Source: Gimesia benthica
Lineage (GTDB): Bacteria > Planctomycetota > Planctomycetia > Planctomycetales > Planctomycetaceae
NCBI RefSeq assembly: GCF_009720525.1
Contig: NZ_CP043930.1
Span: forward strand, 2,143,501-2,207,500
DNA: 64,000 nt
Reading direction: 5' to 3'
Positions within the stretch are counted from its first letter, which is position 1, and each line of letters begins with the position of its first letter. Below the pieces are notes generated by a model. It did no database searches and had not been told where the DNA came from. It was given only the letters and a program-made list of their open reading frames with translations. Shown one piece after another: positions 1-64,000 of the stretch. Made by a program: the position numbers and the translations under genes.

Positions 1-80
1 ACGGCCTGCTGAATCGCCGTCATGGCCGTCTTCAGACAATACTGTGGAACACCCAGTTTCAGTAACTGTCGAGAGTTCAT
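1..80 (-). CDS. 5' end of probable RtcB-family RNA ligase (partial)
   Basis: The first 26 codons of a leftward gene that continues outside the window. It starts with ATG at 80-78, preceded on the minus strand by a purine-rich GAGGAGAAGAGAG ribosome site. The readable peptide begins MNSRQLLKLGVPQYC and continues LKTAMTAIQQA, which resembles the N-terminus of planctomycete RtcB-like tRNA-splicing ligases as I recall them. No catalytic Cys or His motif is within the window, so the family call rests on this short resemblance only. That a gene starts here is better supported than its identity. Confidence 0.45.
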   Translation of the reverse strand, partial: MNSRQLLKLGVPQYCLKTAMTAIQQA

Positions 81-746
81 CTCTCTTCTCCTCATACATA
101 AAAAACATTCAGACCCGATTTCCGCTCGGGTCACATATCATTCTATTCCAATTTGTTCTCACTGGACACCGGAGTAGTAAGAAGGTTCCCGGTTTCCGAC
201 TTCGCCTGGGGAAAAACCGAAAAGTTACTCCGCGCATGACGTGCTTCATCATTCTTTCTCTGCATATGCCCAAAAACATCCCATCTCCGCCAACACTCAA
301 TCGGGCACACGCGTAGAACTCTCAACAGGTGATCGCACCGGCACGTTGCTACAGACGAAACCCGTAAACGATTCCTGACAGCAAACGAAACACAAAAATC
401 CTGTAAGCTCAGGCAGAAACGCCTGTTAGACTACACCGCACGGAACTGTCGATACTGTAACGAGATACGTCACTTTATCCCGATCCGCGTCTTGCAAAGG
501 CCCGGAACGACGATTAGAATAAATCATTGAACCTGAATTCGGGAACACAAGCATTGCTCCCCCGTTCCCGGAACATCTGCCATCCCGCCTGCTGAACCTT
601 GGGGTTCAGCTACCGCCGTTGCAAACTGATATGGATTGTCGGTCGGACAGGCATCACCAGAGATTCATTGACAAGTTAAGTTTGAAAAGCCCCGTCCCCG
701 GCGGCCGATCATCCACTTGAAAATTACTATCCAGAAGGTGAATGTC
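81..746. other. Intergenic region with one perfect hairpin
   Basis: About 670 bases between a leftward gene and the rightward PSD1 gene. The short open frames here have no ribosome site or recognisable product. The one clear structure is a perfect inverted repeat at 591-610 (GCTGAACC, loop TTGG, GGTTCAGC). It lacks a T-tract, so it is more likely a leader or operator structure than a terminator. Promoters for both flanking genes should lie here, but I cannot place one with confidence. Confidence 0.5.
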
Positions 747-3700
747 ATGCTTCTTCTGTGTTCGAGCAAGCGCATCGTCCCTGCACTCGTTCTCACTTTC
801 CTGTGTACTTCACTCACCCGGGTGAGTGCTGAAAAGACAACGAAAGTCTCCCCAGCCAGAATACGTTCCATCCTTTCGGAAAACTGTTTCCAGTGTCACG
901 GACCGGATGCCAAGAAACGCGCTGCCGACCTGCGCTTCGATACCCGTGACGGCGCCTTTGCCGACCTGGGCGGTCACAAAGCCATTGTGCCCGGCAACCT
1001 GAAGGAAAGCGAACTCATCACCCGCATTACAACTGACGACGGCGACATCCTCATGCCGCCGGCTGACAGCGGGAAGAAGCTGAAACCGGAAGAAATTAAA
1101 CAGCTCAAACTCTGGATCGAACAGGGTGCTCCCTGGCAGGATCACTGGGCCTTCGTAAAACCTCAGAAAGCACCACTGCCTTCCGTCTCACAACCGGGCT
1201 GGGTGAAGAGTCCCGTCGATCAGTTCATCCTGGCACGGCTCGATGAAGAAGGACTCAAACCCGCTGCCGAGGCTGATCGTCGTACTCTCATTCGACGAGT
1301 CACCCTGGACCTCACCGGGTTGCCTCCCACGCCGCAGGAAGTGGAATCGTTTGTAAATGACAAAAGTCCCAATGCCTATGAGAAGGTTGTGGATCGATTG
1401 CTGCAGTCTCCCCGGTACGGCGAACACATGGCCCGCTACTGGCTGGACATCGCCCGTTACGGCGACACTCACGGACTGCACCTCGATAACTACCGCGAGA
1501 TGTGGCCTTACCGTGACTGGGTCATTAATGCCTTCAATACCAACAAACACTACGATCAGTTTGTGATCGAACAGCTGGCCGGTGACCTGCTCCCGAATGC
1601 AACACTCGATCAGCAGATCGCCACTGGCTTCAACCGCTGTCACGTGACCACCAACGAAGGGGGTTCGATCGCCGAAGAAGTCTATGTGCGCAACGTCATC
1701 GACCGGGTGGAAACGACAGGCCAGGCCTTTATGGGGCTCACCCTCGGCTGTGCCGTCTGTCACGACCACAAGTTCGATCCCTTTACGAAAACCGAATTCT
1801 ATCAGCTGTTTGCATTCTTCAATAACCTCGACGGCCCCGCGATGGACGGGAACATCAAAGACTCCCCCCCTTCCGTCCGTGTCCCCGATGATGCCCAGTC
1901 CAAGCAACTCCAGGCTTATAAAGATCAGATTGCAGCCATTGAAAAACGGGGAGCCGACCGTACCAAGGTGAACGAACCCGCGTTTCAGTCCTGGCTCCAG
2001 TGGAAGCAGCAGATTCAGAAGACGGGCAGCAATCCCGATCTCTCTATTCCGCAACCTGGCGGTCTGCTGGCTGCTTACTCGCTCGACGAGAAAGAAGGCG
2101 ACGCCGCTGCTGACAAAACGAACGCCAAAAACAAAGCGTCTGTCAAAGGGGCTCCGAAATGGGTCGCCGGTAAATTCAATAACGGATTCCAGTTCGCCCC
2201 CGGCAGCTATCTCGACCTGGGAAAAACCGGACAGTTTGCGAAAGCGACCCCTTTCAGTTATGCCATCTGGGTCAAAACCAACGGCAAAACTTCGGGACCG
2301 ATCGTTTCCAGCATCAATCCCAATTCGCGTGAACGGGGTTACGACCTGCAGATCACTAACCAGACCCTCAGTGTGCGTCTGATTGACCGCTGGCCCGGCT
2401 ATGCCGTCCAGGTGCAGACCAAGAATAATGAAATCACACCTAACCAGTGGCACCATGTCTGCGTGACCTACGATGGTTCCGCGAAAGCCCATGGTGTGAC
2501 CATCTATGTCGATGGTAAAGAATCCGAACTGACCATCTCTTCCGACTCCTTCAAAAATACAACACCTCTGAACTCGGCCACGATCCTGCTGGGTCATTCA
2601 CCAACCAAGCAGCACCTGACGAACGGCTTCGTTGACGAATTTCGTATCTACGATCACGAACTCTCAGAAACCGAAGTTAATCAAGTCTACTTCGATCATC
2701 AGATTGAACCGGTCCTGAAACTGGCTGCTGACAAACGTACTCCCCAGCAGACTGAATTGCTGAGACAGTATTATCTGAATCAGTTCGATTCCGAATATCG
2801 CAAACTGCTGGCCGAGAAGGTCAAAGTCAAAGCACAGGAAGAAAAACTGATAGCGTCGCTCCCCACGACGCTGATCTTCCGCGAACGCAAGACCATCAAA
2901 GAGGCCTTCGATCTCAAGCGAGGACAATACGACCAGAAGGGGGATAAAGTCGATCGGAAAACTCCGTCGCAGTTCCCTGCCATGGCAGCCGAATGGCCCG
3001 TCAACCGGTTGGGTCTGGCGAAATGGCTCGTCGATCCCAGTCATCCGCTGACATCCCGCGTTGCCGTCAACCGGTTCTGGCAGCAGTTGTTCGGCACCGG
3101 TATCGTCGAAACCAGCGAAGACTTCGGCAACCAGGGAGCAGTCCCCAGTCATCCCGAACTGCTGGACTGGCTCTCTGTCGATTTCCAGGAACACCAGTGG
3201 GACGTCAAACGGCTGATGAAACAGCTCGTAATGTCCGCCACTTATCGTCAGAACTCCAGCGTCACTCCAGAATTGTATCAGCAGGATCCCGAGAACCGTC
3301 TGCTGGCTCGCGGCCCCCGCTTCCGTCTCGATGCGGAAATGCTGCGTGACCAGGCACTCGCCGTCAGTGGACTGCTCGTCCCCAAAGTAGGTGGCCCCAG
3401 TGTCAAACCGCCTCAACCTGATGGGCTCTGGTACGCCGTCGGTTATTCCGGCTCGAATACCGTGCGATTCAAACAGGATACGGGCCCTGAGAAAGTCTTC
3501 CGCCGCGGCCTGTATACCTTCTGGAAACGGACCTCACCCCCGCCGGAAATGTCGACCTTCGATGCACCCAGCCGGGAAGCCTGCACCATGCGTCGCGAAC
3601 GGACCAACACGCCACTGCAGGCCCTGCTGCTGTTGAACGATCCGCAGTACATGGAAGCCGCCCGTGCGTTCGGCGAACGGATGATGAAAGAAGGCGGTCC

Positions 3701-3956
3701 CTCTCCCGAAGAGCGGATCAAGTTTGCTTACACAATGGCCACCGGTCATCCCATCTCACAAGAAAACCTGACCCTGATTAAACAGACTTTTGAGGACATG
3801 CTGGCCGAATACCAGAAAGCTCCTGAAGCTGCCAAAGAACTGATTGCTGTTGGCGAGTCCAAACCTGACGAGAAACTGAATCCGCAGGAACTGGCCGCCT
3901 GGACCATGGTGGGTAACCTCATCCTCAACCTGGATGAAGTGCTCAATAAAAATTGA
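747..3956 (+). CDS. PSCyt1-DUF1549-LamG-DUF1553 (PSD1) exported cytochrome-like protein
   Basis: A 1069-residue exported protein of the planctomycete PSD1 family. A signal peptide (about residues 1-27) is followed by a PSCyt1 heme-binding segment with ENCFQCH near residues 46-52 and a MPP motif that could supply the axial Met. Then come the DUF1549 domain (about 145-350, with [11 protein letters not shown]), a laminin-G/concanavalin-like domain (about 460-620) and the C-terminal DUF1553 domain (about 770-1050). The open frame extends to a TTG at 717, but ATG at 747 has an AAGGTG site seven bases upstream and begins a proper signal peptide, so I use it. The family usually sits directly upstream of a DUF1501 gene, as here. 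It is thought to act in redox or polysaccharide-related processing outside the cytoplasm, but no substrate is established. Confidence 0.9.
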
Positions 3957-4043
3957 CGAAGTTGTTATTCATCATTCCACAGTATCCACGCCGGACAGCA
4001 ACAGCTGCGGCTTAGAACTCAACAGAAATAAACAGGTATCGTC

Positions 4044-5519
4044 ATGAATCCCATGCAGGAACATCTCTCACAGATCACGCGACGTCATTTTTTCAAAGCG
4101 GGTGGCCTCGGACTGGGAACCGCCGCCCTGGCCTCCCTCGAGGCCAATCGACAGCCCTTGCAGGCAGCGAATCCCGAATCACAGACAATCGGCGGACTCC
4201 CCGACATTCCCCACTTCGCTCCCAAAGCGAAGCGGGCCATCTATCTGTTCATGGCGGGTTCCCCTTCCCAGATCGACACGCTCGACTACAAACCGGAGCT
4301 CGACAAACTTTTCGACAAAGACCTGCCTGAATCCGTCCGACAGGGACAGCGACTGACCACGATGACCTCAGGCCAGTCTCGCTTTCCACTGGCGCCGTCG
4401 AAATTCAAATTCACGAAACACGACAACGGTGGTGATGGTGCCTGGGTCAGCGAACTGCTGCCTCACACCGCAGGCATCGTCAAAGATATTTCCATCGTCC
4501 GCTCGCTCTGGACGGAAGCCATCAACCACGACCCGGCAATTACCTACATCTGCACCGGCAACCAGTTGCCCGGGCGCGCCAGCCTCGGTTCCTGGCTGAG
4601 TTACGGGCTGGGTTCAATGAACGAAAACCTGCCCGCCTTCGTTGTTCTTACTTCCACCTGGTCAGGTCGGCAACAGGCTCAGGCGCTTTACAACCGTCTC
4701 TGGGGTAGTGGATTCCTACCGAGTAAATACTCGGGTGTCTCACTGCGTTCGCAGGGCGATCCGGTGCTGTTCCTCTCTAACCCGCCTGGTGTCTCCGCCA
4801 AATTGCGCCGCCGCATGCTGGATACCCTCTCGCAGGTGAACCAGAACGAATACGAAAGTATCGGCGATCCGGAAATCCAGACCCGTATCTCACAATATGA
4901 GATGGCATTCCGCATGCAGACTTCGGTTCCCGAGCTGACCGATATCACCAAGGAAACCAAGGCCACACTCGACATGTATGGCCCCGAAGTACATAAACCG
5001 GGCACATTCGCCTATCACTGCCTGCTCGCCCGTCGCATGGCCGAACGGGGGGTCCGCTTCTCGCAGATCTTCCACCGTGGTTGGGACCAGCACGCGAATA
5101 TTGCAGGCGACCTGCCCAAACAATGTAAGGACATCGACCAGCCGGCAGCCGCCCTGGTCAAAGACCTCAAACAGCGTGGCATGCTTGATGACACCCTCGT
5201 CATCTGGGGCGGTGAATTCGGCCGTACCGTCTACTGCCAGGGGAAACTCAGCCGTGAAAACTACGGACGTGACCACCATCCCCGCTGCTTCTCCGTCTGG
5301 ATGGCCGGAGGTGGGATTAAAAAAGGACAGGTTTACGGATCGACCGACGATTTCAGCTACAACATCGTCGACAAGCCGGTCCACATCCATGATTTCAACG
5401 CAACGATCCTGCAGTGCCTGGGCATCGATCATCGCAAACTGACCTATAAATTCCAGGGTCTCGATCAGCGTCTCACCGGTGTCGAAGAACATCACCCGGT
5501 CAAAGACATCCTCGCCTGA
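4044..5519 (+). CDS. DUF1501 domain-containing protein, Tat-exported
   Basis: A 491-residue protein that is the standard partner of the PSD1 gene upstream; the two are 87 bases apart in the same direction. The N-terminus has a twin-arginine signal ([10 protein letters not shown]) followed by a hydrophobic Gly/Ala stretch, indicating export of a folded protein. The body shows typical DUF1501 features within the alkaline phosphatase/sulfatase-like fold, including [16 protein letters not shown] near the start, GWDQH in the middle and IWGGEFGRT followed by a DHHP segment. These Asp and His residues are the probable metal ligands. The substrate is unknown. A second in-frame ATG lies nine bases downstream. 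A strong terminator follows the stop codon. Confidence 0.92.
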
Positions 5520-5537
5520 TCTCCAGTGCTACATAAT

Positions 5538-5569
5538 AAAAGAGGCAGTCAACAAAGACTGCCTCTTTT
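5538..5569. terminator. Bidirectional intrinsic terminator
   Basis: A perfect 13-bp stem (AAAAGAGGCAGTC with GACTGCCTCTTTT) around a six-base AACAAA loop. It has A/T tracts on both sides and lies between two convergent genes, so it can end transcription from either direction. Confidence 0.9.
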
Positions 5570-5594
5570 CGTATTCACAGCTTTTCGAAATCGC

Positions 5595-6392
5595 TTACTT
5601 CTCAGCAGCCTGCTTCTGCAGTTTCAGCATCTGTGCCGCATAACGCTTGCCAAACTCGCGCTCTGCTTCCGCATTGAAGTGCACCTGATCGCTTTTCGCA
5701 GGCAGACCTTTTGAAGAGGCCACCGCGGTGGCAGGCACCGTCTCTGCAATTCCGTGCAGTGACTTGTTGACGGTCTCAGCACCAGGGCGTGTGAAAAACT
5801 CACCCAGTTCTCCCATGACGAAAGGCATGTCAGGTTCGTTCAGATCTTTGCGCAAATCCGCGATCATGCCCGAGAGTCGCTTCTGGTATGAGTTATACAG
5901 CTTCGGATTGGAAGAATCCCCTTCCCCCTGGTGCCAGATTGCACCTTTGATCTCGCCATACTTCTGATTCTCTTTCGCCAGCTTGACGGCACGTTCATAC
6001 AGATCGCCCCCTTTGACCCAGCGACTGAGGGGCGTTCCGCCAACGGCTGCGGGAATCAGCCCAATCGTCATGCCCGGCTTTGCCTCAGCAATCACGGGCC
6101 CAAATCCGGATCCGGGCCCCACGCCGGCAATCTTGGGTTTATCGAAGTGCAAAGGATCGGTGGCCGGCACCCATTTTCCCTGCTTATCGAGTTTCAACAC
6201 CCGGGGATGCGACTTGTTAGTCGCGGGATCGACTTTCCCCCGACCAGCCATATTTGACTGTCCGATCAGCAGATAGATTTCAAATTTTTCTTTGGGAGGT
6301 AACTGAGACGCTTTCTCTTCCGCCCGGGTTGTACTCAGAACCGTAAACAGCCCCATGAACAGGGCCACACTCAACAGCAGTTTAATTTTCAT
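5595..6392 (-). CDS. Sialate O-acetylesterase-like (SASA/CE6) secreted esterase
   Basis: A 265-residue SGNH-type carbohydrate acetylesterase. The motifs are in family order: GQSNMAGRG with the nucleophile Ser after the signal peptide, WHQGEGD in the middle and DQVHFN near the C-terminus supplying the catalytic Asp/His. I start at ATG 6392 (MKIKLLLSVALF), which begins a clean signal peptide; the open frame extends 14 codons further to 6434 without a ribosome site. It is exported and probably removes acetyl groups from polysaccharides. It is transcribed against the PSD1/DUF1501 pair and shares their terminator. The exact substrate cannot be told from the sequence. Confidence 0.88.
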   Translation of the reverse strand: MKIKLLLSVALFMGLFTVLSTTRAEEKASQLPPKEKFEIYLLIGQSNMAGRGKVDPATNKSHPRVLKLDKQGKWVPATDPLHFDKPKIAGVGPGSGFGPVIAEAKPGMTIGLIPAAVGGTPLSRWVKGGDLYERAVKLAKENQKYGEIKGAIWHQGEGDSSNPKLYNSYQKRLSGMIADLRKDLNEPDMPFVMGELGEFFTRPGAETVNKSLHGIAETVPATAVASSKGLPAKSDQVHFNAEAEREFGKRYAAQMLKLQKQAAEK

Positions 6393-6513
6393 TTTTTGGG
6401 ATTCCAGCCTGAAAAGAAAAGACAATTCGATCATACTTTCATTTACTATAGAAGGTCATCCAATCTGATATCAAGCAACCGGTTTCAAGTTTTACAGAAG
6501 GAATCTCTGCAGC

Positions 6514-7443
6514 ATGAATTTCCGTTTCACAATCGCGCTCATCGCTTGTACCCTCGCAGCCGCAACGCAATTCGCGGGCTTCGAGTCTTCTTCTCCCCTC
6601 CGGGCAGCAGAACAGAAACAGAAACAGAAAGCCAACTCCCCCAAGACCGGTTGGAAACCGCTCAAGGATGCGGAATTCAAAGTCTATAAAAAAACCGACC
6701 AGGGCGATCTGCATCTGAATATTTTTAAACCCGATGACTGGAAACCCAGCGACTCCCGACCTGCGGTTGTCTTCTTCTTTGGAGGGGGCTGGCGGAGTGG
6801 AAATCCCAGTCAGTTTGAACCTCATTGTCGTTACCTCGCCTCGCGTGGCATGGTCGCCTGCGCTGCCGAATACCGCATCAAATCCAAGCACGACACTACC
6901 CCCTTCGAATGCGTCGCGGATGGTAAATCAGCCGTCCGCTGGATTCGCGAACACGCTGCAGAACTGGGAATTGATCCCAATCGCATCGTTGCCGGAGGCG
7001 GTTCGGCCGGTGGACACGTCGCCGCCTGCACGGGTACGGTAACTGGTTTCGATGAACCGAATGAAAATAAAAAGATCTCTTCCGTCCCCAATGCGATGGC
7101 TCTGTTCAACCCGGTCGTTGACACCACCGAAACCGGTTGGAAAGGGGGACCGAAGCAGCTCGGCGAACGTTGTAAGGAAATCTCTCCCATCCATTTCGTG
7201 CGGAAGGGGACCCCACCTACGATTATTTTCCACGGCACCGGCGACACAACAGTACTTTTCGAAAACGTCGAACGCTTTACTGATCAGATGAAGCAGAAAG
7301 GTAACCGCTGTGAGCTCATCGCTTACCCGGATCAACCGCACGGTTTCTTCAACCTGAGTCGTAACAAAAAGAACTACGAAGACACCATCGTAAAACTGGA
7401 CGCGTTTCTGACCTCGCTGGGCTACCTGCCCCCTCAGAAATAA
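6514..7443 (+). CDS. Secreted alpha/beta hydrolase (esterase/lipase family)
   Basis: A 309-residue exported esterase with a long signal peptide region (about residues 1-30). An oxyanion FFGGGWRSG motif is followed by the nucleophile elbow GGGSAGG (G-x-S-x-G), a late Asp in HGTGDTT and the catalytic His in DQPHGFFN, giving a complete catalytic triad. The family includes acetylxylan and feruloyl esterases and other carboxylesterases, which fits the neighbouring SASA esterase, but the substrate is not determinable. A Lys/Gln-rich linker follows the signal peptide. It starts 121 bases from the divergent SASA gene, so the two may share a control region. Confidence 0.87.
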   Translation: MNFRFTIALIACTLAAATQFAGFESSSPLRAAEQKQKQKANSPKTGWKPLKDAEFKVYKKTDQGDLHLNIFKPDDWKPSDSRPAVVFFFGGGWRSGNPSQFEPHCRYLASRGMVACAAEYRIKSKHDTTPFECVADGKSAVRWIREHAAELGIDPNRIVAGGGSAGGHVAACTGTVTGFDEPNENKKISSVPNAMALFNPVVDTTETGWKGGPKQLGERCKEISPIHFVRKGTPPTIIFHGTGDTTVLFENVERFTDQMKQKGNRCELIAYPDQPHGFFNLSRNKKNYEDTIVKLDAFLTSLGYLPPQK

Positions 7444-7499
7444 GACCGCTGACGACATCCTGAAACATCCTCCCTTAATCCCAACCAGGATCTGACGAC

Positions 7500-10463
7500 A
7501 TGACCGGTCTTTCCCCAGCCCGACTGTTGGCTTCCGCTCTTTTGTTCTCCGCTGTCTGCAGCCTCTCCTCCCTGGCAGCAGCGGAGATCAAACCGCCTCG
7601 CTCACTCGATCCGCGGATCAAGATCGAACTTTTCGCTGCCGAACCGGACATCGTCACTGTCACCGGCCTCACCGTTGACCAGCGGGGACGCGTATTTGTC
7701 GTCGAAAGTCACACTCACTTTCGCCCCGAGAATTACGAGGGTCCCAAAACGGACCGGATTCGATTACTGGAGGACACCACAGGTGACGGTCGTGCCGACC
7801 GGATTCAGACGTTCTACGAAGGCTCGACCGAAACCATGAATGTCGCCGCTCATCCGGATGGCTGGATCTACGTTGCCACTCGTAGCTCCATTTTCCGACT
7901 GCGAGACAAAGACGACGACGGGAAAGCGGACCTCCGCCAGAATCTTGTTCAACTGGAAACCACCGCCACCTATCCGCACAACGGCTTCTCAGGCTTTGCA
8001 TTCGACTTCTTTAACAACATCTATTTCGGCATGGGAGAAAACGAAGGAGCCGACGCTGAACTCGTGGGCGACTTCGGCAATATTTATTTCACTCTCGGCC
8101 AGAATTACGGAGACGATGCAACACTCGTCGGCAAAGGCAGCATCCGCATTCCCGCTCTGCGCGGAGAAGGAGGCATCTTCCGCTGTCGCACTGATGGCAG
8201 TCGCCTCGAACGTATCGCTACCGGCTTCTGGAATCCCTTCCATCTCTGCTTCGATGTCTACGGCCGCATGTTTGTTGGCGATAACGATCCCGGTAATCGT
8301 CCCCCCTGTCGCCTGCTGACCATCGTTCAGGGGGGTGACTACGGCTACCGGCGTCGCACACTCGAACCTTTTATCGCCGTCAACGCCGAAACCCCCGGCA
8401 CCCTGCCCATGACCTCTTCTACCGGTGAGTCCCCTACAGGTGTCATCTCCTACGAATCCGACCAGCTCCCCGCCGACTATCGCGGCGACCTGCTCGTGGC
8501 CAGCTGGGGCGAACACCGTATTGACCGCTACCACCTCACCCCCGATGGTGCCTCTTTCAAAACCACCACGCAGCCAGTTATCGCTGGTGAAGAACACTTC
8601 CGTCCCGCGGGCATCGCCGTTGGTCCCGACGGCTGTCTGTATGTCGGCGACTGGGCCGATCGCTCTTACCCCCTGCATGGCAAAGGCCGCGTCTGGAAGA
8701 TCAGCGCCGTAAAACCGGAACTGTCTCCCCGCGAAAATCAACTGACTTCCCCCGACTGGCAGCAACGTCAGAACACGGCGCGCAACTTACTCGCGCAGAA
8801 GAAGCCTGGTATCGAGAAACTCCAGGTTTCCCTCAGCAATACCGATCCTCGCGTCCGGGCCGTCGCCTTGAATGCCCTGGCCAGCGTTAACAAACTGACG
8901 CCCGCACTCATCGCCGGCCTGCTCAAAGACAGAGAACCCGACATCCGCGAACAGGCGGTCACGATTCTTCCCGCCAACCAGGTCGACTTCGCACAGGTTG
9001 CCCGGGCAGATCAGTCCCCCGCCGTCCAGGCTGCAGCCCTCAGACGCATCTCAAACAAACAGAGCCTGCCCCTGCTCTTCGAGCGTCTGCACAGCAGCGA
9101 CCCGTTCATGCAGCAGGCCGCCCGTGAAGGGCTCCGACAGACACTGACCAACGCAGAGCTCGCTGAGTTGTTCTCCCAGAACGACGATCCCGCCGTCCGG
9201 CTGGCAGCGATCTTCCTGCTCAAAGAGAGCAATACATCAGCCGATGTAAGCCTGTTGAAACAGGCCCTCAAAGATCACAGTCCCGATGTGCGTTTCTTCG
9301 CCGTCGAATGGATCGGCCGTGATCAGCTCAAACCATTCCGCGAAACACTGGTCGCCGACCTCGCCAGTCAGGCTACGACCCCCGATTTACTCAAAGCCTA
9401 CCTGGCTTCCATCGCGCAACTTGATGGCGTGATGAAAGACTGGACGCGGGGCACGACAGGCGACTGGTGGGTCACCAAATCTCAGGCACAGCAACTGGCC
9501 GCCCGCCTGCTGGATCTTCCCGAAACGTCTCCCGAAGTGTTAAAACAGATCCTGCTCTTCCTGCCCGCGAAACATCCTGCGTTGAGTGAAGCCAAACTGA
9601 CCTCGCTGACACAATCCATTGACGCGGGAGTCCGTACCGAAGCGATCCGCAGTCTCCGTGATCTCAAAACGAAAACCGCCCGTCAGCTGCTGCTGCAGCT
9701 CGCTAATAATTCAAAAGCCGACGCCAACCTCCGCGCGGAAGCCATCATCGGACTCTCTGCCACTCAACCTGAAAATGTCAAACCTCTGCTCAAGCTCGCT
9801 GCCGACACGAATCCGATCGTCGCCAACGAAGCCCTGCGAACCCTGAGAGGTGCTTCACTCACCCCAGCACAGCAGGCGACCCTGAAACAGCTGGCTGCAG
9901 AGAACTACGCGACCAACGCTCTCGTTCAGCGGGTTCTGAATCAGAATCCTACAGAAACCAAACCGAACCGGGACGAACTCTCCGAGTGGATGCAGACCCT
10001 CGCCGGTCCCGCAGACCCCCGCGCCGGTCAGCGTCTCTTCTTTCATCCCCAGGGCCCCGGCTGCTTCCGCTGTCATCAGATCGACGGTCGCGGACAACAG
10101 GTGGGTCCCGGCCTGATTCGCACCAACGGTCGCATCGCTTTGAACCGGGAACGTCTGGTCGAAGCGATCATCAATCCCAGTAAAGATATTGACCCGGGCT
10201 TTCTCCCACTGACGATCGTCACCATCGATGGTCAGACCGCCTCGGGTATTTATCACAAGCACAATAATAAGGAACGTTCGATTTACGACTCCAACGGAAA
10301 AATCCGTTCGTTCAAAATCGACGAGATCGAAGAAATGGTCCCTTCCAAAACCTCGATCATGCCTAACGGCCTGGTGGACCAGATGACCCTCCAGGAATTT
10401 CGTGACCTGCTTGCCTACCTGCTGCCGGAATCGAATTCGAAGTCGAAACCCGGTTCCGAGTAA
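7500..10463 (+). CDS. PVC-type membrane-bound dehydrogenase/HEAT-repeat protein with CxxCH heme site
   Basis: A 987-residue exported protein. A signal peptide precedes a six-bladed propeller-like sugar dehydrogenase domain (about residues 30-410, with NPFHLCFD and GDNDPGNRPPCR), then alpha-helical HEAT repeats (about 420-820) and a C-terminal cytochrome c domain with CFRCHQIDGRG near residues 858-868. This arrangement is a known planctomycete family that PGAP labels PVC-type heme-binding CxxCH protein. It probably oxidises an unknown sugar or alcohol outside the cytoplasm. The start is supported by an AGGA site about seven bases upstream. An apparent 21-residue tandem duplication occurs in the propeller (about 176-218). 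It probably follows the esterase gene in one operon (56-base gap). Confidence 0.9.
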   Translation: MTGLSPARLLASALLFSAVCSLSSLAAAEIKPPRSLDPRIKIELFAAEPDIVTVTGLTVDQRGRVFVVESHTHFRPENYEGPKTDRIRLLEDTTGDGRADRIQTFYEGSTETMNVAAHPDGWIYVATRSSIFRLRDKDDDGKADLRQNLVQLETTATYPHNGFSGFAFDFFNNIYFGMGENEGADAELVGDFGNIYFTLGQNYGDDATLVGKGSIRIPALRGEGGIFRCRTDGSRLERIATGFWNPFHLCFDVYGRMFVGDNDPGNRPPCRLLTIVQGGDYGYRRRTLEPFIAVNAETPGTLPMTSSTGESPTGVISYESDQLPADYRGDLLVASWGEHRIDRYHLTPDGASFKTTTQPVIAGEEHFRPAGIAVGPDGCLYVGDWADRSYPLHGKGRVWKISAVKPELSPRENQLTSPDWQQRQNTARNLLAQKKPGIEKLQVSLSNTDPRVRAVALNALASVNKLTPALIAGLLKDREPDIREQAVTILPANQVDFAQVARADQSPAVQAAALRRISNKQSLPLLFERLHSSDPFMQQAAREGLRQTLTNAELAELFSQNDDPAVRLAAIFLLKESNTSADVSLLKQALKDHSPDVRFFAVEWIGRDQLKPFRETLVADLASQATTPDLLKAYLASIAQLDGVMKDWTRGTTGDWWVTKSQAQQLAARLLDLPETSPEVLKQILLFLPAKHPALSEAKLTSLTQSIDAGVRTEAIRSLRDLKTKTARQLLLQLANNSKADANLRAEAIIGLSATQPENVKPLLKLAADTNPIVANEALRTLRGASLTPAQQATLKQLAAENYATNALVQRVLNQNPTETKPNRDELSEWMQTLAGPADPRAGQRLFFHPQGPGCFRCHQIDGRGQQVGPGLIRTNGRIALNRERLVEAIINPSKDIDPGFLPLTIVTIDGQTASGIYHKHNNKERSIYDSNGKIRSFKIDEIEEMVPSKTSIMPNGLVDQMTLQEFRDLLAYLLPESNSKSKPGSE

Positions 10464-10470
10464 TCGAAGC

Positions 10471-11244
10471 TCAGCGAACGGCGCCCCCATTCACATTGAT
10501 GACCTGTCCGGTAATGTAAGCCGCTTCCCGACTGCAAAGAAACCGCGCCATGTTGGCGATGTCCTGGGGAGTTCCCCAGCAGTCCATCGGGGTTTCCTGT
10601 TTGACTCGCTCCTGCCAGACTTCACTCGCCGATTCACCCCAGGCCGTCAGAATCCAGCCGGGTGCGATGCAGTTCACGCGAACCTTCGGTGCCAGCGAGA
10701 CCGCCAGCGAACGACTGAAACCCATGATGGCATTCTTGCTGGTCGCAAACAGCTCACCACTGGCGCCTTCCATTCCCCGATCCGACTGGTCCCAGCCGAT
10801 ATTGAGTATACAGCCATGACCTTGTTCGCTCATGCGACGTCCCACTTCACGCGACAGCAGAACGGTTCCCCGCACATCAATATTGAACAGTTTTTCGAGC
10901 TTCTCGCCATACTCCAGTTTGGCCTGATCTCCCGTCAGCAGATCGACGCCCGCGTTATTCACCCAAATGTCCAATGCTCCCCATTTCTGAAAAGCTCGAT
11001 TTATAAAATCGTCATACTTTTCCTGGTGAGCCAGGTCGAGGGAGAGCAGATCTGATTCCCGTCCGCGACTCCGGATCTCTTCCACCACAGCTTCTGCGGC
11101 CTGGGACGAATCCCGATAATGGATCAGCACGTCCGCCCCCGCCTCAGCCAGCTCCAGTGCAATAGCTTTTCCGATGCCCGAAGAGGACCCGGTCACCATT
11201 GCTTTCTTACCGGTCAAATCGCAGAACGCAGAGTCAGACACCAC
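10471..11244 (-). CDS. SDR-family protein with Phe in place of the catalytic Tyr
   Basis: A 257-residue classical short-chain dehydrogenase/reductase fold. It has the cofactor motif TGSSSGIGKAIA, NNAG near residue 97, and a C-terminal PGWI region followed by GQVINVNGG. The usual YxxxK active site reads FATSK (Phe166, Lys170), and the preceding strand reads NIGWDQSDRG rather than the usual NISS. The normal proton donor Tyr is therefore absent, so standard oxidoreductase activity is doubtful although NAD(P) binding looks intact. It is convergent with the PVC heme gene, with a seven-base gap. It could be a specialised reductase, an isomerase or a binding protein. Confidence 0.85.
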   Translation of the reverse strand: MVSDSAFCDLTGKKAMVTGSSSGIGKAIALELAEAGADVLIHYRDSSQAAEAVVEEIRSRGRESDLLSLDLAHQEKYDDFINRAFQKWGALDIWVNNAGVDLLTGDQAKLEYGEKLEKLFNIDVRGTVLLSREVGRRMSEQGHGCILNIGWDQSDRGMEGASGELFATSKNAIMGFSRSLAVSLAPKVRVNCIAPGWILTAWGESASEVWQERVKQETPMDCWGTPQDIANMARFLCSREAAYITGQVINVNGGAVR

Positions 11245-11326
11245 ATAACCCCTTACTAAAAAGAGACTTAATCACATAAAACAAGTCTTATTTCGCGAAT
11301 AATTAGATAAACTGGATAAATACTAG

Positions 11327-11355
11327 TTGACGATTGGGCAGAGCACTACCATAAT
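11327..11355 (+). promoter_or_regulatory. Candidate distal sigma-70 promoter of the arsR-type gene
   Basis: TTGACG at 11327-11332, a 17-base spacer and CATAAT at 11350-11355. Transcription from here would give a leader of about 320 bases before the regulator gene. Confidence 0.4.
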
Positions 11356-11595
11356 TGCCAACGAAATAAGGGAGCGGTCTTCAATTTCTGAACTGAAGCG
11401 ACTCTCCTACGTCACATCTTTCGCCTGTCTGGCAACATTACAAGTAGTAGTTGAATATTTCAGCTGAGATCTGCGCGCCATGTAGTACAGGCGATTTAGG
11501 GCCACAATGTTTTGAACAATTGGTATGGCCAGCGGTTGGCTGCTTGTTTTTCATGATTTAACTTCCCCACGCTGACGTGAGTGGAACGAACAAAT

Positions 11596-11630
11596 TTGCC
11601 CCACAGGCTGGTCACGTATATAAAGTGACC
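11596..11630 (+). promoter_or_regulatory. Proximal promoter with overlapping inverted-repeat operator
   Basis: TTGCCC (11596-11601), a 17-base spacer and TATAAA (11619-11624) form a promoter close to the gene. The inverted repeat GGTCAC (11610-11615) and GTGACC (11625-11630), with nine AT-rich bases between, brackets the -10 box. That is the position expected for autorepression by an ArsR-family dimer. Binding is inferred. Confidence 0.5.
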
Positions 11631-11679
11631 GGTTTTAAACGAGCTCTATTGCATGAATTTAAAAAAGGAAACTAGTGAT

Positions 11680-12075
11680 ATGGCCACAAATCTTGTGGAT
11701 CCGCCCCAGGAAGGAACGACCCAGCGTTTTCCGACGCTGCCAGATCATCTGGAGAAAAACCTCGTTAAAGTCTTCAAACTGCTGTCCGACGAAACGCGAC
11801 TGCGGATTATGCTTTATCTGGCCCAGGAAGAAGAATTATTCGTAACTGCCTTGTGTGAAAGGCTGAATCAGAGCCAGCCGGCTGTGAGCCACCATCTCGC
11901 ACTCCTTCGCGACGCAGGCTTAATTGAAGCACGCCGCGACGGCAAACACAACTTCTATTCGATCTGCCGGACCCATTTTCACGCGATCATGGCTGAACTG
12001 TTCAACAGTTTTAATGATCCGAATGAGAACATTATCCGCATCGATAATTTCGTCCTCACCCAGGACCTGAGCTGA
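11680..12075 (+). CDS. ArsR/SmtB-family winged-helix transcriptional regulator
   Basis: A 131-residue DNA-binding repressor. The core SDETRLRIMLYL, ALCERLNQSQPAVSHHLALLRDAG and ARRDGKHNFY form the ArsR helix-turn-helix and wing. I choose ATG 11680 because AAAGGA lies about ten bases upstream; the ATG at 11653 has no ribosome site. Only one Cys (in ALCERL) is present and the classical ELCVCDL metal site is not, so metal sensing through that site is unlikely; it may sense another signal or use a different site. An inverted repeat overlapping its own -10 box suggests autoregulation. A terminator follows directly, so it is probably a single-gene unit. Confidence 0.88.
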   Translation: MATNLVDPPQEGTTQRFPTLPDHLEKNLVKVFKLLSDETRLRIMLYLAQEEELFVTALCERLNQSQPAVSHHLALLRDAGLIEARRDGKHNFYSICRTHFHAIMAELFNSFNDPNENIIRIDNFVLTQDLS

Positions 12076-12115
12076 TTCCCTTTCGAATCAATTCAAATTT
12101 GAAAAAAACGACCGA

Positions 12116-12148
12116 AGAGGCCGGCCATCAGCGCCGGTCTCTTTTTAT
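12116..12148 (+). terminator. Intrinsic terminator of the arsR-type gene
   Basis: A ten-base stem, AGAGGCCGGC with GCCGGTCTCT (one G-T pair), followed by TTTTTATTT. Confidence 0.85.
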
Positions 12149-12220
12149 TTGCGCCAATCTTTGATAGAACATATCAGATTTGACCCGAATTTCTTCAATC
12201 CCTTAAGATCAGTGTAGACA

Positions 12221-13399
12221 ATGCAGAAAACAGCGAAGTTAGCCCTTGCCGATGGCAGTGTATTCACAGGGACGGCTTTTGGTGCGGACGGAGAAGTCCA
12301 CGGTGAAGTTGTGTTCAACACGAGCATGACCGGGTACCAGGAAATCCTGACCGACCCTTCTTACTGCGGACAGATCGTCACCATGACCTATCCGCAGATC
12401 GGGAACTACGGCATCGCCCCCGAAGATATTGAGTCCGGCGGAATCGCTCTGCAGGGCTTCATCGTTCGTGAGCTCTGCGAAATTCCCAGCAACTATCGCT
12501 CGACACAGACTCTTGATGAATACCTCAAAGCCGCAGGCGTCATCGGACTGCAGGGAATCGACACCCGCGCCCTGGTGCGGAAGATCCGAACCTCCGGCGC
12601 CATGACCGGCGTCCTCTCCACGGTCGATCTCGATGATGAATCGCTGGTCAAAAAAGCCCAGAGCAGCCCGCAACTCGTCGGCCAGGACCTGGTCAGCAAA
12701 GTTCTGCCCGCGGAAGCCCGCGAATGGGATGAAGGCCTGCATCCGCTGGCCCACAGCAGTTCGACTCACTCCCTCTCCGGAAAAACCGTCACCAACATGG
12801 CCGAAGGGGAAGATCAGGCGGAAAGCAATTACCACATCGTTGCCATCGATTACGGCATGAAGTGGAACATCCCCCGTCACCTGAAACAGCTCGGCTGCCG
12901 CGTAACGATTCTCCCCGGAAACTGCACCGCGGAAGACGTTCTCGCCCTCAACCCGGACGGCGTCTTCCTCTCCAACGGCCCCGGAGACCCGGAACCGTTG
13001 ACCTACGCCATTGAGACGATTCGTAACCTGCTGGGCAAAGTCCCCATCTTCGGAATCTGTCTCGGACACCAGTTGCTCGGACTTGCCTGCGGTTGCAAGA
13101 CCTTCAAGCTCAAGTTCGGACATCGAGGCGCAAATCAACCTGTTCTCAACCATGACACGAAACAGGTGGAAATCACCTCGCAGAACCACGGTTTTGCCAT
13201 CGATCCTGAAACCATGCCGGACGATGTCGAAGTCACCCACACCAACATGAACGACAACACTGTCGCCGGGCTCCGCCACAAAACCCATGCTGCCTTCAGT
13301 GTGCAATACCACCCTGAAGCCTCGGCCGGCCCCCACGACAGTCATTACCTGTTCAAACAGTTTTTTGACAGCATCTGTCAAACACGGGTTTCTTCCTGA
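12221..13399 (+). CDS. carA: Carbamoyl-phosphate synthase small (glutaminase) subunit
   Basis: A 392-residue glutamine amidotransferase subunit. It hydrolyses glutamine and passes ammonia to CarB for carbamoyl phosphate, the precursor of arginine and pyrimidines. The N-terminal CarA domain (about residues 1-150) has FNTSMTGYQEI. The class I amidotransferase domain has SNGPGDPE, the nucleophile Cys in GICLGHQLLG, and the His-Glu pair in YHPEAS. Length matches the family. carB is not adjacent. argC and argJ are elsewhere in the window, about 30 kb away. Confidence 0.97.
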   Translation: MQKTAKLALADGSVFTGTAFGADGEVHGEVVFNTSMTGYQEILTDPSYCGQIVTMTYPQIGNYGIAPEDIESGGIALQGFIVRELCEIPSNYRSTQTLDEYLKAAGVIGLQGIDTRALVRKIRTSGAMTGVLSTVDLDDESLVKKAQSSPQLVGQDLVSKVLPAEAREWDEGLHPLAHSSSTHSLSGKTVTNMAEGEDQAESNYHIVAIDYGMKWNIPRHLKQLGCRVTILPGNCTAEDVLALNPDGVFLSNGPGDPEPLTYAIETIRNLLGKVPIFGICLGHQLLGLACGCKTFKLKFGHRGANQPVLNHDTKQVEITSQNHGFAIDPETMPDDVEVTHTNMNDNTVAGLRHKTHAAFSVQYHPEASAGPHDSHYLFKQFFDSICQTRVSS

Positions 13400-13427
13400 T
13401 CGCCGCATTTTATCCTCTATATCAGGG

Positions 13428-13455
13428 TTGAAATGAATCGCATTTTTCATTTCAA
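13428..13455. terminator. Inverted repeat downstream of carA, possible weak terminator
   Basis: A perfect nine-base inverted repeat, TTGAAATGA with TCATTTCAA, around a ten-base loop, starting 29 bases after the carA stop codon. The stem is AT-rich and there is no strong T-tract, so termination is uncertain; it could be an operator for ndk. Confidence 0.4.
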
Positions 13456-13604
13456 TTCAACCGGCTGGCGTGGAAATTCCGTACCAGCCAGGCATCCCCC
13501 GCCAATAAGTTAAGTTTCCCAATACAAAATTCCAGTGAGTACAGCGAGGGAATTCCGATCCCTCCGTTTCATACAGACCATCGACTTGATAGAAAGAACT
13601 CCAC

Positions 13605-14072
13605 ATGGCTCTCGAACGCACCCTGATCCTGATTAAACCCGATGCGGTTCAGCGCCGGCTCGCCGGCACCATCCTGTCCCGCTTCGAAAACAAAGGCCTC
13701 AAAATTGTCGGCCTCAAACTGATGCAGGTCACCAAGGAACTCTCCGCCGAACATTACGCAGAACATGTGGAAAAGCCGTTCTACCCGCTGCTCGAAGAAT
13801 TCATCACCTCCGGCCCGGTTATCGCCATCGCCGCTGAAGGACCGGAAGCCATTTCCGTCGTCCGCTCCATGATGGGATCCACCAACGGTCGCGAATCCGC
13901 TCCAGGCACCATCCGGGGTGACTTCGGCGTCAGCCGCCAGATGAACCTCGTTCACGGCAGCGACGGCCCCGAAGCTGCTGCCCGCGAAATTCCGATCTAC
14001 TTCAAACCCGAAGAACTGGTCGATTACGAATCCTCACTGAGCGCCTGGGTCTGTGCTGACGACGAAAAATAG
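13605..14072 (+). CDS. ndk: Nucleoside-diphosphate kinase
   Basis: A 155-residue cytoplasmic enzyme that transfers phosphate from ATP to other NDPs through a phospho-His. The N-terminus RTLILIKPDAV, the PGTIRGDFGV loop and the active-site segment NLVHGSDGPEAA with the catalytic His are all present. The usual Asn-Ile-Ile-His reads Asn-Leu-Val-His, a conservative change. The length is close to the family norm with a short C-terminal extension. A strong terminator follows, shared with the convergent sucCD operon. Confidence 0.97.
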   Translation: MALERTLILIKPDAVQRRLAGTILSRFENKGLKIVGLKLMQVTKELSAEHYAEHVEKPFYPLLEEFITSGPVIAIAAEGPEAISVVRSMMGSTNGRESAPGTIRGDFGVSRQMNLVHGSDGPEAAAREIPIYFKPEELVDYESSLSAWVCADDEK

Positions 14073-14106
14073 TCGTCTGCTGCTCCGTTCAAGTTGATAT
14101 AACGAC

Positions 14107-14146
14107 AACAGGGCCACCGGTTAAATCCGGCGGCCCTGTTGTTTTT
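14107..14146. terminator. Bidirectional terminator between ndk and sucD
   Basis: A 14-base stem, AACAGGGCCACCGG with CCGGCGGCCCTGTT (one mismatch), loop TTAAAT, followed by GTTTTT. It lies between convergent genes. Confidence 0.88.
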
Positions 14147-14165
14147 GGCTGTCTGTTAAAGACGA

Positions 14166-15044
14166 TTAAGAGGCTTTCTCAATCGCCCGCTTGACCGCAG
14201 CACCCATGTCTGCCGGGCTTTCCGCCACAACGACACCGGCTGCTTCCAGAGCGGCAATCTTCTCATCCGCTGTTCCGCTACCGCCGCTGATAATCGCACC
14301 AGCGTGCCCCATCCGTTTTCCGGGAGGCGCTGTTTTACCGGCGATGAAACCGGCAACCGGCTTGGTCACATGCTCTTTGATGTATTCCGCTGCTTCGATT
14401 TCAGCGGTTCCCCCGATCTCACCGATCAGCATGATCGACTCGGTCGCAGGATCGTTCTGGAACATCTCCAAAAGATCGATGAAGGTCGTCCCGATAATCG
14501 GGTCACCACCAATACCAATCGCCGTGCTCTGCCCCAGACCAATGTTCCCCAGCTGCCAGGCCGCTTCGTAAGTCAGCGTACCACTCTTGCTGATCAGGCC
14601 AACGGAACCGGGCGTATGAATGTAACCGGGCATAATGCCGATCTTCGCGATCCCGGGAGTAATCACACCCGGGCAGTTGGGACCAATCAGACGGCTCGGC
14701 TTGTCTTTGAGGTATTCCATCACCCGTACCATATCGGTGACGGGAACACCTTCGGTGATCGCGATGATCAGTTCGATACCCGCATCAGCAGCTTCCATGA
14801 TCGCTTCGCCACAGAATGGAGGTGGCACGAAGATCAGGCTGGTATTGGCACCGGTCTTCTCGACCGCTTCTTCCACGGTGTTGAATACCGGGAAACCATC
14901 AACCTCGGTTCCCCCTTTGCCGGGAGTCACGCCCCCCAGCATCGGTGTGCCATATTCCCGGCACTGCTGGCTGTGAAACAGCCCGGATTTACCGGTGATC
15001 CCCTGGCAAATGACGCGTGTCTTTTCAGTAACTAAAATACTCAT
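14166..15044 (-). CDS. sucD: Succinate-CoA ligase, alpha subunit
   Basis: A 292-residue alpha subunit of the TCA-cycle enzyme that interconverts succinyl-CoA and succinate with NTP formation. The N-terminal CoA-binding Rossmann domain starts with [23 protein letters not shown]-type residues occur as [10 protein letters not shown]. The phospho-His site is in [17 protein letters not shown]. Length and order match the family. It lies downstream of sucC in the same leftward operon, separated by a 112-base gap containing a GC-rich hairpin. Confidence 0.97.
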
Positions 15045-15126
15045 AATCTGTCACCCTTGCGGGAAATGTGTTTTATTAAAAGATGGCTAAGATCGCTTTT
15101 TGCAAAACAACCACGTCACACGAGCG

Positions 15127-15147
15127 GCGACCTGACAGACAGGTCGC
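15127..15147 (-). other. Intercistronic hairpin between sucC and sucD
   Basis: A perfect eight-base stem, GCGACCTG with CAGGTCGC, with a five-base loop and no T-tract. It could be an mRNA processing or stability element that adjusts the sucC:sucD ratio, but this is only inferred from its position. Confidence 0.45.
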
Positions 15148-15156
15148 CCGCCTGTA

Positions 15157-16344
<1,188 letters not shown>

Positions 16345-16603
16345 TGATTTTTCAGACTTTCTCCTGAAAACTTGCTACCGGTGAGAAAAAGCGGTGTTCA
16401 CTCTGTCGAGCCCACAGCTTGAACTCAGGCCATCATAACGGGATCACAGCAGCATATCCAGCAAGCCATCCTCGCCTTCGACGTAAAATTTCTGCATAAT
16501 GGAAATCACTCTCACGAGCCCCTTTGATTCTGCGTTTTGAGTTGTCAAAATCAGTTCCAGCACACACAATACCACTCACATAATCACAGCCAGGGTGAAC
16601 CGC

Positions 16604-17035
16604 ATGCTCAATGGAATTCCTCCCATCATCTCCCCCGACCTGATGTACGTTCTGATGAAAATGGGACATGGCGACGACATCGTCCTCGCTGACGGCAACT
16701 TCCCCGCCGACTCCCACGCCCAGCGTATCATCCGCCTCGATGGTCACGGCGTCCCTGAAATCCTCTCCGCCCTGCTCCCGTTCTTCCCCCTCGATACGTT
16801 CGTCGATCAGCCCGCCGGCCTGATGAACCCCGTCGACGACCAGGCCGCCGAGCCCCCCATCTGGCAGACCTATCGCGAACTCATTCACCAGTACGATGAC
16901 CGCGCTCCGGAGCTGGAAAAAATCGAACGCTTCGAGTTCTACGAACGCGCCCGCCAGGCCTACGCCATCATCGCCACCAGCGAAACCGCTCTGTACGCCA
17001 ATCTGATTCTGAAAAAAGGAGTTGTCGTCGAATAA
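16604..17035 (+). CDS. RbsD/FucU-family sugar mutarotase (L-fucose mutarotase-like)
   Basis: A 143-residue enzyme of the RbsD/FucU family, which interconverts sugar anomers. It begins MLNGIPPIISPDLMYVLMKMGHGDDIVLADGNFPA, with the conserved His in GHGD and the Asp-Gly-Asn-Phe-Pro motif, and the C-terminal IATSETALYANLILKKG, where Tyr-Ala-Asn is typical of FucU rather than RbsD. ATG 16604 is preceded by AGGG at eight bases; a GTG nine bases earlier overlaps the ribosome site. No fucose isomerase, kinase or transporter is adjacent, so the substrate (L-fucose or a related deoxysugar) is inferred from the family only. Confidence 0.88.
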   Translation: MLNGIPPIISPDLMYVLMKMGHGDDIVLADGNFPADSHAQRIIRLDGHGVPEILSALLPFFPLDTFVDQPAGLMNPVDDQAAEPPIWQTYRELIHQYDDRAPELEKIERFEFYERARQAYAIIATSETALYANLILKKGVVVE

Positions 17036-17588
17036 CGCTTTCCGTTTTTCACTGCACAAACTGAACTTGATCCACCCCCGCCGCTGCGTATGCTGGTCCC
17101 CTCTGGCTCGCGCGCGAGACAGGTGATCGTGCACCGGAACAGCCCTCACCACTGACGCAACAACACCTGAATCTCCATCGATTTTCACCCGCTTTCCACC
17201 TGTCAATCGCGCATCTGTTCTCAATGTTCTCCCCTTTCCAGCCGGTCCAATCGGGACAAACACAGGTCACACAGGGACAATATCCCGGACAGACCAGGAC
17301 AAAATCCGGCCACATCGGGACAAAATTCTGTCTTGACCCCCACACGCCCTTTTCGAAAATACGAATTGCACTCAACAGACCATGCAGGGCCAGAGCCTGC
17401 GTGCCTGCCCGCCTGGAAATATTCCATTCGTTTCGCCTTCCAAGGGAACCACGGACTGCGCACCAACCCTGAGCGGAATGGCGCTAGCCACCAGTAAAAA
17501 CAAGACAAGGCAGGAATAATACGCGCAGGCACAACCCAGGAAAGGTAAACATCCGCCACCGGATTCATAACCAAACCAGCAAGAAAAG
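17036..17588. other. Non-coding region with a GGGACA-type repeat cluster
   Basis: About 550 bases without a credible gene; the open frames here have no ribosome site or recognisable product. At 17253-17324 a GG(G)ACA motif recurs five times (GGAC at 17254, 17275, 17287, 17297 and 17318), the outer ones about 21 bases apart. The remainder shows nothing I can name. Confidence 0.5.
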
Positions 17589-17772
17589 GGGTGGGCTCGG
17601 ATGCAATCCGAGCCGAGCGTAGCGAGCAAGAGGTCTCAGCGAACGCGAACAGTCCAGAGAAAAGTCGCCCACCTCAACATTCAGAACATGAGGCACGCTT
17701 TCCCACAATAGAACGCGTGCCCCGCAACCTCCTGTTGTCTCCGACAACCTCGAATTACATTCGAGGCCACCC
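17589..17772 (+). repeat. REPIN-like 184-bp element, copy A
   Basis: A full copy of a dispersed element found five times between 17.6 and 22.1 kb, always in this orientation. It begins GGGTG followed by a hairpin (GGCTCGGAT, loop GCA, ATCCGAGCC). It ends with a second hairpin (CCTCGAAT, loop TAC, ATTCGAGG) followed by CCACCC, so its ends are inverted repeats of each other. Inside is an internal stem, TTGTC-TCC-GACAA. Open frames cross it on both strands but are not conserved as protein. Confidence 0.9.
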
Positions 17773-17796
17773 AACCAGGTTAAATAGAAATTCATC

Positions 17797-17927
17797 GGGT
17801 GGGCTCTAATGCAATCCGAGCCGAGCGCAGCGAGCAAGAGGTCCCAGTTTAAACCTGTAATTCAGGGCAAAGCTTCCTACTTCCCATACAGAAAGTGAGT
17901 TACCCCTCCTCAACAGAACTCGAACCA
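17797..17927 (+). repeat. Decayed and truncated copy of the same element
   Basis: It starts GGGTGGGCTCTAATGCAATC 24 bases after copy A and matches well through the AGCGAGCAAGAGGTC region. After that only scattered similarity continues (GGGCAAAGCTTCCTAC, then CTCAACAGAACTCGAACC) to about 17927, just before the purA stop codon. The 5' hairpin has lost pairing on one arm and the 3' hairpin is missing. The right end is approximate. Confidence 0.65.
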
Positions 17928-17932
17928 GCCGC

Positions 17933-19219
17933 CTACTTCAGCAGAATCGTCTGTTCCCGATCGGGTCCGACAGAAACAATCTCAACCGGCTTACCAATGA
18001 TATCTTCGATCGCCTTGATGTACGCGATCGCATTCTCAGGCAGATCTTCCATCTTGCGGATGCCGGTGATATCTTCTTTCCAGCCGGGAATCGAGCGATA
18101 TACTGGCTTGGCCTGCTCCAGATCCAGAATGTGGCTCGGGAAGTCGGTGACCTGCGTGCCGTTCACGTCGTAAGCTTCGCAGACCTTGAGTTCGTCCAGT
18201 CCGCTCAGCACGTCCAGCAGCATGACGGCAATGCAGTCGACGCCACTGATATTCGCCCCGTATCGGGTAGCGACAGCGTCAAACCACCCGCAACGCCGCG
18301 GACGTCCGGTGACAGTACCGTATTCATTCCCCACGTCGCGAATCCGCTGCCCGATTTCATCATGCAGCTCGGTCACGAAAGGACCGCCGCCCACGCGTGT
18401 CGTATAGGCTTTCACCACGCCGATCATCTTGCTGATGTAACGCTCGGAAACACCACTGCCGTTGTGAATCCCGCAGCCGGAACTGTTGGAAGAAGTCACA
18501 TACGGAAAGGTCCCGTGGTCAATATCCAGCAGGCTCCCCTGGGCTCCTTCGAACAGAATCTTCTTCTGCTCGGCAACCGCTTTCAGCAGATAAGCACTGG
18601 TATCGACGACGTGCGGCTTCAGAGTCTCGGCATAACCGCAATACTCTTCAAAGATCGCGTCGACGTTCAACGGCTCTGCTTCGGGATCGAGGGCCTGGAA
18701 AATCTTACTTTTATAAGCCACGATTTCTTCCAGACGAGCCCGGAAAAAGTCAGGACGCATCAGATCGCCCATCCGAATGGCATGGGTCCGGCTCGCTTTG
18801 TCGCGATAGCAGGTTCCGATGCCCCGCATGGTCGTGCCGATCGCGTTCTCTTTGCGGCTCTTTTCGAAAATGCTCTCTTCCTGCATATGATACGGGAAGA
18901 TCACGTGGGCCCGGTCACTGATCAACAGCCGACTCGGATCAATCGGCCCGTTCTGTTCGACGATCGAAGCCACTTCCTGCAGAAACGCCTTGGGATTGAT
19001 CACCACGCCGCCGGTAATAACGGAGGTGACATTCGGATTCAGCACCCCTGCCGGCAGCAGGGAGAGTTTATAGGTCTTGCCGTCAAATTTGACTGTGTGG
19101 CCTGCATTATTGCCCCCCAGGTAACGCACCACGATCTCGTGTTGCTCGGAGAGTAAGTCTACAATTTTGCCCTTGGCTTCATCGCCCCACTGTAACCCGA
19201 TTACCGACGTCGCTGACAC
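17933..19219 (-). CDS. purA: Adenylosuccinate synthase
   Basis: A 428-residue GTP-dependent enzyme that joins IMP and aspartate in AMP synthesis. The P-loop-like [14 protein letters not shown] opens the protein; the common Gly of DEGKGK is Ala here. Other signatures are [48 protein letters not shown] and the C-terminal RPRRCGWFD motif. Length is normal. The stop codon lies only a few bases from the decayed repeat copy. It is transcribed leftward, divergent from the response regulator gene. Confidence 0.97.
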
Positions 19220-19372
19220 AAAACTATCCCATTGCGTGATTTAAGAATAAACAGATAAAGACATATTGATCTCGGACCATCCCGAAACTGGCGCACGCCA
19301 CGCGCGCACCGGCCCATTTTATCGAACCGGCACCAGTTTGGGGAGCGCCACACGTCCGTTGGATCTTAATAA

Positions 19373-19402
19373 TTGGATTTTCGCCAGCGGGGGTGATATA
19401 AT
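19373..19402 (+). promoter_or_regulatory. Candidate sigma-70 promoter of the response regulator
   Basis: TTGGAT (19373-19378), an 18-base spacer and a consensus TATAAT (19397-19402), 54 bases upstream of the start codon. Confidence 0.5.
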
Positions 19403-19456
19403 ACCTTCTGCACACTTCCCCAGCGCGGGCCACACCAGGATTTAAACGCCAGGCTA

Positions 19457-19837
19457 ATGAACACTTCTCCTCAAAAACGTGTCCTCATCATCGACGATGA
19501 TGAGGGTCTTACAGAGCCTTTACAGCTGGCCATCGAAGCAGAAGGGTATGAGGTGCTCACCGCCCACGATGGCAATGAAGGCCTGATGAAAATCGAACGC
19601 GACGCCCCCGACCTGGTCCTCCTCGACCTGGTCATGCCCCGCCGCAGCGGATTTGCTGTCCTCGACAGCATCATCAACAACAAGCAGCGGGCTCCCAAAA
19701 TCGTCATGGTCACCGGTAACAGCGAACCCAAATACCGCGAACTCGCCCTCGACCGCGGCGTCGACCGCTTCATCCCCAAACCCTACCACATCGAAGACCT
19801 CGTACAGACAGTCAACGAACTGCTCAATGCAGAGTGA
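19457..19837 (+). CDS. Single-domain response regulator (CheY-like receiver)
   Basis: A 126-residue stand-alone receiver domain. It has the acidic triad at Asp13-Asp15 (VLIIDDDEG), the phosphoacceptor Asp57 (LVLLDLVMP), the switch Thr87 (MVTGNS) and Lys109 (FIPKPY), so phosphorylation competence looks intact. There is no output domain, so it probably acts by protein-protein contact or phosphorelay. No histidine kinase is adjacent. A REPIN-like element begins 22 bases after the stop codon and may serve as its transcript end. Confidence 0.93.
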   Translation: MNTSPQKRVLIIDDDEGLTEPLQLAIEAEGYEVLTAHDGNEGLMKIERDAPDLVLLDLVMPRRSGFAVLDSIINNKQRAPKIVMVTGNSEPKYRELALDRGVDRFIPKPYHIEDLVQTVNELLNAE

Positions 19838-19858
19838 TAAACTGCTCTCTGATAAACC

Positions 19859-20041
19859 GGGTGGGCTCGGATGCAATCCGAGCCGAGCAAAGCGAGCAAG
19901 AGGTCTCAGCGAAAGCGAACAGTTCAGAGCAAAGTCTCCTACCTCAACATTCGGAACGTGAGGCACGCCTTCCCGCAACAGAACGCGTCCCCCCAACCTC
20001 CTGTTGTCTCCGACAACCTCGAATTACATTCGAGGCCACCC
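19859..20041 (+). repeat. REPIN-like 183-bp element, copy B (3' flank of the RAYT gene)
   Basis: A full copy with the same 5' hairpin (GGCTCGGAT-GCA-ATCCGAGCC) and 3' hairpin (CCTCGAAT-TAC-ATTCGAGG, then CCACCC) as copy A. It is one base shorter, in the C-run before AACCTCC. Its right end overlaps the last codons of the RAYT gene, which is read on the opposite strand. Confidence 0.92.
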
Positions 20042-20536
20042 TACAGGAACCCCCACAGATTTACCCAGCACATAATAGCGAGCAGAACTCCAACTCCAGT
20101 CTGTAATCCTGTCCGCCAGCCCTTTCTTTACGGGATTCATATGCATGTAGGTTAGTTTCTCTTCTATCTTTTCTTCTGATTCAATCTCAAATGAATAATA
20201 GTGTTTTTGCCAGAGAGGATCCTCTTTTGAAAACATTTTTGCATACTGGCTCTGTTCAAGTAAAAACTGTTTGATCGAGCGACTGGAACTTCGTTTCCAG
20301 TCTCTCATGAAAGCACTGAGTTCACCGATCCTGTGAAACCAGACCAGGGCATGCACATGATCGGGCATAATCACGAAACCGACACAGATCGCCTCGTGCC
20401 GCATTAGTTCATGATTTAGTGCCCCCAAAAGACGACGTTTGGCACCATCATGATCGAGGTAAGTCCGATTTCCGTAACAGGAAAACGTAACGAAATGGAC
20501 GTATCGCCGATCATCAAACTGAGTTCGTTTGTTCAT
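20024..20536 (-). CDS. REP-associated tyrosine transposase (RAYT, IS200-like Y1 family)
   Basis: A 170-residue Y1 transposase-like protein. It has a VHFVTFSCYGNR start strand, the HUH-type metal site MPDHVHAL (His60, His62), and a candidate nucleophile Tyr130 in LTYMHMNPVKKGL, followed by WSWSSARYY, the usual order for RAYTs. It is single copy in the window and bracketed by repeat copies B and C. This matches the known arrangement in which a RAYT maintains REP/REPIN sequences. The codons for the last residues (GWPRM) and the TAA stop are formed by the terminal hairpin of copy B. The frame also offers GTG at 20542; neither start has a clear ribosome site. It looks intact, with no frameshift. 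Confidence 0.9.
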   Translation of the reverse strand: MNKRTQFDDRRYVHFVTFSCYGNRTYLDHDGAKRRLLGALNHELMRHEAICVGFVIMPDHVHALVWFHRIGELSAFMRDWKRSSSRSIKQFLLEQSQYAKMFSKEDPLWQKHYYSFEIESEEKIEEKLTYMHMNPVKKGLADRITDWSWSSARYYVLGKSVGVPVGWPRM

Positions 20537-20591
20537 GTTCACATATTAGCAAACAAAAGCATATCACCAACTTGATTATCGAAAATAGAAC

Positions 20592-20776
20592 GGGTGGGCT
20601 CGGATGTAATCCGAGCCGAGCAAAGCGAGCAAGAGGTCTCAGCGAAAGCGAACAGTTCAGAGCAAAGCCACCCACCTCAACATTCAACACGTGAGGCTCG
20701 CCCTCCCACAACAGAACGCGTCCCCCGCAACCTCCTGTTGTCTCACGACAACCCCGGATTACATCCGGGGTCACCC
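20592..20776 (+). repeat. REPIN-like 185-bp element, copy C (5' flank of the RAYT gene)
   Basis: A full copy ending about 90 bases before the GH43-like gene and lying about 55 bases upstream of the RAYT start. The 5' hairpin loop is GTA instead of GCA. The 3' hairpin is CCCCGGAT-TAC-ATCCGGGG, changed on both arms relative to copies A and B with pairing kept. The inner stem reads GTTGTC-TCAC-GACAAC. Confidence 0.92.
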
Positions 20777-20864
20777 TTCAAATAGTAGATCAGAACCAAG
20801 GCACCCGCTACCATTGAATCCAGACAACCAGCTACAAACCGCTCTACAAAGAAGAGACGCTCCC

Positions 20865-21881
20865 ATGAAACCGCAAACGCCCTGCATCCTGTTTCTCCTA
20901 CTTTGCTCTTTCCTCACCACGCTCCCCGCAGCAGAAAAACCAGATAACACCAACCAGATCTTCCTGCTCCCCTACTTCCTGGGAAACGGTGAAACCGGTG
21001 TCTACCTCGCCTTTAGTACCGATGGTCTGCGCTTCAACTGGCTCAACGAGGGGAAGGTCGTCATGCCCGCCCCGAAGTGGGGCGAAGAAAGCCTGACCCG
21101 CGATCCATCCATCGTCTACCACGACGGTAAGTTCCACATGGTCTGGACCACCAGCTGGAAGTCACGCAGCATTGGCTATTCCTCTTCAAAAGACCTGCTG
21201 CACTGGAGCGAACCCCGCAAAATCGTCGTCTGGCAGGCAAGCGACGGCGCAAAAAACACCTGGGCCCCCGAAATCCACTGGGATCCGGAACAGCGGGAAT
21301 ACCTGATCCTCTGGAGCACCACGCTGGATACAGAACTCAACGATCAGGACCAGAGCCAGGATCAGCACGGCCATGATCACCGCCCTTACGCCATCCGCAC
21401 CCGCGATTTCAAAACCTTCACGCAACCGAAACTCTTTTTCAGCCCCGCCCCCGAAATCAGCGTCATCGATCCTTTCATCGCCCACGATGATCGAAATACC
21501 AAAGACACTGCCGACGATCGCTGGGTCATGGTCATCAAAAACGAAATGCCGGCCGACCAGGGAGGCAAAAACTTAAGGCTCGTCTTCAGCAAACACATGC
21601 AGGGACCTTACGAGACCACGCTCGGACCGCCGATCGTCGGCGCAGGTACCTCAATTGTCAACACGATGGGCGAAGGACCTTCACTGTTCAAACACGACGG
21701 ACTCTGGTACCTCTACTGGGACGCCCCCGGCAGCCACTTCTCTTACTGTCTGGCCACAAGCCCCGACCTGCAGACCTGGACCAACCGCACGCCGGAAATG
21801 AAGCTCCCCGCCAAACAGATGCGCCACGGCACCGTCTTTTTCGCTCCGAAAGACGCTATCGGCTTTCCGCTGAAGAAGTAA
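20865..21881 (+). CDS. Exported GH43-like five-bladed propeller glycoside hydrolase
   Basis: A 338-residue secreted protein. It starts at ATG 20865 with a signal peptide (MKPQTPCILFLLLCSFLTTL then PAAEKP). The frame is open further upstream through repeat copy C, but that part is not coding. Propeller features of clan GH-F/J proteins are present: TRDPSIVYHDGKFHMVW with a candidate catalytic Asp, SSKDLLHWSEPR, TWAPEIHWDPEQREYL with a candidate Glu, and SVIDPFIAHDD. It probably acts on an arabinose-, xylose- or related sugar-containing glycan outside the cytoplasm, with the substrate unassigned. An Asp/His/Gln-rich insertion occurs near residues 160-175. Repeat copy D begins 24 bases after the stop codon. 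Confidence 0.82.
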   Translation: MKPQTPCILFLLLCSFLTTLPAAEKPDNTNQIFLLPYFLGNGETGVYLAFSTDGLRFNWLNEGKVVMPAPKWGEESLTRDPSIVYHDGKFHMVWTTSWKSRSIGYSSSKDLLHWSEPRKIVVWQASDGAKNTWAPEIHWDPEQREYLILWSTTLDTELNDQDQSQDQHGHDHRPYAIRTRDFKTFTQPKLFFSPAPEISVIDPFIAHDDRNTKDTADDRWVMVIKNEMPADQGGKNLRLVFSKHMQGPYETTLGPPIVGAGTSIVNTMGEGPSLFKHDGLWYLYWDAPGSHFSYCLATSPDLQTWTNRTPEMKLPAKQMRHGTVFFAPKDAIGFPLKK

Positions 21882-21904
21882 TTATCTGGCAAGAATAGAA
21901 GAAT

Positions 21905-22089
21905 GGGTGGGCTCGGATGCAATCCGAGCCGAGCGCAGCGAGCAGGAGGTCTCAGCGAAAGCAATCAGCCCAGAGCAAAGCCACCCACCTCAACATTCAG
22001 CACTTGAGGTACGCCCTCCCGCAACAGAACGCGTCCCCCACAACCTCCTGTTGTCTCACGACAACCTCGGATTACATCCGAGGCCACCC
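21905..22089 (+). repeat. REPIN-like 185-bp element, copy D
   Basis: A full copy between the convergent GH43-like and MoaD/ThiS-like genes, 23 bases from each stop codon. The 3' hairpin is CCTCGGAT-TAC-ATCCGAGG, intermediate between those of copies A/B and C, with pairing preserved. Its position suggests it can also act as a bidirectional transcript end. Confidence 0.92.
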
Positions 22090-22112
22090 TTTCTGATAGA
22101 AAGTATGCTTGC

Positions 22113-22376
22113 TTACCCGCCACCAATCGCGGGCAAGAAATGAACCTCACTCTCGGGTGACACCTTCTGCGCCAGCCCCCGGGGAGTTACGTTCTGATCG
22201 ACGGTCACCGCGATTCCGGGCCGCAGCTTCCCGTCAGGACAGAGCCGCTCCAGTGTTCCCGGATATAGAGCATCGAGGGACTGCACCGCTTCCAGCACGG
22301 TGCTCCCGTCGACAACCACTTCTTCCTCCCCCTCACAGAATGGTCTGAGCAGGGGAGGAACAAACAGGTGAGGCAT
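22113..22376 (-). CDS. MoaD/ThiS-family sulfur-carrier-like protein
   Basis: An 87-residue beta-grasp protein that ends in Gly-Gly-Gly after FLPAI, the carboxy-terminal diglycine signature of MoaD and ThiS sulfur carriers. The middle part (GSTVLEAVQSLDALYPGTLERL and then VNQ-like VDQNVTPRG) also fits MoaD. The start at 22376 has a strong AAGGAGG site. It is the last gene of the leftward molybdenum hydroxylase operon, 16 bases after the large subunit, so a role in molybdopterin synthesis or in sulfuration of this enzyme's cofactor is a reasonable inference. It carries one extra terminal Gly compared with a strict GG end. Confidence 0.85.
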   Translation of the reverse strand: MPHLFVPPLLRPFCEGEEEVVVDGSTVLEAVQSLDALYPGTLERLCPDGKLRPGIAVTVDQNVTPRGLAQKVSPESEVHFLPAIGGG

Positions 22377-22392
22377 CAGGGCCTCCTTTACT

Positions 22393-24687
22393 TCAGGACT
22401 GTTTCTGCAACAGTTCGTGCAGTACGCGTGGCGGCGACATCGGCAGCTCGTACATCCGCACGTCGACTGCTTCGTGAATCGCGGCTCCCAGCGCGGCCGG
22501 CGGCGGTACGATGGGAACTTCCCCAACGCCACGCACACCAAACGGATGACCGGGGTTCGGCACTTCCACGATAATCGTTTCGATCATGGGCAGGTCGTAA
22601 CAGGTGGGAATCCGGTAATCGAGGAAGTTCGCATTTCGCATGCTGCCTTCCGTGTCATACCAGTATTCTTCGTTCAAACCCCAGCCAATCCCCTGCACGG
22701 CACCACCCTGGATCTGTCCTTCGACATAAGCGGGATGGATGGCTGTTCCGCAGTCCTGGGCAGCAGTGTAACGCAGAATATCGACTTTACCCGTATCCGG
22801 ATCGACTTCCACATCGACCACATGGGCACCAAAGGCACCGCCGGGCTCATTGTGATTGGAAACGCCCCGCCCGACCAGCGGTTCGCCGGTCAGACTCAAC
22901 TCGATGGCAATCTCTTTGAACGGCACCCGCTTGTCGGGACCGACGACACAACCATCTTCATAAGAGACAGCAGACGGATCGACTTCCCACAGTTCAGCGG
23001 CGCGAGCCACGATCTGACGCTGCAGGTCTTTCCCCGCTTCATAAGCAGCCCAACCGGTCGCATAAGTCACGCGGCTGCCACCCGTTACGTCGGTGTAACC
23101 CACGCTGTCGGTATCAACCACAGCCGGCTTGATGTCTTCCGCGGCGATTCCCAGTGTTTCCGCAAACTGCATCGCGATCGCGGTACGCGAACCGCCGATG
23201 TCGGTCGAACCTTCGAGCAGACCGACCGAACCATCTGAGTTCACGGTCGCCGTCACAGCCGACTTCAATCCGGCGTTGAACCAGAAACCACAGGCAATGC
23301 CGCGGCCTTTGTTGTCCCCTTCCAGGGCTGAGTTAAAGTGCTCGCTGTTTTTGATCGCTTCCAGTGTTTCCACCAGACCGATGCGGGGATAAGTCACGCC
23401 ATCGATCCGCCGGGTTCCCTCTTTCGAGGCGTTCAGCAGACGGAAATCAATCGGTGCCATTCCGATCTGTTCGCACAGTTCATCGACGACCGTTTCTGTC
23501 GCAAACGCAGCGTTGGTCGCCCCGGGAGCCCGATAGGCATTCGTCCGTGGCTTATTGACGCAGACGTCGTATCCTTCCACGCGGCCGTTAGGCACATCGT
23601 AGCAGGAGAAGACGCACATACAGCCGGCCCCGATCGGCGAACCGGGATAACCGCCCGCTTCGTAGGCCATCCAGGCTTCGGCGGCGGTAATGCGGCCGTC
23701 GGCATCGGCTCCCATTTTGACTTTAATGTAAGAACCCGGAGTCGGCCCGGTTGCCTGCAGCACGTCAGCCCGGTCCATCACGAGTTGCACGGGAGCTCCC
23801 GACTTGCGGGACAGCACGGCAGCCACCGGTGCGAGGTAGACCGAAATCTTACCACCAAAGCCACCACCGATTTCCATCGGCACGACTTTCACACGGGCCA
23901 GCGGCACATCCAGCAGTTCAGCAACCTGCTGACGAACGGAGAAGGTTCCCTGAGTCGATGTCCAGACGGTAATCTGTCCGTCGTTGTTCCAGAGCGAGGT
24001 CGCCACATGCGGTTCGATGTAACCCTGGTGCACGGTTGCGGTACGGAATTCTTTTTCGACGACGTATTTCGCATCCGCGAAACCCTTGGCGATATCACCT
24101 TTTTCATAGACGAGATGCTTGGCGATGTTCGAAGGCTTGTCGCCCATTTCTCCCGAAACGGCTTCTTCTGTATGCACATCCGGGTTAAGTACCGGAGCAT
24201 CGTCTTCCATCGCTTTCAGCACGTCCATCACCGGAGGCAGAACTTCGTACTCGACCTCAATCAGACTGGCAGCTTCCTGTGCGATGTGAATATTATCGGC
24301 AGCGACCGCAGCAATCGGGTGTCCCTTGTAGAGCACCTTGGTACGGGCCAGGTTGTTGCTGCTCAGGTGATTCAGATTCACGGCTCCTTCGCCGAGTTCT
24401 GCAATTTTATCACCGGGCTCGGGCATGTCGGCACTCGTCGCCACAGCGCGAACGCCGGGCAGTGCTTCCGCCTTGGAAGTATCGACTGACTTGATCACGG
24501 CATGGGCGTGCGGGCTGCGATGAATCGCACCGTAGATCATCCCTTTGACCTTGATGTCCGCGCCGTACAACGCACGACCGGTAACCTTGTCGGCTCCGTC
24601 GTGACGAATCGGACGCGTGCCGATCACTTTGTACTTGGGAGCATCACCACTGCCTGCATCTGTTTTGGTTTCATCGATTGTCGCCAT
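22393..24687 (-). CDS. Xanthine dehydrogenase-family molybdopterin-binding large subunit
   Basis: A 764-residue catalytic subunit of a molybdenum hydroxylase (CoxL/XdhA-like). The first domain begins after a short tail with GTRPIRHDGADKVTGRALY. The molybdopterin-binding motif GGGFGGK lies near residue 285, and the active-site Glu is in GVGEVPIVPPPAALGAAI near the C-terminus. The loop where CO dehydrogenases have a Cys reads AYRAPGATN, so this is not a form I CO dehydrogenase. The substrate is probably an aldehyde, purine or other heteroaromatic and cannot be fixed. The start overlaps the stop of the 2Fe-2S gene (TAATG), showing translational coupling. Confidence 0.93.
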   Translation of the reverse strand: MATIDETKTDAGSGDAPKYKVIGTRPIRHDGADKVTGRALYGADIKVKGMIYGAIHRSPHAHAVIKSVDTSKAEALPGVRAVATSADMPEPGDKIAELGEGAVNLNHLSSNNLARTKVLYKGHPIAAVAADNIHIAQEAASLIEVEYEVLPPVMDVLKAMEDDAPVLNPDVHTEEAVSGEMGDKPSNIAKHLVYEKGDIAKGFADAKYVVEKEFRTATVHQGYIEPHVATSLWNNDGQITVWTSTQGTFSVRQQVAELLDVPLARVKVVPMEIGGGFGGKISVYLAPVAAVLSRKSGAPVQLVMDRADVLQATGPTPGSYIKVKMGADADGRITAAEAWMAYEAGGYPGSPIGAGCMCVFSCYDVPNGRVEGYDVCVNKPRTNAYRAPGATNAAFATETVVDELCEQIGMAPIDFRLLNASKEGTRRIDGVTYPRIGLVETLEAIKNSEHFNSALEGDNKGRGIACGFWFNAGLKSAVTATVNSDGSVGLLEGSTDIGGSRTAIAMQFAETLGIAAEDIKPAVVDTDSVGYTDVTGGSRVTYATGWAAYEAGKDLQRQIVARAAELWEVDPSAVSYEDGCVVGPDKRVPFKEIAIELSLTGEPLVGRGVSNHNEPGGAFGAHVVDVEVDPDTGKVDILRYTAAQDCGTAIHPAYVEGQIQGGAVQGIGWGLNEEYWYDTEGSMRNANFLDYRIPTCYDLPMIETIIVEVPNPGHPFGVRGVGEVPIVPPPAALGAAIHEAVDVRMYELPMSPPRVLHELLQKQS

Positions 24688-25193
24688 TAGACCGTCTCCT
24701 TTTCACATGAGGCAGCTTGTCCACATCGTACTTCCGCAGCCTGCTGAATCGCACGCACGATCTTGTCGTATCCGGTGCAGCGACACAGATTGCCCGCCAT
24801 CGAGAAGCGAATTTCCTCTTCGGTCGGGTTGGGATTCTTATCCAGAAACGCTTTGGCGGACATAATGTAGCCCGGGGTGCAGATGCCGCACTGCAGCGCT
24901 GCATTTTCCAGAAAGGCTTCCTGCAGCGGATCCAGACCATCGCCGGGGGCAAGCCCTTCGATGGTTTCGATCTCGGTCCCTTCGGCTTCGACCGCCAGAA
25001 CCATACAGGTATTGACGGCTTTCCCGTCCATCACGACCGAGCAGGCACCACAGTTGCCGTTGGAACAACCTTCCTTGGCACCGGTCAGGTTGAGTGTATT
25101 GCGTAAGACTTCGAGCAAGGTCTGTCGAGGCTGACAGAGGAACTCCTCTTCACGGCCATTGATAGTCGCGGTTACGATCCGTTTCTTCGCCAT
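24687..25193 (-). CDS. (2Fe-2S)-binding subunit of the molybdenum hydroxylase
   Basis: A 168-residue CoxS/XdhC-type electron-transfer subunit with two [2Fe-2S] clusters. The plant-ferredoxin-like cluster has CSNGNCGACSVV and a later Cys in NTCMVL. The second cluster in the helical domain has QCGICTPGYIM and NLCRCTGYDKIV. All eight ligand Cys are present. It lies between the FAD subunit and the molybdopterin subunit in the operon and overlaps the latter by one base. Confidence 0.95.
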   Translation of the reverse strand: MAKKRIVTATINGREEEFLCQPRQTLLEVLRNTLNLTGAKEGCSNGNCGACSVVMDGKAVNTCMVLAVEAEGTEIETIEGLAPGDGLDPLQEAFLENAALQCGICTPGYIMSAKAFLDKNPNPTEEEIRFSMAGNLCRCTGYDKIVRAIQQAAEVRCGQAASCEKETV

Positions 25194-25264
25194 CGAAGTG
25201 TCCTTATTAAAAATTTCAGTTGGGATTCAGTTGTAAGAGAGAGTTTTCGCTTCGCAGAAACGAA

Positions 25265-26134
25265 TCATCCCCGAGCACGTTCCACCGCCTGTTTGATGAC
25301 ACGTTCGGTCAACACGCCGGTCACATGAATGCGGAATTCTTCGGTGCCCCGCATATCGGTAATCGGATGCACGACCGACTTCGCTGCGTCCGCCGCTTTT
25401 TTGATGGTTTCATCATTCACCGGCTGACCTGCCAGTGCGTCATACGCTTCCTGGCACAGGAACGGTTTCGCAGCGACAGCCCCCAGTCCAATGCGGGCCG
25501 AAACGAAGTTTTCGCCACTCTCATCCAGAACCACGGAGGCCCCGACTCCCACGACGGCAATATCCATTTCATTCCGGGGAATGAACCGCCGATAATGTGA
25601 ACCGCTGTGAGCGGGACGAGGCGGGAAGTGGAGTTCCACAATGATCTCCCCCGGTTCCAGCACATTCTGGCCAGGCCCGGTGCAGAAATCTTCAACCGCG
25701 ACTTCGCGAGTCCCATCAGGACCGGCAATCACGACGGTCGCTTCCAGAGCGATTAACGCTGGTGTTGAATCCGCGGCAGCACCGGCATTCGCCAGATTCC
25801 CCCCGACGCTGGCCCGGTTCTGAATCTGCATGCCGCCGATAATATGACTGCTGTCAGTGATCGCGGAATAGTTATCGACGATCCCCTGGTGGCCGTAAAT
25901 CTGATAACAGGGAACCGCGGCTCCCAGGCGGAGCCCGTTGTCGTTGAACTCCAGTGCCATCAGTTCCGGAATCTTCTTCAAATCGACAATCAGATCGGTC
26001 GTCAACCGGCCGGTGCGGACATGGTCGATCAGGTCGGTTCCCCCTGCCAGCGGGCGGGCATTTCCATTGCTTTTGGCCAATAACCCGACGGCATCAGCCA
26101 GGGAAACAGGTGCTTCGTATTCAAAATCACGCAT
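25265..26134 (-). CDS. FAD-binding subunit of the molybdenum hydroxylase
   Basis: A 289-residue CoxM/XdhB-type flavoprotein subunit and first gene of the operon. FAD contacts are ARPLAGGTDL and NRASVGGNLANAGAAADS, followed by a CO-dehydrogenase flavoprotein C-terminal domain. I use ATG 26134 (MRDFEYEAPVSL) because it matches the family N-terminus and has a GAGAGGG purine stretch upstream; the frame runs 28 codons further without support. With the next two genes it completes the FAD-FeS-Mo electron chain. Confidence 0.93.
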   Translation of the reverse strand: MRDFEYEAPVSLADAVGLLAKSNGNARPLAGGTDLIDHVRTGRLTTDLIVDLKKIPELMALEFNDNGLRLGAAVPCYQIYGHQGIVDNYSAITDSSHIIGGMQIQNRASVGGNLANAGAAADSTPALIALEATVVIAGPDGTREVAVEDFCTGPGQNVLEPGEIIVELHFPPRPAHSGSHYRRFIPRNEMDIAVVGVGASVVLDESGENFVSARIGLGAVAAKPFLCQEAYDALAGQPVNDETIKKAADAAKSVVHPITDMRGTEEFRIHVTGVLTERVIKQAVERARG

Positions 26135-26594
26135 CGCAGGTTGGTCCCTCTCCAAATTGTCTTGATCTTGCTCAATTCGCAGCCGCACTCGACTCGCTGA
26201 GTGAGTTCGTCTTACCATCCATTATCAGTCACAGGTCATTTAACATCAATGCAACCAAAGACGAACAGCCGCCCGATTTCCCATTTTTATAATTTCCTTT
26301 AGAATAAAGTCTCAGGCCGGTCTGACAAGCCCGATTCCCGTCCGCCAGCGGAGAAAAGTTCCGATTGAGCGACCCGACACACTTACCACGCCTTTGCGGA
26401 TTTGTTAACCTGCTTCGCAGTGAACAGTTCCGGCGGCTCCAACGTCGCAGGGACCGTTGACGTAAGAGTATTGCTGACAGGATGTCATCAATCTGGACCC
26501 GCAATCCGGAAAAACACCATCAGCCAATGGTCTCTGAAACAAATTCCATCTACCAGAGATAGTGCCTCGAGCACTCAGAGGCAGGTTATATATA
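26135..26594. other. Divergent control region between the molybdenum hydroxylase operon and putA
   Basis: About 460 bases with no credible gene. Promoters for both directions must be here. A TATATATAGT stretch lies directly before the putA start. I see no convincing operator or riboswitch. Confidence 0.5.
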
Positions 26595-29500
26595 GTGGCA
26601 CGTAAAAAATCGTCTTCTGATCTGAATCAACAAATCGAACAGCGCACCCGGGATCTCGGTGAGCAGATCTGGGGGCACCTGGAACGGCGCGAGCCGACCA
26701 TGTTCGAAAAGCGCTGGTGGGATGATCGCATTCTCTCCTGGGCGATGGCCGACGAATCCGTCAAAGTGCAGATGTTCCGCTTTGTTGATGTGCTTCCCAT
26801 GCTCCGCTCGCACGACTCCATCGTTCGGCACCTGCAGGAATATTTTGAAGATGTCCGCAAGCATCTCCCCTGGGCGGCCCGCATCGGTCTGGAACTTTCG
26901 CAACCGAATTCCGTCCTCGGACGTGCACTGGCCCTGAACGCCCGCTCCAATGCCCGCCGCATGGCCAGCCGCTTCATCGCGGGTTCCTCAGTCGAAGAAA
27001 TCCACTACACCGTCGACCGCCTCCGCAGCGAGAACTTCGCCTTCACCCTCGACCTGCTGGGCGAAGCGGTCATCAGCGAAGTCGAAGCCGAAGCGTATCT
27101 GCAGTCCTACCTGGATCTGATCTCCGGACTCGCACCCCGCGTGCGGAAATGGTCCGAGAATGTTCAGCTCGACTGGGACAGCCAGGGACACCTGCCCCGC
27201 ACTAATGTTTCCATCAAGCTCTCTGCCCTGTGCAGCCAGTTCAAGCCCACCGACCCGGTCGGCACGATGGCCGTCGTCCAGCCCCGCCTGCGGAAACTGC
27301 TCCGACACGCGATGAAGTACGACGCCTACCTGCACGTCGACATGGAGCAGAACTCCTACAAGCCGCTGACGCTGGAAATCTTCAAGCAGACGCTGATGGA
27401 AAAAGAATTCCGCGATTTCGACAACGTCGGCATTGTGATTCAGGCTTATCAGCCGGCCGCCGAACAGGATCTGCAGGACCTGCTCAAGTGGACCAAGAAA
27501 CGCAAAACACCGATCTGGATCCGCCTCGTCAAAGGCGCCTACTGGGATTACGAAACCATCGTTTCCGGCTACCGCAACTGGCCGATCCCCGTGTTCCAGC
27601 AGAAATGGGAATCGGACGCCAACTTCGAAAAACTGACCAAGGTCCTGCTGGAAAACCATCAGTGGCTCCGACCTGCCTTTGGCAGTCATAACCTCCGCAG
27701 CCTGGCGCACGCCGTCGCCGCGGCCCACGAGCTGGACATTCCCCCTTCCGCTTATGAAATTCAGATGCTGTATGGCATGGGCAAGGAACAGGCCCAGGTC
27801 TTTGCGGAGCTGGGGCATCGCGTCCGCATTTACACGCCGTTCGGCGAACTGATTCCCGGCATGGCATACCTCGTCCGCCGACTGCTGGAAAACACCTCTA
27901 ACGATTCATTCCTTCGACAAAGCTTTACCGAGCACGTCAACCTGGAGACCCTGATGATGAACCCGTCCGAACATGCGAAAACCGCCACCAAACAGAAACC
28001 GGCAGAAGACGACGGCTTCCAGAATGAACCGCTCACCGATTTCAGCCTCGAAGAATCCCGCACGAAAATGCAGGCAGCTCTGGAAGAAGTCGAAGACCAG
28101 TTCGGTAAAGAATACCCGCTGCTGATCAACGGTCGCGCGATCGACACCAAAGCCACGATCACTTCGCGGAACCCTTCTCACAAATCCGACTCACTGGGCA
28201 CCGTCTCCTCCGCCTCCGCGGATGACGCCATCGACGCCATCGATGCCGCCCGGCGTGCCTTCCCTGCCTGGTCGCGTACCGAACCCCAGTACCGCGCCGA
28301 ATACCTGGAACTGATCGCCGCCAACATGCGCCGCCGTCGTTTCGAGTTGGCCGCCTGGATCGTCTTTGAATGCGGAAAACCCTGGGAAGAAGCGGACGGC
28401 GATGTCGTCGAAGCCATCGACTTCTGCATGTACTACGCCAACCAGATGCGCCGCCTGGCTCATCCGCTGCACTGTGACGTACCCGGTGAAGAGAACGTCT
28501 ACTTCTACCGTCCCCGCGGCACCGTAGCTGTCATTGCCCCCTGGAACTTCCCACTCGCGATTCTGACCGGCATGACTGTCGCTTCCCTGGTCACCGGCAA
28601 CACCGTCGTCATGAAACCAGCAGAACAATCGTCGATTGTCGCCGCCAAGCTGATGGACGTAATCCATGAATCAGGCATCCCCGATGGCGTCGTCAATTTC
28701 CTGCCCGGCATCGGTGAAGAAGTCGGCCCCGAACTCGTCGGCAGCCCCGACGTGGAAATGATCACCTTCACCGGCTCTCGTGATGTCGGCCTGGCGATCA
28801 ACGAAACCGCCTCTGATACCGATACGCGCCAGAAGATGGTCAAACGGGTCATCGCGGAAATGGGAGGCAAAAACGCGATCATCGTCGACGATGACGCCGA
28901 CCTCGATGAAGCGGTCCTGGGAGTGATCCACTCCGCCTTCAACTACGCCGGCCAGAAATGTTCGGCCTGCTCCCGCGTCATCGTGCTCGAATCGATTCAT
29001 GACACCTTCGTCAGCCGCCTTGTCGAAGCCACCAAAGCCCTCAAGATCGGCCCCGCGGAAGATCCCGGCACCGTCGTTGGTCCCGTTATCGATGAAGAAG
29101 CCCATCAGCGGATCCTGGAATACATCGAGATCGGCAAAGAAGAAGCCACCCTCGCCCTGGCCTGTGACACCTCCGACCTGGAAGACGAAGGCTACTACGT
29201 AGGCCCGCACATCTTCACCGACGTCGATTCCACCTGCCAGATCGCCCAGGAAGAAATCTTCGGCCCCGTCCTCGCCGTCATCAAGGCAGACGACTTTGAT
29301 GAAGCGATCACCATCGCCAACGACACACCTTATGCCCTCACGGCAGGCGTCTTCAGTCGCAGCCCCGCTCACCTGAACAAGGCACGCATGGAAATCGTAG
29401 CCGGCAACATCTACCTCAACCGGAACATCACCGGCGCCATGGTCGAACGCCACCCGTTCGGCGGCTTCAAGATGTCCGGCATCGGCAGCAAGACAGGCGG

Positions 29501-29603
29501 CCCCGATTATCTGCTGCAGTTCCTCGTCCCGGTCAACGTCACCGAAAACACCATGCGTCGCGGCTTCGCCCCCGATGCTGCAGCGGAAGACGAAGAAGAA
29601 TAA
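26595..29603 (+). CDS. putA: Bifunctional proline dehydrogenase / L-glutamate gamma-semialdehyde dehydrogenase
   Basis: A 1002-residue PutA that oxidises proline to glutamate in two steps. The N-terminal half is a FAD-dependent proline dehydrogenase barrel (about residues 90-460; HVDMEQNSYK, IRLVKGAYWDYE, MLYGMG and ELIPGMAYLVRRLLEN). The C-terminal half is an aldehyde dehydrogenase (about 510-985) with PWNFPLA, the catalytic Glu region AEMGGKNA and the nucleophile Cys in NYAGQKCSACSR. No N-terminal ribbon-helix-helix DNA-binding domain is present, so it is a catalytic-only PutA. I use the GTG at 26595 (MARKKSSSD), which follows GAGGCAGG; another GTG lies at 26562. The C-terminal tail is acidic. 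Confidence 0.93.
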   Translation: MARKKSSSDLNQQIEQRTRDLGEQIWGHLERREPTMFEKRWWDDRILSWAMADESVKVQMFRFVDVLPMLRSHDSIVRHLQEYFEDVRKHLPWAARIGLELSQPNSVLGRALALNARSNARRMASRFIAGSSVEEIHYTVDRLRSENFAFTLDLLGEAVISEVEAEAYLQSYLDLISGLAPRVRKWSENVQLDWDSQGHLPRTNVSIKLSALCSQFKPTDPVGTMAVVQPRLRKLLRHAMKYDAYLHVDMEQNSYKPLTLEIFKQTLMEKEFRDFDNVGIVIQAYQPAAEQDLQDLLKWTKKRKTPIWIRLVKGAYWDYETIVSGYRNWPIPVFQQKWESDANFEKLTKVLLENHQWLRPAFGSHNLRSLAHAVAAAHELDIPPSAYEIQMLYGMGKEQAQVFAELGHRVRIYTPFGELIPGMAYLVRRLLENTSNDSFLRQSFTEHVNLETLMMNPSEHAKTATKQKPAEDDGFQNEPLTDFSLEESRTKMQAALEEVEDQFGKEYPLLINGRAIDTKATITSRNPSHKSDSLGTVSSASADDAIDAIDAARRAFPAWSRTEPQYRAEYLELIAANMRRRRFELAAWIVFECGKPWEEADGDVVEAIDFCMYYANQMRRLAHPLHCDVPGEENVYFYRPRGTVAVIAPWNFPLAILTGMTVASLVTGNTVVMKPAEQSSIVAAKLMDVIHESGIPDGVVNFLPGIGEEVGPELVGSPDVEMITFTGSRDVGLAINETASDTDTRQKMVKRVIAEMGGKNAIIVDDDADLDEAVLGVIHSAFNYAGQKCSACSRVIVLESIHDTFVSRLVEATKALKIGPAEDPGTVVGPVIDEEAHQRILEYIEIGKEEATLALACDTSDLEDEGYYVGPHIFTDVDSTCQIAQEEIFGPVLAVIKADDFDEAITIANDTPYALTAGVFSRSPAHLNKARMEIVAGNIYLNRNITGAMVERHPFGGFKMSGIGSKTGGPDYLLQFLVPVNVTENTMRRGFAPDAAAEDEEE

Positions 29604-29614
29604 CTGCCTTCAGA

Positions 29615-31591
29615 CTACTCTTCCCGCAGTCCTTCCGCGGGAAGATATTTTTCGAATCCCTTGAAGTACTTGCCCCGCTCGATCATCTCCCGCGTCAACA
29701 GGCCGGCAAAATAGATCGGCAAATGCGGCTCGGCTTTTAGATTCTCGACCAGCCAGTCTAAGCCGGCACGTCCGCGCACAAGCACAATCACATTCTTCTC
29801 CCCCTTTTCATCCAGCCCCTGCGTCAGAATGACATGCTCGTTTTTCCCCAGGCGGCGGGAAACCAACTGCTGTGCCTCTTCCAGGGTTCTTGCCGGTCGA
29901 CCGCTGCAGATAACCACGTACACTCCACGGGACGCATATTCATCCGCATTAGGCGGCTCCGATCCGGTCAATTGCGTGTAAGCCATGGTCACCAGCGGCA
30001 AGACCTCATCCGTCAACTGCTCATGTTCGCGTAATGCCTGGGCAAACAGAGTCGACATGTAATACTTATCATCCTCATGATCCCGCACACCCCATAGAAT
30101 CCGCGTGCGCATATTATGATTGGTCGTGGCATCAAAGGGAGGCGCCATATAGACGTGATACAACGCCCGTAGCACGTTCTTCGTCTTCTTCGTCCCCAGG
30201 CCAAAGCCATAATAGAGTGCTGCTTTGCGCAGTCCCGGCGGTCCTTTCGGATCGAGCGCCTGATATAAGATCTCCGTCAATCGAGGATCCCGGGGCCAAC
30301 CCATTGACTGAGAAAACCAGCCAATCATGACATTGGGTGAATGCTTCGAATGCCGCAGACCCTGACGAAACAATTCCAGCAGTTCCGCATCAGCCAGTTT
30401 CAACTGATCCCGTTTCGCATAGACATCATCCAGCTGCTTGCCTGCTGCCGGATCATCGGCGAAATAGGCCTCATAATCAGGGGCCACATATTCCGCCGCC
30501 TCATACGCATATGTCGCATCCGCAGGAGGACGCGTGTAGTCAGGCAGATTACTCCGGGGACTTCCCTCAGGCAGGAAGCGAGCCAGTTCATTCAGCCGAC
30601 ACGTCTGTAACTGGCGGGCCGTAAACAGCTCATTGAAATCGATTTCTACATTCGTATATTTCGAGAGAGAATCCATGAGCCACTTCCGTGACTTCAGCCC
30701 CTGCACCAGGACCACGGCTGTCTCATGTCCCGCGTCGACACGCGTTACGAATTCGAGCATCGCATCCTCGTGCCCGCGCAACACCTTCAAGACCATCGCA
30801 CGCAGAATCTCCGCAGCCCGCGGATGGGTTGCAGAAACATCCGCACGATGAAAAGCAATGACCCACAGCCCCAGATCATCAAACCGCTCCAGCTCAGGCG
30901 GATCGGCCTCGAACACCGCCTGCCAGGTCTCCAGTGTCGCTCCCACCGTCAGATCGTCCAGCTGCCGATAATCATCCAGCAACTCGCTCAGCAGCTCACG
31001 CGTCTGTGCTTTGTCCCCATAGGTTCGCATCCCCCAGCCAATCCGATCCTGCATCTGCCCGTCAAGTTTCGGATAGCGTTCCATCAGCATCCGTACCAGA
31101 TTCGGCGAACGATCTGAGACCACTGTCGGACCGTGATAGAGCGCAGAATGCGCAACACCGGGCAGGTTACTGGCACTCGCGTGATACATGAGTTCAATCG
31201 CCCGGGGATCCTGCGCTTTGCGATTCCAGATATACTGGTTCCCCACCTGCCCCAGCAGTGTGGTCCGATGATGCGAACAGTTCCGCAGGCCACGCCGAAT
31301 CAAAGCCAGACGCGCGTCGGTGCTGGAGACCTTGAGCTTCCCTTCGATCAGCTGATCCAGCTGCGCGCCCGCTGCATTGTCATCCGGGAAAAACGCTTCG
31401 AAATCGGGAGGCACATACTTATCGGTCCGGTTCCAGCCAAACGGCGGCTCAATCTTTCCGGGCAGCGCCTGCGTCTCAGACTCCTCTGCCGGGAAAGCGG
31501 GCTGCATCCTGGAAACAGCAGCGACGCTGATCAGCAACAGCACCAGAAACTTCACCACGCCACGCAACTTCAACTCAGAGGTCGATCGCAT
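29615..31591 (-). CDS. Exported planctomycete protein of unknown function with an internal duplication
   Basis: 658 residues with an N-terminal hydrophobic signal segment (FLVLLLISVAAVSR). I do not recognise a named domain. The protein repeats itself: a block starting YVPPDFEAFFPDDNAAGAQL (about residue 57) reappears as YVAPDYEAYFADDPAAGKQL (about residue 368). In both blocks this is followed by an RxGLR (Arg-x-Gly-Leu-Arg) segment, a W/GW segment and an ALYHG/ALYYG motif. The secondary structure looks largely helical and HEAT-like. The C-terminal part (VLVRGRAGLDWLVENLK) also matches an earlier VLVQGLKSRKWLMDSLSK, so the duplication spans nearly the whole chain. It is convergent with putA (11-base gap). 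Confidence 0.75.
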   Translation of the reverse strand: MRSTSELKLRGVVKFLVLLLISVAAVSRMQPAFPAEESETQALPGKIEPPFGWNRTDKYVPPDFEAFFPDDNAAGAQLDQLIEGKLKVSSTDARLALIRRGLRNCSHHRTTLLGQVGNQYIWNRKAQDPRAIELMYHASASNLPGVAHSALYHGPTVVSDRSPNLVRMLMERYPKLDGQMQDRIGWGMRTYGDKAQTRELLSELLDDYRQLDDLTVGATLETWQAVFEADPPELERFDDLGLWVIAFHRADVSATHPRAAEILRAMVLKVLRGHEDAMLEFVTRVDAGHETAVVLVQGLKSRKWLMDSLSKYTNVEIDFNELFTARQLQTCRLNELARFLPEGSPRSNLPDYTRPPADATYAYEAAEYVAPDYEAYFADDPAAGKQLDDVYAKRDQLKLADAELLELFRQGLRHSKHSPNVMIGWFSQSMGWPRDPRLTEILYQALDPKGPPGLRKAALYYGFGLGTKKTKNVLRALYHVYMAPPFDATTNHNMRTRILWGVRDHEDDKYYMSTLFAQALREHEQLTDEVLPLVTMAYTQLTGSEPPNADEYASRGVYVVICSGRPARTLEEAQQLVSRRLGKNEHVILTQGLDEKGEKNVIVLVRGRAGLDWLVENLKAEPHLPIYFAGLLTREMIERGKYFKGFEKYLPAEGLREE

Positions 31592-31639
31592 TTCATCTCC
31601 TCCTCAGTTTGCAGAATTCCCGGTGGCAGCCAGGCGAGT

Positions 31640-33070
31640 TTAACCGAATCCGCCGCCTCCGCCATCATCTCCCATGTAGCCCCCTTCAGGGACATCCAGG
31701 TTCGTGTAGTTGCCGAACCGCATCGATTCACGGAGCCACGTCAGGTTTACAATCCCGGTCGGACCACTACGGTGCTTGGCCACAACCACTTCTGCCAGAC
31801 CCGGATGGTCTTCGGGATCATAAGCGTCCGGACGGTGCAGGAACATGATCAGGTCGGCATCCTGTTCGATGGCTCCACTTTCTCGCAAGTCGGCCAGACG
31901 CGGACGCTTGTCTTCACGCAATTCCACACCGCGGTTCAGCTGGGCCAGGGCGATCGTCGGCACATTCAATTCCTTGCACAGCCCCTTCAGACGCCGCGTG
32001 ATCCCCGCAATCTGCTGTTCACGAGGCATCGTCTTGTCTTCCGGTTCAATCAACTGCAGGTAGTCGATGATGATCAGCCCCAGGTTACTCAACCGCTTTA
32101 AACGCCGACAGATCGCACTGATTTCCTGAATCGTCCGCCCCGGTTTATCGTCGATAAACAGAGGCATCTCGCTGATCTGGGAAGAGGCCTCCAGCAACCG
32201 GTGCCGCTCGTCATCTTCCAGATCCCCGGCACGCAGCGAGTGACCATTCACCCCCGAGCGGATACACAACAGACGCTCTGCCAGTTCCAGCTTTGACTGT
32301 TCCAGAGAGAAGATGATCGTGGCCACGCCCCCCTCGTCGGCGGCGGCTTCCGCGAAGTTACAGACCAGCGCGGTCTTCCCCATCGAAGGACGGGCCGCCA
32401 GGACAATCAATTCGGAAGGCTGAAAACCGTTGATCTGTTCGTCCAGATCGACGAACCCGGTCGTGGTTCCGGTCAGTGATCCCTCTTTCTGGGTTCGCTC
32501 GTGGATCCGGTCGAAGGCATCCATCAGGATGTCCTTGATGTCGATCTTATCCCCTTCTCCCTGCGATTCGAGAATACTGAAGATACTCTGTTCGGCCTTG
32601 TTTAACACTTCCAGAGTGTCGCCCTGCGGCGAATAGCTCTCTCGAATGATTTCGGTACAGGAGTGAATCAGTTCCCGCTGGACCGACTTGTCACGCACGA
32701 TGTTCGCATAGTATTCCGCATGCGCCGCGTGGGGGACGCTCTCCAGGATCTCGTGCAGGTACATCACATTGCCGGCTTCGTCCAGCTCTCCCTTCGAGTC
32801 GAGCTCTTCGGCCACTGTCACCGCGTCAATCCCGCGGACGCCGGCATCGTGTAAGCGCAGAATCGCAGCAAAGATCCGCGCATTTTTATCGCTATAGAAA
32901 TGGTTGGTTTTGACAATCTGCACGAGGTCATCGATGACCACGTTGTCGAGCAGAATACTGCCCAGCACGGCTTTCTCTGCATCCAGGTTCTGTGGCGGCA
33001 CTTTACCGAACAGCTCTTCCACAGACTCCTGCTTTGGACGGCGAAAATTTCCTTTGCCCGCAACTGACAT
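31640..33070 (-). CDS. dnaB: Replicative DNA helicase DnaB
   Basis: A 476-residue hexameric replication-fork helicase. The N-terminal DnaB domain begins PPQNLDAEKAVLGSILLDN. The RecA-like domain has Walker A in AARPSMGKTAL and Walker B in LIIIDYLQLI, followed by SREQQIAGI-like PREQQIAGITRRLKGL and RPRLADLRESGAIEQDAD. Start 33070 (MSVAGKGNFRR) has GGGG seven bases upstream; ATG 33076 is an alternative. The C-terminus is a Gly-rich tail with acidic residues. No intein is present. It is the last gene in the ribosomal/replication cluster, separated from rplI by a terminator-like hairpin. Confidence 0.96.
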   Translation of the reverse strand: MSVAGKGNFRRPKQESVEELFGKVPPQNLDAEKAVLGSILLDNVVIDDLVQIVKTNHFYSDKNARIFAAILRLHDAGVRGIDAVTVAEELDSKGELDEAGNVMYLHEILESVPHAAHAEYYANIVRDKSVQRELIHSCTEIIRESYSPQGDTLEVLNKAEQSIFSILESQGEGDKIDIKDILMDAFDRIHERTQKEGSLTGTTTGFVDLDEQINGFQPSELIVLAARPSMGKTALVCNFAEAAADEGGVATIIFSLEQSKLELAERLLCIRSGVNGHSLRAGDLEDDERHRLLEASSQISEMPLFIDDKPGRTIQEISAICRRLKRLSNLGLIIIDYLQLIEPEDKTMPREQQIAGITRRLKGLCKELNVPTIALAQLNRGVELREDKRPRLADLRESGAIEQDADLIMFLHRPDAYDPEDHPGLAEVVVAKHRSGPTGIVNLTWLRESMRFGNYTNLDVPEGGYMGDDGGGGGFG

Positions 33071-33180
33071 GACCATCCCCTGGAACGTTTGACTCAATGA
33101 AATGAAAACACACGACGCAGCCCCCCGTTCAGCTCCGGGCGAATGCACGTCGTGTTGCAGGCGTCATCATATAACAACAA

Positions 33181-33214
33181 AAGAGGTCCGGCAATAACCG
33201 GACCTCTTCGTTTT
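33181..33214. terminator. Intrinsic terminator-like hairpin between rplI and dnaB
   Basis: A perfect 11-base stem, AAGAGGTCCGG with CCGGACCTCTT, loop CAATAA. On the plus strand it is followed by CGTTTTTT; on the minus strand, the direction of the genes, by TTTTGTTGTT. It would end or attenuate the upstream operon before dnaB. Confidence 0.8.
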
Positions 33215-33251
33215 TTATGACGCAGTTCGACAGCCCTGCTGCCGAAACGGG

Positions 33252-33758
33252 TTAGCTTTTTTCTGCAGTCGGTACGACCCAGACTTTGACTTCGGTCTTC
33301 ACCTTTTCGTGCAGCTGCAGCTTGACGGTATACATACCCAGCTCTTTCAGCGGACCTTCCAGGCGAATCGCTTCGGCATCGACTTCGAAGCCGCTCTCCT
33401 TGAGGGACTTGCTGATGTCAACAGCCACGATCGAACCATACAGGTGACCTTCTTCGTTGGCGTTGGCTTCCATGGTGACGCTGTGCTTGCTGACTTTGTC
33501 TGCCAGACCCTTGAGCGATTTGAGATGCTCTTTTTCCAGCTCGGCCACTTTCTTCTGGTGCTGTGTCACCATCCGCTTGTTGTGCTCAGTGGCAATGGTG
33601 GCCATGCCGTAAGGCAGCAGGAAGTTACGGGCATAGCCGGGTTTGACCCGCACAATGTCACCCTGCTCACCGAGGTTGTCGACATTTTCTGCCAGCAAAA
33701 CCTCGATAGATGACTTGGAACTACCGACCACAGAGGTGCTACGTTGTTTGCGAACCAT
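33252..33758 (-). CDS. rplI: 50S ribosomal protein L9
   Basis: A 168-residue large-subunit protein. The core VLLAENVDNLGEQGDIVRVKPGYARNFLLPYG is the L9 N-terminal domain, followed by the long connecting helix and the C-terminal domain. Compared with usual L9, which starts right at the first strand, this protein has about 18 extra basic and Ser-rich residues (MVRKQRSTSVVGSSKSS). Start 33758 is supported by GGAAGTG upstream. It follows ssb in the leftward cluster; rpsR, often found between ssb and rplI, is absent. Confidence 0.95.
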   Translation of the reverse strand: MVRKQRSTSVVGSSKSSIEVLLAENVDNLGEQGDIVRVKPGYARNFLLPYGMATIATEHNKRMVTQHQKKVAELEKEHLKSLKGLADKVSKHSVTMEANANEEGHLYGSIVAVDISKSLKESGFEVDAEAIRLEGPLKELGMYTVKLQLHEKVKTEVKVWVVPTAEKS

Positions 33759-33845
33759 TATCAATCACTTCCGTAATTTTCAGTTTTTACTATCGTTTTG
33801 AATAAAAATTGACTCGTTGTGCTGCTCCGTTGAAACGGCCTTCAC

Positions 33846-34343
33846 TTAGAAAGGCACGTCGTCGTCGGGCATTCCACCTGGTGAATCGTAAAAGGAATCT
33901 GCCGGGCTGGATGAACCACCACCCTGCGAGGAACCGCCACGGCTGCCATAACCGCCGCCGCCACCGCCGCCGCCGCTGGGACCACCACCGCCTCCGGGGC
34001 CATCGCCACGTCCGCCGAGCATGGTCATGTTTTCGCCAACCACTTTCAACTTGCTGCGTTTCTGGCCCGATTCTTTGTCATCCCACTGATCCAGTTGCAA
34101 ACGCCCTTCGATCAGCACCGAACGCCCCTTGGTCAGATATTCGCTGGCAACTTCTGCGGTGCGTCCCCACAGGGTCACATCCACAAACGTTGTCTCTTCC
34201 TTCCGGGAATTGGAATTCTTATCAAACCAGCTTCGGTTCACTGCCAGACCAATTTCCGCAACCGCACTTCCTCCGGGCGTGTATCGCACCTGCGGATCGC
34301 GAGTCAGATTTCCTACCAGGATGACTTTGTTGAAACTGGCCAT
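33846..34343 (-). CDS. ssb: Single-stranded DNA-binding protein
   Basis: A 165-residue SSB. The OB-fold begins MASFNKVILVGNLTRDPQVRY and contains VDVTLWGRTAE and SVLIEGRLQLDQWDD. A Gly-rich linker follows, and the acidic protein-interaction tip is DDDVPF. The tip ends with Pro-Phe as in canonical SSBs. The gene lies between rpsF and rplI, the standard neighbourhood. ATG 34343 is chosen over the in-frame TTG three bases upstream. Confidence 0.96.
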   Translation of the reverse strand: MASFNKVILVGNLTRDPQVRYTPGGSAVAEIGLAVNRSWFDKNSNSRKEETTFVDVTLWGRTAEVASEYLTKGRSVLIEGRLQLDQWDDKESGQKRSKLKVVGENMTMLGGRGDGPGGGGGPSGGGGGGGGYGSRGGSSQGGGSSSPADSFYDSPGGMPDDDVPF

Positions 34344-34426
34344 CAACGGCCTCCGTGAGTTTGAATGACTTAATCGGGTAACTTTCCTGGAACTCTCTTC
34401 AGCTCCAGACTCCAGATGCAGACGTG

Positions 34427-34870
34427 TTAGTTGTCGCTGTCGTCGTCATCATCGTCGTCGTTGAGAGCATCGTAGTCGACGCTATCATCGCTGCCTTCGC
34501 TAACCGTTTCTGGTGCAGCGGAAGGATCGATAGCAGAAACCATGGCATCAAACAGTGTCTGAGGCTGCTTGATGACCATCTGGCGAATCACAATGTCGCT
34601 CAGGTGACAGGAACGGGTGATAATATCCATTCCGCTACCAGGCATGGTGAAATACACCAGGTAATGCAGGCCTTTCATGTGGCCTTCGATTTCGTAAGCC
34701 AGCTTTCCATCCTGCCAGGGACGGTGAGCCACGACTTCGGCACCTGCTTTTGACAGAATTTCCAGAACGTGTGCAATGGTTCCTTCGTGATCTGCAGCAA
34801 ATTTGCCGCTGTCCAGCAGGAACATACCTTCGTAATTAACCATAACCGCTTTTTTCTCTGCTACAGACAA
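34427..34870 (-). CDS. rpsF: 30S ribosomal protein S6
   Basis: A 147-residue small-subunit protein. The core VNYEGMFLLDSGKFAAD, then HRPWQDGKLAYEIEGHMKGLHYLVYF, is the S6 fold. The C-terminus has a long acidic tail with a run of Asp. I place the start at TTG 34870 because GGGAGAA lies about seven bases upstream; ATG 34843 is an alternative that would remove nine residues. It heads the rpsF-ssb-rplI part of the cluster. Confidence 0.93.
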   Translation of the reverse strand: MSVAEKKAVMVNYEGMFLLDSGKFAADHEGTIAHVLEILSKAGAEVVAHRPWQDGKLAYEIEGHMKGLHYLVYFTMPGSGMDIITRSCHLSDIVIRQMVIKQPQTLFDAMVSAIDPSAAPETVSEGSDDSVDYDALNDDDDDDDSDN

Positions 34871-34968
34871 GACTGTTCTCCCGGAATAATTTGGCCCCAA
34901 GGCCAGATTGACGATCAGACTCTATTTTGTTTTAACCACCGGTTTTCACAAAAACCAGGGTCCGTATT

Positions 34969-35535
34969 TCATTCAGGTGCATTCACCTGATTCATGGCGA
35001 TTTCCAGGCCCTGTTCGACCCAGCATTCAACCCCGCGGGCCGCGTTTTGTACCGCCTGCGAAACCGAATCGGATTCGTGATCCCGAAATCGACTTAAAAC
35101 ATAATCCGCTACCGCAAACCCGGCCGGAGGTCGTCCCACTCCCATTCTCAGGCGTGGCACATCCTGGGTCCCCAGTTTCTGGAGAATGTCCTGTAAACCT
35201 TTTTGGCCTCCCGCCGAGCCGGATCCCCGTAACCGGAGCCGCCCCAGAGGCAGGTTCATATCATCACAAACCACCATGACATCACTGGCAGGCAGTTTGT
35301 AAAACTTTGTCACAGCGGCAACGCTGCGACCACTTAAATTCATAAACGTCTGCGGGGCAACGAGTAACACCTTGTCACCCCCCAGCGAAAACTCACCGAC
35401 GAGCGCCTCAAACTGGCTTTTGAACCCGGCAACACCGTGCCAGTCTGCCAGCTGAGACAAAACGTCAAACCCGATATTGTGACGTGTTCGCTCGTATTGT
35501 CTACCGGGATTCCCCAGCCCTACGACCACTTTCAC
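34969..35535 (-). CDS. pth: Peptidyl-tRNA hydrolase
   Basis: A 188-residue enzyme that recycles stalled peptidyl-tRNA. It starts at GTG with MKVVVGLGNPGRQYERTRHNIGFD, which contains the catalytic His and conserved Asn. FMNLSGRSV, VCDDMNLPLGRLRLRGSGSAGGQKGL and FRDHESD-like segments follow the family. It lies between rplY and rpsF, a very common bacterial order. Confidence 0.97.
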   Translation of the reverse strand: MKVVVGLGNPGRQYERTRHNIGFDVLSQLADWHGVAGFKSQFEALVGEFSLGGDKVLLVAPQTFMNLSGRSVAAVTKFYKLPASDVMVVCDDMNLPLGRLRLRGSGSAGGQKGLQDILQKLGTQDVPRLRMGVGRPPAGFAVADYVLSRFRDHESDSVSQAVQNAARGVECWVEQGLEIAMNQVNAPE

Positions 35536-35594
35536 AACGTCACCCGTCAGGTTCTTAACAACTGATTACTTGATCGCGATTGAACCAGAAGCAA

Positions 35595-36236
35595 CTATTC
35601 TTCGGTTGATTCTTCTGATTCCCCGATAACTTCGGGTTCTTCGGGTGCTTCGCCTTCTTCTTCCCCGAGTTCAGGAACACCCTGCGGAGGCAGAACATGC
35701 ACCACAACCATTTCTGGTTCGTTATGAATCTTCGACCCACGAGGAACTTCGATATCGCTGACGTGAATTGCATCGCCAATTTCCAGCGAGTTGATTCGCA
35801 CGGGAATGCTGTCCGGAATGCTGTGAGCCAGACAGTCCAGTTCCAGTGTGTGCAGAGGCTGTTCCAGCACCCCACCATCGAGGGCACCAGGTGAAGTACC
35901 ACGCAGGGTCACAGGAACTTCTACAGTCACCCGCTCAGATGCGTTGATCCGCATCAGGTCGACATGCAGAATATAGCTGCCAAAGGTGTCCCACTGCAGA
36001 TCACGCAGAATGGTTTCTTCGACTTTGCCATCCACGTCGATTTCAAAAACCCGTTCCCGGTTCTTGATCAGATCACGCAGATCGTGATCGTCGACACTGA
36101 TATGGGCAGGCTCCAGCTCATGTCCGTACACGACAGCAGGAATACGCCCTGCACGACGGATGCGACGGCTTTCAATGGATCCCAGTTTTTCCCGTTTGGA
36201 GGCACTGATTCGCTGCAATACAAAATCGTCTGACAT
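35595..36236 (-). CDS. rplY: 50S ribosomal protein L25/general stress protein Ctc
   Basis: A 213-residue long form (Ctc type) of the 5S rRNA-binding protein. The N-terminal L25 domain has KLGSIESRRIRRAGRIPAVVYG. The C-terminal beta domain has VEVPVTLRGTSPGALDGGVLEQPLHTLELDCL. The tail is very acidic and Glu-rich. It is the first gene of the leftward rplY-pth-rpsF-ssb-rplI-dnaB cluster. Confidence 0.96.
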   Translation of the reverse strand: MSDDFVLQRISASKREKLGSIESRRIRRAGRIPAVVYGHELEPAHISVDDHDLRDLIKNRERVFEIDVDGKVEETILRDLQWDTFGSYILHVDLMRINASERVTVEVPVTLRGTSPGALDGGVLEQPLHTLELDCLAHSIPDSIPVRINSLEIGDAIHVSDIEVPRGSKIHNEPEMVVVHVLPPQGVPELGEEEGEAPEEPEVIGESEESTEE

Positions 36237-36865
36237 TTCCCAACATTCCTCGAAGAGTGACTCGACACATCTCGTCGAACCACTCGTCCATTAAAGACTT
36301 TGAATCGATAAATCCGACACGATATCGTGAATACAGTAATATTATCGTTGTCTCAAAGGGCTTCCGCAGTGGAACCGGAGATCGAAATCGGCCTCAAAAC
36401 AGGCCGAAAAGGACAATTCCAACCGGTCTCCCCGGAGACAAAATCAGCGGGTCCAGCCGACTACATCAGCTGGTCTCTCACCAGATCGTTATAGTTGAAG
36501 CGTGCAAAAATAACTTCCCGCTTACAAATCTGCAACCGAACACCCCCTCTATCTTGGTTGAAAGTCACAAGACAGCCTGATTTTCAGGAATTGATTGACG
36601 GGAAACGCCCGGCCTGACATCGCGATCTGCTTCTGGACCGCACGGAAGTATACACAACACCACCACCAGAAATCAACCAGACCACCTCGGGTTTCCCCTG
36701 ATTCACCAGAAAAACTCAGCCACCGATGTTCGAATCGGCGAGATTCCGTATTGGCTCAACCTGATCTGACTGTAGAATGGAATCAGCGTGAAAACTCAAG
36801 CTGCCCCGTAACTTCTGCATCTCAGAAGCAGGGGCTTTCGCTCGATATCCCAAAAGGCAGTCTGC
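36237..36865. other. Divergent intergenic region with a perfect 12-base palindrome
   Basis: About 630 bases between the ribosomal cluster and the giant propeller gene. The open frames here look non-coding. The palindrome CACGATATCGTG at 36318-36329 lies about 80-90 bases upstream of rplY and close to a TAATATTAC stretch, so it could be an operator for that cluster. I see no tRNA or other RNA gene. Confidence 0.5.
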
Positions 36866-39800
36866 ATGCATTTTATCCGTCTCACCCGGACAATCGCTTT
36901 TTCCATTATTACCAGTCTCATCCTGGTATCGGCCCCCGCTCTCCAGGCAGACGAAAAAGCAGAACAGCCCTTTCAGCCCAACGATCCACAGCAGGCCAAA
37001 CCTAATCCCCCCCTGAATCAGCTCAAGCAGATCCTGCAGGGAATCTTCGGCAAGAAAAAGCCTGCCGAAGCACAGGTAGACGAAGCCGACAAAAAACGCA
37101 CACCAGACTACTACCGTTACCCGCAGGACCTGGAACAGGAACGCCGCTTCAAAAGTGTACAGCAGTTACTCCAGGACGAGCAGTGGGAAGCCGCACGCGA
37201 AAAACTGCAGCTGATGCTGGAAAACAGCCTGAATCTCCCGGTCCACATCGCCGGGGAACGGGGATTAATCACTGACCGGGAACTGATCTACGAACTCCTG
37301 GAACTCCTGCCCGAGGAAGAGCAGCAGAAATTCGAACGGCAATATGCGGCCCTCGCAGAAAAAATGTTCAACGACGCGCAGCAGAATAACGCGCCCCCCG
37401 AGCAGTTCGCCGAAATCGCCACCCGCTTCTCCAGCACTGCTGCCGGCGCCCGGGCGATGAACTACCTGATCTCCTATCATATGGAACGCAAAGAGTTCGG
37501 ACTGGCTGAGCAATACGTTCAACGACTTCTGAAATACCAGCCCCCCCTGACTCGATCCCCCCAATGGAAAACTAAAGCCGCCTATATCCTGAAACAGACA
37601 GGCAACCAGGAACTGGCCCGGCAACTGATGGCATCATCTGGCGGTGCTGTCGACCTCAGCCAGCCGATTCAAATCGGAGGCAGCACCGAAAAACCGCTGA
37701 CCTGGCTCGAAAAACAACAGATCCTTGGCTCAACCGGAAATCAGCCCCTGGACGAATGGCCCATGCTGTTCGGCTCTCCCAGCCATGCCGCCCGCGCCCA
37801 ACAGGCCGATCCGCTGCTGATTCCCCGCTGGTCTTACCCACTGACTTCCAACCATTCGATCCAGTCTCAGCTCGATCTGATCCAGGAAGATCTGGCCAGC
37901 TCCGAGCATGCTACTGTACCAGCTCTGCCTCCCCTGGCCATCGACGGAAAAATCGTCTTTCGCACCCTGAAGGGAGTGCAGGTCATCGACTCAGCGACCG
38001 GGGCTCCGCTCTGGCAGACAGCCCTGGAGAACTCTCCGGAAGAGTCCTTTATCAAAGCACAGCTAAAGGGACAACAGGAACCCGAGGCCCGGCGACTCTT
38101 TGATCCCGCACCAGAAGTGCGTCCGTTCTCTATATACAATGGGACCGATCCCGATGCGCACCCGCTGACCAGCCTGATCTACCGCAACGCCAACTGGGGC
38201 AGCCAGAGCAGCGATGGCGAGCGGCTGTTTATTCTGGAAAGCATGCGACTGAACCTCAGCGCCAGCGGCACTTCGCGGAATCTGAACCGCTTCCGCCGTC
38301 GGCGAGGCGACTTTGAGGAAGACTTCTGGTCATCCAATCAACTGGTCGCCTACGACCTGCAAACCGGTCAGCCTCTCTGGAAAGTCGGAGGCGTCAAATT
38401 CGATGAACCGTTCGACCTGCCCCTCGCGGGAACCTTCTTCTTTGGTGCTCCCACCCCTTCCGGCAACGAACTCTATATCATTGGCGAACGCGATCGTGAG
38501 ATTCGGGTTTATGCCCTTAATCCACAGACTGGTGAAGAACTCTGGTCTCAGCAGATCGGCAACCCCGAACAGGATATCGCCCTGGACATGGTCCGCCGCT
38601 GGTGGATCGCACCGGTCGCCGTCGACCAGGGAATTCTGATCTGCCCGACCACCATCGGTCTGGTCACCGCCATCGGCCAGTTGAACCACTCCATTCTGTG
38701 GTCCGCCCGCTATACCTCATCTGCTTCAGATGAGAACGGCCAGCATTTCAACCGCCTCGAACAGACCAGCTTCGAACCCCTCAATCAACGCTGGAGTCCC
38801 TCTGCACCGATTATCATCGACAGCAAAGTCGTTTACACGCCCCCCGATGATCAGTCGCTGATCTGCCTCGATCTGATCACAGGCCTGCCGGCCTGGACCA
38901 AACGGGCCAAAGAGGCCATGGTCTCCCTGGCCGGCGTCGCGGATGGCAAAGTCCTGATGGTGGGCATGAACAGTGTGACCGCCATCGACCTCAAAACAGG
39001 TAAAAACGCCTGGCAGACACTCTACGACAGACAGGCGGGCGCCCCTTCAGGACAGGCCGTGATTGCCGACCAGCATCTGCACGTCCCCCTGCAGAGCGGA
39101 CAGGTCTGGACCTTCGACGTCGCTTCGGGCAAAGTCGTCAACCGGCTGTCGAACGCCAGCACCAACCAGCCTTTGGGAAATCTGATCGTACATCGCGGTC
39201 AGTTTCTTTCCCTGAGCCCCCGCGGCCTGGTCAGCTACGAACAGAAACAGACCTTTGAAAATCAGATCCAAAAGATCAAGCAGCAGAACCCGAACAGCCC
39301 GCTGGCACTCTTCAAAGAAGCCGAACTGCTGATCATGAATCAGCGCTACCAGGCCGCCTGGTTCCGTCTGCAGCAGATCGATCGCAGCCAGCTCCCTGCC
39401 GCAGATCAGAAAAAATTCCACGACCAAGAGGTTCACTGCCTGACCGCACTGATCCGCTCCGACTTTCAGCAGCACGATGAACTGGTCACCGAGTTGCAGC
39501 AGCAGGTCAGCTCCGAAAGCGAACGACTGGAACTGCAGCGTCTGCTCATCGAACGCGCCCGGGCCCGGCACGAATTCTCCCGCACACTCTCACTGCTCAA
39601 GGAACTGGGACAGGCTCCTTCCGAGACTTTCTTCCAGAACGATAATACTGAAGTCCAGATTGACTGCTGGATCGCCGGCCAGGCCGAAGATCTCTGGAGT
39701 CAGGCCAGCAAAGTAGAACAGGAACAGTTCACACAACACTTGAATCAACGGGCAGCGGAACTCGCAAATGCCGACAGCGAAGATCAGCAACGCTTCCTGC

Positions 39801-41608
39801 GTCAGTTCGGTTTTCATACCGCCTCGATTCCGGTTTTGAGACAGCTCATCGATGGCGCCCTGGCTTCGGAAGAATTCTTCACCGCTGAACTCTGGCTCTC
39901 CCGTCTGATCCAACAGAAGCAGCCGGAACTCACCGCAGAAGGCCTGTCAGGCATGGTTCGACTCTGCCTGAAACACGAACTCTACGCCGATGCACAGCAT
40001 TATCTGGAAGAACTTGCCAGCCTCGATTCTCAACTCCGTCTGCCCAATAACCAGAGCGTGGAACAGTTCATGGTCGCCACCTTACAGACGCTGCGCGACA
40101 ACGAACAAGGGCGACCGCAGTCCAGCAACTGGCGTCCGGAAAAACTCAAGCTGATTGTCGGCGGTTCAGGCCGCTATATCTCAACCCGCGAACAGACGCT
40201 CGACACACTCGACTCGCCACTCCCCTTCTTCCGCACACACAGCCTGACCGTCGATCCCCGCGAGAACCGGCTGGCCATGACTGAGACCTTCAGCAAGCGA
40301 ATGATCTGGTCAACGCCCCTGCGTTCCATGCAGCAGTCCCGTTCATCCAGTTTCAATGAAAGCGAACTGGTGGGCCACAATCTGGTACTGCAGCACCGCG
40401 ATATGCTCCACCTCTACGACCTCGTCGACCGGAAGCTGATCTGGAGTCAGAAGCTCGAACGGGAGCAGACGAATCGCTACTACAACAGCATGTTCAACCG
40501 GACGCCCGCACCGCTGGGAACCGAATCGTCTCTGATTCATCGGCACCATCCATCGATCGTGATTCGCAATGTCGGCATGATCGCCGCTGCCAACGCCGAT
40601 TACACCTGCTACTACAGTCGTCGCAAAATTATTCTTGTCGACACCCGCACCGGCCAGATCCGCTGGACCCATGAAAACGTGGATCAGGACACCCGGGTCC
40701 TCGGGGATGACCGGCAGATCTATCTCGTCTCACGGAATCGTGAAGTGAAAAAGATCCTCCGCGTTAGCGATGGTCAGGAGCGCGAACTGCCGACCAACAT
40801 TCGCCTGATGAGTCACGCGATTTATCAGGGGGGCTCCAACTTTGTCGGCATCATTCCTACCGGCGACATTAAGCATCCCATCCGCGATGCCCGCCTGACT
40901 TCGATCTTCGCCTTCCAGCCGGGCGTGACGCATCTGCCCTGGACGCGGGAATTTGACCGCGAAACCAAATTCGCCATGTGCAGCCAACATTTCCTCGCGG
41001 CACTCACGCCTGCTGGGGAACTGAAAATCGTCGACCTCAGAAACGGTCAGGTGCGGGACCTGGGAACCATCAACAAGGATCAGTTAGGGAAACACGATGA
41101 CTTTTACGTCGTAGCAGATCGTGCCCGCGTCTACCTGGTCGGCAATTCCCAGGCACGCAATACGATTTCGGTCAGCGTGCCCTCAGTTCCTACGAATGGT
41201 TCTCTGACCGTCTTTGATCGCCAGACCGGAAAACAGATCTGGACCGAGGACTTCGAAAAGAAACATCTGGTCCTCGACGAACAGAATCTGCTGCCAATAA
41301 CGCTCCTCGTCTCGCGAGATTACCTGCGGACCGGTAATCGGTCCACCAGTATTATCCATCTCAAAGCGCTGGACAAACATACCGGCAAAACGCTGTTCGA
41401 CTGGAAAGCACCGCTGGAATCCAATATTCGGGACATCCGAGTCGACTACGAACAGAAAATGATGGAAATATTAATGTACAACGCCAAAATCCATCTCTAC
41501 GACGCCAACGTGCTCGCTTTAGGCCGAACCGCCCCCGTTGCACCGGAAAACGATCCCGCGAAAGCCGCTGAAAAGCCATCTCAGGAAAAGGGCGAAAAAA
41601 AGAATTGA
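36866..41608 (+). CDS. Giant exported protein with two PQQ-type beta-propeller regions
   Basis: 1580 residues with a signal peptide (about 1-28, ending in LQAD). The N-terminal part is helical and TPR-like (about 80-280). It is followed by a PQQ/pyrrolo-quinoline-type propeller (about 310-800) with repeated units such as LVAYDLQTGQPLWKVGG, VYALNPQTGEELWSQQIG and VTAIDLKTGKNAWQTLY. A central helical segment (about 830-1100) separates a second propeller (about 1120-1550; HLYDLVDRKLIWSQKL, LVDTRTGQIRWTHE and LTVFDRQTGKQIWTED). The unit signature is D-x-x-T-G-x-x-x-W. No enzyme motif is visible, so a structural or binding role in the envelope is most likely. The C-terminus is Lys/Glu-rich. Confidence 0.82.
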   Translation: MHFIRLTRTIAFSIITSLILVSAPALQADEKAEQPFQPNDPQQAKPNPPLNQLKQILQGIFGKKKPAEAQVDEADKKRTPDYYRYPQDLEQERRFKSVQQLLQDEQWEAAREKLQLMLENSLNLPVHIAGERGLITDRELIYELLELLPEEEQQKFERQYAALAEKMFNDAQQNNAPPEQFAEIATRFSSTAAGARAMNYLISYHMERKEFGLAEQYVQRLLKYQPPLTRSPQWKTKAAYILKQTGNQELARQLMASSGGAVDLSQPIQIGGSTEKPLTWLEKQQILGSTGNQPLDEWPMLFGSPSHAARAQQADPLLIPRWSYPLTSNHSIQSQLDLIQEDLASSEHATVPALPPLAIDGKIVFRTLKGVQVIDSATGAPLWQTALENSPEESFIKAQLKGQQEPEARRLFDPAPEVRPFSIYNGTDPDAHPLTSLIYRNANWGSQSSDGERLFILESMRLNLSASGTSRNLNRFRRRRGDFEEDFWSSNQLVAYDLQTGQPLWKVGGVKFDEPFDLPLAGTFFFGAPTPSGNELYIIGERDREIRVYALNPQTGEELWSQQIGNPEQDIALDMVRRWWIAPVAVDQGILICPTTIGLVTAIGQLNHSILWSARYTSSASDENGQHFNRLEQTSFEPLNQRWSPSAPIIIDSKVVYTPPDDQSLICLDLITGLPAWTKRAKEAMVSLAGVADGKVLMVGMNSVTAIDLKTGKNAWQTLYDRQAGAPSGQAVIADQHLHVPLQSGQVWTFDVASGKVVNRLSNASTNQPLGNLIVHRGQFLSLSPRGLVSYEQKQTFENQIQKIKQQNPNSPLALFKEAELLIMNQRYQAAWFRLQQIDRSQLPAADQKKFHDQEVHCLTALIRSDFQQHDELVTELQQQVSSESERLELQRLLIERARARHEFSRTLSLLKELGQAPSETFFQNDNTEVQIDCWIAGQAEDLWSQASKVEQEQFTQHLNQRAAELANADSEDQQRFLRQFGFHTASIPVLRQLIDGALASEEFFTAELWLSRLIQQKQPELTAEGLSGMVRLCLKHELYADAQHYLEELASLDSQLRLPNNQSVEQFMVATLQTLRDNEQGRPQSSNWRPEKLKLIVGGSGRYISTREQTLDTLDSPLPFFRTHSLTVDPRENRLAMTETFSKRMIWSTPLRSMQQSRSSSFNESELVGHNLVLQHRDMLHLYDLVDRKLIWSQKLEREQTNRYYNSMFNRTPAPLGTESSLIHRHHPSIVIRNVGMIAAANADYTCYYSRRKIILVDTRTGQIRWTHENVDQDTRVLGDDRQIYLVSRNREVKKILRVSDGQERELPTNIRLMSHAIYQGGSNFVGIIPTGDIKHPIRDARLTSIFAFQPGVTHLPWTREFDRETKFAMCSQHFLAALTPAGELKIVDLRNGQVRDLGTINKDQLGKHDDFYVVADRARVYLVGNSQARNTISVSVPSVPTNGSLTVFDRQTGKQIWTEDFEKKHLVLDEQNLLPITLLVSRDYLRTGNRSTSIIHLKALDKHTGKTLFDWKAPLESNIRDIRVDYEQKMMEILMYNAKIHLYDANVLALGRTAPVAPENDPAKAAEKPSQEKGEKKN

Positions 41609-41618
41609 AAAATTCTAC

Positions 41619-41647
41619 TTGCGAAATAAAACTCACAAAAATAAAAT
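41619..41647 (+). promoter_or_regulatory. Candidate sigma-70 promoter of the Cys-rich lipoprotein gene
   Basis: TTGCGA (41619-41624), a 17-base spacer and TAAAAT (41642-41647), 58 bases upstream of the start codon and directly after the giant propeller gene. Confidence 0.45.
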
Positions 41648-41704
41648 GATGTAGTTTCACACCTGATATTTACTTGCCTGATTTAACACCGTTTGAGAAT
41701 CTCT

Positions 41705-42166
41705 ATGTTTCACCGCCTGTTTGTCCTGATCCTGATTGGCTCCCTGGTTCTGCCAGCCGTTCCAGTCTCAGGTTGCGAATGTGGCGAAAAACAGACATCT
41801 CAGTCCAGTTCCTGCTGCTGTTGCACACAAGCCAACAAGCAGCCAGAGCAGCCGCAACCTAAATCCTGCTGCTGTAAAACTGCGAAAACAGAAGAAAAAC
41901 AGGCCCCTGCGGAGCAGAAGCAGCTAAACTGCCAGCAGAATGGCTGCCAGTGTCAGCACAGCTTCTCCCAGCCCGCAACCGCGACTTCGGTCAAATCAGT
42001 TGAGCTGGCACAGCAGCTCCGTTGTAACTGGGACCTGATTGACCTGACAGCTCCCCTGAGCCCGGCGACACGCCCGGCCACTTCTCAATCTCGTGAGCTG
42101 CATACTACCGAAGTTCCCTGCTCTGCAGAGGAACATTGCGCGCATTTCTGCCTCTGGTTGATCTAG
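41705..42166 (+). CDS. Cys-rich probable lipoprotein, function unknown
   Basis: 153 residues with 16 Cys. The hydrophobic N-terminus runs into VSGC (Cys24), which fits a lipobox. After it come clusters CEC, CCCC (37-40), CCC (55-57), CQC (81-83) and single Cys to the end, mixed with Gln- and Lys-rich linkers. I do not recognise a family. The Cys clusters suggest binding of soft metals (Cu, Zn, Cd or Hg) at the cell surface. The next gene downstream is another secreted Cys-motif protein, which supports a metal-related unit. ATG 41705 is preceded by TTGAGAA; a TTG at 41693 is possible. Confidence 0.7.
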   Translation: MFHRLFVLILIGSLVLPAVPVSGCECGEKQTSQSSSCCCCTQANKQPEQPQPKSCCCKTAKTEEKQAPAEQKQLNCQQNGCQCQHSFSQPATATSVKSVELAQQLRCNWDLIDLTAPLSPATRPATSQSRELHTTEVPCSAEEHCAHFCLWLI

Positions 42167-42211
42167 TTCGCCCCGTTTCCGGCCGGATCAACCCGTGCCG
42201 TTCCCCGCATT

Positions 42212-42229
42212 TCATCATGTAAATGATGA
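42212..42229. promoter_or_regulatory. Inverted repeat upstream of the twin-CCGxC gene
   Basis: A perfect seven-base inverted repeat, TCATCAT with ATGATGA, around GTAA. It lies 46-63 bases after the lipoprotein stop codon and 120 bases before the next start. It has no T-tract, so it could be an operator. Confidence 0.35.
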
Positions 42230-42348
42230 CGTGCGCTCCTACCGGCCCCACGCCTTTCTGCAGGAGTCCCGAACGCACACCGCTTTAAGATACGTCACGT
42301 TTCAAGTAAGAAAAACCAAAACTGTTTTTTACCCTTAAGGAGAAAACC

Positions 42349-42783
42349 ATGCGTCAAGTATTATCAATCGCCGCCGTACTGGCTGTTGTCGCTTTTGCAG
42401 GTCAGGCATTCGCCGCAGATGCTAAAGCGATCTGCCCCGTTGCCGGTAAGCCCGCCAAAGACAGCGTCACCGCTGACTACAAAGGCACCACCGTTGCTCT
42501 CTGCTGTGGCAACTGCAAAAAAGCTTTCGAAGCAAACCCCAAGAAGTTTGCCGCTAAAGCCAACCTGCAGCTGGTTGCTACCGGCAAAGCCAAACAGGTC
42601 AAATGCCCCTTCGCTGGCAAGCCTGTCAATCCTGCTCAGTCCGTGACTGTAGCTGGAACTGAAGTTAAATTCTGCTGTGGTGGATGCAAAGGCAAAGCCG
42701 CTAAAGCTTCCGGCGATGAGCAGATCAAACTGATCTTCAATGACAAAGCCTTCGAAAAAGGTTTCAAAGTCACTGAAAAATAA
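42349..42783 (+). CDS. Secreted protein with two tandem CP(V/F)AGKP...CCGxC metal-site-like modules
   Basis: 144 residues with a classical signal peptide (about 1-23, cleaved near AFA). Two modules follow. The first has Cys29 in ICPVAGKP and Cys52, 53 and 56 in CCGNCKKAF. The second has Cys86 in KCPFAGKP and Cys109, 110 and 113 in CCGGCK. The spacing from the first Cys to the double Cys is 23 residues in both. This resembles YHS- or TRASH-type metal-binding folds and suggests binding of a soft metal in the periplasm. The start has a strong AAGGAG site. A terminator follows. The protein is Lys-rich. Confidence 0.8.
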   Translation: MRQVLSIAAVLAVVAFAGQAFAADAKAICPVAGKPAKDSVTADYKGTTVALCCGNCKKAFEANPKKFAAKANLQLVATGKAKQVKCPFAGKPVNPAQSVTVAGTEVKFCCGGCKGKAAKASGDEQIKLIFNDKAFEKGFKVTEK

Positions 42784-42847
42784 GCTGATTCGTCAGCGAA
42801 ATCTTTCAGCATGCATTCGCGGGCCAGCGTGCTGAGATTTTAAATAG

Positions 42848-42886
42848 AGAGCGGGCGTTTCTATCGAGAAGCGCCCGCTCTTTTTT
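42848..42886 (+). terminator. Intrinsic terminator
   Basis: A long stem, AGAGCGGGCG with CGCCCGCTCT, extended by TTCT/AGAA around an ATCG tetraloop and followed by six T. Confidence 0.92.
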
Positions 42887-42915
42887 CATGCCTGGATCTG
42901 ATCAACGGGCGTCAA

Positions 42916-44115
42916 TCAGGTCGTGTATTCTGAATTCAGCCGCACGTATTCCTGAGTCAGGTCACTGGTCCAGAACACAATCGACTCTGCCCCGAAAGGC
43001 AGCTGCAACTGAATCGAAACGTCCCGGTTTTCGCGAATCGAGCGGGAGACCGCTTCTTCATCGAAGTCGGCCGGCATACCCTTTTCGTAGATCAGCATCC
43101 CGTTGATATGCAGCACGATGTCCTGCTCGGTCAGCTTCACGTTCGTCCGACCGGTCGCGGAAACAATCCGTCCCCAGTTCGGATCCGAACCGGCAATCGC
43201 CGTCTTCACCAGCGCATCGTTGGCAATCGTGCGGGCAATTTCTTTCGCTTCCGCCTGCGTATTCGTCCCGGAGACTTCAATCGTGACGAAATGATCGGCG
43301 CCTTCTGCATCACGGATGATCGCCTGCCCCAGTTCCATCGCCACTTCCATAATCGCCGTCTGCAGATGTGTCAGGTCGTCTGTTGAAAGTGCTTCTGCTC
43401 CCGAGGCACCATTGGCCAGCAGAATGACCGAGTCGCTGGTACTTGTATGCCCTTCGACCGACACACAGTTGAAACTGTAATCCACGGCTTCCCTGAGCAG
43501 TACATCGGCCTGGCTGGCATTTAACGGAGCGTCGGTCATGATTACCGACAGCATCGTCGCCATGTTAGGAGCAATCATCGCCGCACCCTTCGCCACGCCA
43601 CTCACGCGCACGGTTCTCTCACCAATCGATAACTCGCGGGTCGCCTGCTTGGGAACGGTATCCGTGGTCATCATGCCCCGGGCTGCGTTCAGGAAGGACT
43701 CCGCGTCCGCCCCCAGCTCAGAGATCACTTTGGGGATCCCCGCCTCAATCGGTGTTCGTGGCAGGAAGTGACCGATGATTCCGGTCGAGCAGACCAGGAC
43801 TTCTTCGCTTTCCAGTCCGAGTCTTTCTGCGACCTGGCTGGTCATCCAGCGGGCATCTTCGATGCCGCGTTCGCCCGTGCAGGCGTTCGCATTTCCCGAG
43901 TTGATGATCACCGCCCGCACCGAATCGCCGGGCACACGTTCGCGGGATACCTTCACGGGAGCGCCACAAACCTGGTTCGTGGTATAAACGCCCGCCCCCA
44001 CACAGGGCTCATCAGACACAAACAGCGACAAATCGAAGGTCGATTTGTTTTCCTTTATCCCGCAGGCCAGACCGGCAGACCGGAAACCCTGGGGCAAAAT
44101 CATGTCAGCAGTCAA
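42916..44115 (-). CDS. argJ: Bifunctional ornithine acetyltransferase / N-acetylglutamate synthase
   Basis: A 399-residue self-cleaving enzyme of the cyclic arginine pathway. The cleavage and nucleophile Thr is in [31 protein letters not shown] and [10 protein letters not shown] are also conserved. The start is a TTG at 44115 with GAGGAG ideally spaced; ATG 44103 is too far from that site. It follows argC with a 28-base gap in the same direction. Confidence 0.96.
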
Positions 44116-44143
44116 CTGCTTCTCCTCGGAAATAAATCATGGT

Positions 44144-45157
44144 TCAGACAATTAAGCCTGTCGTTTCCGGATAACCGGCCATCAGATTGAAATTCTGTAC
44201 CGCCACGCCTGCAGCCCCTTTAATCAGGTTATCGATTGCCGAAAAGACAATCAGCTGGTTCCCCGCGGACTGCAGCGAAATATCACAATAATTGGTCCCC
44301 GCCACTTCCCGGGTCGCGGGCAGCCGGTCGATGATGCGTACGAACGGCTTATCCGCATAGAAGGCACGGTAGACCTCTTTCAGATGATCCAGGCTCGTAT
44401 CTTCTTTCAGGCGGGGATACATGGTCGCCAGAATGCCCCGGTTCATCGGGGTCAGGTGCGGCGTGAAAGTCACTTTCACGTCTGTTCCGCCCAGCGTCGT
44501 CAGGACTTCTTCGATTTCCGGTGTGTGCCGATGCGTTCCCACACCATAGGCGGTGATGCTCTCATTACATTCCGGGTAGAGCGTTCCCAGCTTCGGTTTC
44601 CGCCCCGCACCGCTGACGCCACTTTTCGCGTCGATGATAATCCCCGTCGGCTCAATCAGGGAGTTGGCAATCAGGGGAGCCAGTCCCAGAATCGAGGCGC
44701 TGGTATAACAGCCGGGATTGGCGATCAGATTGGCACTGGGAATTTTGTCCGCACCGAGCTCGGGCAGACCATAAATCGTGCTCCCCAGCCGGGTCGGATC
44801 GATGTGCACATGATGATACCACTGCTCGTAGACCGCAGGATCACTCAAACGGTAGTCGGCACTCAAATCGACCACGCGACAGCCGTCGGCAAGCAGATCC
44901 GGAATCACTTCCATGCTGGCCACGTGTGGGAGAGCACAGAAGACAAAGTCGGCCCGTTCTGCAATTTCTGCCGCTGACAGATTCTCACAACGCAGATCCA
45001 GGCGCCCCTCGAGAGAGTGGTGAATCTCACTGATATGCGGTGCTTCATCTGAGCGTGTGGTCAGCGCGACGATCTCGACTTCGGGATTTCGCAGCAGAAT
45101 TTTGATCAGTTCCAGAGCCGCGTACCCCGTGGCTCCCATGATGGCAACTTTGGTCAT
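44144..45157 (-). CDS. argC: N-acetyl-gamma-glutamyl-phosphate reductase
   Basis: A 337-residue NADPH-dependent arginine biosynthesis enzyme. The Rossmann motif is [15 protein letters not shown] (Gly-x-x-Gly-Tyr). The catalytic Cys is in NPGCYTSA, and the His region in [15 protein letters not shown] and [13 protein letters not shown] matches the family. ATG 45157 is chosen because of the GGGGAACA upstream; the frame runs nine codons further without support. It is the first gene of the argCJ unit. Confidence 0.96.
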
Positions 45158-45655
45158 TGTTCCCCGTTCCAGGTCTGTTCTCAAAAACCGTTCAGATCGG
45201 AGCGAGCCCCGCTGAACAAAATCAAAACGTACATTCTAAGCAGCTATATGGGGACGACAAGGTTGCCTGCCCCGGGGATCGCCCGCTTTCTCCAGATTTT
45301 GCAGTAACGCGGGCTTCACACGAGACAGAATCAATCGAACTCGACCACTGTCGGATGCGAACCAGCGTTCTCTGCAACCCTTGATTTATAATGGTTCTTT
45401 AGAATTAACAAAGTCAACTCTCTCACATCAAATGCCCCCGATTCTTTCAAATTAAGCGGCAAAATTAATTCTGTTTCCTTTTCAAAAAGTACCTGAAACA
45501 TCACAATAAATTGATCGATTCTGGTAGTTTCTACCGACGACAATTCAATTCGCTGGCGCTCGGCGTTCCTTTCTCAAATGGCCAGGACGGTAGGTCTTCG
45601 TCAGGGGTCGCGCCGACACGCATGCTAGCTCAACACGGATTTAGAATAGAGTAGA
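45158..45655. other. Divergent intergenic region upstream of argC
   Basis: About 500 bases, partly AT-rich. It contains one small leftward open frame, listed separately. A TAGAAT hexamer at 45642-45647 could be a -10 box for the sugar isomerase gene but lacks a good -35. Confidence 0.4.
45331..45543 (-). CDS. Small hypothetical open frame (doubtful)
   Basis: 70 codons from a TTG, AT-rich compared with its neighbours. The translation (IDQFIVMFQVLFEKETELILP and then LNLKESGAFDVREL) has a regular amphipathic helical look, vaguely like an acyl-carrier or small helical protein. There is no clear ribosome site and only a TTG start, so it may be a gene remnant or chance. Confidence 0.25.
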   Translation of the reverse strand: MSSVETTRIDQFIVMFQVLFEKETELILPLNLKESGAFDVRELTLLILKNHYKSRVAENAGSHPTVVEFD

Positions 45656-46879
45656 ATGTCTAACGTTGCCAAACTAGCCGCCGATGCGCTGTCTGAAGGT
45701 GGTGGAATTTTTCGACTGTCTCCTACCTGGGTTCCCCGAGCGTTCCTGCAGCCTGGCCGTCGTCTCAAACTGCATCCCAATGACTACTATGCCCTCGGAA
45801 CACACCGTGGCGGGATCGATGAACGCTGGTTTGGTTCTACAACGGTCGCTACCAACGAAGGGGCACCGGATGACGAAGGGCTCAGCTACTGTGTCTTCGG
45901 CGATGAAAAATTCACCCTGAAAGACGCCATCAGCGAACTGGGCGGCGAAATCATCGGCGACGCCATCTGGGGCAAGTACAACCGCTGGCCCGTCTACTCT
46001 AAATTCTTCGATAACATGGGTCCGATTCCGCACCACATGCACCAGAATTCCGAACAGGCTGCCAAAGTCGGTCAGGAAGGTAAGCCGGAATCCTACTATT
46101 TTCCTCCCCAACTGAACGCCATCGGAAATAACTTCCCCTACACTTTCATGGGACTGGAACCCGGAACCACTAAGCAGGACGTCATCGACTGCCTGGATCG
46201 CTGGAACGACGGCGACAACGGCATTCTGGATCTCTCCAAAGCCTATCGCCTCAAACCAGGAACCGGCTGGCTGATTCCTCCCTGTGTCCTGCATGCTCCC
46301 GGAAGCCTCCTGACCTACGAACCGCAGTGGGGCAGCGATGTCTTCGGCATGTACCAGTCAATGGTCGAAGGTCGAGCCGTACACCGCTCCCTGCTCACCA
46401 AGGACTTCCCCGAAGACAAGCACGACGACAACGCCTACCTCGTTGAAGCCCTCGACTGGGAAGCCAACGTCGATCCTAACTTTAAACAGAACAACTACCT
46501 CGAGCCGATCACCATTGGCGATACCGCCGCAGCAGGTTACGTTGACCGCTGGGTCGTCTACGGGAAAGTCAATGGCGAGCAGCTCTTCACCGCTAAGGAG
46601 TTGACCGTCGATCCGGGCGCAAAACTCACCCTCAAGGATACCGGCGCCTATAGCTGGATCACCGTCCAGGGTGAAGGCAAAATCGGCAACCTGCGGCTGC
46701 AGACGCCCGCCATGATCCGCTTCGGCGAAATAACGGAAGACGAAGTCTTCGTCATAGAAAAAACAGCGAAAGAAGGCGTTACCATCGAAAACACCGGCAG
46801 TGAGCCTCTCGTCTCGCTCCGTTACTTCGGTCCCGACGCCTGCCCCGACGCTCCTAACGTCGGCGACCATCACAAGTAA
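45656..46879 (+). CDS. Cupin-fold phosphomannose isomerase-like protein
   Basis: A 407-residue protein with a class I mannose-6-phosphate isomerase-like cupin layout. A probable metal-binding PHHMHQ motif lies near residue 125, a second conserved segment reads [21 protein letters not shown], and a C-terminal cupin-like beta domain follows ([12 protein letters not shown]). It is the first of three co-directional genes for sugar metabolism (gaps of 85 and 66 bases). The substrate may not be mannose 6-phosphate; a role in isomerising a sugar handled by the next two genes is an inference from context. Confidence 0.75.
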
Positions 46880-46964
46880 ACTGAACCGTCACACGCGACT
46901 GCCCGACCTCTCGGGCAGTTTTTATTTCGATCTGATACCTCCTGCAGACATGAAGGACCCTCTC

Positions 46965-48017
46965 ATGAGTGATAACGCAGCCAACACCCTCCCTAAACTT
47001 CACAATGCCTCCTGGCCGGGTGTCGTCGGAAAAGGCCCTGATTCCGAGCCCCCCATCGATCTGGATACCATGCTCGACCTCACCTCCGCTGCCGAAGTGG
47101 ACGGCGTCAAATTCGACGGAACAGACCTGTTCCTGTTTGATCCCCATGTCAGCATCGACTCCACCGACGATGACCTCAAACAGCTGGCTGAAAAAGTTCA
47201 GTCACGGAATCTGGTCATTGGCTCGGTCGTGGCTCCCGTCTGGCCTCCCACCGGTGGTGGATCCGCGATGGGCAGCGACGAAGAACGCGGTCAGTTCCTG
47301 GAACAGGTTCGTAAAGGCTGTGGTATCGCCAAGAAACTGCGGGAACTCGGCGTGCGTCCCTATGGCGTCGTTCGCATCGACTCCGCTGCCGGACCTGGCG
47401 ACTGGGTCGCTGACCCCGATGGCAACCAGGCGAAAATCGCTGCCACCTTCAAACAGGCCGCCGACATCGCCGCCGATCATGGCGAACGACTCGCTGCCGA
47501 AGGGGAAATCTGCTGGGGCGGCATGCACAGCTGGAAACGCATGGTCCAGTTGCTGGAAATGGTCGATCGCCCCGATGTCGTCGGCTTCCAGGCAGACATG
47601 TCTCACACCCTGCTCTACCTGATGGGTTACAACGCCCCCGAAGACCGACTGCTCCCCGAAGACTTCGACTGGAATGACGAAGCCACCTTCGACGCCGCTT
47701 ACACAGCCCTGACCGATGCCCTGCGTCCCTGGACCATCGACTTCCACGTCGCCCAGAACGACGGCACCGTACACGGCACCGGTTCACACGACAAAACCGG
47801 TCGTCACTGTCTGCCCAACGATCCCAACGGCAAGCTCGACATCACCAAACGCGCCGGTTACTGGCTGCGTGACGGTAATGGTGAGCTGACGAAGAAATTC
47901 GAGCACATCTGCTGGGACGGCTGCATGTTCTCCAACGAAGTCATGATGGACCCGCAGACCTGGAACGACATCCTGGCAGCCATGATCAGCGTCAGAAACG
48001 CCCACGGATGGTCCTGA
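46965..48017 (+). CDS. TIM-barrel sugar phosphate isomerase/epimerase-like protein
   Basis: A 350-residue protein of the xylose-isomerase-like TIM-barrel superfamily. Candidate metal-site residues are Glu in [14 protein letters not shown], Asp in [12 protein letters not shown], the [13 protein letters not shown] segment, and a late Glu/Asp region. I use ATG 46965 because AAGGA sits seven to eight bases upstream; ATG 46950 is five codons earlier and the frame is open well into the previous gene. It sits between the cupin isomerase and the Gfo/Idh/MocA oxidoreductase, a combination typical of inositol or rare-sugar degradation. Confidence 0.83.
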
Positions 48018-48083
48018 TTTCTCACCGCTGAGCACTTTCTTAAATCTGCATTTTCAATTTTAAAACGACAAGGAGTCACACCA

Positions 48084-49241
48084 ATGTCCAAACCAGTACG
48101 CGTCGGCCTAATCGGCTACGGATTCATGGGACGTACCCACTCCAACGCTTATCGCCAGGTCAGCAAGTTTTTCGATATCGATCACACCCCCGTTCTGCAG
48201 GCCTGCTGTGCCCGTAGCGAAGACAAAATCAAAGACTTCGCCGACAACTGGGGCTGGGAGTCCTACGAAACCGACTGGCGGAAACTGATTGAACGGGACG
48301 ATATCGACCTGATCGACATCACCACCCCCAACAATTCGCACCACGATATCGCTATCGCTGCTGCGGAAGCCGGTAAAATGGTCCTCTGCGAAAAACCGCT
48401 GGCCATGAATGTCGCTGAAGCCGTCGCCATGACCGAAGCGATCGAAAAAGCGGGTGTCGCCAACATGGTCTGGTTCAACTACCGCCGTGTCCCTTCGATC
48501 ACCCTCGCTAAACAGCTGGTGGACGAAAACCGCATCGGACGGCCTTTCCACTACCGCGCCCAGTACCTGCAGGACTGGACCATCGCCGAAGACGTTCCCC
48601 AGGGGGGTGCGACACTCTGGCGTCTGGATGCCAAAGTCGCTGGTAGCGGCGTGACCGGCGACCTGCTGGCCCACTCCATCGATTCGGCTATCTGGCTTAA
48701 CGGCCCGATCACATCGGTCTCCGCAGCCACCGAAACGTTCATCAAAGAACGCGTACACCAGGAAACCGGCGAAAAGACCAAGGTCGAAATCGACGATGCC
48801 TGTATGTTCCTCGCCCGCTTTGCCAACGGCTCCATGGGAACCTTCGAAAGCTCCCGCTACGCTCGCGGACGCAAGAATTTCAATACGTTCGAACTCAACG
48901 GTGAAGCCGGCTCGGTCTACTTCGATCTGGAAGATCCGCAGATTCTGCAGTTCTTCGAATACGCCAACCCCACCACCGGCAAAAAGGTCGAAGACCACGT
49001 CACCGGCTGGCGGCGGATTCACGTCACCAACTTCGAGCATCCCTACATGGATAAATGGTGGGTTCCCGGCTGTACCATCGGTTACGAGCACACCTTCACC
49101 AATGCCCTGGCCGACTTCTTCCAGGGACTGGATACCGGCAAACCGACTCAGCCCGACTTCCGTTCCGCCCTCGAGACCCAGAAAGTCTGCGACGCGGTCC
49201 TGCAAAGTGCAAAAGAAAAGCAATGGGTCGAAATAGCATAG
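48084..49241 (+). CDS. Gfo/Idh/MocA-family oxidoreductase
   Basis: A 385-residue NAD(P)-dependent sugar oxidoreductase. The N-terminal Rossmann domain has [17 protein letters not shown], and the family CEKPLAMN (Glu-Lys-Pro) motif is near residue 102. The C-terminal alpha/beta domain has [14 protein letters not shown] with the likely catalytic His and Asp. A strong AAGGAG ribosome site precedes the ATG. It is the last gene of the three-gene sugar cluster. Confidence 0.94.
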
Positions 49242-49259
49242 CATTGCAGTCAGGTTTTC

Positions 49260-49268
49260 TGCTATAAT
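49260..49268 (+). promoter_or_regulatory. Extended -10 promoter candidate for greA
   Basis: TGCTATAAT fits the extended -10 consensus (TG-N-TATAAT), 19 bases after the previous stop codon. There is no good -35, as expected for this promoter class. A terminator-like hairpin begins 22 bases downstream, before greA. Confidence 0.5.
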
Positions 49269-49289
49269 GCTTACTCAATCAGAATTTAC

Positions 49290-49323
49290 AAAAACGGGTG
49301 GCACTCCGCGTCGCCCGTTTTTG
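49290..49323 (+). terminator. Terminator-like hairpin in front of greA
   Basis: An AAAAACGGG arm pairs with CCCGTTTTT across a GC-rich loop, followed by GTTA. It can end the sugar operon and, if the 49260 promoter is real, also terminates a short greA leader transcript. Confidence 0.75.
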
Positions 49324-49371
49324 TTATAGGTAGAATCAAAAATAGACGTTAGAAAATTGGGAGTCAAAATA

Positions 49372-49857
49372 GTGGACCGTCATCCAATCTCACAAGAAGG
49401 TTATGATAAACTGCGTGAAGAGATCCGCCATCTCGAAAACGAAGTCCTGCCTGATATCGCCCAGAGAATCGCCGATGCCCGGGCCGAAGGGGACTTGAAA
49501 GAAAACGCAGAATACCATGCCCAGCGAGAAGCACAGGGGATGACTAACCTGAAAATCAGCAAGCTGAAATCAAAACTTGCCAGCTGTTATATTGCTGATA
49601 AATCGTCCATGCCTAAAGGGCAGGTCACCTATGGCTCCGTCGTCACCGTAAAAAACCTCGACGATGGACTGGACGAAAAGTACGAATTCGTCGGCCCGGG
49701 TGAAGAGGACTACATGGGCGAAGTCATGAAGATCCTGACCTCCAGCCCCCTGGCCCAGGGTCTGCTGAACAAAAAAGTCGGAGACAAGGTGGAAGTCGAT
49801 GTTCCCTCCGGGAAACTCCACTTTGAAGTTCTGGAAATTGAAGATATGGAAGACTGA
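49372..49857 (+). CDS. greA: Transcription elongation factor GreA
   Basis: A 161-residue factor that rescues backtracked RNA polymerase. The N-terminal coiled coil ([20 protein letters not shown], then [18 protein letters not shown]) carries the tip acidic residues Asp and Glu. The C-terminal FKBP-like domain includes [20 protein letters not shown] choose GTG 49372 because GGGAG lies eight bases before it; TTG 49357 is the outer limit. A strong terminator follows. Confidence 0.96.
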
Positions 49858-49876
49858 GCACCGCTCGTCTGAAAAT

Positions 49877-49915
49877 AAAAAAAGCGACGTGAAACCTGTT
49901 TCACGTCGCTTTTTT
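49877..49915 (+). terminator. Intrinsic terminator of greA
   Basis: A perfect stem, GCGACGTGAAA with TTTCACGTCGC (plus flanking A/T pairs), a CCTG tetraloop and a T-run. Confidence 0.95.
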
Positions 49916-49969
49916 ATTGGGTCAGAGACTACCTGGGGGTCCAGTCAGGCAGCGTCAGAGAACCCGGGC

Positions 49970-50320
49970 TTATTTCACTTTAACCATCACCCGGTTCATC
50001 AGAGGAACCGAAGGGGCGAAGGTCTGTACGATTGTGGTAACCAGCTGTTTCAGGTAGTAGCTGGAGCTGACACCGTAAACGGTGATTCCTGCATGATCGC
50101 AGCGGACTTTGATATTACGAACTTGCTGATGCGTCCCGGAAACAATCTCTGTTTCCAGTTCTTCTGCTTCCGGGCATGATTCCCACTGGCTGGCAGCCGC
50201 CGACACAGATGCGGACTGTTCAACGACAGGTTTCAGGCTTTTGCGGAGACCGTCCAGGATTGTTGTTTCTTCTGCAAAGGCACGACGGGGCTTTTGTAAG
50301 ATCTGCAAAGACATAGCCAT
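49970..50320 (-). CDS. BON-domain-like small protein
   Basis: A 116-residue protein. The C-terminal half (VRCDHAGITVYGVSSSYYLK, then QLVTTIVQTF and NRVMVKVK) matches the BON alpha/beta pattern of a short strand, Gly, strand, helix and final strand. There is no signal peptide from ATG 50320, so it is likely cytoplasmic. BON domains bind membranes or other proteins, but the role here is unknown. The N-terminal third is Lys/Arg-rich. ATG 50314 is an equally possible start. Confidence 0.65.
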   Translation of the reverse strand: MAMSLQILQKPRRAFAEETTILDGLRKSLKPVVEQSASVSAAASQWESCPEAEELETEIVSGTHQQVRNIKVRCDHAGITVYGVSSSYYLKQLVTTIVQTFAPSVPLMNRVMVKVK

Positions 50321-50631
50321 TATCCAACTAAAATAAATGAGGGTCGGCTGGGATTCATACTGATTTACCAGCAATGGCGAATCATGTGCCGAAACGGGAA
50401 CAGTCTCAAAAAAACTGCTCAAACGGTATGCCCACCTTGATATAAAAAAGCCATATCCAAAGCAACTGCATACACTTAGTTAATTCAACTTTGAACCCAA
50501 TCTTAACCCGCTCCACATCTTCGCTGGCCCCTCAGTTAAGATTCCGTGTGCAACCTTTATTTGCGTCTGCCGAAAATCTGCTCAAGACTCAGGCAGGAAG
50601 CCCAGCCCCCGCCCCCGAAGCCCTGCTCTCA

Positions 50632-51152
50632 TTATGGCCTGAGGGCTTTTACCCAATCCGCAATGTCCTGTATCACCTTTTCAGCGACATGCCCTGGAAC
50701 CAGGTATTCCGCAGAGAGGCCCTTTCCCTCCCCTGCCATCAGGAGATGGTTCAACCCGGGATACGAACGCAGGCGGACATCTTTCCGTTCAGCCAGCGTC
50801 TCTTTCCAGAGCCTGAAGTCTTCCATGGTGACCTGATAATCCCGTTCTCCCTGCAGAATCAACAGGGGCTGTGAGAGCGTTCTAGCGGCCTGGGCGGGCT
50901 GATAACCCCGCATGTCCTGCCAGTAGCTGGCCGGTACACCCAGAGGGCCTGCAACCGTTCAGCGGAGAGTGCTTTGGCCATCACCGCATCAAATTCCCGG
51001 ACGGCTTTAGATGCTTCTCTCCGGTTTAACTGCTCGATAAATGTCCGGGCCTGCTCAACGCGTCCCCCGCTTCCCTGCTCCGCCCCCTGGACAGGCAGCA
51101 TCAACAGACAACAGATCGCCAGTAAACCGATCGTTCTGAAGACAATCCACAT
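50632..51152 (-). pseudogene. Alpha/beta hydrolase pseudogene with an internal deletion
   Basis: The 5' part encodes a signal peptide (LLAICCLLMLPVQGAEQ) and a DUF3887-like start (ARTFIEQLNRREASKAVREFD, ending SAERLQALW). The 3' part, in another frame, encodes the end of an alpha/beta hydrolase (GVPASYWQDMRGYQPAQAA, then PLLILQGERDYQVTMED with the acid and the catalytic His in GLNHLLMAGEG). The middle with the nucleophile Ser is missing and the frame shifts near 50930-50945. Intact relatives carry DUF3887 and a full hydrolase of roughly 400 residues or more. This copy is therefore a deletion remnant. The surviving parts show little decay, so the event looks fairly recent. Confidence 0.8.
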
Positions 51153-51256
51153 CGACAATGCCCCGTTGCTTGAGGTGACCCGGAAATGAAAAACGCCCTG
51201 CCAGCCTGAATTCTCTCAGGCCGACAGGGCGTGGTCAAATCATCAGCAAAGTGCCG

Positions 51257-51703
51257 TTATTTCAGCTCGAAGTCGACCGTATTCTCCCCTTCCTGAATCT
51301 GGGCAGAAAGTGTGGACTTGGAATTGTAGTCCGCGGGAATGAACTGTTCTTCGACCTCAATTTTTTCGCCATCACCGGCGGAACTGACCATCTTCTTGCC
51401 GGTCCCGCGATAGCTTTTAATCTCGACACGGTTCTTACCCACCGTGACTCCCTTCTCAGCGGGAACCGAGTATTTCCCATCCTTGATGTCGGCAAACACG
51501 GCCTTGCCGGCGACTTTGCCATCAATGACTTCCCCATCGGGAATGAAACGGATTTTACCCGTCTCCAGAGGTTTCCCCCGGAAGCTGACGCTTCCTCCCA
51601 CCGAGGCAGTGGAGAACTGCAGTTCGGAACTCCCACTACATCCCGGCACCAACATCAACAACAACGCAAAAAAACAGAGACTGGTCGGGCGCATCCCATC
51701 CAT
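51257..51703 (-). CDS. Small lipoprotein of the DUF1559-associated type
   Basis: A 148-residue lipoprotein. ATG 51703 has an AGGA site eight bases upstream. The signal peptide ends in LVPGCSG with the lipid-carrying Cys. The rest is beta-rich: GGSVSFRGKPLETGKIRF, then VFADIKDGKYSVPAEKG and ending NTVDFELK. That is the transthyretin/carboxypeptidase-regulatory-like domain seen downstream of many planctomycete DUF1559 genes, as here (108-base gap). It probably sits in the cell envelope with its partner. Its function is unknown. Confidence 0.82.
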   Translation of the reverse strand: MDGMRPTSLCFFALLLMLVPGCSGSSELQFSTASVGGSVSFRGKPLETGKIRFIPDGEVIDGKVAGKAVFADIKDGKYSVPAEKGVTVGKNRVEIKSYRGTGKKMVSSAGDGEKIEVEEQFIPADYNSKSTLSAQIQEGENTVDFELK

Positions 51704-51811
51704 TTTTGATTTCCTGTAACTGTAATCAGATGAAGCAACCGGCTTTGAAATCACAAAGCCGGTTGCAGAAGTTGAACTCAATTCGATCAGAATGATCGGA
51801 GACGGCTGGAA

Positions 51812-52759
51812 TTAAAATTCGCCCAGCACATTGTCATCCGACTTGTTCCCCAGGTTCTGCCAGGTCCCCAGGTGAATGTTGTCGGAGACAAAACGGACAG
51901 AGCCATCGCAGAGCAGGATATGTACGCCGCCCACATGCTTACTGGCTGCGGGTGCATTCGCATATTCCTGGAAGGTTCGGCAGGCCAGATCATGATTTGG
52001 CGGGAAGACCGTCAGGTAAGCCCAGCGAATGGAGGCATCCCCTTTGAACCAGGATTCTCCCCGATATCGGTTGGTGCTGGCAGTGGTGCTGCAGTCATCC
52101 AGCAAAGCGCCACCACTGACGTTACCGTAGTTCCGGTATTCCGACCCGACCAGCAGTTCAGAGACCATCATCGTGTTTGATGTTCCATCGGTGATATCCC
52201 GGATCAGCGTCTTACTGTCGGTGAAGAACACGGAGGTCCCGTTGTTCTGGTAAGAGCTGCCTCCGCCGGAAACCGCTCCCAGGGGGCTGTTCCCGACACA
52301 GCCCGTGTAGTTGCTCGGGCCGGCACTGGAGTTGGTCAGATTCTTTCCGCCCGGATCACTGGGGCAGCGATAAACGGGCAGAATCGCGTTCCGCGCTTCG
52401 GCGTTCACCGCATTCCGTCCCGGGTCGGCAACCTGAAAGTTGATTTTGTTATACAGCGGTCCCTGATCCATGAAAGGCAGAATAAACGCCGACCAGAGCA
52501 CTTTACCGGTGTTCCAGCCTTCAACCGGGCCATAGGGATGTCCCTGTGCCCGGGTAATCCCGGGGGGAAATGTGGAATGTGTTTCCAGGTAGTTATGCAG
52601 TGCCACACCAATCTGTTTCAGATTGTTCTTACAGGTACTGCGACGGGCGGCTTCCCGCGCCTGTTGGACGGCGGGCAGCAGTAAAGCGATCAAAATGGCG
52701 ATGATGGCAATCACCACCAGTAGTTCGATCAGAGTGAATCCTCGTTTGCGAGCGCTCAT
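51812..52759 (-). CDS. DUF1559 prepilin-like protein
   Basis: 315 residues. The N-terminus KRGFTLIELLVVIAIIAILIALLLPAVQQAREAARR is a type IV prepilin/pseudopilin methylation motif with Glu at +5. It is followed by the DUF1559 signature CKNNLKQIGVALHNY and a C-terminal HVGGVHILLCDGSVRFV (His-x-Gly-Gly) motif. The family is massively expanded in planctomycetes. It is processed by prepilin peptidase and is probably displayed on the cell envelope, with no known biochemical role. It is followed by a small lipoprotein gene. Confidence 0.95.
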   Translation of the reverse strand: MSARKRGFTLIELLVVIAIIAILIALLLPAVQQAREAARRSTCKNNLKQIGVALHNYLETHSTFPPGITRAQGHPYGPVEGWNTGKVLWSAFILPFMDQGPLYNKINFQVADPGRNAVNAEARNAILPVYRCPSDPGGKNLTNSSAGPSNYTGCVGNSPLGAVSGGGSSYQNNGTSVFFTDSKTLIRDITDGTSNTMMVSELLVGSEYRNYGNVSGGALLDDCSTTASTNRYRGESWFKGDASIRWAYLTVFPPNHDLACRTFQEYANAPAASKHVGGVHILLCDGSVRFVSDNIHLGTWQNLGNKSDDNVLGEF

Positions 52760-53253
52760 GGTTACTCCAGAATCAGGTTCAAATCAATCAATTGAAACAT
52801 CAATCACCCGGGCAGAAGCGGGAAAGCGACCCCGAGCAGACAGTGGTCTGCAGCCTCTGTGGATGAGTGAACAGCACAAATTTAAATGCGGGTTACGTAA
52901 ACCGGGTTCAGCTTACGGTGTGAAAAATCAGGTTGGATGTTTACAGGTAAGTCTTCTCAGGCAGGTTCACCACGGGTTTCGTAGCGAAGGGAGAGCACGG
53001 GATGCGAACACGATACTTCCATCCCGAAAGCAGTGTTCACTAGTCGATGATAGCAGACCAAAGACCCAATTCCAAGCAGGAACTCAGTCTGTCTGCAAAA
53101 ACCCGGCAATCTATACCGGATGTTTCCGGAACGAAATCATAGCCACAGAGGTTCAGGAGCGACCTCCAGGCGCAGAGAAAGGGCCTTCAGAAAGTTCTGA
53201 AGGCCCTTTTCTATGTAAATATCACGATCTGTTGACTGAACAGATCGATCGCT
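52760..53253. other. Intergenic region with a strong hairpin
   Basis: About 490 bases upstream of the DUF1559 gene, with no credible gene. The only clear element is the terminator at 53178-53209, listed separately. Confidence 0.6.
53178..53209. terminator. Intrinsic terminator
   Basis: A perfect 15-base stem, AAAGGGCCTTCAGAA with TTCTGAAGGCCCTTT, around AG. It lies just beyond the stop codon of the leftward acidic gene. Confidence 0.88.
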
Positions 53254-53583
53254 TTAAGCAAGCAGACCCTGCAGCAGGTTTTCCCCTGGTCCGTGATCAT
53301 AGCAATCACTGTGATTCCAGAGAGGCAGGCCAGCAGCATAGCGAGCGGCAAGCATCAGAACTTTCTGTTCTGAGCCAGGTTTGGCCTGAGTAGCTTCGTC
53401 CGGGTTGATGCCCATTTGACGGTACTCTTCTTCACCAAACAGAGCATCAAAGTTAGGCTCATAGCCATCTTCCGAGTACTCATCCTGGAAATCACCATCT
53501 TCGTAGCTGACCAGTGACTGATCATCTTCAAGTTCGTATGAAAGATTCTCAACGTCATCTGTACCCATCAAAAATGCCGACAT
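53254..53583 (-). CDS. Small acidic hypothetical protein
   Basis: 109 residues, strongly acidic (Asp/Glu-rich, residues 9-60), with a less charged C-terminus (KVLMLAARYAAGLPLWNHSD). There is no signal peptide or known domain. A purine-rich AAGAAGAAGAGA ribosome site and a terminator on the far side support a real gene. The nearest good promoter is the TTGACA arm of the inverted repeat about 340 bases upstream, so its leader could be long. Confidence 0.65.
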   Translation of the reverse strand: MSAFLMGTDDVENLSYELEDDQSLVSYEDGDFQDEYSEDGYEPNFDALFGEEEYRQMGINPDEATQAKPGSEQKVLMLAARYAAGLPLWNHSDCYDHGPGENLLQGLLA

Positions 53584-54097
53584 TCTCTTCTTCTTTCTCC
53601 AACAACAATTAATAAGCCCAGGCTTTCAGCCCATACCATATGAGCAGACAAACCCTCTACGTGGAACAATAAAATTCAGTCATCTCTACCAAACCGAGAA
53701 ATTCAATCGCTCGTAGCGTACGCTTCCATTGCGTTATTTGGGAGATTGAAAGCAACACCCTCCAAGGGTGTGGGAAGTTTTTATCAGGCGGGAAACTCTT
53801 CTAGTTCTGGTGTTGAAAAAACATCCCGAAAGTTCAAGGTTGCAGCCAGGAGCCGCAAGAGAGGACACCCAATTGATATCCCCTGTTTACAGGACAATTC
53901 TTGAGTTTTTATGCTAAAATGTCAACAAGATTTTTGACATTTTTGCAAACTACTCTGAAATCGAATCGCCCATAGACCCAAGTCTCCCAGTGCTGGCAAT
54001 TCCTGCCGATCAGCAGCTGATCAATGTTGATTTTTTCGATCACTCAAAACCGGGCCCTGGCTCACCAGATCCCAGCTGAAAGCCCCTCAGAGCCCGC
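53584..54097. other. AT-rich intergenic region with an inverted repeat
   Basis: About 510 bases downstream of the sigma-54 activator gene. Nothing codes convincingly. A ten-base inverted repeat (53916-53943) is listed separately, and a small ACACCCTCCAAGGGTGT hairpin lies near 53756. Confidence 0.5.
53916..53943. promoter_or_regulatory. Perfect inverted repeat containing TTGACA arms
   Basis: AAAATGTCAA and TTGACATTTT separated by eight bases. On the minus strand a TTGACA (from 53925-53920) is followed 17 bases later by AAGAAT, a possible promoter for the acidic gene. It may be an operator over that promoter, or the terminator of the activator gene. Confidence 0.45.
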
Positions 54098-56131
54098 TCA
54101 GGGCCGGCTGATCCCATAGCGCTTCAACTTCCGATCCAGCGTCGAACGCTCGATACCGAGGATCTGAGCGGATCGGGACTTGTTCCAGTTGGTGTTATTT
54201 AGCACCGCCAGAATATGCTCCTGCTCCACTTCTTCCAGAGAGACCTCACGGAAGCCCCTGTGCACAGCGGGCAGCACACTTTGCGGATCACTCTCCATCC
54301 CCACCGCGGAAAGCTGAATGTCCTCAGCATCCAACACATCACTCGTACACAGGATGAAAGCCCGCTCGATCGTATTCTGCAGTTCGCGGACGTTACCCGG
54401 CCAGTGATACGACTCCAGCAGATCCTTGGCCTGATCGGTGAACCCGCGTATCGGTCGGCCCGTTTTCGTCACGAACCGGTTCAGAAAGTAATTCGCCAGC
54501 AGCAGGATGTCATCCGCACGCACCCGCAACGGATCTACGCTCACTTCCACCACATGCAGCCGGAAATAGAGGTCCTGCCGAAACGTCCCTTTGGCAACCG
54601 CCTTCTCCATATCGCGGTTCGTCGCCGCTACCACGCGGACATCCACGTCAATCGAGGCACTCCCCCCGACCCGCTCGAAGGAGTGGCCTTCCAGCACGCG
54701 GAGAAACTTCGCCTGAACCGCCAGAGACATCTCCCCGACTTCATCCAGAAACAGTGACCCGCGGTGTGCCTGTTCGAATTTCCCGGGCTTCTGACTCGTC
54801 GCACCGGTGAAGGCACCCTTCTCGTGGCCGAACAACTCGCTTTCCAGCAGCCCCTCACTCAACGCCGCACAGTTCATACAGACGAACGGCTGCTTCTTCC
54901 GATGACTGTTGAAGTGGATCGCCCGAGCCACCAGTTCTTTCCCGACGCCACTCTCCCCCCGGATCAATACACTCGCATCCGTCGGGGCAATGCGGAGAAT
55001 CTGTTCCTTCAACGCCACCATGCTCGGGCTCTGTCCCACCAGCTCGCTCTCCAGTTCCAGCTGTTCGCGGAGCGCCTTGTTCTCCCCTTCCATCCGAGCC
55101 AGGCCGTCTGAGAGCTGCAGCTTCTCGCTCAGGTTCTGCAGTGAAACCGCCAGCTGATCGGCGAGCGCCAGCGTGAATTCCAGATCCTCTGAATCCAGCG
55201 GATTATCGGGGTTGGTCGAATAAAGGTGAATCAGCCCCGACACTCCGTTCTTGTTACGTAGAGGAGCACAGATCACACTCTGGGCATGAATCTTCCCCAG
55301 GCTGTCGCGTGTCGAGAGCTTGCTGTCATCGGCGATGTTGTGCGCCAGCAGCGCATCCCCCTCGTCGAAGACCATCTTGGAAAGGTAGTCGGACGGCTTC
55401 CGATAAGGCAGCTCATCCACGGACTGAAATGCGATCACCCTCAGATTTTCCGGCTTACGGGGCAGGCTTTTACTCGGATCGAGGTTCAGAATCGCACCAA
55501 TGTCGGCACTGGTTCCTTCAAACAGGCCGTTCAGCACGATCTGGCACAGCTCCTGTTCGGACTGGGCATTCCCCATCTCCAGAGCCAGTCGATACAGACG
55601 CCCCAGTTCCCGGCTGGCACGATCCCGGTCGATCTGTGCGGGGGGGGGCGGCGTGTGAAAGCGGGTGTGGCTTTTCCGCTGAATAATCTCGGGCATATTC
55701 AGCTCATCCCAGCTCGACTGCTGCCCGACTCCCATCGTCTCGCTGTCGATCACCGCACTCGAGCCGTCCGAAGTCGGACGCGCAGAGAATCGCGAGACAT
55801 CGAAGGTGAAGATCGCCTCGCTGTCACCGATCTCGACCACATCCCCTTCCTGCAGTCGATGGTCCTGCGATATCGCGAGTCCCTGCACCAATGTGCCGTT
55901 ACGGCTGCCCAGATCGCGAATGTACCAGCCACCATCGCTGTAGAAGATCTCACAGTGGCTGCGGCTGCAGACTTCGTCGTCCAGTACGATTCGATTGGTC
56001 GGAGCACGCCCGATGGTCGTCACCTGGCGGTCCACCAGACGGTAGACCTTGCCCCGTTCGTCCACTTCCTGCACGATCAGGTAGGCCACCGTTGAGGCAG
56101 TCTTGGAATTTTGTTTTTCAGAATTATGCAT
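54098..56131 (-). CDS. FHA-GAF-AAA+-Fis sigma-54-dependent transcriptional activator
   Basis: 677 residues. An N-terminal FHA domain (about 15-105; GRAPTNR, SRSHCEI and LGSRNGT) that reads phospho-Thr is followed by a GAF sensor domain (about 185-340), then the AAA+ domain (about 365-600) with GESGVGKE, the sigma-54 contact loop GAFTGA and the FLDEVGEM Walker B. A C-terminal Fis-type helix-turn-helix ([29 protein letters not shown]) completes it. All key motifs are intact. It lacks a receiver domain, so control is expected through Ser/Thr phosphorylation and a GAF ligand. Target promoters are not evident in the window. Confidence 0.95.
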
Positions 56132-56369
56132 AGATAATTACGCAGGAAAGAACACACAGACCTCCGGCCCGTGCACCTGATGCCTCATGAAAGAACTGAC
56201 AGGCATGCGTTTCGCAAACATTGCCGAAACCCGTACGCCCTGTTTACTTACGATAGCCCTATCAAATATTATATTCAATTAACTTGCACCAGAACATAAA
56301 ATTCGTCAAGCTAATCCTGTGAAATCTCAATAACATCCTGCCTGTAATTCCGCATATAGAGAATCTCCC

Positions 56370-57635
56370 ATGAAAGATTTACTACCTTCCCGTGCGTTCT
56401 CTCCTGCCCTGAAGTTCACAGCAGCCCTCTGCTTCTGCCTGCTGGCGTTTTCCTCCATTCAGGCCGAAAACTGGCCTCGTTTCCGGGGGATTGACGGTTC
56501 TGGCCTCTCCAGCGAGAAGGGCTTCCCCCAAAGCTGGACCGAAAAGGACTACGCCTGGCACAAAGAACTCCCGGGCCTCGGACACTCGTCTCCCTCCATC
56601 TGGGGAGACAACCTGTTCGTCACCGCCGCCCTGGGTGAAGGCGAAACACGCTACCTCTTCTGCCTCGACCCCAAAACCGGGGAAGAAAAGTGGAAGCGGG
56701 AAACCAAACTGAAAAAGAGCCACAAGCACCGCAAAGGGAGCTGGGCTTCCAGCACGCCGGCCACCGATGGCGAGCATGTGTATGTCGAATTCGCAGACGA
56801 AGAATCTTACATGCTCATCTGCTACGATTTCAAAGGCAATAAGATCTGGGAACGCGACCTGGGTTCCTTCACCAGCCAGCACGGTCACGGCAGTTCCCCC
56901 ATGATCTACAAGAACCTGGTCATCGCCACCAACGATCAGCAGGGGCCCAGCTCGGTCACTGCCTTCAACAAGCTCAACGGAGAAATCGTCTGGAAAGCCG
57001 ACCGGGCCGTCCGGAGAACCTCCTACGCGACTCCAATCATTGTCGAACACCCCAACACCGGACCACAGCTGATCTGCGTCAGTGGGGCCACCGGTATCAG
57101 CAGCCTCGATCCGGAAAACGGTAAAGTCATCTGGACCACCGGCGAATTTCCGATGCGAACCGTCTCCTCACCCGTCTACGGCGAAGGACTGATCTTCGCC
57201 ACTTGTGGCGGCGGAGGTCGCGGCAAGCTGCTCTACGGCGTCGATCCCACCGGATCCGGAAACATCAAGGAAACCCACATCAAATACGAACGGTCCACCA
57301 AGCTGCCTTATGTGCCGACCCCCGTTGTCTACGAAGGGCACCTCTACCTCTGGGGCGATGCCGGCGTGGTCAGCTGTGTTGATCTCACCACCCAGAAGAA
57401 CGTCTGGACCGAACGTATCGCAGGCGACTACAGCAGCTCTCCCGTCTGCATTAACGGCGTCCTGTACTGCATCGACGAAAATGGTGAAGTCGCCATGGTC
57501 GACGCCTCTCCCAAATTCAAAGCTTACGAAAAAATCAAGCTCGGAGACCAGAGCCACGCTACCGTGGTCGTCGCCAACGGACGCATGTTCCTGCGAACCT
57601 TCAAGCATCTCTACTGCCTCGAAGCCAAAAAGTAA
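56370..57635 (+). CDS. Exported PQQ-like beta-propeller repeat protein
   Basis: 421 residues with a signal peptide (about 1-32, ending SIQAE). The chain is a series of propeller blades such as YLFCLDPKTGEEKWKRETK, VTAFNKLNGEIVWKADR, ISSLDPENGKVIWTTGEF and VSCVDLTTQKNVWTERI. It starts NWPRFRGIDGSG, the usual opening of planctomycete outer-membrane-assembly-like (YfgL/BamB-like) PQQ proteins. It is probably structural or assembly-related in the envelope rather than a PQQ enzyme, since no catalytic residues are evident. Confidence 0.9.
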   Translation: MKDLLPSRAFSPALKFTAALCFCLLAFSSIQAENWPRFRGIDGSGLSSEKGFPQSWTEKDYAWHKELPGLGHSSPSIWGDNLFVTAALGEGETRYLFCLDPKTGEEKWKRETKLKKSHKHRKGSWASSTPATDGEHVYVEFADEESYMLICYDFKGNKIWERDLGSFTSQHGHGSSPMIYKNLVIATNDQQGPSSVTAFNKLNGEIVWKADRAVRRTSYATPIIVEHPNTGPQLICVSGATGISSLDPENGKVIWTTGEFPMRTVSSPVYGEGLIFATCGGGGRGKLLYGVDPTGSGNIKETHIKYERSTKLPYVPTPVVYEGHLYLWGDAGVVSCVDLTTQKNVWTERIAGDYSSSPVCINGVLYCIDENGEVAMVDASPKFKAYEKIKLGDQSHATVVVANGRMFLRTFKHLYCLEAKK

Positions 57636-57692
57636 GCACAGCAGTGATGGATACAGAATTAGAAAAAACTGATTCATATCAATCACGGGTTC

Positions 57693-57701
57693 TGTTATAA
57701 T
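57693..57701 (+). promoter_or_regulatory. Extended -10 promoter candidate upstream of the zinc-ribbon gene
   Basis: TGTTATAAT fits TG-N-TATAAT. A terminator-like hairpin starts 18 bases downstream, the same order as in front of greA. Confidence 0.45.
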
Positions 57702-57718
57702 TCAGTTACAACGGTATG

Positions 57719-57747
57719 ACGGGCTTCCGCGTTCTCTGGAAGCCCGT
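57719..57747 (+). terminator. Hairpin between the propeller and zinc-ribbon genes
   Basis: ACGGGCTTCC pairs with GGAAGCCCGT around a nine-base loop. The following TTCCATTTCCTTTT is only a weak T-tract. Confidence 0.7.
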
Positions 57748-57842
57748 TCCATTTCCTTTTGACAGACTCTCCAGACGAGATACCGGGCCATCTCAAATCT
57801 GTCAGTGACTCTGATTGAAATTTTGAAAAAGAAGGACTGACC

Positions 57843-58292
57843 ATGCCCGCTTGGCCCGGCGGCCCCTGTCCACGCTGTGGGGAGGACATGCCTGCAAACC
57901 TCGTTCACTGCCAGACCTGTCGTGAGCTGCTGAATGAAGACCTCGAACACGACACTGTCGAGATCCCCGCCTTTCACCCGCTCAAGGAACTCGCCGTCCG
58001 CATTGACGCCTTTCCGATCGGCTTCTACTTCCAGTGCCCCGACTGCCGCAAAGAACTCCGGGTCCACAAAAAGTATCTGGGCAAACAGGTCAGCTGCAAC
58101 TTCTGTCAGTCCACAATCCAGCTCCCTGACGAATCCCACAGCCATGTCGCTTCCGCGTTCTACACGAAGTGCCCACACTGTGAAGAAGAGCTGCGCATCG
58201 CCCGCAAATACCTGGGCTCTGTCGCCGCCTGCAAGTTCTGCAAGGGGCATATTCAGCTGCTGGAAAAACCTGCCGACCCCGTCGACAGTTGA
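57843..58292 (+). CDS. Protein with three zinc-ribbon-like modules
   Basis: 149 residues. The first module has CPRC (9-12) and CQTC (23-26). The second has CPDC (65-68) and CNFC (85-88), and the third CPHC (110-113) and CKFC (130-133). The last two modules share identical spacing and the motif ELR-(V/I)-(H/A)-(K/R)-KYLG between the Cys pairs, so they arose by duplication. It is probably cytoplasmic with zinc bound by the Cys pairs. The function is unknown; such ribbons bind nucleic acids or proteins. The gene is followed by a convergent lipoprotein gene 10 bases away. Confidence 0.8.
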   Translation: MPAWPGGPCPRCGEDMPANLVHCQTCRELLNEDLEHDTVEIPAFHPLKELAVRIDAFPIGFYFQCPDCRKELRVHKKYLGKQVSCNFCQSTIQLPDESHSHVASAFYTKCPHCEEELRIARKYLGSVAACKFCKGHIQLLEKPADPVDS

Positions 58293-58302
58293 ATCCTCAG
58301 GC

Positions 58303-58749
58303 TCACTGGAGCACCTGCTCCGTCGCCTGTCCGGCTGACTGCTCACTCTCAGCCGCCTCTTCCGCACTCTGCCAGGTGACATCCGCCTGAGCGGGCCGCG
58401 TCTTATAGAGCTCGCCCTGCTCATTGAACAGCAACGCGACATTCATGTGCCAGCGGTTTCCGTTCTCCTGCTCCCACAGATCGCAGTAATAGATGGACGG
58501 GCTGGAAGCAAATTCCCCGCTGATTCCGGCGTCCGTCAGCTTTTGAATCGCCTCGGCTTTCGGCGTGCCCAAAGGAGCGATCGCCAGAATCTTCTGAGAC
58601 TGCTCTTCAAACACCAGCGGGGCAGGCACGACGCGACGCACGCCGGTACAACCAGCCAGGAGACAGACGCACGATACGCCCAGCGTCCACGCCAGCAGCA
58701 ATCTTCGGAGCTGCTGCTGTCGGTACGATACTCGCCTTAAGTGAGTCAT
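58303..58749 (-). CDS. Probable lipoprotein of unknown function
   Basis: A 148-residue protein. An Arg-rich start is followed by a hydrophobic segment and the lipobox LLAGC. The mature part has IAPLGTPKAEAIQKLTDAGI, reminiscent of the helix pattern of SmpA/BamE-like proteins, then a beta-rich IYYCDLWEQENGNRWHMNVAL. The C-terminal 30 residues are Glu/Gln/Ala-rich. BamE-like is only a suggestion. Confidence 0.7.
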   Translation of the reverse strand: MTHLRRVSYRQQQLRRLLLAWTLGVSCVCLLAGCTGVRRVVPAPLVFEEQSQKILAIAPLGTPKAEAIQKLTDAGISGEFASSPSIYYCDLWEQENGNRWHMNVALLFNEQGELYKTRPAQADVTWQSAEEAAESEQSAGQATEQVLQ

Positions 58750-58892
58750 ACTCTCCTGCCTCCCTGCGGATCAAAACGAGAAACCCAGGCCTGCCTAAGC
58801 CCACAGGCGGGAACGATGACTGAATTTACCAGATCCTTCCCGTTTTGCGTATGGCAATTTTCGCTCTCCCCGCAGCCAGGTACAAACGCAAA

Positions 58893-58923
58893 CAGCCGGA
58901 CCTGTTAAAAACAGATCCGGCTG
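58893..58923 (-). terminator. Intrinsic terminator of rpmI-rplT
   Basis: CAGCCGGA and TCCGGCTG arms enclose a second CTGTT/AACAG stem, 31 bases past the rplT stop codon. The minus-strand continuation is TTTGCGTTTG. Confidence 0.8.
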
Positions 58924-58953
58924 GAATTTGGCTTATTTCAGCAGAAAGGCAGA

Positions 58954-59310
58954 TTATGCTGCCAGAGCTGCCTGTGCTGCTTTGACGATCTCATCGAAGA
59001 TCTGAGGCTGAGAAATCGCCAGCTCGCTGAGAGACTTCCGGTTCAGCGTGATGCCCGCTTTGGACAGACCGTTAATGAACTGCGAATAGTTCGTACCCCT
59101 TGCACGACAGGCAGCGGTGATACGGGTAATCCACAGAGCGCGGAATTCACGTTTGCGAACCCGACGGTCACGGTAGGCATAAGCACGAGACCGAATGATT
59201 GTTTCTTTTACGGTACGCAACAACTTGCTGCGGCCACCGTAATTACCACGGGCTTCTTTAAACAGTCTTTTCTTGGCTCGACGTCGAGCTGAACCTTTGC
59301 TAACTCGCAT
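58954..59310 (-). CDS. rplT: 50S ribosomal protein L20
   Basis: A 118-residue large-subunit protein that binds 23S rRNA early in assembly. Signatures are [41 protein letters not shown] and [16 protein letters not shown]. It lies 83 bases downstream of rpmI in the usual order. infC, often upstream, is not present in this cluster. Confidence 0.97.
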
Positions 59311-59393
59311 TATTACTTTCCAACTGAATGTGTAATCTGGATTCTGTCAGGATCGTTTCCCCGCGTGCCGTTGTCAGGGGAATCGGGAACGGC

Positions 59394-59594
59394 TTAAGAA
59401 CCGGGACGCAGGGCTTCCACGATCAGCTTCGCTTCCGTTCCGGTCACGACGCCATCGCTACGCAGACCGATTTTCCGCTTGGGGCTCTTCTTGCTCAGAA
59501 TGTGGCCCCGAAATGCTTTGCGGTGCTTGGCTTTTCCTGAAGCGGTAATCTTAAAACGCTTCTTCAATCCTTTGTGAGTCTTTTGCTTGGGCAT
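59394..59594 (-). CDS. rpmI: 50S ribosomal protein L35
   Basis: A 66-residue basic protein starting [20 protein letters not shown], with [17 protein letters not shown] in the middle. It is typical in length and sequence and the first gene of the rpmI-rplT unit. Confidence 0.97.
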
Positions 59595-60004
59595 TGTTCT
59601 TCAATCTTCGTAAATGACTTCAGCTTTCGCCGGCCCTCTGACACAACAGAGTTTCTAGGCGTAAGTCCTGAATGACACTATCTATATATCTCTTTACCGG
59701 ACCAGATTTCACCCGGTCAACAGCAAAGAATACTGTTCATAAAAACAGAAACCACAACGGTAGCGCTGTAGATTGATCGGGCAGTATAATCAGCCTCCCC
59801 TCTGGTTTTCCACCGAAACGGGAGTAAATTCCGTATTCCTGCAGAGAAAAAAACCGATTTCCCGAAAACTCGCGTTCTCCGGTCGACGTGAACGCTCGGA
59901 ATCCATCAATCTTGCAGGTGATGGCTCCCGCTGCAGGTTATTCAGCAGTGGCTCAACCAGTAAAATGTAAACTTATGACCACACCGCCGGCGTGCTCGTC
60001 TGCG
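59595..60004. other. Intergenic region upstream of rpmI
   Basis: About 410 bases with no credible gene and no infC. On the minus strand a TTGACC and an ATATATAG stretch are too far apart to form a clear promoter. I see no definite leader structure. Confidence 0.5.
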
Positions 60005-61054
60005 TCAGGCCTGGCCTGCTTCCGCCTGCTTGATTCGCTGCTCGATGATATCTTTGGGTATCGCCAGCATTTTTTCAATGCTGATCGCCTTATGCCCCTT
60101 ATAAACACCCGGATAAGCCGTGAAGACCGGTGCCCCTTCGATTTCCACCGTCAGGCTCTGGGCACTCCCCTTGTTACACATGATCACATCACCGACAGCC
60201 AGATTCATTACCTCACCCGCAGTCAGCCGACTGTGATCCAGCTCCACCTTCATCTCGATCTTGGACTTGGAGACACTCGCTTCCAGATTCAACTGCTGAC
60301 GCATGTCAGGCGTTTTCTTCTTATAAGCCGACCAGGTATCTGAAGTCAGCTTGTTCGATAGCGGCTCAATCGTATTAAAGGGAATACAGAGGTTGATAAT
60401 TCCCCGGGTCTCCCCCATCGTCACTTCGAAAGAGATCAGCACGATCACTTCGTTCGGCGGCACGATCTGAACCAGCTGGGGATTACTTTCCACCTGGGAA
60501 ACCCGCAGCTTCCAGTCGCAGAGGTTACTCCAGGCAGATTCGATCCCCTCAATCGCCAGGCCGGTAATACGCGACACCAGGCGGATTTCGATTTCGGTAA
60601 GAGCCCGATTGGGATAGGCACCGTGCGTGTGGCCATCCCCTCCCAGCAGCCGGTCGATGATCGGGAAGATAATCGATGGGCTGATATCCAGAATAATATG
60701 TCCGTCCAGCGTCTCGGATTCGAGCAGGTTGAAGCAGGTCGGGTTTTCCAGACTGAAGACGAATTCAGAATACGTCAGCTGGTCTACACTGATCAGTTTG
60801 ACTTCAATAATCGACCGCAGCATCCCGCTGAGTGCCGCCCCGAACTCCCGGCTGAAGCTTTCATGCAAAGCGCGAAACGCCCGCATCTGCTCTTTACTGA
60901 CGCGTTCCGGGCGTTTGAAGTCGTAGATGCTGATCTGGGAATTGAAATCGGTATTCCGGGCCGCCGGTCGACTCCCCCCACCGGAAGAGCCGGCAGATGG
61001 ATCCAGCGCCGATAACAGCGATTCCACTTCATTTTGACTGAGTACATCTGCCAT
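60005..61054 (-). CDS. fliM: Flagellar motor switch protein FliM
   Basis: 349 residues. The N-terminal [17 protein letters not shown] is the CheY-binding EIDALL-type segment. The CheC-like middle domain (about 80-240) has DRLLGGDG and [14 protein letters not shown], and the C-terminal SpoA domain (about 255-335) has GDVIMCNKG. It forms the C-ring that sets rotation direction. It is isolated from other flagellar genes in this window. Confidence 0.96.
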
Positions 61055-61129
61055 CCCTGGCCTCCCTGTAATTCACAGCCCGCCGGGATATGAGGCTCAC
61101 CGGCCGGGTCGCAAAAACTTGTTTCCCCT

Positions 61130-62404
61130 CTATTCTCTGATCTGCCCTGCTCCGTGGGCCACGTATTTATAACTCGTCAATTCGTTGAGCCCACAGGGGC
61201 CCCGTGCATGAAATTTGTCTGTGCTGATACCGATTTCCGCTCCCAGACCGAACTCACCCCCATCATTGAAACGCGTGCTGGCATTCACGATTACAGCCGC
61301 AGAATCGACCTCGGTCGTGAACTTCTCTGCTGCCGCCAGTTCGGTCGTGATGATGGATTCGGTATGCCCCGAACCGTACTGATGAATGTGCTCAATCGCA
61401 GCATCCATATCCTCGACAACCTTAACCGACAGGATCTTCGCCCCGTACTCGGTGCCATAATCTTCCTCGGTCGCAGGCACACCGCTTCCCACCAGTTCCA
61501 GCGACCGGGGACAACACCGCAGCTCAACCCCCGCATCCAGCAGTGCTTTCGCAACTTCCGGTAATAAGGTCTCTGCGACATCCGCATGCACCAGCAGACA
61601 CTCGGCGGCATTACACACACCGGGCCGTTGACACTTACTGTTGACCGTAATCCGCTTTGACAGTTCCGGATCCGCCGTCTTATCGAGATAGACGTGGCAG
61701 ATTCCGTCGAAATGCTTGATCACAGGCATCGTGGCATCACGGGCCACACGCTCGATCAGCCCCTTACCACCACGGGGAATGGTCACGTCAATGTATTTGT
61801 TCAACTTCAGAAAATGCCCCACCGCTTCGCGATCGGTGGTCTCCACCAGTTGTACGGCCTGCTCAGGCAGCCCCACGTCGCGGAGCCCTTCCTGCAGCAG
61901 CTGATAAAAGGCCATATTGCTGTGAAAGGCTTCTTTTCCGCCGCGTAAGATCACCGCGTTGCCGCTCTTCACGCATAATGCGGCCGCATCAATGGTCACA
62001 TTCGGACGCGACTCATAAATGAAGAACACCACGCCCAGAGGCACCCGCACCCGGGTTACCAGCAGACCGTTGGGACGCATGTTACTGTCAATCACTTCGC
62101 CAACCGGATTAGGCAAAGCCATGATCTCTTCCAGCGCCGTGACAATGCCCTCCAGCCGCGCTTCGGTCAATCGCAGACGGTCAATCGACGCTTCCGACAA
62201 ACCGTATTCGGGAGCCTGCTCGATATCGCGTTCGTTCGCAGCCAGTAAATCAGGAGTCCGTTCCCGAATCAGTTCGGTCATCCGACGGAGCCAGGCATTC
62301 TTCTGGTTCCCATTAGCGGAAACCAGTTTACGCGATGCAGCGCGGGCCTGCTGAGCCAGTTGTTCGGTGTATTGCGCCAGGTCTAATTCGGTCGTACTAC
62401 TCAT
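61130..62404 (-). CDS. proA: Glutamate-5-semialdehyde dehydrogenase (gamma-glutamyl phosphate reductase)
   Basis: A 424-residue proline biosynthesis enzyme. Signatures are [39 protein letters not shown], the catalytic Cys in [11 protein letters not shown] and [20 protein letters not shown] 62404 ([12 protein letters not shown]) is used; the frame runs 14 codons further without support. proB is not adjacent. The opposite, degradative pathway enzyme PutA is encoded elsewhere in the window. Confidence 0.96.
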
Positions 62405-62692
62405 AACTTCAAGCGATCTAAGCAGGGATTCACCGGCCCCTGCCACCGGGTTAATCTGAAACTGATAACAGCTGTGGAATGTGGATTCTCAAAATATTGA
62501 CACAGACTTCCCCCGGCCGGTGCGCTTCTGTATCGCCCACCGCAGTCCAGACGAACCGGGTTCCGCATTCCGGAGTATCAGCAATCAGCGGAAATGTGTC
62601 AACGCGGGATCACTTTTCGCGCTGATAACCTTCTAATTTTATCTATTTTAAACGCTCTCCGGAAGAATTTGAGTTCCCGGAGAGACCTCTGC

Positions 62693-63217
62693 TCAGAATT
62701 GCCAGTCGGAATACAGTTTGGAACGAAACTCGTGCCATTCCGCATTCTTGTTCTTGGTACCACAGCTTTCAACCATTTCTGCTGACCATTTATCCATGGT
62801 CCTCAACCGGTCAGACATGATTCGCACGGTATTATAAACGACTTTCTGCGCCCCGCTGACTCCCGCTTTCAGCAGTTGATCGAAATTCTTCCAGGGGATC
62901 CGCACGATGGACACATCGGAAGTCGCCACCACGCTCGCCGAATGCGGAGCCGGTTTGAAAAAGGACATTTCACCAAAAATGGACAGGGGCCCCAACTCGG
63001 TCAATGTCTGCTCATCTCCGTTGGAAAGCTGCTTGCGAACCTCGCAGGTACCGCGCTGAATGATCCAGAGATACCGGGTCGAATTACCTTCATCCAGAAT
63101 GCGGACTCCTTCCGGAAAATCCTCTGTCTCAGCCTGGTCGAGCAATTCGTCCATTTCCTCCGGCGTAACTGACTGAAACAACACGCAGTCATTGATCAGC
63201 TGCTCTGTGGAAACCAT
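62693..63217 (-). CDS. Cyclic-nucleotide-binding domain protein
   Basis: A 174-residue protein with a single cNMP-binding beta-roll (about 10-125; EGVRILDEGNSTRYLWIIQRG, LGPLSIFGEMSFF and ASVVATSDVSIVRI). The phosphate-binding cassette region reads FGEMSFFKPAPHSASV, where the Arg of the classical RTA motif is absent (HSASV), so cyclic nucleotide binding is uncertain. There is no helix-turn-helix, so it is not a Crp-type DNA-binding protein. The C-terminal 50 residues are helical and charged. Confidence 0.85.
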   Translation of the reverse strand: MVSTEQLINDCVLFQSVTPEEMDELLDQAETEDFPEGVRILDEGNSTRYLWIIQRGTCEVRKQLSNGDEQTLTELGPLSIFGEMSFFKPAPHSASVVATSDVSIVRIPWKNFDQLLKAGVSGAQKVVYNTVRIMSDRLRTMDKWSAEMVESCGTKNKNAEWHEFRSKLYSDWQF

Positions 63218-63308
63218 TTATATCACCTCTTCTATAGCGCCTGGTGTAAAATTAAGTTAGCTTTTGATCACTGCCTAATCATGGCTGTGATCCCTTTAAA
63301 AACCGCGA

Positions 63309-64000
63309 TCAGATGCCTCCCATCACGGTGGCTCGCCCCACACGACCAATGCCCAGAATATAGGCCGCGATGCGGAGCGATACTTTTTTATCAGTGGCAA
63401 TCTTCCAGACAAGCTCAAAGCTGTCATCCATAATACGGTCTAACTCGGAACGAACGCGAGCTTTTTCCCAGCTGAAGTGCTGTCTGTTCTGAACCCATTC
63501 GAAGTAACTGACGGTTACTCCGCCGGCATTGGCCAGAATATCGGGCACCACCACGATCTCATTTTTCGAGAAAATTTCATCCGCATCCGGATCAGTCGGG
63601 TTGTTCGCAGCTTCAATAATGCACCGCGCCCGGACCTCTTTGGCGTTCTCTTTCGTCAGCACGCCACCCAGGGCTGCCGGAATCAGCACGGTCACATTGG
63701 AAGCCAGAACTTCATCATTCGAAATCGCTTCCGTCTCCGGAAACCCGCGCACGGCCTTGGTATCTTTGCAGTATTCCATCAGCTTGGGAATGTTGATCCC
63801 GTCCGCACAGTAAATGCCCCCGCTGGCATCGGAAACCGCGACAATCTTGGCTCCGAACTCATCCAGAAATTGTGCGGCAAAGCTCCCCACGTTGCCGAAT
63901 CCCTGAATCGCCACAGTCGCACCGGACAGATCGATCTTCATGTGATCCAGAGTCTGCCGTGTGATCATCGCCACGCCGCGGCCCGTCGCTTCTTCACGAC
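63309..64000 (-). CDS. Glu/Leu/Phe/Val dehydrogenase family protein (3' part)
   Basis: The C-terminal part (about 230 residues) of a dehydrogenase that runs off the window edge. The NAD(P)-binding domain begins with [20 protein letters not shown] at the edge, then [54 protein letters not shown] and [18 protein letters not shown]. These are classical glutamate dehydrogenase features. The catalytic Lys domain lies outside the window. Confidence 0.95.

Follow-up and report, generated by a model that had tools for sequence, protein, structure and literature searches.

A probable REPIN–RAYT system with folded, asymmetric repeats beside purA in Gimesia benthica

We asked what kind of element forms the cluster of short repeats beside purA in Gimesia benthica, and by what route such repeats could have spread.

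A repeat cluster with an embedded RAYT gene

Within the window (the whole 64,000-nucleotide stretch analyzed here), four full-length copies and one decayed copy lie where the original prediction had placed them, all on the forward strand. These are copy A (17589–17772, 184 bp), copy B (19859–20041, 183 bp), copy C (20592–20776, 185 bp), copy D (21905–22089, 185 bp), and the decayed A′ (17797–17922), which has a left end and center only and adjoins the purA stop. A and A′ are separated by a forward-strand linker of 24 bp (17773–17796), against 25–27 bp for the linkers of tandem copies in sister genomes. Six of the 12 sister genomes (G002, G005, G006, G008, G010, and G014) have aligned relics of A′ at the corresponding position. 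Copies A, B, C, and D show no evident similarity in their 25-bp flanks and so are probably separate insertions.

Each unit is an inverted pair of REP hairpins of ∼185 bp, with stems of 8–9 bp, a 3-nt loop, and mostly a GGGTGG foot; two REPs in inverted orientation as one unit are the arrangement of a REPIN. The stem sequences were as quoted when rechecked in all four full copies: The 5′ stem is GGCTCGGAT/ATCCGAGCC throughout, and the 3′ stem is CCTCGAAT/ATTCGAGG in A and B, CCTCGGAT/ATCCGAGG in D, and CCCCGGAT/ATCCGGGG in C. In copy C, the left REP hairpin (20597–20617; 9-bp stem and 3-nt loop, after GGGTG), the right, inverted REP hairpin (20752–20770; 8 bp), and a second hairpin of the right end (20738–20751; TTGTC/GACAA) all lie on the forward strand, as do a left inner arm (20633–20637) and its pairing partner on the right (20730–20734). 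Folded as single-stranded DNA, copy C had a z-score of −4.3, and none of 200 shuffles was equally good. We also considered a second left-end hairpin with tandem G.A pairs (CGAGC-NNN-GCGAG), in a stretch that is nearly invariant.

Between copies B and C, on the reverse strand, we found an intact RAYT (TnpA-REP) gene (20024–20542) that was absent from the original prediction; the link to RAYT, drawn there by inference, is therefore an observed one. The protein has 172 aa from a GTG at 20542 or 170 aa from an ATG at 20536, and carries the motifs DHVH, WQ, and YMHMNP. It scored 112.7 bits against the NCBIfam RAYT equivalog (cut-off 80), matched PF01797, and gave a profile match to the TnpA-REP structure 4er8 (7.4e-17), which was also the best solved-structure match of its predicted fold (pLDDT 83.6; 3.0e-9). 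HUH motif, catalytic tyrosine, equivalog score, and fold are thus all those of a TnpA-REP/RAYT protein, and a full-length RAYT flanked by REPs is the layout of a REPtron. Across the six pairs of four intact genes, pN was 0.12–0.18 and pS, which is nearly saturated, 0.73–0.79; judged from these sequences, the gene is evolving under purifying selection. By analogy with known TnpA-REP proteins, it would be a single-strand transposase that most likely moves the clustered repeats.

Gene and repeats are closely interlocked. Copy C lies 49 bp upstream of the GTG start, and the last codons overlap the right-end REP of copy B, with the stop codon reaching the REP loop. That the gene runs into a REP, both here and in G008, and that its product has a Y1 transposase fold would suit a complete IS200/IS605 insertion sequence ending in the repeats, with the extra copies as its deletion derivatives. 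We regard this as extremely unlikely: Such an element would be autonomous, multi-copy, and above the IS200 equivalog cut-off of 55 bits, but this gene is single-copy in the genome, scores 30.1 bits, and stays in one neighborhood beside purA in all five genomes that carry it.

Conserved ends and covarying stems

We collected 104 full elements from fetched DNA of nine genomes and aligned 41 of them. Numbered by copy C, invariant columns are confined to positions up to 43 and from 142 onward; conservation is limited to two ends of ∼43 nt, which differ from each other and each consist of a REP hairpin and a further motif. The center varies between loci, its conservation extending no further than a single locus or subfamily, so that the conserved center of ∼130 bp proposed earlier did not hold up. 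Among 115 ends sampled in the genome, the foot was GTGG in 81, GTAA in 16, GTAG in eight, GTGA in five, and another sequence in five. REPtrons characteristically carry GT[AG]G as the foot next to the hairpin; GTGG, contained in GGGTGG, is one form of it.

Twelve of 15,225 column pairs exceeded a phylogenetic null at a 5% family-wise threshold, and eight of the 12 were stem pairs, with both terminal stems represented; in copy C, covariation marks the two REP hairpins and the second right-end hairpin. Our first null under-simulated change (∼1240–1400 parsimony steps vs. 1699), and we reran it at a matched rate, at higher rates, and on a tree built from the center only. The other rate and tree settings gave 12 to 17 significant pairs; under the higher-rate null, one extra stem pair and at least two center pairs outside any named stem also passed. 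Stem cells were paired in 98.4% of cases, against 89.4% in shuffles, and three of five measures on stem pairs lay above all shuffles; the two that did not were the number of pairs with two-sided changes (123 of 500 shuffles as high) and of further pair types (483 of 500). The inner arms have three pairs with six to nine two-sided changes each; these were not above the phylogenetic null, and we therefore treat them as subfamily linkage. Compensatory change in the hairpins is typical of REPINs, and since the covariation survives the phylogenetic null, the proposal that selection acts on the folded hairpins of this family is supported.

Compensatory change fits RNA as well as single-stranded DNA, and copies B and D begin 21 and 23 bp, respectively, past the ends of upstream ORFs, as might a terminator or an mRNA-stabilizing structure at gene 3′ ends in which the RNA hairpin, not the DNA, is selected. 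This reading is very improbable. Rfam gave no match inside the elements up to an E-value of 1 (its one weak match, at 19040–19086, lies outside them), and we rejected identity with an RNA family. Between co-directional genes, element orientation had no clear preference (31 vs. 21, from simple ORF calls, with some elements falling inside a called ORF), and transcription-oriented action was rejected as the main cause. The GGGTGG-type foot kept at both element ends and the RAYT gene embedded in the cluster likewise speak against an RNA element.

Distribution, gain, and loss across the genus

A genome-wide search detected 142 REP ends, against none for a reversed control pattern; the repeats are thus not restricted to the five places in the window. 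The sampled part of the genome held 25 full elements and 68 solo ends, and this multi-copy distribution, mostly extragenic as judged from simple ORF calls and with singlets as remnants, is that of REPINs. Of 139 family genomes outside the genus, 15 had a match, one each; the REPs are almost exclusive to the genus. The proposed identity as a family of inverted REP doublets is borne out, and neither outcome named in advance as counting against it (restriction to five places without variation, or terminal stems free of covariation) occurred.

RAYT lies between REPINs in four of the 12 sister genomes compared and is broken in one of the four. The five genomes with the gene (the source genome included, one gene broken) have 67–196 REPs each. 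Twelve genus members lack a close RAYT; four of them (G002, G006, G010, and G014) keep 117–187 REPs and the other eight have 5–46 each, so REP number is no simple function of the gene's presence. No Y1 transposase adjoins the other large REP clusters of the source genome, whose only two other Y1_Tnp genes lie elsewhere.

Elements grouped by locus rather than by species (5 vs. 40 changes), and recent genome-wide jumping is therefore not evident. Empty-site variation was limited to tandem units and the RAYT cassette. Among 77 flank comparisons, 48 were filled, five were empty (all tandem arrays), and 24 were other cases; no clean single insertion was matched by an intact empty site. Species differ by gain or loss of entire tandem units (a REPIN plus a 25- to 27-bp linker). 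They also differ in the RAYT cassette, which has directly repeated REPINs on both sides and is found in some genomes, missing from others, or placed on the opposite side of purA. Neither a target-site duplication nor a fixed target was obvious in 69 flank pairs; the left flank is rich in A from −10 to −2, apart from −4, and has a pyrimidine at −1 in 52 of 69. Some flanks within a cluster at 1.89–1.91 Mb resemble each other, indicating segmental duplication.

Several of these results would also be expected if the elements were now inert, having spread long ago, with clusters arising by gene duplication, tandem-unit slippage, and homologous recombination and the hairpins retained because they serve the host, for example as a structure at gene ends. 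The sorting by locus, the alike flanks of the 1.89–1.91 Mb cluster, empty sites confined to tandem-unit changes, and the REPs kept by four relatives lacking a close RAYT all point this way, as does the excess of convergent over divergent gene pairs (21 vs. 10 around 89 elements, by simple ORF calls). The apparently unrelated flanks of copies A to D, the purifying selection on RAYT, and the absence of a clear orientation preference between co-directional genes argue against it, and on balance we consider it unlikely, although a serious competitor.

We conclude that repeats and gene very probably constitute a REPIN–RAYT system (REPtron). The type is already known; what we describe is a new, near genus-specific family in a planctomycete. 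In the excerpted account of Pseudomonas fluorescens SBW25 (PMC3116915; Bertels and Rainey 2011), REPINs are likewise inverted REP doublets with RAYT neighbors, compensatory changes, tandem clusters with flanks, and singlets as remnants; the Gimesia unit of ∼185 bp differs from the SBW25 GI doublet, with 71 bp between the first residues of its two 16-mers, and in its unlike left and right ends, each with a second motif. A short perfect palindrome is shared with the Group 3 REPtrons Stenotrophomonas Sm and Marinomonas Mb, as described in parts of PMC8266576 (Corneloup 2021), where the Sm REP has 16 nt interrupted by 3 nt directly after GTAG and Marinomonas REPs also concentrate near the gene; the foot in Gimesia is instead mostly GTGG. 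The TnpA-REP classes, in the portions of PMC6006769 drawn on here (Quentin 2018), have the same GT[AG]G foot, HUH, WQ, and Tyr motifs, and REPs flanking the gene. Class 3, mainly from Planctomycetes, Acidobacteria, and Proteobacteria, is described there with a CnGA foot and a YV[VI][AENY]EQ motif; with YMHMNP and mostly GTGG, the Gimesia RAYT does not belong to it. Escherichia coli BIMEs, as covered in those parts of PMC6006769 and PMC8266576, also combine two REP types in inverse orientation and occur in tandem, but their stems are bulged, whereas the Gimesia stems are perfect and the repeat unit has a second hairpin at its right end.

Element orientation and the route of spread

The two unlike ends of this REPIN reveal its orientation, information that a symmetric REPIN would not give. 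Neighboring elements were co-oriented in 51 of 51 pairs (pairs not independent). In the source genome, with gene direction allowed for, 27 of 32 loci had the left end on the C-rich strand, as did 22 of 22 loci with |GC skew| ≥ 0.05, a cut chosen after the fact. G006 (9/9) and G009 (3/3), both of which share orthologous loci with the source genome, agreed; agreement was not significant in the sisters G001 (12/19) and G008 (8/13). Above the same cut, the counts were 8/8, 3/3, 6/9, and 7/8 in G006, G009, G001, and G008, respectively. Loci with tied orientation were dropped (2/34 in the source genome and 1/20 in G001). Skew was computed with elements masked by 230 bp and then by 1000 bp; the latter test dropped loci with <3000 unmasked bases, which the former kept, and full elements alone then agreed in 10 of 14 cases (p 0.11). 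Of the loci with solo right ends, 10 of 11 in the source genome and two of 10 in G001 had them on the C-rich strand, so this pattern is not general.

If skew marks replication direction, the bias could be a signature of REPIN entry into the single-stranded lagging-strand template at the fork, a reading we put forward tentatively and hold to be somewhat less likely than not to be right. On the model of TnpA-REP biochemistry, REP DNA would become single-stranded mainly on that template; RAYT would bind the folded REP through foot and hairpin, cut beside it, and carry the doublet in trans to a different single-stranded site. The changes in tandem units and RAYT cassettes may go through recombination between REPINs.

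The route by which REPINs and REPs spread is called unresolved or poorly understood in the excerpted literature (PMC3116915; PMC8266576). A fork-entry signature, if true, would make it directly testable. One genus here offers, at one syntenic locus, a natural series in which RAYT is intact, broken, a deeply diverged allele, across a gene, or absent. Combined with readable orientation, this series would allow comparative genomics and simple bench assays to tell apart the contributions of transposase, replication strand, and recombination.

Repeat architecture and covariation of the terminal hairpins

The original prediction of four full copies and one decayed copy in a single orientation was confirmed. 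The full copies A–D (17589-17772, 19859-20041, 20592-20776, and 21905-22089) are 183-185 bp long, and all lie on the plus strand. They begin with GGGTGG and end with CCACCC, except copy C, which ends with TCACCC; a pair of hairpins (stem 8-9 bp, loop 3 nt) lies directly inside these termini. GGGTGG includes GTGG, a match to the GT[AG]G tetranucleotide placed at the foot of canonical REPs in excerpts of PMC6006769. Folded as single-stranded DNA, copy C reached -36.1 kcal/mol against a shuffle mean of -22.1 kcal/mol, a value equaled by 0 of 200 shuffles.

We aligned 41 of the 104 copies collected. Invariant columns fell solely within the first 43 positions or from position 142 onward (copy C numbering), so the conserved center that had been claimed is not general, invariance being restricted to the element ends. 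In the consensus fold, besides the left and right REP hairpins, there are a terminal stem, an inner stem that ties the two ends together, and a second hairpin at the right; an additional 2-bp stem at the left end was excluded, and 30 pairs were retained. Over these, 98.4% of cells pair, compared with 89.4% when shuffled and 25-51% when slid, and two of the five pairing measures, namely the counts of pairs changed on both sides and of pair types, were not above shuffles.

Covariation was judged against a null in which unpaired columns were simulated along a tree of the 104 copies, using a 5% family-wise threshold. Twelve of 15,225 column pairs passed. Eight were stem pairs (three in the left REP, four in the right REP, one in the second right hairpin), and covariation in both REPs thus beats the phylogenetic null, upholding the proposed selection on folding of the terminal hairpins. 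The remaining four do not represent base pairing; they connect the second right hairpin with the base of the right REP. With rates matched to or above the observed change, or with a center-only tree, 12 to 17 pairs passed and the leading pairs were unchanged; additions under these settings include one extra left-REP pair and two center pairs outside the named stems. Covariation in the inner stem was below threshold; this stem is of either of two linked types, GGT/ACC or AACTG/CAGTT, and some copies are mixed.

An intact RAYT gene between copies B and C

The original prediction overlooked an intact gene in the B-C interval (20024-20542, minus strand). Its product scored 112.7 bits against the NCBIfam RAYT model (REP-associated tyrosine transposase; cut-off 80) and 30.1 bits against the IS200 model, under the cut-off of 55; its Pfam domain is Y1_Tnp. 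A PDB search with a profile of this RAYT and six relatives gave E. coli TnpA-REP (4er8) as best match (7.4e-17), and the sequence alone gave no match at 0.001. The closest match to the predicted structure (mean pLDDT 83.6, pTM 0.79) was again 4er8 (E 3.0e-9, TM 0.68/0.70). The motifs DHVH, WQ, and YMHMNP were found, with the HUH histidines, W, and Y unchanged across 20/20 aligned sequences. The protein is under purifying selection, given a pN of 0.12-0.18 versus a nearly saturated pS of 0.73-0.79 among four intact copies from four species.

In this genome and the congener G008, the RAYT coding sequence enters the right REP of copy B, its stop codon extending into the REP loop (in the window, 20024-20041, minus strand; last codons GGG TGG CCT CGA ATG TAA); in congeners G001, G005, and G009 it ends just short of the REP. 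Comparison with G005 and G009 suggests that the gene came to end inside the REP when DNA between two motifs resembling each other was deleted.

Distribution, clustering, and orientation

Allowing at most one mismatch, we counted 142 REP ends in this 8.03 Mb one-contig genome and none with a reversed control pattern. Counts in 17 genomes of the genus ranged from 5 to 196 (the control gave 1 hit in one genome, 2 in another, and 0 in the other 15). Across 150 genomes of the family, exact REP matches occurred in 10 of 11 genus members and in 15 of 139 others, one each in the latter, and of 170 genomes from the order, 82 encode RAYT-like proteins at 1e-30. Thus, the protein family is widespread, and the REP family of the window hardly extends beyond the genus.

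G001, G005, and G008 carry close copies of the RAYT (71-79% identity), and G009 carries a frameshifted one; these four genomes and this one hold 67-196 REPs each. Among 12 genus members without a close RAYT, G002, G006, G010, and G014 hold 117-187 REPs and the other eight 5-46 (two of the eight being just 74-76% complete); judging from these counts, REPs seem to outlast the RAYT gene. G003, G004, and G012, which had zero RAYT matches and 5, 10, and 11 REPs, group on one side of a midpoint-rooted neighboring-gene tree. No REP of the window family was seen in the stretches read around two other Y1_Tnp genes of this genome (L061, at 6217721; L063, at 3955592). In G007, a distinct RAYT, ∼31% identical, occupies the intergenic region that separates purA, the gene beside the REPIN cluster, from its upstream neighbor (L119, L186), and RAYTs at 29-38% identity occur elsewhere in G001, G002, G005, G007, G008, G009, and G010.

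On the tree of 104 copies, labels for three loci required 5 changes and species labels 40 (77 rows, omitting 27 copies at other loci). Gaps between neighboring full copies were <15 kb in 10/24 cases in this genome, compared with a random mean of 1.1 and maximum of 6 (10,000 sets), the scan covering fetched stretches only, which may favor clusters. Neighbors 300 bp-15 kb apart shared orientation in 51/51 pairs across the fetched DNA as a whole, a set with many orthologous pairs, and in 10/10 in this genome alone. The densest cluster seen in this genome (L150, 1.894-1.914 Mb) has nine left ends in one orientation, corresponding loci in G002, G005, G006, G009, and G014, and no adjoining Y1 transposase. 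The flanks of several of its copies resemble one another, suggesting gene-plus-REPIN duplication. Left and right REPs in direct rather than inverted order, ∼90-98 bp apart, were observed at three places in the sampled part of this genome (G000:C1:298592-298708, 301640-301756, and 4698072-4698196).

Element orientation had no clear tie to transcription. The left end was on the C-rich strand, which we assumed to mark fork direction, at 27/32 loci in this genome (p 2e-4; 17/19 where local GC skew is negative, 10/13 where positive), with p 1.3e-5 by ranks and p 3e-7 allowing for gene direction. Agreement was 26/30 loci with 1 kb masked around each REP and 10/14 for full elements alone. Among sister genomes it was 9/9 in G006 and 3/3 in G009, and not significant in G001 (12/19) and G008 (8/13). 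Because the test was run after the clusters had been seen, we treat this tie as a lead; it fits insertion by the IS608 and ISDra2 transposases into the lagging-strand template (PMC6006769, in excerpt).

History of the purA locus and placement of the family

Across 12 sister genomes, REP ends were found at the purA locus in nine (just one in G007) and, by the strict pattern, in none of the other three; four of the 12 carry a RAYT between REPINs. The REPIN-RAYT-REPIN cassette of G008 is on the opposite side of purA, at a site where G002 carries a single REPIN with nearly identical outer flanks. Between G005 and this genome, DNA identity is 96% in purA and 71% in RAYT, and the REPINs next to the G005 RAYT have the alternative inner stem; in this single case, the RAYT and adjacent REPINs therefore seem to have been exchanged as one. 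In G006 (L182) and G014 (L184), the RAYT position, between the B-site REPIN and the next gene, is taken up by a different stretch of roughly comparable length that may be a gene and in which no similarity to the RAYT was detected.

Of 77 between-species flank comparisons, 48 were filled, 24 otherwise different, and five empty. All five empty sites lie in tandem arrays differing by units of one REPIN plus a 25-27 bp linker. Homologous recombination between direct REPIN repeats could account for cassette loss and movement.

Every testable feature of a REPIN and of a REPtron (a RAYT with flanking REPs) was found here, transposition being putative. Excerpts of earlier work describe other REPINs that, like the window family, have compensatory changes, tandem clusters, and REPs concentrated near a RAYT (PMC3116915, PMC8266576), and mention REPs in Planctomycetes (PMC3733652). 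Among the matches listed, no title or abstract start in the open-licence literature described this family. We file it as a further REPIN-RAYT system of a type already known.
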